Below are positions 1-37,372 of a DNA stretch of 37,372 bases, piece by piece (the stretch's first letter is position 1; each line of letters begins with the position of its first letter). The stretch covers positions 1 to 37,372 of the forward strand of contig JAJZVR010000006.1 in NCBI GenBank assembly GCA_021847065.1, in the 5' to 3' direction. The position numbers were made by a program, and so were the translations under genes. The notes beneath the pieces are model-generated. The model was not told the DNA's origin, ran no database searches, and saw only the letters and a program-made list of their open reading frames with translations. This DNA comes from Planctomycetota bacterium (GTDB taxonomy: Bacteria; Planctomycetota; Phycisphaerae; WQYP01).

Positions 1-2
1 AT

Positions 3-884
3 CAATCCCCGTGTCGTCAAAATAAAAATGTCCAAGTATCTTAAAAAACGCGCCGAACACTTGTCGCCACCACAACCCTTGGTCCCCTTCGAGAACGATG
101 TTGTCATTCTTAAGTAAACCGTATTGGGTCTAAGGCGAAAGTCCCTTTCCTGTTCGTAGGCAACTTTCTCGATCGAGGGAAAGACCTCAATGAAGCGACC
201 TACCAAGCTTTGGAATTCATCGGCATGCGACTCTTGAAGTAGCACCATTTTCTCGGTGGTGCTGGCTTGGGTATTCCGGAGACTCTCCACGGAATGATCC
301 CCAACCTCTCCCTTGAACCGTTCGACGGTGGAAGACGAGACAGCTAATAACCTATTCATTGATGAGGAATGGTCAGTGAAGACAACACGATCAAACGACC
401 GAGATACGTCACGTATCGCATCTTCTTCCCGCAAAAGGAAAAGCACGCTTTCGTCCGGCGAGAGTTTCGGAGTCTCTTTTCCGCGTAATCTGATATTTTC
501 CGATTCTCTTTCGACAAGCACCTCTCCTCCAACGCAGGCCAGTGATTCGGACAAGAACTTCGGCTGCGGCCTGGCCCTCCGCACATCGGCCCCCGGCTCC
601 ATTTCCTGGCCCACACCGGCAGAACCGTCAGGCTGCGCCTCCAAGGAGGCCGACCACTTATATGTTTTGCCATCACCAATCTGGAAAAGAAGAGACCAGC
701 TAGCCCCCCAGAGCTCTGTTGCCCGTGATCGTGCAGCTCGGACGACCTCGAATAGTGATTTAAGGATACGGGTTTTCCCAACCCCCGACACCCCAACCAA
801 GAGATTCAATCCGGGATCGAAATCCATACCGGGCAACGCCCATCCGCTGTCGCCCTCGGAGAACTCAAAACGTATTAGCCGCAC
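3..884 (-). CDS. RecF/SMC-like AAA family ATPase, partial (runs off left edge); apparent frameshift near 95-135
   Basis: Not in the ORF track because it has no stop inside the window. Reverse strand reads VRLIRFEFSEGDSGWALPGMDFDPGLNLLVGVSGVGKTRILKSLFEVVRAARSRATELWGASWSLLFQIGDGK..., with a clear Walker A (GVSGVGKT), GTG start at 884 and a GGAG upstream. Confidence 0.75.
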   Translation of the reverse strand, partial: MRLIRFEFSEGDSGWALPGMDFDPGLNLLVGVSGVGKTRILKSLFEVVRAARSRATELWGASWSLLFQIGDGKTYKWSASLEAQPDGSAGVGQEMEPGADVRRARPQPKFLSESLACVGGEVLVERESENIRLRGKETPKLSPDESVLFLLREEDAIRDVSRSFDRVVFTDHSSSMNRLLAVSSSTVERFKGEVGDHSVESLRNTQASTTEKMVLLQESHADEFQSLVGRFIEVFPSIEKVAYEQERDFRLRPNTVYLRMTTSFSKGTKGCGGDKCSARFLRYLDIFILTTRGL

Positions 885-1122
885 GGCAGTCTCCAAAACA
901 TTCCGGCATTCGCGCCACGAATCCTATAAATCGTATACCGGGATACCCTGCAATGCCAGCTATCGCTCTTAGATCCGGCATTTCTCCTGAACAGATAAAG
1001 GGTCGGCGGATGCCCGCCCCCCCAGGCACCGAATAAATCCCGTCGTAACTGCCGCGAACGCATCAACGCCGCCGATTCGCTGTGACGTTTTTTTCGCGGC
1101 ACTTTTCGTTTATGATACCGGC

Positions 1123-1680
1123 ATGGCGGAGCAGTTATTGGCGGACAATTCGACTTTGCGCAAGCGGCTGCTGGTGGGAGCTTTGGCTTTTTTGCTGCTG
1201 CTGGCTATCGGCAGCGCGTATGCCGTCACCCTGATAACCCGCATGGACGGCAACACCCTTTATGGCTCCCGCGGAAACTTGCACGCGGCAATCAAAAGTA
1301 CTCAGGGATTGCAATACATTACCTCCGGCAATATCGATTTGGAAGGCCGCAATCGGCATTATCAGCAGGTTTATCTGGTGCTCGCGAAGGGACTGAAAAC
1401 TCCGGCCAAGGCTCTTGCCGACCATGTATACCGGCAAATGCTCTCCAAGGGATGGCCGCACGAGAGTAATGTGTATGTGAAAACCACCTTTCGCCACGGC
1501 AACATGTATATTTATAAAGCCATGGGCGGACCGAATGGTAAATTTATCTGGGTAGCCGCCATGCGCCATGGCCAGGTGGTTAATTTGATTAGTTATGCCG
1601 GCGATAGTCTGGATTTACCGTTAGATCAGCAGGAATTTAATACACTGATTCAGTGGGTTCAGCAGAACCAAGCCAATTAA
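1123..1680 (+). CDS. Uncharacterised protein with one N-terminal transmembrane segment
   Basis: 185-aa ORF; RLLVGALAFLLLLAIGSAYAVTL membrane anchor; first of five co-directional, closely spaced genes. Confidence 0.75.
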   Translation: MAEQLLADNSTLRKRLLVGALAFLLLLAIGSAYAVTLITRMDGNTLYGSRGNLHAAIKSTQGLQYITSGNIDLEGRNRHYQQVYLVLAKGLKTPAKALADHVYRQMLSKGWPHESNVYVKTTFRHGNMYIYKAMGGPNGKFIWVAAMRHGQVVNLISYAGDSLDLPLDQQEFNTLIQWVQQNQAN

Positions 1681-1703
1681 TTTAATCTCGCACGGAGTTC
1701 TCT

Positions 1704-3311
1704 ATGCGCGCACTTGCGATACTACAATTGTTCCATATACCTCACCTGCGCCAAGCCAGCACCGCGTTGGGCGTACTGCTGGCAATTGGCATCGGCTCTT
1801 CAGGAATATTTCCCCCCAGCCTCGCGGCACAAACGCCCGATACAAATATGCTCGCCCCGCTTTGGATTGACGCTTTAGACGGCTTTGAATTGCGTCCGCC
1901 ACTGAATTGCGACGTTCTGCAACCCAAATTTCAAGCAGCGCCGCCGCAAAAAAATGGAACCCTCCCGGTCAGGCCGGGCAATCTGGTAACGTTCGTAAAT
2001 AATTCCCTGCGATGGGGCATTATCGTACATCTAAGTGAACTGGAAAAAGCTGTGCCCCTGAAAACATTGCTGGACGAAACCGTCGCCGAGGCCAGACATA
2101 ATTATCCAAAAGTGCGGGTTCTGGCCCGGCGGATGGTAACAAACTCCGGTAAACCCGCGGGCATTCTCGTTCTACAACTCACCACCGCTTCCAACAATAA
2201 GCCGGTTATGCGCCAGCAGCTTATTATCCGGGCGGCCCCCAAGCTCTATTACCTGCTTACGTTTTTCAGCCCCGCGGGCCAGGCCGACGGCGCACGGGCA
2301 TGTTTTTCCGCCATGATCAAAACCTTCCGCCTGCTCAATATGGCAAAACTTCAACAGCAGCGGGCCGCAGCGGTAATCGCCGGACGCAAATGGCTTCAGG
2401 GAATCACCGCTGAAATGCTTAAAAAAAAGGATATTCATCCCCATTTATATCAGATTAAAGTCAACGGAAAGGGCATCGGATACGTACTGGTGTCATGCTA
2501 TCCCGGCGCGGAAGATGGTTATACCGGCATGTTCAGTTCTACCAACGCCCGAACGTTTTTGCCCAATGGAGACGCGATACTTTCCAAAGTGATCTGTTTC
2601 TGGGCGTATGCCCAGCAGGGCAAAAAAACCGGACCCGCCACGCATTACACCACTTGGTATAAAGCGGTTGAAACCCTGGTCCCGATTAATAACCCCCAGG
2701 AAGTTAAAATGCGCCAGGAGCGCATTGTTATCGATCCCAAAACCAATAAGCCCAAACTCGAACATATCAAAATTCCCTATCCCAATATGCAAATTCACTG
2801 GGTCCGGGAAACCGGTGATGAACAATCAGCCTATGTTCCGCAACTCGATAAACATGGCAACCCGACCGATTTTTTTGTCCGCCACCGCTGGATGACTGTT
2901 TATATGCAGCGAAGACATGTTTTGCCCGGCCAACCCAATAAGCCAACTCACTTCGAATTGCCTTCCTATATGCCGGCCTATTTACCGCTGACCTTAAAAT
3001 ATTTCTGGCCCCGGCTGGTAAATCTGGCCAAACCCTCCGCCATGGGTTTTGTCACGTTTAATTCCGGCTCCCGCCGCTTGGGCCTGCGCCTGCTGCGTGT
3101 GCGCGGCATACAGCGCATCACCGTTAATGGCCGCAAAATCGCCGCGCGTCACCTCACCGAACAACTGGACCCCGGAATCGCAAACCTCTGGGTGAATTCC
3201 AGAGGCATGTTGATAAAATACCTTGGTTCAGACGGCAGCGCATGGACCCCAACCACGGCGGCGGCCATGAATAAAAAATGGAAAGCCCGGCTGGCCGCCC
3301 TGAAACAATAA
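1704..3311 (+). CDS. Uncharacterised secreted protein (535 aa)
   Basis: Long ORF with N-terminal hydrophobic signal-like segment (ALGVLLAIGIGSSGIFPPSLAAQ); 23 nt after the previous gene. Confidence 0.8.
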   Translation: MRALAILQLFHIPHLRQASTALGVLLAIGIGSSGIFPPSLAAQTPDTNMLAPLWIDALDGFELRPPLNCDVLQPKFQAAPPQKNGTLPVRPGNLVTFVNNSLRWGIIVHLSELEKAVPLKTLLDETVAEARHNYPKVRVLARRMVTNSGKPAGILVLQLTTASNNKPVMRQQLIIRAAPKLYYLLTFFSPAGQADGARACFSAMIKTFRLLNMAKLQQQRAAAVIAGRKWLQGITAEMLKKKDIHPHLYQIKVNGKGIGYVLVSCYPGAEDGYTGMFSSTNARTFLPNGDAILSKVICFWAYAQQGKKTGPATHYTTWYKAVETLVPINNPQEVKMRQERIVIDPKTNKPKLEHIKIPYPNMQIHWVRETGDEQSAYVPQLDKHGNPTDFFVRHRWMTVYMQRRHVLPGQPNKPTHFELPSYMPAYLPLTLKYFWPRLVNLAKPSAMGFVTFNSGSRRLGLRLLRVRGIQRITVNGRKIAARHLTEQLDPGIANLWVNSRGMLIKYLGSDGSAWTPTTAAAMNKKWKARLAALKQ

Positions 3312-3321
3312 AGGACTTGCA

Positions 3322-4089
3322 ATGCGGAATTTTCTAAAACGCGTGATTGTTCTGGTGGTACTGACAACCATCATGGCCACTGCTATTAACATGGCCATCT
3401 ATTTCACATCCCGCAACGCCCGCATCCTGCAATTGGAACGTGAACGCAAACACCTCCAAACCGTCATCAACCGCCTTACCGGAAAACGCCGCATGGCCGA
3501 ACTGGTGGTGGATGGGCAAGTCACCAATGGCCAGCGGCAGGTGCTGCAAACCACGCTTCTGTGGGAAGAATTCGTCACCGGGCCTGATGGCCGCCGCATA
3601 GCTCTACCAATCAAAAAAATTATTATCCCCGGGGATACCCCCTATGTGGACGGTTATGTGCTCAAATTCCAGGATAAGTTTGTCGAACAAGGCAATTTGC
3701 TGCGTGGCAAGTCCCTGGCTTTTTTCCGCCGGATTTTCTCAACAAAACAATCCCCCCACCTGGGCAACTCCCTGCTGGATTCGCACGGTGTGCCGCCTTG
3801 TCTGGACGGGAAAGCCGGTCGCCCCGACACCTTTACACTCGATCTCTGGCAACATATTCAGCAGCTTATGCAGCATCCAGCGTCCGCCAAAAAACTGGGC
3901 CTGGATATTGTCCAGGGGCAGGCGGTATATCGGCCCGTCAAGCCCGGACGCTTGTATGTCATTTATCTGCAAAATGACGGCGGAATGGAATTCACGCAAC
4001 AAGCCGGCGAATCTTCACTTATTAATCGACTCCTGAAAGAAGCGGATCATACTCACTCGCAAACCGCGACCACCCCGGGCGCGCAGTAA
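3322..4089 (+). CDS. Uncharacterised membrane-anchored protein with short coiled-coil-like stretch
   Basis: 255-aa ORF; N-terminal TM (VIVLVVLTTIMATAINMAIYF) then charged LERERKHLQTVINRL; 10 nt after the previous gene. Confidence 0.75.
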   Translation: MRNFLKRVIVLVVLTTIMATAINMAIYFTSRNARILQLERERKHLQTVINRLTGKRRMAELVVDGQVTNGQRQVLQTTLLWEEFVTGPDGRRIALPIKKIIIPGDTPYVDGYVLKFQDKFVEQGNLLRGKSLAFFRRIFSTKQSPHLGNSLLDSHGVPPCLDGKAGRPDTFTLDLWQHIQQLMQHPASAKKLGLDIVQGQAVYRPVKPGRLYVIYLQNDGGMEFTQQAGESSLINRLLKEADHTHSQTATTPGAQ

Positions 4090-4115
4090 CCTGTAAACCA
4101 ATTAAAAGGTGGCAC

Positions 4116-5570
4116 ATGGTCTCTGATGGCTCTCCAGCACTGATGACCAACCACACCCGCCCGCCCTTGCCATCATCGGCAATTGCCACCACCGTGTGGC
4201 TGATAACCGGCACGGTACTTATCGCCTTGGCGATTTTGCTGCGCCTCAACGCGCCAACGCTGGCCCACAGCGTGTTACGTCACCTGACCATCCGTAACCT
4301 GTTTGTCGCCGGCAACGTCCTGGCCGGAACAGTATTTCTATGCAGTTGCCTCTTCCTGCGGCGAAACATGGGAAAATATCTGTTTTTCTGGATGCTGCTG
4401 ACTGGCCTGACATGTCGGCTGATTATCCTAAGCGGAACGCCGGTATTATCCACCGATTACTATCGCTTCCTCTGGGATGGCGCGGTACTCGCACAAGGCC
4501 ACAACCCCTGGCTTTACAGCCCAAAAGCGGTACTGGATCATTCCAATCCCACAATAAATCCAGCTTTAACCGCCTTGGCACAGGCCCATCGCGCCCTGAT
4601 GCTCCACATCAATCACCCGGATTTGCCGACCATTTATCCGCCGGTCAGCGAGTTTGCGATGGCACTGGCGGCCAAAATCGCGCCGTTCAGCGCCACCGCT
4701 TTGCGTTGCGTGTATTTGGTTTTTGACACCGCCACCGCTATTTTCATCGCCATAATCCTACGTCGTCTGCATCGCCCCAGTTCCTGGCTGCTGATCTACT
4801 GGTGGAATCCCGTGCTCATCAACGCCTTTTATAACGAAGCACATATGGATGTAATGACCCTGGCGTTTGTTGCGCTCTTTGCGTTAATGCTCGTTATGCA
4901 GCGCCCCAAATCCGCCGCAACTGCATTGGGTTTGGCCATTGGTGCAAAATTCTGGCCCATCGTATTGGCTCCGGTTCTACTGCGGCCACTATTGAAAAAT
5001 CGAAAACAATTGGCAATCGTCACCACGGTCTTGGCGCTGGTCAGCGCCGCCGCGCTGATTCCCATGTTTTTAACCGCCGGGCCCGCACTGCATTCACTGC
5101 TGAGCTATGGGCGATATTGGCACGAAAATGACGGCGTATTTCGCCTCGTTTCCATGTTCTGGCACCATGTATTTCCCGCCACAGCATATATGCGGCCCGC
5201 AGTTGCATCGCGTATCACAATTGCAGTTATTTATCTCACCGCACTGATTATCCTCAATCGCAAAGCCGCAACCCCAAGCCACGCCATACGGGTTTGCCTG
5301 TTTTCCGTCATGTTCATTTTTCTGTTAAGCCCGACGGAATTTGCCTGGTACTACACCTGGCTGCTGCCTCTGCTGGCTATTTACCCGCGCATTTCACTGT
5401 TGGTCTGGTCCTTAACGCTGGGCCTTTATCACGCCCACTATTTTTATCCTTGGATGATCTGGCTTGAACATGGGCCCGTCTGCGCGCTGCTGATTTTAGA
5501 ATTGCTCTGGCCCCGTCTGGCCAATTGGTTTGTTGCGGATTCTCACACCCCTTTGCCCATTGCAGCGTGA
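4116..5570 (+). CDS. Polytopic membrane glycosyltransferase (GT87/mannosyltransferase-like)
   Basis: 484-aa ORF with many TM segments; STDYYRFLWDGAVLAQGHNPW motif typical of GT-C type transferases (DUF2029-like). Confidence 0.75.
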   Translation: MVSDGSPALMTNHTRPPLPSSAIATTVWLITGTVLIALAILLRLNAPTLAHSVLRHLTIRNLFVAGNVLAGTVFLCSCLFLRRNMGKYLFFWMLLTGLTCRLIILSGTPVLSTDYYRFLWDGAVLAQGHNPWLYSPKAVLDHSNPTINPALTALAQAHRALMLHINHPDLPTIYPPVSEFAMALAAKIAPFSATALRCVYLVFDTATAIFIAIILRRLHRPSSWLLIYWWNPVLINAFYNEAHMDVMTLAFVALFALMLVMQRPKSAATALGLAIGAKFWPIVLAPVLLRPLLKNRKQLAIVTTVLALVSAAALIPMFLTAGPALHSLLSYGRYWHENDGVFRLVSMFWHHVFPATAYMRPAVASRITIAVIYLTALIILNRKAATPSHAIRVCLFSVMFIFLLSPTEFAWYYTWLLPLLAIYPRISLLVWSLTLGLYHAHYFYPWMIWLEHGPVCALLILELLWPRLANWFVADSHTPLPIAA

Positions 5571-5682
5571 CCTTGAACCCCGACGACCAACACCCATCGC
5601 AAACTCCGTTGCCCCGCTGCGTTGCCCATGCTCACGTTTCCCATGCTCATTGGCAAATCCGCCACATGGGCCGTAAACTCCC

Positions 5683-6429
5683 ATGATGAATGCTCCGTCC
5701 ACTACGTTTCCCGGAATAAATTCTCTCCGCGTGGCGGTTATTATCCCCGCCATCAATGAGGAAAAATCAATCGGACAGGTCATCGCGGATATTCCCGCAT
5801 GGGTAACAGAAATTATCGTCGCCGATAATGGCTCCACGGATAACACCGTCGCCGTCGCTCAACAGGCCGGAGCCAAAGTCGTGCCCGCCGCTGTTCGCGG
5901 CTATGGCAGCGCCTGCCTCGCCGGTATTGCAGCCGCGGAAAATGCCGATATTCTCGTTTTTATCGATGGCGATTTCAGTGATTATCCCCAGCAAATGCAC
6001 ACGCTGGTTCAACCCATCGCTGAAAATCACGCCGACATGGTTATTGGATCACGCACACTCGGACACCGCCAACGCGGTTCATTAACCATTCAGCAGCGCT
6101 TTGGCGGGGCGCTGGCCTGCTGGCTTATGTGGCTTCTGTGGTCTGTGCGCTATACCGACCTCGGCCCATTTCGCGCTATATCTCGCCCGGCGCTGCTGCA
6201 ATTGCGCATGGATGATCGTAATTTTGGCTGGACCGTGCAAATGCAGATTCGCGCCGCCATCACCGGCCTGCGAACCATGGAAGTTCCCGTCGATTACCGC
6301 CGGCGCATTGGCCGATCTAAGATTTCCGGCACGCTGCGCGGTGTAGTCATGGCCGGATATAAAATTTTGTACACCATCGGCAAAGAATTTTTGGCCGCCC
6401 GGCATTTTTCCGGAAAAGCCGGTAAATAG
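5683..6429 (+). CDS. Family 2 glycosyltransferase (dolichol-phosphate mannosyltransferase-like)
   Basis: 248-aa ORF: VAVIIPAINEEKSIGQVIADIP..VTEIIVADNGSTDNT..ILVFIDGDFSDYPQ; GT2 nucleotide-binding and DxD-like motifs. Confidence 0.88.
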   Translation: MMNAPSTTFPGINSLRVAVIIPAINEEKSIGQVIADIPAWVTEIIVADNGSTDNTVAVAQQAGAKVVPAAVRGYGSACLAGIAAAENADILVFIDGDFSDYPQQMHTLVQPIAENHADMVIGSRTLGHRQRGSLTIQQRFGGALACWLMWLLWSVRYTDLGPFRAISRPALLQLRMDDRNFGWTVQMQIRAAITGLRTMEVPVDYRRRIGRSKISGTLRGVVMAGYKILYTIGKEFLAARHFSGKAGK

Positions 6430-6738
6430 AGTCCTTGATTTTGCACGGGAATATACGATGGAATGGGAATTTCCCTCATTCCGCGCATGGCCGCCACGCC
6501 GGATTTTGGGCAAAAATAGTGTTATCGGAAGCTTTCCGGCCCAGCCCACTAATGCTCTGCCACGCCTAAATAAACTCTTAACCAACCGCGCCCAACCCCG
6601 CGCCAACGTCCGTATATAACCGCGAAAGTCCCGCATTTCAGTGCTTTGCGACTGATAACCGTCCCGCTGGCAAACCTGTGGTCTTTTCTTTACCTGCAAC
6701 GCGCCGTTGATCCGATGCAAGAGGTGTTGTTACTCGCC

Positions 6739-6760
6739 GGCGACCGGGCCTTCGGTCGCC
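6739..6760 (+). promoter_or_regulatory. Strong hairpin in the 5' leader of the S8-like PEP-CTERM gene
   Basis: Perfect 8-bp stem GGCGACCG-ggcctt-CGGTCGCC, about 40 nt upstream of ATG 6801. Confidence 0.45.
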
Positions 6761-6800
6761 AGAGTTGTTTGGGCCGCAGCGCCCATTACGGAGCCTTCCG

Positions 6801-8456
6801 ATGACCACGAAACTTCCCCCCATGCCCCTACGTCCGAAAATGCTTAGTGTTGTAGATGATAACACTTCTACATCACATTCCAACGCTGCGCGGTGTGCCG
6901 GCGCGGCGGTCGCATTGGCGGCTGCGTTTGCCGCCGCCAATGCTGTTCATGCCAATACCACGTTTGATCAAATTGGCCTCACACAATTGCAAAGCATCGC
7001 TCCCAACATCAACGGATCAGGTGTTAATGTCGCGCAGGTCGAGGCCTCCGTCAGCAGCACCACTCAAAACGCCTTTGAACCCAACCCCGCCAATCTCAAC
7101 ACCCATGCCCAGTTTACTTTCATTGATTCATCCGGAACTTCTTCCGGATCTTACAACAGTGCCGACGCCTCCTGGCACGCGGAATATGTCGCTTCACTAT
7201 TTTACGGCGGTGCCGGTGCGGGCGTTGCACCGGATGTTTCACATGTTTATGTCTATGCCGAAAGTTATTATTTCAATACGCTCTACGCCGTCACCGCGCC
7301 GATCAACAGTTCCGCCGGCCTGGCGCCTTCCGTCGTGAATCAAAGCTTTATTTATCCCGGCGTGACAAGCTCCACCAGCCAGTACCTCGATCAAATCTGG
7401 GATAATTATGCCGCGCAATACAACACGTTGTTTGTTACCGCCATCGGCGATGGCCAAACCACCAGCACCTCGACACCCAGTTATGTCAATGCACCGGCAG
7501 ATATGTACAACGGTATTGCCGTCGGTGCCTACACCGGCATTGGTGGCACACCCTCCACGTGGGTCGGCCCAACTTGGGATGGGCGATCCGCGCCAGATCT
7601 GATCGCGCCAGGCAGCTACACCAGCTATACCGCACCGTTGGTCAGCGGATCGGCCGCACTGTTAATCCAGGCTGGTAACGCCGATATCGGCGGCACCGGC
7701 ACCGCCAGCGCCGCCACCGACATCCGCACCGTTAAGGCACTTCTGTTAAATGGTGCCACCAAAATTCAGGGCTGGACCAACTCTTACTCCGCCAACAGCG
7801 GCACCTACACCTACAACGCCGCCAGCGCCAACGCCACCACACCGTTGGATCCACGCTACGGCGTAGGCATGGTCAATGTCTACAACGCGTACACAAATCT
7901 CGCCGGTGGCGAACATAATTACTCAGCCGCCACCAGCTCTGCAATCAGCGCGTTCTCCACCAATACCACCGCCGCCCCAACCGCCAACTTCACGGGAACT
8001 GCTGTCACAGCAACAACCGGATGGAATCTCGCTTCCATCACCGCGTCCTCCAGCAAAAATGCGGTTGAAAATTATGACTTTAATCTGCCGGGAACATCCA
8101 TCAATAGTTGGGATTTAACCGCCACGTTAACCTGGAACAAAGATTACCAGGCCAGTGGAATCAATCATCTGCTGCTGTTTTTATTGAATTCCTCCGGCCA
8201 GCAGGTCGCCAGCAGCACCAGCATGTCGGACAATCTGCAACAGATCAACATTAATTCCAGCCTCGGCATGACCACCTTGGCCCCCGGCCAATACGATCTG
8301 GCCGTAGAAATGCTCGGCGGCAGCAATCTTATATCCAATTCCGAAACCTACGCCCTAGCCTGGAATTTTGTCGACCCAGTCTCCGTCCCCGAACCCGGCG
8401 CCATCGCCATCCTCCTCGCCGGCTCCATGTTCGCAATGCTGAAACGGAAAAGCTGA
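6801..8456 (+). CDS. PEP-CTERM subtilisin-like (S8 fold) protein with substituted catalytic Asp
   Basis: ORF listed from 6765; ATG 6801 has a plausible SD. S8-like blocks: SGVNVAQVEASV, SWHAEYVASLFYG, YTSYTAPLVSGSAALL. C-terminus VPEPGAIAILLAGSMFAMLKRKS is a PEP-CTERM signal. Confidence 0.8.
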   Translation: MTTKLPPMPLRPKMLSVVDDNTSTSHSNAARCAGAAVALAAAFAAANAVHANTTFDQIGLTQLQSIAPNINGSGVNVAQVEASVSSTTQNAFEPNPANLNTHAQFTFIDSSGTSSGSYNSADASWHAEYVASLFYGGAGAGVAPDVSHVYVYAESYYFNTLYAVTAPINSSAGLAPSVVNQSFIYPGVTSSTSQYLDQIWDNYAAQYNTLFVTAIGDGQTTSTSTPSYVNAPADMYNGIAVGAYTGIGGTPSTWVGPTWDGRSAPDLIAPGSYTSYTAPLVSGSAALLIQAGNADIGGTGTASAATDIRTVKALLLNGATKIQGWTNSYSANSGTYTYNAASANATTPLDPRYGVGMVNVYNAYTNLAGGEHNYSAATSSAISAFSTNTTAAPTANFTGTAVTATTGWNLASITASSSKNAVENYDFNLPGTSINSWDLTATLTWNKDYQASGINHLLLFLLNSSGQQVASSTSMSDNLQQININSSLGMTTLAPGQYDLAVEMLGGSNLISNSETYALAWNFVDPVSVPEPGAIAILLAGSMFAMLKRKS

Positions 8457-8696
8457 ATGGGAGCAACACTGCGCCGTGGACGACCAGTAGCGGCAGTATT
8501 ATCAGTAATGTCAGTAATGGTCAGTAATTTCAGTATTTGCAATCCGGCGAAGCCGTTACGCCGTCCGAAATAGCCGACAACCATCCGCAAACCAAGCCGC
8601 GCCTGTGCCACTGACATAACCACACGTACCTCATGCCCAAAGATTATTCACATCCCGAAGCTACGCGGTAGACGTGGTTCATAGCGCGGACACACC

Positions 8697-8846
8697 AATA
8701 CCGGCCTGCATGTGACGGTGGACATTCTCAACAAGGTCTACGAAACCGGACGCCAATGCACCAAAGAATTCAAACGCGACATGAAAATCCGCTTCGATTC
8801 GTTCTTGCCCCAGTGGAACTACCGGGCCGCCCCTGTCACCACGTAA
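8697..8846 (+). pseudogene. C-terminal remnant of an ISAzo13-family (Rhodopirellula-type) transposase
   Basis: Frame reads NTGLHVTVDILNKVYETGRQCTKEFKRDMKIRFDSFLPQWNYRAAPVTT*, resembling the conserved TGL-V-...-Y-TG...HEF..-WNY tail of ISAzo13 transposases; no N-terminal part in frame. Confidence 0.6.
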
Positions 8847-8904
8847 ATAGGGAAGTTATTTCGGCCCCGTTCCTTACGGAGTTGTTGCCTATTTTATAAT
8901 GTTG

Positions 8905-11412
8905 CTATTTTAAAACCGCGTCAGCACTGGCTTCGTGGAGAAGGTTTCCAGTAAAAAGGATACGTGGTGGCTTGACATGGGGCCACGTGATGCGATAGGG
9001 AACGCCGGGATAGAGGTCGAAAAAATTATCCCCAAGAGGCTGCTCTCCATCCAAGTCGAGGCAAACGCCCCATACCAATGACGCACTTTCGAAAATGGCG
9101 TAACCATGATCCATCCGGACACTGATTTCGGGCTTCGCCCAATTCATCTCCTTGAATAATGGTCGGATCAGACGATTTCTCGCCAGCAATACGCCATTTT
9201 GCGTTAATATGGCAAATCCAATGCTGTCCCTTGGATTCGGCCAACTTGCCATTGGTAACAATGCCAGTGGCGTAGAGCTATTTGGAGGCAACACAACTGA
9301 TTCCTCACGACGCGAGGATGACTGGCCATCCAGAGAAAAGAAGCCGAAATCAAGCGTACCGGCAACCGGGGCGAGCGTGTCATTTATGCCGTATATAACC
9401 AATTGTTCTTCCCGGATCGCCAAGACGATGCTTATGGGCTGCAAGGCTCGCCGAACCGACCAGAACGCCGGCGTGCGCCGCAGATAATAGTCTACGATTG
9501 TCCAACTTCGAGTCGCCGGCCAGCAGTCGTTATACATCCAAAACACCGCCGCGGCGCTATCAAACATTCGGACGCGGAAATTTTCGCAATACTCCCGTAA
9601 GGCTTCACCGTGCAGCAGGCCTCCCCAGTAGGTGTATTCCTCAACGGAAAGATCGTTTATATTCTTGCCCAGCCAGAACTCAATGATTTGATCGGGACTG
9701 CTTGGTTCGGTCCAACTGTCCACGCCGTTGTCGTGTATTCGCCATGCAAAGTTGTGAATGGTTTGGTCGCGACCGAGGCAGGCGCGCATTGTCGGCAGGG
9801 CTGTTGGGCCAAGCATTCCGCCCTCCGATGCAAAACGGCACGTCAATTCGCGATACTTCCGGAAATCATTCTCCGAGAAGCCCACGTCCCAAGGGTGTTG
9901 ATCGCCTCTATCGTTGGCGTCTGGTGGAATCTCGGCAGATCCCGACCAGGGAGAACTGGGTTGATAGAACCGGCTGGAATCTTCCTGTTTCAGCAACTGT
10001 GGAAGCACCAGGTGAAAAAACGCGTAATCGGGGTAGACCACGCCGCGGTCATAATTCCATCGCCAATTTCCCATTTCTAGTTCGTTATTGCCGCACCAGA
10101 TAATCAAACTCGGGTGGCTTGCCAACCGCCGTATCTGATATATGGCCTCTCTTTTAGCGTTGTCGAAAAATTCCTGATCCTGCATTGGATACTTGGCGCA
10201 AGCATAAATGAATTCCTGCCATACGAGTATGCCATGGGAATCACATAATTCGTAGAAGTCTTCTGATTCATACAGGCCGCCACCCCAGACTCTCAGGAAA
10301 TTAAAGTTTGCTTCAATGGCGCGGTCTATCAATTGGACGTATCGATCTCGATCAATCCGCGCCAAGATCATATCCGCCGGCACGAAATTTGCGCCTTTGC
10401 AGAAAATCCTCTGTTTATTGATGGTGACAACACAATGTGTTCCAGATACGGGATGAACCGATTGGTCAATGTGAACATGGCGAAAGCCTATCCGTTTTGA
10501 CTTCTGGCCGACGAGCTTTGATCCGGTAGTCAGTCGGGCGCATAGCGTGTAATAATTTTGTTCACCATGTCCCCTGGGCCACCACAATGCGGGATTTTCG
10601 ACATGCAAAGTCAATTCAATACTTTGATGGCCCGGGAGAATTTGAACCTGCTGTGTGCTTGATGCGCCGGATTCCACTAGCTGCACATGAAGTTCACCGA
10701 CAACAGACTGTTCCACCAGTCCTTCGATGAACAATCGAACCCGAACCGAACCCCGCGATAAATCATCCGATAGTGTGGCCACGGGAACCAACTGATCGAT
10801 GCGCACCGGAGCATCCGTCATCTCAAGCCGAACCGCTCCAAATATGCCGACGTTTACCAGGCGGGGAGCCCAGTCCCAACCAAACTGGAATTGCGGTTTA
10901 CGCATCCAGTGCCGCTTATTCCACCGCGTATCGGCGTCGCCGTAATAGCCGATGGATGGCTTTTCCGCCATCTCCCACACGCCGCTATCCAAGTGGACGG
11001 TCAAAACATTGGTTCCGGAACGAAGTTTACCAGTTGTTTCAAGTCGGCAGGGATAAAATGTGTTCGTGTGTCGGCCGATCTCGTGCCCATTAAGTACGAT
11101 CCTCGCCGCCAGGTCCAGTCCCTCAAATACGAGCCAGGATTGGCTCGTGTGGGAACCGGCGGGAACCTCGAATTCGCGTCGATAGCTCCACAACATCTCC
11201 TCAACCCATCGCGCGGCCAGCACGTTAGTTCCCACACAAGGATCTTCAATCCATCCCGCTTTCCAGACGTCGAGATGGATTTCTCCAGGTACCTGCGCAT
11301 CGATATATCGCGATAAGTCCGTCCGATCCCGTTCCGCATATTCCTGTCGCCCGCGACGGCCATCATACCACCGTAGTTTCCATGTTCCGTTAAGATCAAT
11401 TATTTGCATCAT
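8905..11412 (-). CDS. GH2 beta-mannosidase
   Basis: 835-aa ORF: sugar-binding N-domain, RVWGGGLYESEDFYELCDSHGILVWQEFIYACAKYP and IIWCGNNELEMGNW (catalytic Asn-Glu) typical of beta-mannosidases. Confidence 0.93.
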   Translation of the reverse strand: MMQIIDLNGTWKLRWYDGRRGRQEYAERDRTDLSRYIDAQVPGEIHLDVWKAGWIEDPCVGTNVLAARWVEEMLWSYRREFEVPAGSHTSQSWLVFEGLDLAARIVLNGHEIGRHTNTFYPCRLETTGKLRSGTNVLTVHLDSGVWEMAEKPSIGYYGDADTRWNKRHWMRKPQFQFGWDWAPRLVNVGIFGAVRLEMTDAPVRIDQLVPVATLSDDLSRGSVRVRLFIEGLVEQSVVGELHVQLVESGASSTQQVQILPGHQSIELTLHVENPALWWPRGHGEQNYYTLCARLTTGSKLVGQKSKRIGFRHVHIDQSVHPVSGTHCVVTINKQRIFCKGANFVPADMILARIDRDRYVQLIDRAIEANFNFLRVWGGGLYESEDFYELCDSHGILVWQEFIYACAKYPMQDQEFFDNAKREAIYQIRRLASHPSLIIWCGNNELEMGNWRWNYDRGVVYPDYAFFHLVLPQLLKQEDSSRFYQPSSPWSGSAEIPPDANDRGDQHPWDVGFSENDFRKYRELTCRFASEGGMLGPTALPTMRACLGRDQTIHNFAWRIHDNGVDSWTEPSSPDQIIEFWLGKNINDLSVEEYTYWGGLLHGEALREYCENFRVRMFDSAAAVFWMYNDCWPATRSWTIVDYYLRRTPAFWSVRRALQPISIVLAIREEQLVIYGINDTLAPVAGTLDFGFFSLDGQSSSRREESVVLPPNSSTPLALLPMASWPNPRDSIGFAILTQNGVLLARNRLIRPLFKEMNWAKPEISVRMDHGYAIFESASLVWGVCLDLDGEQPLGDNFFDLYPGVPYRITWPHVKPPRILFTGNLLHEASADAVLK

Positions 11413-12158
11413 ATGTCACGCTGCCGCCAAAGAAATAATTTCCAAATAGTTCCGCATATTTTCACCGCAGGATCAAGGCCTGACAATACATTGGGTATCC
11501 TATCGATTCTCAAAATCAAATTACTGTCGATGCCCCGCCGTCCCCGCTGCCGATAACCGAAAAAGTACCAATCGGTTTCCCCTTGCTTGGGCCTGGGCCG
11601 AATCCAAGGGTGCGGTCCGTTGTTCATCAGCGGGGTCTGATCGTTGAGAAGGTACCAGCCGTCGCGCGAAAGCACGCCGTCGCCAAGCGGTTCCGGTCCT
11701 TGGCACTCATCCAGCGAAAGCCGTGTTCCTCCGAGATTACCCGTTTGCTTCAGGCCCGGATGCCACGTTTTCCATCGCGAACCGTCGCGAAAGGCAATTC
11801 GCAGATCATTGTCGGTTAACTGTTGGGCGCCAAGCCACGCAAGCCTTAGCCTTGAGGTGATGATGCGCAAAGCATGATTCGTGCGAAAAACCTTGAATTT
11901 AACGGGCCGAAAATGTCTGTGAATGGCAAAATATGAACGGTTATCAATGAAGTGATGCGCGGCGTCGAATTCGATCCGGATCAGGCTTGAGGTGATAACC
12001 GTAAATCGAGCATTACCTGCGGTAATTAGATTGCCCGCCCGCGCAATGGCCGCCCCTTGCCACGGCACCATGACGGCGAGCAAGGTGAAAACACCAAGGC
12101 AGAGCCGCCTTGATAGTGTAATCGGCTTGTTATTGCGCCGATGCCATTGCACGTTCAT
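11409..12158 (-). CDS. Truncated GH31 N-terminal domain protein (no catalytic barrel)
   Basis: Signal-like N-terminus then GNARFTVITSSLIRIEF...GGTRLSLDECQGPEPLGDGVLSRDGWYLLNDQ...DWYFFGY, the N-terminal region of GH31 enzymes; ends after 249 aa with unrelated tail; stop overlaps the GH2 ATG. Confidence 0.7.
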   Translation of the reverse strand: MNVQWHRRNNKPITLSRRLCLGVFTLLAVMVPWQGAAIARAGNLITAGNARFTVITSSLIRIEFDAAHHFIDNRSYFAIHRHFRPVKFKVFRTNHALRIITSRLRLAWLGAQQLTDNDLRIAFRDGSRWKTWHPGLKQTGNLGGTRLSLDECQGPEPLGDGVLSRDGWYLLNDQTPLMNNGPHPWIRPRPKQGETDWYFFGYRQRGRRGIDSNLILRIDRIPNVLSGLDPAVKICGTIWKLFLWRQRDI

Positions 12159-12367
12159 GATATTACTCCGCCTGCCGGTGACTCATAAATATGCCTGAAC
12201 CCAAACAAGTGAACCGCTGTCTTGTACCGTGCGTCCAAGCGCCGACACGATCAACCATGATCCGAGAATACTTCCGTGCACTTTCATCAACGATATTAAG
12301 GCAGATACCGTGCGTCACAAGCACCTCCATCATTAAGGTGAAATTTTATACCAATTTCGGAAATATT

Positions 12368-13837
12368 TCAAACACACGTCTGCAAACGTGTGCGGTGGGT
12401 CCGGCGGAGGCTGTCCGCCCAGTTCCGGCGGCCTGTTTTCTCCAGGCGCGCCAGGTAAGCTGGAAGCTCTCCATGCACATGTAATCCGCCACCCTCGGCA
12501 AGAACGGTCCACATGGGATCGATTCCGGTAACGGAGGTACGCATCATTTCGGCATGCCAGAATTTCAATATCTCGGCGGCGGAAGCGACGAGTTCCGGGT
12601 GGTTTGGCGCCAAGTCGTGCTGTTCATGCGGATCGGTCTTGACGTCGAAAAGCATGGCATCAGGATAGCCGTGAAAGGCGTCATGATATGTACGAATATA
12701 CAGATGGTCCTGGAAGCGGACACCCCGCTGGCAGGCCCACGCGCCTTGTGAAATAATAAGGGACTCACGGCCTTGCGACAGACCCTGACGCAAGGCCTCT
12801 GCAAAGCTCCGCGCATCCCAATTGCAGGGTGTCTGTTGTTGGATTAGTTCGGTGATAGTCGCGGCAATATCCACAAGGTAATGCAGCGCGTGGTCTTTAC
12901 GCCCGGAGGGAAGGCCCGGCCATCGCATGATTAACGGCACTCGGCATGTACAGTGGTCCGCAGTCTGATGATCGCCATAGACATTCAACTCGCCGAGATT
13001 CTCCCCATGATCCGCCGAGATTATTACCGCCGTATCATCAAGTATTTGCCGATCGGCCAAAGTATTGAGCAGCCGGCCGATCCATTCATCGGCGTAACGA
13101 ACGCCGCAGTCGTAGCCGTCAAACATCGCGCGCACATCATCCATGCCGGCCATGCGCGCCGGCTGACGCGGATACTGCGGATCCGGTTCAGGGCTGAAGC
13201 CATTGACCTCCTGGGCGGAATGCGGGCCGGCCATTTGCCAGTGTTCAGCGCGAATCATCTCGTTGAGCCACGCGGGTAATGGTGTATCGACAAAAGGATT
13301 TCCGAAATTCTCCGGCGTGCGATAAGGCGTGTGTGGATCCCACAGGTTGACATGCAGAAACCAGTTCTCGTGTTGACCATACCGCATGAGCCACCGGGTG
13401 GCATGCGGTATGATTTCATCGGCGCACTCAAGGCCGTTGGCGCCCGTATTGGTGATATCGTTGAAATTCGCGTACCAGTGCCATGCGGAATGACGCTCGC
13501 CAAATGGGCTTACCGTAGCAGTTCGATAACCAGCCTGGCGGAACAAACGCATCCAGTTGGTCCGCGCATAGTCGGAGGCGAATCCGCGACGGCTTCCCTC
13601 AGAAAATAATTCCGCCGCCGCTCCGCCATGGTTAATTATACCGTTGTGAATTCCAAACCGGCCGCTCCATAATGCCGTGCGGCTTGGCAGGCATGGCGCA
13701 TCGGACGTGTAGACGTTGTCAAAAATCACTCCTTGCCGGGCGATACGGTCTATATTTGGACTGGTGTGACGGTGGTAGCCATAGCACCCGAGGTGGTCCG
13801 GGCGCAGTGAGTCGATGTCAATGTAAAGAATTCGCAT
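12368..13837 (-). CDS. Type I (formylglycine) sulfatase
   Basis: 489-aa [39 protein letters not shown] and [17 protein letters not shown] (CxPSR activation motif), later ADHGENLGE. Confidence 0.92.
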
Positions 13838-13888
13838 TCATAACTTCCTCGTCAATGAGAACAACCCGCACATCAGCAAGACGCGCGG

Positions 13889-15319
13889 TCACGGAGTCTC
13901 CGGGGGAACGTAGTTGTCCGGCCCGCCAAGTCGCCGCCAACCGCGATATACCATGAGCATCAATACGGCTGCAGCAGCATATAAGACCGTGCATAGCGCG
14001 AAGATCATACGAAAGTTGTGCGCCCAGTCCATGAAGCTACCCAGCAGATAGCTGGTTACCACGAGGCTACCGTAACCCAGGACGTTAAGACCGGACGAGA
14101 ATTGACCGAATTTGTCGCCGGGGAACAGGAGCATCATCACGGCGATCCAACCGAGCATCCACCCGACGGTGGGCGGGATAATCAATACCGCATATATCAG
14201 CCAGGTGGTCTTGCTCTGCACACAGAAGTAGGCCAAACCGGTCAAAATAGCGCCGCTGAACAGGGAGGCTAATACGACGTGAAACGCGTTGAATTTCTCG
14301 CACAGGTAACCCATGGGAATATAGAGTACCGCCGAGGCCAGACTGCTCCAGGCAAAGACCTTGCCGATCGCGTCCGCGTCCAGGCCGAGGGTTTTCTCGC
14401 CAAAGAGCACCATAAAGGAAATCGCCGGCGAGGTTACCAGAATCATCAGTGTGAACGCGATGAAAAAGTTGCGGTACAAGGGGATGGAAAGGCATTCCAG
14501 GAAATATACGCCGTAGGTCTTAATGAAATTCTTCCGATTTTCGTGCGGCGGAGGGGGTGGATAACCGCCTTCCTTGACCCGCCAGCACATCAGGAGAAAC
14601 GAGACCATGTATACCAAGCCAATGCTCCAGAACAACACTTTTGGATACGCAACGACATATTGGAACAGCCAGAATTGCAGGACAAATGCGCCAAGCGTTC
14701 CGACCACGCGGAACCAGGCGAGAAACCGAGGCATCAGCGATTGCGGCACCACATCGCGCAGCAGAAAGTAATAACTGTTGACCAGCACCATATTGAAGAA
14801 ATGAAACATGACAACGAACACCGTTAGAACAGCCAGCACGGTGACCGTCAGCGAGACCGACAGTGGAAGTATTTTGTCCGCGTGCAGCCATGCTCCTATA
14901 TTGGGGGCGTATCCGATAAGCACCAGGGCGGTGACGGTAAGCGGCGTTGACCAGAGCAGGAAGGGGATGCGCCGCCCGATGCGGCTGCGATAACGATCAG
15001 TCCATATACTGATATTTGGCAGGAACAGCAGATTCACCATCCCCGCTGTGCCTCCGGTTACCACAGCGATGGTGGTGTCGTCGGCGTGGAGTCGCTGCAT
15101 GTACACCGGCATGAACATGAAGAATATCGTCTGAAAAAGCATCCAGCAGAAATCGCCCGCCAGCAACCACAGGAATAAAAAGACCAGTTGCCGGACCGTA
15201 TATTCCAGGGTACCAACGCGGTAAGTTTTCCCCGGCTTGCCACCGGTCTCGTCCGTGGGCCATTGTGATCCGCCATCTGCGGCCAGATTTGACGCGGATT
15301 CACCGATTTGTTCGGGCAT
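13889..15319 (-). CDS. MFS / GPH-type sugar transporter
   Basis: ORF listed to 15331; ATG 15319 is preceded by TTGGAGAAAATA. About 12 TM segments; FLPNISIWTDRYRSRIGRRIPFLLWSTP cytoplasmic-loop motif. Confidence 0.87.
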   Translation of the reverse strand: MPEQIGESASNLAADGGSQWPTDETGGKPGKTYRVGTLEYTVRQLVFLFLWLLAGDFCWMLFQTIFFMFMPVYMQRLHADDTTIAVVTGGTAGMVNLLFLPNISIWTDRYRSRIGRRIPFLLWSTPLTVTALVLIGYAPNIGAWLHADKILPLSVSLTVTVLAVLTVFVVMFHFFNMVLVNSYYFLLRDVVPQSLMPRFLAWFRVVGTLGAFVLQFWLFQYVVAYPKVLFWSIGLVYMVSFLLMCWRVKEGGYPPPPPHENRKNFIKTYGVYFLECLSIPLYRNFFIAFTLMILVTSPAISFMVLFGEKTLGLDADAIGKVFAWSSLASAVLYIPMGYLCEKFNAFHVVLASLFSGAILTGLAYFCVQSKTTWLIYAVLIIPPTVGWMLGWIAVMMLLFPGDKFGQFSSGLNVLGYGSLVVTSYLLGSFMDWAHNFRMIFALCTVLYAAAAVLMLMVYRGWRRLGGPDNYVPPETP

Positions 15320-15367
15320 TATTTTCTCCAAAATCCCGCCAATAGGTTAACGGCACCCGCCGGGGCG

Positions 15368-17914
15368 TCACGGCCGAGCCTTAAGACCGTATATCTGCAT
15401 TTCATAGATCGAATAACCCCATCCTGTGCCGCGCTGGATGCCGAGCATCCGCACATATCGCGCTCTGACCGGCCGGGGCAGCATAATTGTCGACACGCCA
15501 CCGGTGCCCGTGCTGGTATGGTACACGGTACGCCAGGAATCCGGTGCGCCAGGCGAGTTGGACACCTGAATCGCAAATTTCCTCGCATAGGCCGAGTTCC
15601 AGTAGATCACGATAGTCTGGATACGCTGCGACTTGCCGAGATTTACACATATCCACTGATGATCGCTGTATTGCGAACTCCAGCGCGTATGCATGTTGCC
15701 GTCAAATGCGTTTTCCGGCGGATACTTGCTGTTCTCCACCGAGGACGAAAAGGCGGGTTTCTTCAATGCCAAGTTCGGCCCCATGTCCGGCTGGGCCATC
15801 CAGAAGCGCATTGCCGCGATCTTGCTGCGCAGCCTCGTGACCTCCCGGGCCCGTGATGACTGGTCATGCCAGACGACCTGCTGATCGCCACAGATATTGA
15901 AATTCGTGGGGAAACCGCGGATGAGCTTTAAAAGCCGGACGTCGTTGGCGATTTCATCTTTTACCACGGGCGTGAATTGCCGGCGAATCACAGCGGAATC
16001 CAGCGGCCGCGCCCGGTTGCGGTGCAGTATGCCGATGCAGCGGATGTAGTTGTACTGCGAATGTAGAATCAGACCATACAGTGTGGTCCAGCGGTACATG
16101 GACTCAATACGCCCATGCACCTTTGTCGGCATCGGTTTGCTTAACAGCGGCTTGAGTTCGGAATCCGCCGCCAGTACGCGCGAAGCGACGTAACCGAAAT
16201 TCCTGGCAGCCGATTTGTGGAACTGGTAGGCGTCTTTCTGTTTCAGGCACCCGCGCGATGCCAGTGACCGCGGTGTCAATGGGAGGCGATAAGGGCCAAA
16301 TGCCGTGAAAACCGCCATCCGCTGAAACCAACTGTAAATATGTAATCCATTTTGATTGTAGGGCGGCATTTTATCCGGTGGCACGTATAACGGTGCTGTA
16401 GTCACTACGGCCTTGTCCAAACTGCCCCAGAACCGCAGTACCGCAGGTGCCAGCGTCTTTCCAAAATCCCGCTGTGCGACGGCCTCCAGGACGGGATCGG
16501 GATGGGCGGCGCTGAACGGGTGCTTTTGCCGCAGTCCGGCCTTGGTCGGTTGCCATATCATCCGGTCAATGACCTCCAGATTCGGCTGATAAACCCAGCC
16601 TTCGCAACCGGACCACCAGAGGGCGAAATTTCTCACCTTGTGGGAGTACAATTTCCATATCTTATATTGCGCAACAAACGGCAACGGGAAGCCTATGGTC
16701 GGGCTGATACTTTCACAGTCGCCTGAAGCCGAGACAAGGGAAATGTAGTTCGGCCCGTATACGCTGTGGCCGTCGGCCTTGACCGCCAAAGCCGCCTTGT
16801 TGTAGTTATTGAGCTTAATCAACCAATCATCGGCGTTGCCGTGCTCGTTGTAGATCAGTCCATAACCCCGACGGGCCAATGACAGCATGTAGCTCTCGGT
16901 ACTTCGATTTCCACCCAGATTCAGGTGCCACGGCCATAATGCCACGATGATATGTCTTTTCCCGGCGGCTTGTTTGATGATCCGCAGTACCCGGCGCACG
17001 GCTTGCCAGCGCGTATGGGAATACGGTTTGCCGCCGACGACTGATATGCTTTTGCGCCCGGGCGATCCGTTATAGTCGGCAAATACGCCGTAGACAATGG
17101 TCGTCCCCCGATGCTTGCGAAACAGCGTGCGGTAAGCGTGCAGATACAACGCCGCTCCGCGGGGATTAAACGGATCCACGACCTTGCGGTGTTTACTTGG
17201 CGAAACGTAGTAGATCGCTGAAGCATTCCTGGGATTCTTAAACCAAGCCGGATCCTTTGGCGGAAGTCGCTGCTCGATCATAAGTCCCAGGCCGTATTGC
17301 TTGCGCAGCCGATACGGGATGGGCGGCCCCATCTTCTCTCCCCACACAACATTGATATAGTGATGGGCGTAATAGGAGGCTTGATCCCGGTTCGTCCATC
17401 CCGGTGGCGGCGGCTGGCTGCGGCGGTTGTTGCCGATGCGATAGTAGAAGGCCGGGGCCTCCGCCTGATCCAGATTCCCAACCGACGCGGTGCGCAGGTC
17501 TTCAAACCGAAACACGCCGTCCATGGCTCCTTTCGGCGTTTCACCGACGATCCAGAAAATCCCGCCGCGACACACGAATTGATAGCTTTCCGGCGCATGA
17601 GCCTTGAGCTTGAACGGCGCGGATTTGGACTCGGCCGCAATCAAGGCATTATCCGCGGCAGTACCGATGATAATGGCATGGGATGCCGGTATTTTCGCGG
17701 AATCCGGCGATAATAATGCGCGATGGATTTCAATGTTGAAGCGGCGCTTCAGGAATCCGGTAAGATCGCGCGCAGCGGTTTGCTCCACGATATTGGAGCC
17801 GACAATGACTTTCCACAAATTTGTGATCCTAATCGGCGCGGCCATGGACTGATTAGCGAAGACCGTAAGGGAACAAAGGGCCAATAAACCGGCCACAACA
17901 CGTCTGATCATCAT
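15368..17914 (-). CDS. Secreted glycoside-hydrolase-like protein with DUF4838/GH20b-like N-domain and C-terminal F5/8 type C domain
   Basis: 848 aa; signal peptide; ARDLTGFLKRRFNIEI...HAIIIGTAADNALIA N-domain; C-terminal NLALKKPAFSSSVENSKYPPENAFDGNMHTRWSSQYSDHQWICVNLGKSQRIQTIVIYWNSAYARKFAIQVS discoidin-like domain. Confidence 0.8.
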   Translation of the reverse strand: MMIRRVVAGLLALCSLTVFANQSMAAPIRITNLWKVIVGSNIVEQTAARDLTGFLKRRFNIEIHRALLSPDSAKIPASHAIIIGTAADNALIAAESKSAPFKLKAHAPESYQFVCRGGIFWIVGETPKGAMDGVFRFEDLRTASVGNLDQAEAPAFYYRIGNNRRSQPPPPGWTNRDQASYYAHHYINVVWGEKMGPPIPYRLRKQYGLGLMIEQRLPPKDPAWFKNPRNASAIYYVSPSKHRKVVDPFNPRGAALYLHAYRTLFRKHRGTTIVYGVFADYNGSPGRKSISVVGGKPYSHTRWQAVRRVLRIIKQAAGKRHIIVALWPWHLNLGGNRSTESYMLSLARRGYGLIYNEHGNADDWLIKLNNYNKAALAVKADGHSVYGPNYISLVSASGDCESISPTIGFPLPFVAQYKIWKLYSHKVRNFALWWSGCEGWVYQPNLEVIDRMIWQPTKAGLRQKHPFSAAHPDPVLEAVAQRDFGKTLAPAVLRFWGSLDKAVVTTAPLYVPPDKMPPYNQNGLHIYSWFQRMAVFTAFGPYRLPLTPRSLASRGCLKQKDAYQFHKSAARNFGYVASRVLAADSELKPLLSKPMPTKVHGRIESMYRWTTLYGLILHSQYNYIRCIGILHRNRARPLDSAVIRRQFTPVVKDEIANDVRLLKLIRGFPTNFNICGDQQVVWHDQSSRAREVTRLRSKIAAMRFWMAQPDMGPNLALKKPAFSSSVENSKYPPENAFDGNMHTRWSSQYSDHQWICVNLGKSQRIQTIVIYWNSAYARKFAIQVSNSPGAPDSWRTVYHTSTGTGGVSTIMLPRPVRARYVRMLGIQRGTGWGYSIYEMQIYGLKARP

Positions 17915-17938
17915 TACGAAATCCTTAATACAACCAAC

Positions 17939-17953
17939 GGGAAATAATTTCCC
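17939..17953. promoter_or_regulatory. Perfect palindrome GGGAAATAATTTCCC, candidate operator
   Basis: 7-bp inverted arms around one base, 25 nt upstream of the start of the 848-aa gene at the head of the minus-strand gene run. Confidence 0.4.
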
Positions 17954-18085
17954 GATATCATTCTATCTTGTTTAGGGCCGGCGCATCTTTAACTTCGGGG
18001 TTTACGACTGCTATACCGGCCAAACGTCCGCGGGTTTCCACCGCGTGGATGCATGGATGCCGCAGAGTCATACTTGCTCCGGTCC

Positions 18086-20176
18086 TTAGCCAATTCCCCT
18101 TCTTTTGGCGGACTGCTTCATCAGTCCGACCGACAGCAACGCGGCACCGAGCATCACCAAAGAAGCTGGTTCCGGAACCGGCGAAGCCGCCATCATTGTT
18201 GCCCAGCTATTTCCAATGAGGAAATTGGAAAACAGATTGCTGTCGCCATTCTGCATCGCCCAGGCTTCCATGCCTAACGTTTGAAAGGATGTCAACGCGT
18301 CGGCAGTATTTGTACCCAGCGAGGCCACCGCCATGGGGGAGAAGAAATCGCCGGATGAGGGATTCACCCACAGGGCCATGCGGTCAAACGGTCCGGTGCT
18401 TACGGCCGTGCTCTTGAAGAGAAATGCCACAATATAGTATACCTTTCCCTTCTGAATGCTTCCACCGGCGGATGCGGCCGTGCTGTTCGCATCGGTCTGC
18501 ACAAAAAACTCATTGCCGGTACCGCCGGTTCCATTAATTCCCACGCGCGGGCCATTGGAATTTCCAAGCCACACAAACAGTTGCTTGCCCGCGGCCATGG
18601 TGGACCCGCCGCCCGAATTGGCCGCATTGCTGTATAGGAAACTTACGAAAACGCCATTACCATTCTGCGGTGAGGCAAGGTTCCGCGATATAACCGTCGG
18701 GTTGTACATGGCGTTGGTCAGTTGCACGGCCTGGTGGGCCATCATAAGGCCGCCACCCGAAATTTGATAAGACATCGGCGTCGTGGGCGTGACCACGTTG
18801 ACCTTGGTGGTGTCTATATTAACAGCCCATGAGCTGCCGGGTGCCCAGCCCGTCCCGCCGGCTTGGCCATTAAGCTCTCCGCCTGTGTTCGTGTTGAGAT
18901 AGGCGGACGTCAGAACCGCCGGCTGAACCGTCGCCGGTCCCGATGTGTTCATGATATTATTGAGAATATTCTGCTTATACTGGTCTACGGTGGTCCAGTC
19001 ATTCTGCAGCAAACCACCGGTGTCACCGCTGTTGGGATTGACATCCCAAAACGTCCAGTAAAGATTGTTGCTCTTGATGTAGCTGGTCAGGGCATTAATC
19101 CATTGCAGCTCCGCCGTGGACGAACCTGCGTCATTTTGCGGGCCGCCAAACTCGCCCACCCAGACCGGCGCAATATTGTCCTTGGAAATGTAGCCCCATT
19201 CCTGATTCCAGTAGGCCGGAAGATTATTCGGATAATTCGCGGCATTAAACCACGGCTGATTATATACCTCCGGACCATAATCATGCGGCGAATAAACGAC
19301 CTGATTGGGAACATTGAGTTCCACCGGGGCGGTGGCGACCCCCTTCAAATCTCCACCCCACCAAGCACTACCGGTCGTGCCATTTTGACTTTGAACCCCC
19401 TCAACGCCTATTAACAGATGCGGATTAACGGCTTGGATTGCATTGCCGGCTTGTTCGGCCGCCAGCCGCCAATCCGTCGCCGGATTGCCGGTGCCCCATG
19501 TCGTCGGGTTGTGGGGTTCATTATGAAGATCAAAGCCGATAACGGTGGGATTATTCTTATAACGTGTAGCCAAGGTGGTGAGGTCACTGACCCATTGCGT
19601 TGTGGTCAGATCCGGGGTGTTGGTACTGCCGGGATATTGTGGATTGGTATACCAGAGCGGTGACTGGCCGCTGGCGTCCGGGCGATGCTGATCCAGGATA
19701 ACTTTCATGCCGTAAGAGCCGGCGGAGTTTATCAACTGATCCAGACACTGCAGCGAAGTCAGGCCCTGGAGGTTCTGATTCATCGGTCCGTTAGTGCCAT
19801 AGTAACTGATGCCATTGGGCATGGTATTGGGATCCTGCACGATCGTGTCACAATAGGGAATCCGCAACAGGTTATATCCCAGGCCGGACAAGGTTTTCAG
19901 GACACTGTTCATGGACACCTGCCACAAACCGTTCACCACGTAATTGGCTGTCTCAAATCCAAACCAGTTGATGCCGTTGAACGTGGCGGTCGTGCTGGCA
20001 TTTGGGCCAGTGCTCTCGACAATCCGATTTCCGCTGGTGCCATACCAGCCGTTGTAGGTGATCGCGTCAGGGCCGGTTGTGGCGGTGGTGGTGGCAGCGC
20101 TGGCCCACGTCTGAGCGGAAACCACGGCCATGGCTGCCACCGCAAGGATGGAATATCTGTTTTTTGCGTACTTCAT
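18086..20176 (-). CDS. GH5 endoglucanase/mannanase-like protein with PEP-CTERM
   Basis: ORF listed to 20281; ATG 20176 (MKYAKNRYSILAVAAMAVVSAQTWASA) has GGAGGATCAAG upstream. GH5 acid/base FDLHNEPH and nucleophile VWVGEFGG; C-terminus VPEPASLVMLGAALLSVGLMKQSAKRR. Confidence 0.9.
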   Translation of the reverse strand: MKYAKNRYSILAVAAMAVVSAQTWASAATTTATTGPDAITYNGWYGTSGNRIVESTGPNASTTATFNGINWFGFETANYVVNGLWQVSMNSVLKTLSGLGYNLLRIPYCDTIVQDPNTMPNGISYYGTNGPMNQNLQGLTSLQCLDQLINSAGSYGMKVILDQHRPDASGQSPLWYTNPQYPGSTNTPDLTTTQWVSDLTTLATRYKNNPTVIGFDLHNEPHNPTTWGTGNPATDWRLAAEQAGNAIQAVNPHLLIGVEGVQSQNGTTGSAWWGGDLKGVATAPVELNVPNQVVYSPHDYGPEVYNQPWFNAANYPNNLPAYWNQEWGYISKDNIAPVWVGEFGGPQNDAGSSTAELQWINALTSYIKSNNLYWTFWDVNPNSGDTGGLLQNDWTTVDQYKQNILNNIMNTSGPATVQPAVLTSAYLNTNTGGELNGQAGGTGWAPGSSWAVNIDTTKVNVVTPTTPMSYQISGGGLMMAHQAVQLTNAMYNPTVISRNLASPQNGNGVFVSFLYSNAANSGGGSTMAAGKQLFVWLGNSNGPRVGINGTGGTGNEFFVQTDANSTAASAGGSIQKGKVYYIVAFLFKSTAVSTGPFDRMALWVNPSSGDFFSPMAVASLGTNTADALTSFQTLGMEAWAMQNGDSNLFSNFLIGNSWATMMAASPVPEPASLVMLGAALLSVGLMKQSAKRRGIG

Positions 20177-20326
20177 TGTCTTGATCCTCCAAATTGTTTT
20201 ATCAATTAAATTATTTCTGATGGAACATTGGAAAAAAACACCGCAATTCCTTGAGCCGACCGATATTTCCAACGCTCGCACTATGCGCCAATCTTTATCC
20301 GGTTCGATCCCAGGGGTTTGAGAAAG

Positions 20327-20366
20327 AAAAGGGAGGCTACCGCCTACTACTGGGTACCTCCCTTTT
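20327..20366 (-). terminator. Rho-independent-type terminator downstream of the PEP-CTERM gene
   Basis: AAAAGGGAGGcTACC / GGGTACCTCCCTTTT inverted repeat; on the minus strand the stem is followed by TTCTTTCTC, just after the stop at 20383. Confidence 0.7.
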
Positions 20367-20382
20367 CAACACGGACAATCGC

Positions 20383-21285
20383 TCACGCCCGAGCGAATCG
20401 CCGTTTGAGAATCAGTAAACCAAACCCCGCAATGCCCATCAGGGGAAGCACCGCCGGTTCGGGCACTGGGCTGGCCACGCCACTGATGGCAAATACCCCT
20501 GTTTGCGCACCGCCACTGTTAAATGTGATGCCGGTGATTGGCGTAGTAGCCTCAACACCGCTCAATGCCACGTCGGTCTCATAAAGCCCAAAGGTATGAC
20601 CGCCGGTGGTGGGGCTGGCACCGCTATCATAGCGATCGAAACCGTTCGGAACTGCTTCCGATGCTATGCCCGTCCCATTACCCCAATCCGGCGCGCTAAA
20701 GGTAAACGCGCTAGAGGAGGTTCCATTAGCAAAGTTGACCACGAACGTTCCGGATGTCGTGGATGAAGCATTCGCGCTGGTTGCGAGAATCGCCAGGGAA
20801 CTGTATGCCGTCGGAGTGCTCAATGTGAGCGTTCCCGGCGCGCCAAGCCCGGTCGTGGAATTGTAAAGATACAGAACATTGTTGGTTCCAACATAGCCGG
20901 CACTACTGCTGCCGGTAACCAGTGTATCCTGAAGTTGGAACGTTGTGTTGCCACCGGTGACCGTATTGGTCGCGGCACTGACAAAAGTGTTCGTGCCGGT
21001 ATCCGCGGTTGGCAGTCCTTTGGTATCGTTTGCGAACCCGCTGCCAAAAAATAGTGTGGAACTACCATTGTAACCGTTACCGAAGCTAACTGTTCCAGCG
21101 GTTGTCACTGCTGCGGGTCCGGTCGAGTTGGCATTCGGAGACAGAATCGAATCTTGATTCCAGCCGGTGGCCGTAATCGGTGTGGGAGCCATGCTCGCAC
21201 CGGCGACACCGGCGAAAGCCAGGCTCATAGCGGCCGCAAGCCCAAGAATACCGATAGAGGGTCGAGTTGTTTTTTCCAAGATCAT
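20383..21285 (-). CDS. PEP-CTERM sorting-domain protein, otherwise uncharacterised
   Basis: 300-aa ORF with signal peptide; C-terminus VPEPAVLPLMGIAGFGLLILKRRFARA; SD-like AGGGAGATC upstream. Confidence 0.9.
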   Translation of the reverse strand: MILEKTTRPSIGILGLAAAMSLAFAGVAGASMAPTPITATGWNQDSILSPNANSTGPAAVTTAGTVSFGNGYNGSSTLFFGSGFANDTKGLPTADTGTNTFVSAATNTVTGGNTTFQLQDTLVTGSSSAGYVGTNNVLYLYNSTTGLGAPGTLTLSTPTAYSSLAILATSANASSTTSGTFVVNFANGTSSSAFTFSAPDWGNGTGIASEAVPNGFDRYDSGASPTTGGHTFGLYETDVALSGVEATTPITGITFNSGGAQTGVFAISGVASPVPEPAVLPLMGIAGFGLLILKRRFARA

Positions 21286-21487
21286 AAATGATCTCCCTAT
21301 TTAAGTTAACAAAATAATCAATCAAAATACAAAACATTTAGGGAAGTTCTTAAATATTGTGAAAATCATGTCCTCCTTTCTATCGGGTTGCCGTTTCATT
21401 TTTCCGATCCTTTCGCTTCAGAGTAGCCATCGGCATCAGCCTCACATCACTTCCGGCGACGAGAAGACCCGATGGCTAATCGGATCC

Positions 21488-22369
21488 TCATGGGGGACTG
21501 GGGCGAAAGTTCTTGTAAGTGAGATTGGTTTGTATGGCGGTGCCGCCCGATCCACTGGTCACAGTATATTGGAATGTCGAAACGGATAAATCGGCCATCA
21601 GCGAATTGAGTTGATGTGTCGTACCCGTTCCATGCCGCCAACGCAGATAACTTCCCGCGGGCCAATTTGCTCCGTTCTGATCCGGCCCGGGGGCCACAGG
21701 CGTGTTATTGTCGGTCTGACTCGATCCTGGCGAATAATATTGCCAGATATTTGGGCATGTGAACAGCATTCCCCACATTAAGCTGGCGCTGGACTCGCCA
21801 TCTTGGGTATAGCGGGCGGAGTCAGTGATCATCGCCACCTGGTGCGCACGGGCCGCGTGCATATACGACAGCCGGTACCAATGTGATGGGGTGATCCACC
21901 CGGCCGTCGCAGTCCATGACTCATAAAACAGGTAAGGATTGACCGCGTAGCCGCGTTGTGTGCCAGGGGGCAGACCGCTGACGATCTGCTCGGCCGGGCA
22001 TTGAAAAATGCCGGAAATCTGCGGATAACCCGGGTATGGGTTCCGTAAGACGGAGACCGACAGCGAATTGGCCTCAATTTCATTCTGCAGCGACTCCCAC
22101 CACTGCGCATAATAGGTGTTGGGGGATATATAGTTGTAATCAGCCGATGGGATCGTGTCTTGGTATTGGTCGGCATAGATCGCGGTAAGGATACCAAGCT
22201 GCCGCAGGTTTGATTTACAGGAGACGCTTAGCGCGGCTTTACGCGCCATCGCCAGTGCCGGCAGGAGCAGCGCTATAAGCACCGCGATAATCGAGATTAC
22301 CACCAGCAACTCAATGAGCGTGAATGCTGATTTTCCACGCGTTCGTTCCAACCAACTCTTGGTAGTCAT
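21488..22369 (-). CDS. Type II pseudopilin-like secreted protein (prepilin N-terminal methylation motif)
   Basis: 293 aa; [35 protein letters not shown] prepilin motif; C-terminal [16 protein letters not shown] resembles the H-X9-DG-type ending of planctomycete pseudopilins. Confidence 0.88.
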
Positions 22370-22465
22370 GATGAAAAATCTCCAATATTTCTGTCCGCAT
22401 TTACATTCAGTGTTTCAAACTGCGGCGACAGATCCGCAATAGGATACACATGTTTTAGGCCTCTT

Positions 22466-23686
22466 TTACCTTCCGACGGCGATGGATACCGACCCAGGCT
22501 CGCGGGGCATCCGCAAACCAAGAGCCTTCACAATCGCACGATCCGGTATAATTTGATCGCCTTGCCGCTTGACCAGATGGAAACCACCGCAGTAATCCCA
22601 CATGGTCCATCCTATGTGATAGCGTTCAAAAGCAATTCTTACGTCGTGAATCCAATCCGCACGCGATCGCGGCGGAGCGTATTTTGCAAACACACCAAAC
22701 TCATCACAGATCAACGGGACCTTGTATTTTCGTCCCCATGCCGCAGCCTTGGCGATAGCATCGTTAATCCTTCGGCCATTCCATCGTTGCCGCCCATACT
22801 TAAGAATAATGCTCCGCGCCGCTGGATTTTCCACTCGTGCGGCAATAGGTGCCACGATTTTGGGACTTGACGGGTACGGCAGGCCCCGTATGAATTTCCA
22901 CGGCGGATAGGCCCATTGTGCCCCCTGCTGCGCAAACGCTCCAGGCTGGTAAAAGTGAAAATTGTATACAATATCAGAATACGGAAGGGGCTTGAGTCGG
23001 CAGAGTTGCCGTATGCTCGACCAGCGCGTCCCGGTAGCGATTATCGTAAAATTCGGGGCGCTTTTGCGAATCGCCTCCACGACGCGGAGTTGTATCGCCT
23101 CCCACGCCCGCAGGCGCGGCGCGGTGGGTTCGTTGAGCACTTCTAAAAACACACGGTTCGGATTAAACCGATACGCCAGATTCGCGGCCAGCAATCCCCA
23201 TAATCGCACGAGCGCGTTTTGTGTTGATCTATTCGCGGCCAGCGATTTTGTAAACGCGTGATCGGGATGAATATCGACAATTACAGCCAGATCGTGGGCG
23301 AGAACAAGGCGTATTGCTGCATCGAATTCCCGGAGGCGCCTGGGTGGGATTGAAATCACACCATGTTCTTGCAAGCGAAAAAACTTGCGCGGATTAACCG
23401 GGATGCGCACATGATCCATTCCCATCTCATGGATCAGGCTAATATCCCGTGCGGTGATATAGCTACGAACATGTTCCGCGGTGTCACCGGAACCATAAAC
23501 CTGTGAGAACCAGCCGCTTAAATTAACGCCACGAAGCAGATGCCGCAGGCGCTGCGCGGGAACCCCGCCACTAGCCCGATCCACTGCTCCGGCGGCATGA
23601 GAATTTGACGGCCGGGCAACCATGGCCAGCAGGAAAATCAGCCCCGCCAACCACATCCATAATTTTAATTTTAACATCATAGTCAT
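22466..23686 (-). CDS. GH5 family glycoside hydrolase
   Basis: ORF listed to 23824; internal start MTMMLKLKLWMWLAGLIFLLAMVA gives a normal signal peptide. FLEVLNEPTAPR and LICDEFGVFAKY are GH5 catalytic blocks. Confidence 0.87.
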   Translation of the reverse strand: MTMMLKLKLWMWLAGLIFLLAMVARPSNSHAAGAVDRASGGVPAQRLRHLLRGVNLSGWFSQVYGSGDTAEHVRSYITARDISLIHEMGMDHVRIPVNPRKFFRLQEHGVISIPPRRLREFDAAIRLVLAHDLAVIVDIHPDHAFTKSLAANRSTQNALVRLWGLLAANLAYRFNPNRVFLEVLNEPTAPRLRAWEAIQLRVVEAIRKSAPNFTIIATGTRWSSIRQLCRLKPLPYSDIVYNFHFYQPGAFAQQGAQWAYPPWKFIRGLPYPSSPKIVAPIAARVENPAARSIILKYGRQRWNGRRINDAIAKAAAWGRKYKVPLICDEFGVFAKYAPPRSRADWIHDVRIAFERYHIGWTMWDYCGGFHLVKRQGDQIIPDRAIVKALGLRMPREPGSVSIAVGR

Positions 23687-23808
23687 CAACCATTCAGTTA
23701 ATGAGGCGCGACCGCCACCCAAAATTCGATCACCCGCAAGTCGGCCCGCCACACGCAAAGCAGACTTGAGTATGAAAGCAGTCGGGCTGCGAAAATCGTC
23801 ACGATTGA

Positions 23809-23825
23809 AGTGTACTTTGTTCACT
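23809..23825. promoter_or_regulatory. Imperfect palindrome AGTGTAC-TTT-GTTCACT, candidate operator in the divergent LacI/GH5 intergenic region
   Basis: 6 of 7 arm positions pair; lies upstream of the inferred GH5 start and between divergent GH5 and LacI genes. Confidence 0.3.
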
Positions 23826-24158
23826 AGGCTGTGTCAAGCAAGACTGACATATGAGATGCGCTATGAAGGCAAAAAATAATATGTAACTACAGCATACAAA
23901 ACGACTTACAATCAATGAATATTTTTCTCATGCAATAAAATATTTTTTTATGATATTTATTATCAGCCTTAATCAGGACTGTATCGCGTCATTAAACTTT
24001 TCATTCCAGCGTCCGATGCGTGCCAGCTTACAGTGGACGCCGACGATGAAAACAGGTTCCCAACAGTTCGCGGGTGATCGGAATGATGTTCAGATTAAAC
24101 CATATCATCTATACTGCAATGGGCTTTATCGGATTGGCCGTTTTTTGGAGCACTATAT

Positions 24159-25226
24159 TTGATGAGGCAGCGCCCTGACGACAGAATGAAGCGACGTCGT
24201 GTTAACAATCCCGGTACAACGCGCAGTGCGACTATATCGATCACGGACGTTGCCGCGATTGCAAAAGTTTCCGTCGGTACGGTTTCGCGGGTATTTAATC
24301 AAAACCCCACTGTTGACCAGGACCTGCGAAAGCGGGTACTTAAAGCGAGTCGCAATCTGGGGTTTGTTCCCAGAACCCTCCAGCGGTGCATCGGTCTGAT
24401 TACGGGGCGGGCCAGCCCGGCACTTCCCATCGGATTCGTGAGCGTCATGACGAGCTTGGTTTGGCGCTATCTGGCGGCAGAGGGTTACAGCGTTGAACTT
24501 ATCGACATTTCAAATCTGGAACATGCCTATCAGGCACACATTGAGGGCGTCATCGCCATCGTGTTTGATGAACGCATTACCCGTCTGACGGAAGTACCAA
24601 ATCTCCCGATCCTAACCATCAATCATCCTATTCCCGACCACTTTATTCACAGCGTTCGCGCCGATCATTGCCAGCAGGCGGTACTCGCCGTAAACCACTT
24701 CCTCAAATACGGCCACCAGAAGATCGGTCTAATTCAGATCGAACCTGATGAGTGGGGCAGCCGCGAACGACTTCGCGGATATCAGGAAACGTTGGCCGGG
24801 CAAGGTATTGCTTTGGACGACTCCTTGGTGCAATACAGCGCCCTGCAACCGGTTTACGACGTAGTTACCAGATGGATTCGTCACGGGGTAACCGCAATTC
24901 TGAATTTTGGTGAGGATACCAGCCTTGAAGTACTTCACATTTTGACGAATATCCTGGGGGTCAAGATCGGCGTTGATATTTCAATCATATCGCTGGAAGA
25001 TATTCCAATCTACCAGTATTTTTCTCCGCCTCAAACGACCGTGCATCAACCGCTTGAGGAACTGGCGCAACTTGCCGCAAGCCACATGATTGAACTTTGC
25101 CACTCCCGGAACGCTCAACCGAAAAAAAAGGAGATTGTCGATATTTGCCTCACCAGCACACTGATTGTGCGAGATTCCGTGGTACAATGCGTCAATCCCT
25201 CTCTCGAAATCAAGCACACATCGTGA
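24159..25226 (+). CDS. LacI family transcriptional regulator
   Basis: 355 aa; ISITDVAAIAKVSVGTVSRVFNQNPTVDQDLRKRVLKASRNLGFVPR helix-turn-helix, periplasmic-binding-like sensor domain. Confidence 0.92.
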   Translation: MMRQRPDDRMKRRRVNNPGTTRSATISITDVAAIAKVSVGTVSRVFNQNPTVDQDLRKRVLKASRNLGFVPRTLQRCIGLITGRASPALPIGFVSVMTSLVWRYLAAEGYSVELIDISNLEHAYQAHIEGVIAIVFDERITRLTEVPNLPILTINHPIPDHFIHSVRADHCQQAVLAVNHFLKYGHQKIGLIQIEPDEWGSRERLRGYQETLAGQGIALDDSLVQYSALQPVYDVVTRWIRHGVTAILNFGEDTSLEVLHILTNILGVKIGVDISIISLEDIPIYQYFSPPQTTVHQPLEELAQLAASHMIELCHSRNAQPKKKEIVDICLTSTLIVRDSVVQCVNPSLEIKHTS

Positions 25227-25282
25227 AGTTCTTTCAGATTAGTCCGACGGGTACATCGGATTGCACGATCCCCGGCTTTATG

Positions 25283-27440
25283 TCAACTGAACAGATCCAT
25301 CGCCAACACTTCAATGTTACTATTATTGGGCAGCGTAATGCCACTAATCGGCTTGCTGGTATCCAAAGGGATGGTCAACGCATAGAGGTAAACAGTTCCC
25401 GACTGTTGCCCTGATTGGGTATTTCGATAAGGCATTGTCGCAGCGACGGAATCTGTTCCTGAAACCGGCCCCTGTGTCCAGTCATCCACGGTCTGACTGA
25501 TCGTCTCGGTAGTGCCATCCGCATAATTAATTGTGAAATTACCGGTCTGCGCACCGTTCACCGCAGCCACCAATAAGGTGATACTGGTGAAACTTCCCGA
25601 CGGAAGCGCGATGGTCTGGCCGCCGGCCTGTACTACGTTATTCGCTCCAGCGGCTCCAATGGAATAATTCGCTTGATTGAAGAGAAGATTAGTACCCAGC
25701 AGATTAGCCGAGTAACTATCACCGTACCCATCGAGATTACCGGATTTCGTATTATTGTCAGCGGTAATTCCGTTGAGGTTGTAACTGCCGGAAAGATTTA
25801 CCGAGAGCGGGGCGGCATGTGTGTCGATCGCTAATATTTTAATATTGGAATTATCGGGTAGCGTCAGGCTCACGGCATTCTTTGTGGAATTCAACATGAG
25901 CGTATATACATAAAGGAAGGGCATTGAGTTAATCTGCCCACTGCTCCCGTTGTGATATGACATTTGCATTACCGGTGCTTGCTGTGCTTCATTTCCGGTT
26001 GCTATCCAATCAGCAAAGGCCTGAGTGATAGTCGAGGTGCTTTGATCTGAATAGGTGACAGTGAATTGCCCGCTTTGACTACCATTCACGGCCGTTCCGA
26101 TTAGGGTCAGGCTGCTATATTGACCTCCAGGCAATGCAATGGTTTGTCCGGTAGCGGCTACCACGTTATTTCCACCAATCGATCCGAACGTGTACCTTGC
26201 ACCGTTGACTGACACGCTGGAGCCAAGAGTATTGGCAGAATACGAATTGCCAAATCCATCAATATTCCCCGTCCCCGGAGCGCTGTCCGACGTGATTCCC
26301 TGAACATTGAACACCCCGCCTAAATTGACCTGCGGACTGACAGCGTAGGCATCCAACGCCAAAACGACAATATTTCCGTTGGCGGGCATCGTAACACTGG
26401 TAACCACCTTCGATGGGTTTACCTGAAGGTCAACCGCATAAAGAAACCAGTTCGCATACTGCTGGCCGGACTGTGCATTTCGGTAAGCCATATCGGATAC
26501 AACAGCATCTCCAGTTGAGCTGGCTCCAACCGACCAATCCGTTAATGTTTCGTTGAATTGCTGAGTGCTTCCGTCGGAATAATGCACAGTGAACGCACCG
26601 GATTGCAGACCATTGACCCCCGTTGCCAGAAAAACCAGATTGCTGTAATTTCCGTTGGGCATCGCAATTGATTGCCCCTTGGCCTCAATGACATTGTCAG
26701 CACCAGGGGAGCCAAGGTCGAAGGATGCCCCATTATAGTAAACCATTGATCCCAAGGCGTTTGCGGAGTAACTGTCGCCATAGCCATCAATATTTCCCAA
26801 GCTCGTCGCGTTATCTGATGTAATGCCGTTGAGATTGAAACTATTGGCCAAGCTGACATGGGTTGCGGCCAATCCATTCGAAGTCGTGCCGTTGTTAATG
26901 AAAGAACTCCCGATATCCAGAGACGGGAGAGTTAAGACATCCATTGACACCACTTTAATGTCGGGGTTATTGTGCAACGTAATGCTGCTTATAGCCTTGG
27001 TCGTTGCTACGTTAAAGGTATAGCCGTAAAGGTAGACGTTCGCATATTGTTGTCCTGACGGTGCGTTACGATAAGGCATTAAAGCCGCAACCGATGGATC
27101 TGCGGAATTCCATCCCGTGGACCAATCCGTAATAGCAGGCGAAAAGGTTTGTTGGGAACCATCGGTGTAGGTTATCGTGAACGTCCCGGTCTGCGCGCCA
27201 TTTACGGCCGTGGCCAAGATGGTGACGTTCTGAACCTGCCACTGGGGCAATGTAATCGTTTGGCCGGACGCAGTGACAACGTTATTCTGGCCGGGGGCCC
27301 CGATGGCGTATGCCCCGTTATTATATTGAATACTGGACCCAAGCAGGCTCGCGGAATAGCTATTTCCCGCGCCGTCGAGATTGCCCGGTGCAGTATTATT
27401 GTTATTCGTGATGCCGTCAAGGTTGTAATAGGGAGCGATG
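25283..27440 (-). repeat. Four tandem ~165-190-aa repeats at the C-terminus of the GH8 protein
   Basis: Recurrent blocks LNGIT..N...GN(L/I)DG.G.SYSA..LGS / NNVV.A.GQ(T/S)I.(L/M)P / (A/G)VNG.Q(T/S)G.FT(I/V).Y.D / MPYRN..SGQQ / NSNI.VLA.D, approximate start points 27440, 26850, 26320, 25790. Confidence 0.85.
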
Positions 27441-29086
27441 TTGATTTCAGTTGCTGTGGAGCTGTTCTGCAATGGAGCCGTTGAGGCAAACCCCAGGCTC
27501 AACGGATTAATCATGTAGCCGCTCGTAAAAAGTGTGCCGAGCACAGCCAGCGCTCCGTTATAGTAATCTCCCTGAAAAATTTTCAGATTTTCGTTCCAGA
27601 AGGAATTCTGCACGCTGGTGTTGGTGGTAAAGGCCATCGTACAGGCGGCTGGTGCAACGAATGCGTCATTATGATATTGCCCTATGACCGAGCCGTTGAG
27701 CTGGTATCCATCTACGATGTTGGGGGCACCGATCTGCTGAAAGAACGCTTGCAGCTTTTGCACCTGGCTGAGAGCCTGGGGATCGCCGTACCACGCTGCA
27801 TCCACGGAAAGCCGCCACGCCATGCGTGTCGCGTCATAACGGTAATTGTAATCGTAGCCACTGGCCGGGGTACCTGCGGCCGTGCTCCAGTCCGGGAGCA
27901 ACCCGGTTGAATTGGCTGCCGAATTTGCGTCTATATTGGCGATAATCTTCAAGGTTTCAGCGAGAACGAGATTCCACCGATTATCACCCGTAAATTGTGC
28001 AAAGACATGGTAATAGGCTGGATTGAAATAGGATGGATCGGTAACACTCGATCCGCCCCACCATCCCGGCTTCAATACGTAGGTGTTTGGTTCCACATCG
28101 AGAGCCATGATTCGATTAATCATGGCACGAGCTTGCTGACCGTATCCCCCCCAGCGCTTGTCGGCCACAATCAGGGCGAACGCCATGTCCTGATCGGCGT
28201 CGGTTGCCTGCCCGGAGCCTCCATTCGCCGTGGTTCCGTTGGAATTGATCTCCCAGTTCATTAAGCCTTGGGCATTACCGCTTTGCGCGTCCATATGCAA
28301 TTGGGCGTAACCCCAGAGTTGGTTAAAAGTGCTTTGATCGCCCATATACGCCGAAAGCAGCATGCCATAGCCTATACCTTCCGAGACGGTATTACTCCCA
28401 CCTACTCGCAGATAGCCATCTGCCCCGGCACTTGTGATGTTGTTGGCTTTCCAGAGATTGTATTCGGAAACCAGAGCGCTGAGTCCAGCGGATTTGCTCG
28501 GTGCCACCATTGATCCGTAGGCATAGGGACTGATCGCATATAACTGGCTTTGCGGAATTATTTCCTGGGCAGTGGAAGCGCTCGACCATGAAAGCTGTAT
28601 GAGAGAGTTTCCAGTGTTCTGGAAATATTCCAAGATGAGATCATATTGTTGCCCGGCAGCGAGATTGATCGTGCCGCTGTCCTGCGTTGAGGAGTGGTTG
28701 CTCCAATCATTAATTAATTCACTGCCATTGACCCACATCCGTACGCCGTCGTCGCTTTGAGTGTAAAAGGTGTACGTTTGGCTGTATTGAGCCTCCACTT
28801 GCCCAGTCCATTCAACGGAGAATTGTGTGGAGGGGACGCCGGGCGCGGGCGAAGCTCCGCTCCAACTAAAATTAACAGTAGCGTCTGTGCGCGTCACCAC
28901 CGGAGATGTAAGATTCATGCTGTTGTAATAGGTGCCGGTCAGGCCTGTCCCTGAAAGCAGAAGACGCGGCTCCAAAACCTCGAAGCATGGCGATACCCGT
29001 TGCGGACGCCGTGGCTGACGCTTTTCCCCAGATTTCCTCAATCCAGCAAGACGCGTGAAAATATTCCTCATGGATAGACTCCTCAA
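25283..29086 (-). CDS. LEPR-XLL protein with PA14 domain, GH8 catalytic domain and four tandem beta-rich repeats
   Basis: 1267 aa; FEVLEPRLLLSG near N-terminus; TGTYYNSMNLTSPVVTRTDATVNFSW...YSQTYTFYTQSDDGVRMWVNG (PA14); SEGIGYGMLLSAYMGDQ...LMNWEINSNG...ATDADQDMAFALIVADKRWG (GH8). Confidence 0.88.
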   Translation of the reverse strand: MRSLSMRNIFTRLAGLRKSGEKRQPRRPQRVSPCFEVLEPRLLLSGTGLTGTYYNSMNLTSPVVTRTDATVNFSWSGASPAPGVPSTQFSVEWTGQVEAQYSQTYTFYTQSDDGVRMWVNGSELINDWSNHSSTQDSGTINLAAGQQYDLILEYFQNTGNSLIQLSWSSASTAQEIIPQSQLYAISPYAYGSMVAPSKSAGLSALVSEYNLWKANNITSAGADGYLRVGGSNTVSEGIGYGMLLSAYMGDQSTFNQLWGYAQLHMDAQSGNAQGLMNWEINSNGTTANGGSGQATDADQDMAFALIVADKRWGGYGQQARAMINRIMALDVEPNTYVLKPGWWGGSSVTDPSYFNPAYYHVFAQFTGDNRWNLVLAETLKIIANIDANSAANSTGLLPDWSTAAGTPASGYDYNYRYDATRMAWRLSVDAAWYGDPQALSQVQKLQAFFQQIGAPNIVDGYQLNGSVIGQYHNDAFVAPAACTMAFTTNTSVQNSFWNENLKIFQGDYYNGALAVLGTLFTSGYMINPLSLGFASTAPLQNSSTATEINIAPYYNLDGITNNNNTAPGNLDGAGNSYSASLLGSSIQYNNGAYAIGAPGQNNVVTASGQTITLPQWQVQNVTILATAVNGAQTGTFTITYTDGSQQTFSPAITDWSTGWNSADPSVAALMPYRNAPSGQQYANVYLYGYTFNVATTKAISSITLHNNPDIKVVSMDVLTLPSLDIGSSFINNGTTSNGLAATHVSLANSFNLNGITSDNATSLGNIDGYGDSYSANALGSMVYYNGASFDLGSPGADNVIEAKGQSIAMPNGNYSNLVFLATGVNGLQSGAFTVHYSDGSTQQFNETLTDWSVGASSTGDAVVSDMAYRNAQSGQQYANWFLYAVDLQVNPSKVVTSVTMPANGNIVVLALDAYAVSPQVNLGGVFNVQGITSDSAPGTGNIDGFGNSYSANTLGSSVSVNGARYTFGSIGGNNVVAATGQTIALPGGQYSSLTLIGTAVNGSQSGQFTVTYSDQSTSTITQAFADWIATGNEAQQAPVMQMSYHNGSSGQINSMPFLYVYTLMLNSTKNAVSLTLPDNSNIKILAIDTHAAPLSVNLSGSYNLNGITADNNTKSGNLDGYGDSYSANLLGTNLLFNQANYSIGAAGANNVVQAGGQTIALPSGSFTSITLLVAAVNGAQTGNFTINYADGTTETISQTVDDWTQGPVSGTDSVAATMPYRNTQSGQQSGTVYLYALTIPLDTSKPISGITLPNNSNIEVLAMDLFS

Positions 29087-29389
29087 AAAATACCTTACTT
29101 AACTACTACTGAACCGTCTACAGAATAGCGGACTATATAATTTGCTAAACAACTGCCACCATACTTTTTCAAGTTCATTTTAATATGAAAAATTTCAAAT
29201 GTCAAGAGAATTATTCACATAGCAGCTGTGACGAATTGCCCTGCGGGTTCTCCGGCGAGCCGGCGTCGCGGTGCAGAGGGCAGTCACTGGGGCGCAGCAG
29301 ACCGCTGCTCGTCGGGATAGGACACGCGAGTTCAACGAGGGACGAACGAAGCGGATTCGGTTTGGTTTGCGACGCATGATGTAACGCGG

Positions 29390-29731
29390 GCCTTGGTCGG
29401 GGAGCACTTCCGCGAGTTTCCTCCGTTATGTGCCGCAGGTGCGTCTTGGTTTCGTTCACCGTCAGTTTTAGCTTCCCCATCATGCTCCGCATTTCCGCCA
29501 TCGCCGTTTCGGCTCTGGATCGGCAGCAGATCACGAAGTCGTCCGGATAGTTGACAATGTACGCCCCCAGCCGCCGCCGGTGGCCCAGCTTCCGCCATAG
29601 GCATGGGCTAGTACGTCTTTCCGGTACACCTTGTCATACAACGCATGGAACCGCTGCGTGGGAGAATCCTTCGCTTTGGCATGCAACGTCGCCTGCAGCT
29701 TCTGAACACGGTATGGAGTTGTTAGACTCAT
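29390..29731 (-). pseudogene. Degenerate group II intron reverse transcriptase/maturase
   Basis: N-terminus MSLTTPYRVQKLQATLHAKAKDSPTQRFHALYDKVYRKDVLAHAYGGSWA, then in another frame DDFVICCRSRAETAMAEMRSMMGKLKLTVNETKTHLRHITEETRG; the RT palm between them is missing. Confidence 0.8.
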
Positions 29732-30276
29732 TTCTGGCCAATCTCCTTACATTGCGGCCTGTCAGCTCGCCGATCGCCTTACGCGACCTTTCCATCGAGA
29801 GCTTCGGCAGCTTCGTTACCTCCGCTACCTCCCTGTGAATAGAAATCCCCCATGCCGTTGTGTCTCTTCTGGGAAAATCTTTTCGGTTGTCGGCTCCGCC
29901 GCCTTGTGCCAATCCGCGAAAGAAGTTTATCCCGTGCGCGCCGGGATGGATCACCCCCATCGTTTTACTCATTATTCATCACTCATCTTGTTCATTATGC
30001 GCCAGCGCTCCCCTGTTTACACCCACTCTTTACGAGCCATGTCATTTGGCCCATACTTGACTTATGTATTAAAAGTATCTACAATCGTTTATAATAATCC
30101 GGACGTGGGTAATAAATGTGTGTTGATGGAAAGACAAGTGCATTGGCACGGCGACGATGTGATTGGTGTGACGCCTGTTTAGTGCTCACATCAGCTTTTG
30201 GGCGCAACAGGGCAATGCGGTTAAATTGATGCCGGGGTGGAAAATAACAGTGCGTGTCGAAGTTTTTTAAGGAGTC

Positions 30277-30447
30277 ATGAAAATGCTTTACTGGGCGGTC
30301 ATATTTTTGATTGTGGCGATTATCGCCGGGGCATTTGGTTTCCTGGGTGTTGCCGGGCTGGCCACGGAAATTGCCAAAATTCTTTTTGTGGTTTTTTTGA
30401 TCATTTTTGTTATCTCCCTTATTGGCGGTTTTCGCGGCAAACGGTAA
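30277..30447 (+). CDS. DUF1328 family small membrane protein (56 aa)
   Basis: Below the ORF-track length cutoff: [62 protein letters not shown] upstream. Confidence 0.88.
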
Positions 30448-30510
30448 CGCCGAAACGCATAAGTGGGGTATTCGGTTGTTTTAACAACCGGTTTTACCGG
30501 AGTAGTGGCT

Positions 30511-30723
30511 ATGAATTCTCAACGTATTGTCGGAATTGTTTTGTTAATTATTGGTGTGGCCCTGCTGGTGGCCGGCCTTCATGCCTCGCACTCGCTGGCG
30601 GATCGGACGCATGATCTGATTTTTGGGCGGTATACCAAGATGACCGCTTTGTATATTTTCGGTGGTATTGCCCTGGGTATTGCGGGACTGTTAATGACGA
30701 TTTTTTCGTCACGCAGAAATTAA
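30511..30723 (+). CDS. DUF3185-like small membrane protein
   Basis: ORF listed from 30463; ATG 30511: MNSQRIVGIVLLIIGVALLVAGLHASHSLADRTHDLIFGRYTKMTALYIFGGIALGIAGLLM. Confidence 0.75.
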   Translation: MNSQRIVGIVLLIIGVALLVAGLHASHSLADRTHDLIFGRYTKMTALYIFGGIALGIAGLLMTIFSSRRN

Positions 30724-30808
30724 GTCGGCCTGCCTCACGCAGCGGAAGATGTGTGATCCCCACAGGCTTATGGAGCCGATGATCGTCAGCCACCGTAAAG
30801 CAGCGGAT

Positions 30809-31129
30809 TTATTCAACAACCACAGCGGTGCCGTAGCACAGCACTTCCGATGAACCGCTTTGCCCCCCAAGGTCAGCGGCGTCATATTGCACGCCTACCA
30901 CCGCGTTGGCTCCCATTTCCGCCGCTTGTTGGGCCATAATTTCAAAAGCTTCATTGCGGGCATGCTCGCACATTACGATATAGCTGTGGTTGCGACCTCC
31001 GACAATGGATTTCAAGCCGCCCAAAAAACCCTGACCAATGGTGGGAGTGCGAACGACAATTCCCCGCACCAGCCCTTTGTATTCAATAATTCTGTGTCCG
31101 TCGATGCTGTTGGTTGTGGTAATAATCAT
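30809..31129 (-). CDS. YbjQ/UPF0145 family protein
   Basis: ORF listed to 31531 but homologous part begins MIITTTNSIDGHRIIEYKGLVRGIVVRTPTIGQGFLGGLKSIVGG..SYIVMCEHARNEAFEIMAQQAAEMGANAVVGVQYD at ATG 31129. Confidence 0.88.
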   Translation of the reverse strand: MIITTTNSIDGHRIIEYKGLVRGIVVRTPTIGQGFLGGLKSIVGGRNHSYIVMCEHARNEAFEIMAQQAAEMGANAVVGVQYDAADLGGQSGSSEVLCYGTAVVVE

Positions 31130-31268
31130 AAATGCACCGTAATCCTTTAAGTTCGCATCGAGATGTGGATGTGCTCCCGATGTAAAACCACCACAGATAC
31201 TAACGTATAAAGTGCATTTAACGCAACAATTTTCGGTTATTTCAACAAGCGACAAGCGGGAGGCGTTG

Positions 31269-32183
31269 TTATTCCCGTGCTGCCCGGCGGAGTTTAACCG
31301 GTGCGGCCAAGGTTCGACCAGACGGAGCATGGATGCCCAGCGCGGCAATGGCGTCATTTTGGACAATATTGCGTAATACTTCACGCGGAATGATCGGCAA
31401 GGGCGAACCCATGGCAAATTGATTGATGTTATAAAGCGTGTCAATACATTCCGCGGCGCTGGAAAATGGAAAATCACTGCCAAACAGCAGGCGGCTGGTA
31501 ACCTGCATCTGATAGGCGCGCAATAAGGCATCCCATGCGATCCACGGTCGCCGCAGCAGTCCGGCTATTCCGGCAAATACGTTGCTGTGCTTGGCTAAAA
31601 GGGTCAAGGTTTCGTCGACCCATGGGTAGCCGATATGGCTGATAACCAATTTAAGATCCGGGAAACTACGGGCTATTTCATCCAGCAGCAGGGGACGGGC
31701 ATATTCCAAGCGGGTATGGGCGGAAAGATAAGGTCCGCTGGAGAAGATAACAGGTAGTTTTAATGCCACCGCGGCTTCGTAAATGCGCATGGCCTGCGTG
31801 TCGCAGGGGTGGAAATCCTGGGCGGCGGGGGAAATGACCAGTCCCTTGAGGAACGCGCTGCGTCCGATTTCGGCCACGTGCGCCAGGGCCTCCGGTTCCG
31901 TCGGATCAAGACCGGCAAAGCCGATCATTTGATCAGCATGTTCGCTGCAGTAATCTATAATAAGATCATTGGGGATAAACGCACCAAGATAACGGCTCTT
32001 AAAGCCCAAAACGAAGCAGCGTTGAACCGGTTCACAGGCCAGCCAATGTGACGCGGTATCAGCCTTGGGCAGCAGGCGGATTTGTTCATGGCCAAAGCGC
32101 GTGGGTTGGGCAATGCGATTAATGGCTTCGCGGCCAAGCTGTTCCGGGCTTTGCCAGATGCTGGTATGACAATCAATAATCAT
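31269..32183 (-). CDS. Amidohydrolase family (TIM-barrel metal-dependent hydrolase)
   Basis: 304 aa; MIIDCHTSIWQ start, GFAGLDPTEPEAL, LKLVISHIGYPWVDE, LLFGSDFPFSSAAE. Confidence 0.85.
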   Translation of the reverse strand: MIIDCHTSIWQSPEQLGREAINRIAQPTRFGHEQIRLLPKADTASHWLACEPVQRCFVLGFKSRYLGAFIPNDLIIDYCSEHADQMIGFAGLDPTEPEALAHVAEIGRSAFLKGLVISPAAQDFHPCDTQAMRIYEAAVALKLPVIFSSGPYLSAHTRLEYARPLLLDEIARSFPDLKLVISHIGYPWVDETLTLLAKHSNVFAGIAGLLRRPWIAWDALLRAYQMQVTSRLLFGSDFPFSSAAECIDTLYNINQFAMGSPLPIIPREVLRNIVQNDAIAALGIHAPSGRTLAAPVKLRRAARE

Positions 32184-32438
32184 TATGTCTAAAGATACTC
32201 GCTGTATGGGGGCCGGGCAAGGGTGATAGATTCACGGGTGGATGCTTTACGGAATTGTCCTGAAGGCCTAAAGTATCGCTTTAGAATCTTGCGGAGCGCG
32301 AAATTATGAACGTGAATGTGGTGGAAAAAATGGATAAACCGCCGGCGCCCTTAAAATCCGCACCGGCTTGGGCATAAGCGGCAGGCATTCTGGAAGCCTA
32401 TAGTTTGGTAGTTTGCTTGCCGCAATCAGGAGTCGCAT

Positions 32439-33710
32439 GTGTCAACAGTCAAAACCGCCGGTGGAAAAACCCGGCAGGATGTAACAACATTATCCAATGG
32501 TCTGACATTGCTCGTGGAATCAATGCCCGGCGTGCGCTCAGCGGCGATGGCGCTGCTGACGCCTATGGGAGCCGCATCCGACCCTGCCGGTGCTCTGGGA
32601 AGCGCCAACGTTCTGGCGGATTGGATAACCCGTGGTGCCGGGGAAAGAGATAACCGAGCGATAACCGATTATCTCGATTCATTGGGTGTACAAAGATCCA
32701 CAAGTGCGGAAACGGTTTTCATGCGTTTCAGTGCTTCCATGCTGGCGGATAAATTGCCGCAGGTATTGCCGGTATACGGCGATATATTGCTGCGGCCCAT
32801 GCTGCCGGAAGCCGGCTTTGGTCCCGCCCGTGACCTGGCCATGCAGCAATTGGACGCCATTGAAGATGAACCTGCGCAAAAACTCAATCTATTGATCAAG
32901 GCCCGTCACTTTGCCGAGCCGTATGGCCGACCTGTGGTGGGAAAAAAGGACCATCTCAATACGTTAACACCCGCCGCATTACGCAAAGATTTCCAAAGCC
33001 GCTGTACCGCCCGTGGTTCCATTCTCGCGGTTGCGGGCGCGGTGGAGTTTGCGGCGGTGCGGGACATGGTGGAACAGCATTTTGGCGCTTGGCAGTCAAA
33101 AGAACCGGTACAGCAGCCGGTGCGAGCGGCGGCGGGTGGCGTGTGGCATGAACAGCAGGCAAGCAATCAGGTACAGATCGGCCTGGCGTTTGATGCTATC
33201 GCGGAAACTGATCCTGACAGCATTGTGTTGCAATTGGCGATGAATATTTTAAGCGGTGGCATGGGGGCGCGGCTGTTTTCTGAAATCCGGGAAAAGCAGG
33301 GCCTGTGTTACGCCGTCAGTGCCGGATATATGAGTCTCAAACACATCGGTGCCGTTCTCGGTTATGCCGGCACGGTTCCGGAGCGCGCCCAAAAAACATT
33401 GGATTCGTTTTTGCATGAATTGCAGCGTTTCAGTTCCGGGGCCCAGCAGGATGAACTCGACCGGGCACAGGTGGGCATGAAGGCCCGCGTGATTATGAAT
33501 GGTGAAAGTTCTGCCGCCCGGGCCGGTGCCATTGCCCATGATTTTTATCATTATGGCCGCCCCCGGACCTTGGACGAATTACGCGCCCGCATTGAAAGCG
33601 TTGATCTTAAACGCCTCAATGCGTTCCTTGCGTCACATAAGGCCGGCAAATTGACGGTAGTGACCATTGGCCCGGCCCCGCTGGCGGTACCGGTGGATAT
33701 GATTGGTTAA
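32439..33710 (+). CDS. M16 family peptidase homologue lacking HxxEH (probable non-catalytic partner)
   Basis: 423 aa; M16 fold features (LSNGLTLLVESMPGVRSAAMALL, GGMGARLFSEIREKQGLCYAVSAGY) but ALGSANVLADWITRGAGERD where HxxEH is expected. Confidence 0.85.
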   Translation: MSTVKTAGGKTRQDVTTLSNGLTLLVESMPGVRSAAMALLTPMGAASDPAGALGSANVLADWITRGAGERDNRAITDYLDSLGVQRSTSAETVFMRFSASMLADKLPQVLPVYGDILLRPMLPEAGFGPARDLAMQQLDAIEDEPAQKLNLLIKARHFAEPYGRPVVGKKDHLNTLTPAALRKDFQSRCTARGSILAVAGAVEFAAVRDMVEQHFGAWQSKEPVQQPVRAAAGGVWHEQQASNQVQIGLAFDAIAETDPDSIVLQLAMNILSGGMGARLFSEIREKQGLCYAVSAGYMSLKHIGAVLGYAGTVPERAQKTLDSFLHELQRFSSGAQQDELDRAQVGMKARVIMNGESSAARAGAIAHDFYHYGRPRTLDELRARIESVDLKRLNAFLASHKAGKLTVVTIGPAPLAVPVDMIG

Positions 33711-33786
33711 TGACAATGCAGGCACGGATCGGCAGACGTCCCCTGGGCGTTGCGGCCCGGCCGTATAAATCCCGGAGAGTTTTTAC

Positions 33787-35010
33787 ATGGTAACATTCAA
33801 ACACACACAATTAAAAAATGGCATGGATATCGTGGCTGAAATAAACCCCGAAGCGCAAAGCGTGGCCATCGGATTTATGGTTAAAACCGGTGCCCGTGAT
33901 GAATCCGGCGAAGTTTACGGGGTATCACATTTCCTGGAACACATGATGTTCAAAGGCACATCCCGCCGTTCCAGTGCGGATGTAAACCGTGAGTTTGATG
34001 CCATGGGCGCACGTAACAATGCGTTTACCAGCAATGAAGTCACCTGTTACTGGGCCCATATTCTGCCGGAATTTTTGCCCGCGGCGCTGGATCTGCTGGC
34101 TGATATGATGCGCCCGGCTCTGCGCGGTGACGATTTTAATATGGAAAAGAAAGTTATTCTTGAGGAGATCGCGCTGTATCTGGATCGCCCGGGGCATGTG
34201 CTTTATGAGGCGGTTATGGAAGATCATTTCCGCAATCATCCCCTGGCGCATTCGGTGTTGGGTACCAAAGAGTCCATTACCGCGTTAACCCGCGATCAGA
34301 TGCAAACCTATTTTGACGCCCGATACGGTCCCGGCAATATGGTACTGGCCGTGGCCGGCAAGATGGATTTTGACGAATTGGTGCGATTGTCGGAGCAAAA
34401 ATGTGGCCAATGGAAACATCTGGATGTGCATCGGCAATATCCGGTGGCGGAAATTAAGGGTGGCATAAGGCATATTACCGATTCCAAGCTTAAACGCCAT
34501 TACGTTGCCATGATTTGCCCCGGCCCTTCCGCACAACATGATGGGCGCTATGCCGCACAGGTGCTTTCGGACGTGATTGGTGATCATGACGGATCGCGCT
34601 TTTACTGGGCGCTGGTTGAGCCGGGATTGGCGGATGAAGCGGACTTTTCATTTTACCCGCACGATGGCACGGGCAGCTTTTTTGCCTATGCCTCCTGCGA
34701 TCCGGCACGCTCACAGCAGGTGGCGGAAATATTACGTGGTGAATTACAAAAAATCGCCGATCATGGCCTGACCGATCAGGAAATTTCCCGCAGTAAAAAC
34801 AAAATCGCCACCGCCGCGGTATTGCAGGGCGAATTGCCGCTGGGCCGCATGCGCAATATCTGCTCGCGCTGGATTTACAATCAGGAATACAAAACCCTGG
34901 AAGAAGATTTGCAACTGCTGGAAGGCGTCAACGCGGCGGCCATTAAGAAAGTCATCCACGAATTTCCGTTCAACCCAATTACCACAACCACGCTGGGGCC
35001 AGCGGCGTGA
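33787..35010 (+). CDS. M16 family zinc peptidase
   Basis: 407 aa; LKNGMDIVAEINPEAQSVAIGFMVKTGARDE, HFLEHMMFKGT (HxxEH) and downstream Glu region LEEIALYLDRPGH. Confidence 0.93.
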   Translation: MVTFKHTQLKNGMDIVAEINPEAQSVAIGFMVKTGARDESGEVYGVSHFLEHMMFKGTSRRSSADVNREFDAMGARNNAFTSNEVTCYWAHILPEFLPAALDLLADMMRPALRGDDFNMEKKVILEEIALYLDRPGHVLYEAVMEDHFRNHPLAHSVLGTKESITALTRDQMQTYFDARYGPGNMVLAVAGKMDFDELVRLSEQKCGQWKHLDVHRQYPVAEIKGGIRHITDSKLKRHYVAMICPGPSAQHDGRYAAQVLSDVIGDHDGSRFYWALVEPGLADEADFSFYPHDGTGSFFAYASCDPARSQQVAEILRGELQKIADHGLTDQEISRSKNKIATAAVLQGELPLGRMRNICSRWIYNQEYKTLEEDLQLLEGVNAAAIKKVIHEFPFNPITTTTLGPAA

Positions 35011-35264
35011 CGACGGTCCCACCAAAAAATTTACACCATGTTGTCATGATCAGAAACGCGGTTCCGTGCCCCCTTTAATCCTTGGAGGCACAAGGAAATT
35101 GTCATTCTTGCCGCTGCAGAGACACCTCCCCAAACAGTCATGTTATCCGCATAGCCATCTTCGAGGACTTCCGAAATCGGTGCCAAAATCTCCAAGCTGG
35201 CTACATTTTCCGAACCGACCCCTTAGCACCACCGTCGGGTTTCGATTACTTGGTCACTCGCCCA

Positions 35265-35879
35265 TCAGGCCTTGGGCTTACCATTTTTCTTCACGAGGGA
35301 ATAAAGCCCGATTGCAGCGGCGATCAGAAATAATATCGATGCTGCGGAAAGCAACGGACTTAATACGCAGCCGACCACCGATGGGCTTCCCCAAATTTGT
35401 TGAAGCCCTCCACCAAAGCCTGCAATTCCAAGAATAACGCTGCCAGCGAAGAAAAATAGTGTCATTCCACCGATTGATTGCGCGCGTCGGGTTGCTTCTT
35501 TGTGCTCTGGAAGCATCACTGTGCCATCATCTCTGGCCCTGGCGAGCATCACCGAATCTGGAATGGGAAGGCCATTGGTGTAGCAATACATGAGCTCCAC
35601 GGCTTGGGAGGCCACCTCAACGAAAATCAGGGCGATGCCAGTCGCGATAGCCAACTCGTCGCCCCACACCACTCGGAACAATCCCGGCGCGACCAAGTAG
35701 TGGGTTCCGTGCGAATTGAGGTAGTAGCTGCCATTATTAACCGGCGTGCCCAGCGCGACGCCGAAACCGTGCCGAAATGTCAGAAGCACGTCGAGAGATC
35801 CACCCAAAAGCACCGCCAACACGCCCAATCCGGCTCCAATTTGAATGATCCGTCGGAGGAAGTTTATCACTGACAACAT
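35265..35879 (-). CDS. Uncharacterised membrane protein
   Basis: 204-aa ORF with about four hydrophobic segments; no family recognised. Confidence 0.65.
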   Translation of the reverse strand: MLSVINFLRRIIQIGAGLGVLAVLLGGSLDVLLTFRHGFGVALGTPVNNGSYYLNSHGTHYLVAPGLFRVVWGDELAIATGIALIFVEVASQAVELMYCYTNGLPIPDSVMLARARDDGTVMLPEHKEATRRAQSIGGMTLFFFAGSVILGIAGFGGGLQQIWGSPSVVGCVLSPLLSAASILFLIAAAIGLYSLVKKNGKPKA

Positions 35880-36044
35880 ATTTGCTCCGAGGTTTGGCCA
35901 GCAGCCGATTGTCCGCCGCGACTGAGAAATAAAATGAAGATTCTATGCCCCAGCGGAAAGAACGCAACTGCTTGATACTGCTTGTTGACTATTCCATTTC
36001 ACGGGAGTTGCGTTAAAATCACCTTTAGAATTGCTAGGTGAGAA

Positions 36045-37208
36045 ATGATAAAGAAATTGCGAATCCGGAACTTTAAGAGTCTGCTTGACACAGAAGTCGA
36101 ACTCTCGCGGCTAACGGTACTCATCGGTCGTAGTGGCACCGGCAAGACGAATTTCACGCAAGGCTTGGTGGCCTTACAGGGACTGCTCTCCGCCGCCGGG
36201 CCGCAGCCGTACAACGATCTGATTCGCCGCCTTGGTGGATGGGATACCCTTGGCCCCGCCGGATTGGACACGTTTGTCACTTCGTGGGAGATTGTATTCG
36301 ATGTGGATGGCATGGAAGGGGATTACCACTATCTGCTGGACGTTCAGGGGCATCGGGCCACCCAGCCATCCGCCGGACCGGTGAAGAGAGAATTCTTGTC
36401 GCTTGCGGGGAAGACGCTTTTTGAACGCGTGGATGGCAATTGGATTATTGAGCCGACGTTGAAAGTGCCGCCTCAGCAGTCGGCGATGTTGGGGTGGCTG
36501 ACTGGAATTCCTGAAATCAACATCGCTTATCTCTCGCTCACCCGAGGAATAAGCCGCTATGATTTTCCAGCGGATGTTCTGGCGAACCCCAATGTCGGCA
36601 CATCGCCCGACAATGGTTTTGGCTTTCGAACAGACGGGGCTAATTATTTCGCCGTGATTGACGCAATTCTCGGCAACCTCCAGTCGCTGAATAACTGGCG
36701 TGAAATCGCGGCGGCTATTAAGAAACTGTCAGCTTCTGTGGAGGCCATTACGACCGCGCCGTTCCAAAACGAACGCGTTACCGTTTCCTATCGCTTTGGG
36801 GGCCAGCTCGTCGCGTTGCCGTTGTCGAGCCAGTCGGGTGGCTTCAGGCGTTTCTTGGCGCATTTGCTGGCGATTTACCAGCAGCCGCCTAAGCAGGTGG
36901 TTGTATTCGAGGAACCGGAGAACGGCATTTTTCCGGGTGCTTTGACGATGCTGGGCGACTTTATGCGGGCGGTAAAAGAAAAGATCGGCACACAGTTTAT
37001 TCTCACCACGCACAGCCCGCAGTTGCTCGATGCCTTTGACGCAGATTCAATAAGGGTGGTGGAAATTTCAGACCAGGGGACAAAAATTGGCCCATTGGCA
37101 ACAGGCCAGCGAAGTGCGATTGAAGAAAGCCTTCTAAGCCCATCGGAATTGCTTACGGTCACGCAGCCGGAAATGGCACATGACGTTCAACCGACGGCCG
37201 GAGTGTAG
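36045..37208 (+). CDS. AAA ATPase (RecF/OLD-like, AAA_21 type)
   Basis: 387 aa; IKKLRIRNFKSLLDTEVELSRLTVLIGRSGTGKTNF (Walker A), SSQSGGFRRFLAHLLAIY (signature), VVVFEEPENGIFPG (Walker B), FILTTHSPQLLDAF. Confidence 0.92.
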   Translation: MIKKLRIRNFKSLLDTEVELSRLTVLIGRSGTGKTNFTQGLVALQGLLSAAGPQPYNDLIRRLGGWDTLGPAGLDTFVTSWEIVFDVDGMEGDYHYLLDVQGHRATQPSAGPVKREFLSLAGKTLFERVDGNWIIEPTLKVPPQQSAMLGWLTGIPEINIAYLSLTRGISRYDFPADVLANPNVGTSPDNGFGFRTDGANYFAVIDAILGNLQSLNNWREIAAAIKKLSASVEAITTAPFQNERVTVSYRFGGQLVALPLSSQSGGFRRFLAHLLAIYQQPPKQVVVFEEPENGIFPGALTMLGDFMRAVKEKIGTQFILTTHSPQLLDAFDADSIRVVEISDQGTKIGPLATGQRSAIEESLLSPSELLTVTQPEMAHDVQPTAGV

Positions 37209-37212
37209 AGCG

Positions 37213-37372
37213 GTGCCAATTCCCAAAATTATCCCGTTTGTCGAGGGGCACGGCGACACTCAAGCCCTGCCGATTCTTATTCGGCGCATTCTCCATGACA
37301 CCGTTGCGGAAAAACTCGCCTCCAATCCGGTGCACATTCCTGATGCCTGGCGCGTTGGTCATCAGCATAAGC
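37213..37372 (+). CDS. DUF4276-like protein, partial (runs off right edge)
   Basis: GTG start 4 nt after the ATPase stop: VPIPKIIPFVEGHGDTQALPILIRRILHDTVAEKLASNPVHIPDAWRVGHQHK; FVEGxGD N-terminus as in DUF4276. Confidence 0.7.
   Translation, partial: MPIPKIIPFVEGHGDTQALPILIRRILHDTVAEKLASNPVHIPDAWRVGHQHK

Follow-up and report, generated by a model that had tools for sequence, protein, structure and literature searches.

The window analysed here, 37,372 nucleotides of DNA from a member of the Phycisphaerae (Planctomycetota), is the entire contig C82 of a 3.7-Mb MAG that is 88% complete. Near its start lie five ORFs on the forward strand: p1 (1123..1680), encoding a small envelope protein of 185 aa anchored by a single TM segment; p2 (1704..3311), an exported two-domain protein of 535 aa; p3 (3322..4089), a 255 aa protein with a TM segment, a coiled coil and a mixed alpha/beta domain; a GT87 (GT-C) glycosyltransferase of 484 aa (4116..5570; PF09594); and a GT2 glycosyltransferase of the AglJ/DPM1-like, polyprenyl-phosphate sugar synthase type (5683..6429; PF00535), with 248 aa and no TM segment. 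Successive ORFs are separated by 23, 10, 26 and 112 bp, so the co-directional, closely spaced string described in the original prediction is present in full, and the view that its first three products are secreted or anchored is borne out by hydrophobicity, which gives one N-terminal segment each in p1 and p3 and a signal-peptide-like N-terminus in p2. Sibling MAG contigs L022, L024 and L025 carry the same five genes in the same order at ~72-93% protein identity each, and for this reason we regard all five ORFs as real genes; sibling contig L023 ends within GT2. The weakest join is the 112-bp gap 5' of GT2, which could hold a promoter; a pattern scan gave promoter-like sites at a level not above chance. 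Searches of the window for RNA families and tRNAs returned none.

Upstream of p1 there is an AAA-type gene truncated at the contig end (1-1085), and sibling species carry a divergent ABC ATPase/permease pair at this site. Just after GT2 lies a gene for a secreted, possibly subtilisin-like protein with a PEP-CTERM tail (6765-8456; TIGR02595 above cut-off), which is kept in L022 and L025 and was not found in L024. This is followed by a polysaccharide-utilisation-like locus, mostly on the reverse strand (8905-29086), with genes for a GH2 mannosidase-like protein, a sulfatase, an MFS transporter, an F5/8 C-domain protein, two GH5 proteins and a PA14-GH8 protein, together with a LacI-type regulator on the forward strand, and by two M16 peptidase genes in tandem (32439-35010).

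The cluster was compared with Planctomycetota MAGs and one Hydrogenedentes contig, the main counts referring to 101 relatives; most of these genomes are fragmentary MAGs with genes called by a simple ORF rule. Homology of the window to sibling loci starts at about 1085, and a -10-like hexamer, TATGAT (1111..1116, forward strand), precedes the start codon of p1 by 6 bp. A TAnnnT hexamer is present a few bases 5' of the p1 start in 19 of the 26 listed relatives' loci (counted by eye), which suggests that the transcript may be leaderless, starting at p1. Within family f1, 20 loci have a member of the p1 family beside p2, and overlap of p2 with a p1-like TM ORF is seen in family f3. We note that in two species of genus g8 a single ORF encodes both a membrane anchor of the p1 type and, in the same frame, p2 (L037:4297-6054 and L039:4111-5868). 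Homology between p1 and p2 was considered and rejected, as hhalign gave no match, and early p1 profile matches on p2 were set aside as TM-region matches. By profile searches, p1-p2-p3 is retained in order and strand in nearly all f1 members with a contig covering the site, the adjacency of p2 and p3 extends to several f6 genomes, and genera stay together in the p2 tree; p1-p2-p3 is an ordinary conserved operon of the Phycisphaerae family to which the window belongs.

The two domains of p2 each resemble proteins of known structure. An N-terminal DcrB/PsbP/EagT6-like domain (residues ~50-207) was recognized by profile and predicted structure, and a C-terminal EipB-like broken beta-barrel (residues ~245-535) by structure comparison. 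Against the PDB, the p2 profile matched EagT6/PA0094, chaperones of the DcrB fold, with an E-value of 8e-7, and DcrB and PsbP weakly. A Foldseek search with the AlphaFold model of p2 (pLDDT 84.6) found PsbP and DcrB, followed by the lower-scoring beta proteins 6ntr (DUF1849; E 2.4e-3), which we take to be EipB, and BT_1490 (3hlz); we assign these last two matches to the C-terminal domain. Likeness to DcrB is one of fold only, as PF08786 scored 12.5 bits on p2 against a gathering cut-off of 27.2, and a Pfam search of the C-terminal domain in 42 members gave no match to EipB/DUF1849. Thus, p2 is similar to the DcrB/EagT6/PsbP fold proteins and to EipB domain by domain, but its two-domain combination falls outside every Pfam family above cut-off.

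A PDB structure search with the predicted model of p3 (pLDDT 76.5) returned no relative. Homologues of p3 occur in 54 of the 101 relatives and in 53 of 294 genomes across the phylum, nearly always as a single copy, and p2 is likewise found in 54/101 relatives, with matches that are strong within the family, weak across the class and mostly weak or partial elsewhere in the phylum. Outside f1 and f6, the 40 p3 loci examined had no recurrent neighbour, the only exception to this being p2 in three f6 loci; one neighbour cluster (c12) was discarded as an apparent antisense artefact at p3. Overall, p2 is class-wide and p3 phylum-wide, the two are mostly unlinked, and both families are nameless. In our model, p1 and p3 would be anchored in the inner membrane with p2 as their exported two-domain partner, and since the folds of p2 recur in envelope-integrity and in lipid- or peptide-binding proteins, our best guess from fold is that the three work at the inner membrane as a complex for envelope integrity or for the handling of lipids or peptides.

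The family assignments proposed for the last two genes, a GT-C-like transferase and a DPM1-like GT2, both hold. The polytopic GT87 passes PF09594 (28.1 bits over the whole protein against a gathering cut-off of 25), and D114, R117, W120, H243, D245 and K278 are invariant across 23 relatives; in this polytopic protein D114 would lie in an early, putatively periplasmic loop, where the base of a GT-C enzyme is expected. A sequence search of solved structures with the GT87 of the window gave no match. GT2 has a GT-A GT2 domain (PF00535, 8.6e-22) with a DxD motif in which D95 and D97 are invariant. Its best curated model is that of archaeal AglJ (TIGR04182, 3.3e-34), at 118.6 bits under the cut-off of 325, and the TIGR04283 arsenosugar glycosyltransferase model is also below cut-off (53.8 vs 182 bits). 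GT2 adjoins GT87 in nearly all carriers and the two are fused to one ORF in several genomes. A precedent is mycobacterial, where the GT-C mannosyltransferase PimE carries out the transfer with an Asp base (PMC12041525) and polyprenyl-P-mannose (PPM) synthase provides the polyprenyl-P-sugar donor (PMC3485146). The window enzymes are alike to these in family types, and the invariant Asp 114 of GT87 would be in an early loop, but they differ in that GT87 is without a solved-structure match and GT2 is nearer to the archaeal AglJ models, below cut-off. The proposed donor logic stands in so far as adjacency, fusions and the invariant DxD and Asp argue for a functional pair; charging of a polyprenyl carrier is a plausible addition to it. 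From the mechanism of its family, GT2 would load a sugar onto polyprenyl phosphate on the cytoplasmic side, and GT87 would then, as PimE does, pass the polyprenyl-linked sugar to an acceptor at the periplasmic or outer face of the inner membrane with an Asp as base.

The distribution of this pair does not follow that of p1-p2-p3. GT87 homologues (E<1e-40) are found in 27 of the 101 relatives, and in seven of these 27 GT87 is located behind p3 (G000, G002, G004, G007, G011, G019 and a copy in G023). The G023 copy is part of a second p2-p3-GT87 locus in that genome (L003; G023:C37), and as its match values are nearly those of G004, a member of genus g1, this is probably a mis-binned contig. Of the six genus members that have p3, only four carry the pair behind it, as do two other genera. 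The five-gene order, which was checked in relatives as a test of a five-gene system, is largely not conserved: outside some members of a single genus it is kept in G019 alone, and G011 has the order without GT2. G006, from the genus of the window, is without exactly GT87-GT2 (the stretch matching L024 7979-10210) between p3 and the next gene. Its DNA alignment with G002 breaks off shortly after p3 ends and restarts after GT2, with p2-p3 intact. By synteny, p3 of G003 adjoins the same downstream neighbour as in G006. G006 does have its own diverged GT87, ~22 kb away on the same contig and beside TIGR04282; in trees this GT87 groups with genus g8 and the p2 of G006 falls within g1. For genus g4, the order in G019 is p3-GT87-GT2 followed by a TPR-like gene, which in G010 and G024 comes directly after p3, and the GT87 of these two genomes is ArsS/TIGR04282-linked. 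The p3-linked GT87 copies do not form one clade (AU p 0.0088, with long branches in the test). From the absence of the pair in G006 and G003, the pattern in g4 and the split in the trees, we conclude that the GT pair comes, goes and is swapped for a homologue while p1-p3 stay. There may nevertheless be some selective link of the pair to p1-p3, as the adjacency of p3 and GT87 spans three deeply diverged genera (g1, g4 with G019 and g5 with G011), with GT87 identity of 37-40%, and just two location changes (one gain, then one loss) suffice to explain the GT87 tree.

That adjacency, held in g1, g4 and g5 despite large divergence, together with the short intergenic gaps, would fit a reading of the five genes as one system devoted to envelope glycosylation, with GT2-GT87 acting on p1, p2 or p3 or on a product that these assemble. 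We consider such a system quite unlikely, given that G006 cleanly, and G003 by synteny, are without the pair at p3, that most family members with p1-p3 have no GT87 at this place, that p2 and p3 are widespread in genomes where a strong GT87 homologue was not found, and that the home context of the pair is ArsS/TIGR04282. On the same evidence, the idea that the two enzymes have p1-p3 as their acceptors or assembly factors is not supported, the usual partners of the pair being ArsS, TIGR04282, TIGR04283 and a FAD oxidoreductase.

This home context of the GT pair is a cluster of the arsenosugar type, with the radical-SAM gene ArsS (TIGR04167), TIGR04282 and TIGR04283, the arsenosugar role of the last two being an annotation by name. 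In all 20 genomes with a GT87 that is not behind p3, a TIGR04282 gene is within ~4.5 kb of it, and in 15 of these 20 ArsS (over cut-off) is within 10 kb. ArsS was present in 24 of the 27 genomes with a strong GT87 vs nine of the other 74 (Fisher p 7.5e-13, ignoring relatedness). GT87 and TIGR04282 are in one ORF in G012, G017, G020, G022 and G096, with GT2 between them where this was checked. Further neighbours of the pair at such sites are TIGR04283-like and TIGR04282 proteins, a FAD-containing oxidoreductase, an NF045521-type rhodanese that scores below cut-off and, by reading of the sequence, a TVP38-like membrane protein; the same association is seen on the Hydrogenedentes contig L030. In contrast to the relatives in which GT87-GT2 are in or fused with such clusters, the window has its pair apart from ArsS and after p1-p2-p3 instead. 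The genome of the window does encode ArsS, on contig C104 and not beside the GT pair, and TIGR04282 was not found in it at 88% completeness. On C104 (L110), ArsS adjoins MerR, mercuric-reductase-like and MerT-like genes in what reads as a mercury-resistance-type operon. Curated arsenosugar family names cover neither GT87 nor the window-type GT2, and we found no described GT87-ArsS link in the open literature, which does not prove that there is none; the modest novelty of this work is the link of GT87-GT2 to ArsS clusters.

The g1 genomes carry TIGR04282 and ArsS on contigs other than that of the p3-linked pair. One explanation for this is that the p3-linked GT87-GT2, having diverged from its ArsS-linked counterpart, today serves the envelope more generally, in the synthesis of glycolipids or polysaccharides. 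For such a role PimE and PPM synthase provide the precedent already cited, and with it the invariant active-site set is compatible, as it fits any polyprenyl-P-sugar reaction. However, f1 genomes retain just a single strong GT87, linked either to p3 or to ArsS/TIGR04282, and these two kinds replace each other within g1 and g4, which suggests that both do the same job; we therefore hold this divergence to be unlikely. In our judgement the five genes are probably a composite, with a vertically inherited p1-p2-p3 envelope operon followed by the GT87-GT2 pair of a dispersed ArsS-type pathway. According to this composite reading, the pair would functionally remain part of that arsenosugar or metalloid pathway and would have come to sit behind p3 during the history of the family; in some relatives the p3-linked pair may later have been lost, with a horizontally acquired homologue present at another site instead. 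A more specific version, to which we give little weight, is that GT2-GT87 put an arsenosugar-type moiety, or the sugar that receives it, on a polyprenyl carrier and transfer it at the outer side of the inner membrane, with p1-p3 as a local envelope partner in some lineages.

The cluster provides an example of how two modules can be joined for a time in a string of co-directional genes with short gaps, and the congener G006, which is without exactly the GT pair, offers a natural uncoupling test. It also brings out two envelope families, the class-wide p2 and the phylum-wide p3, that could be annotated. The adjacency, fusions and exchange of the GT pair with ArsS/TIGR04282 hint at the role of the unassigned glycosyltransferases of those clusters, for which the use of a polyprenyl-linked donor at the membrane is probable. 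If the arsenosugar-type transfer described above were true, ArsS-type metalloid metabolism would end in an exported or membrane-bound glycoconjugate.
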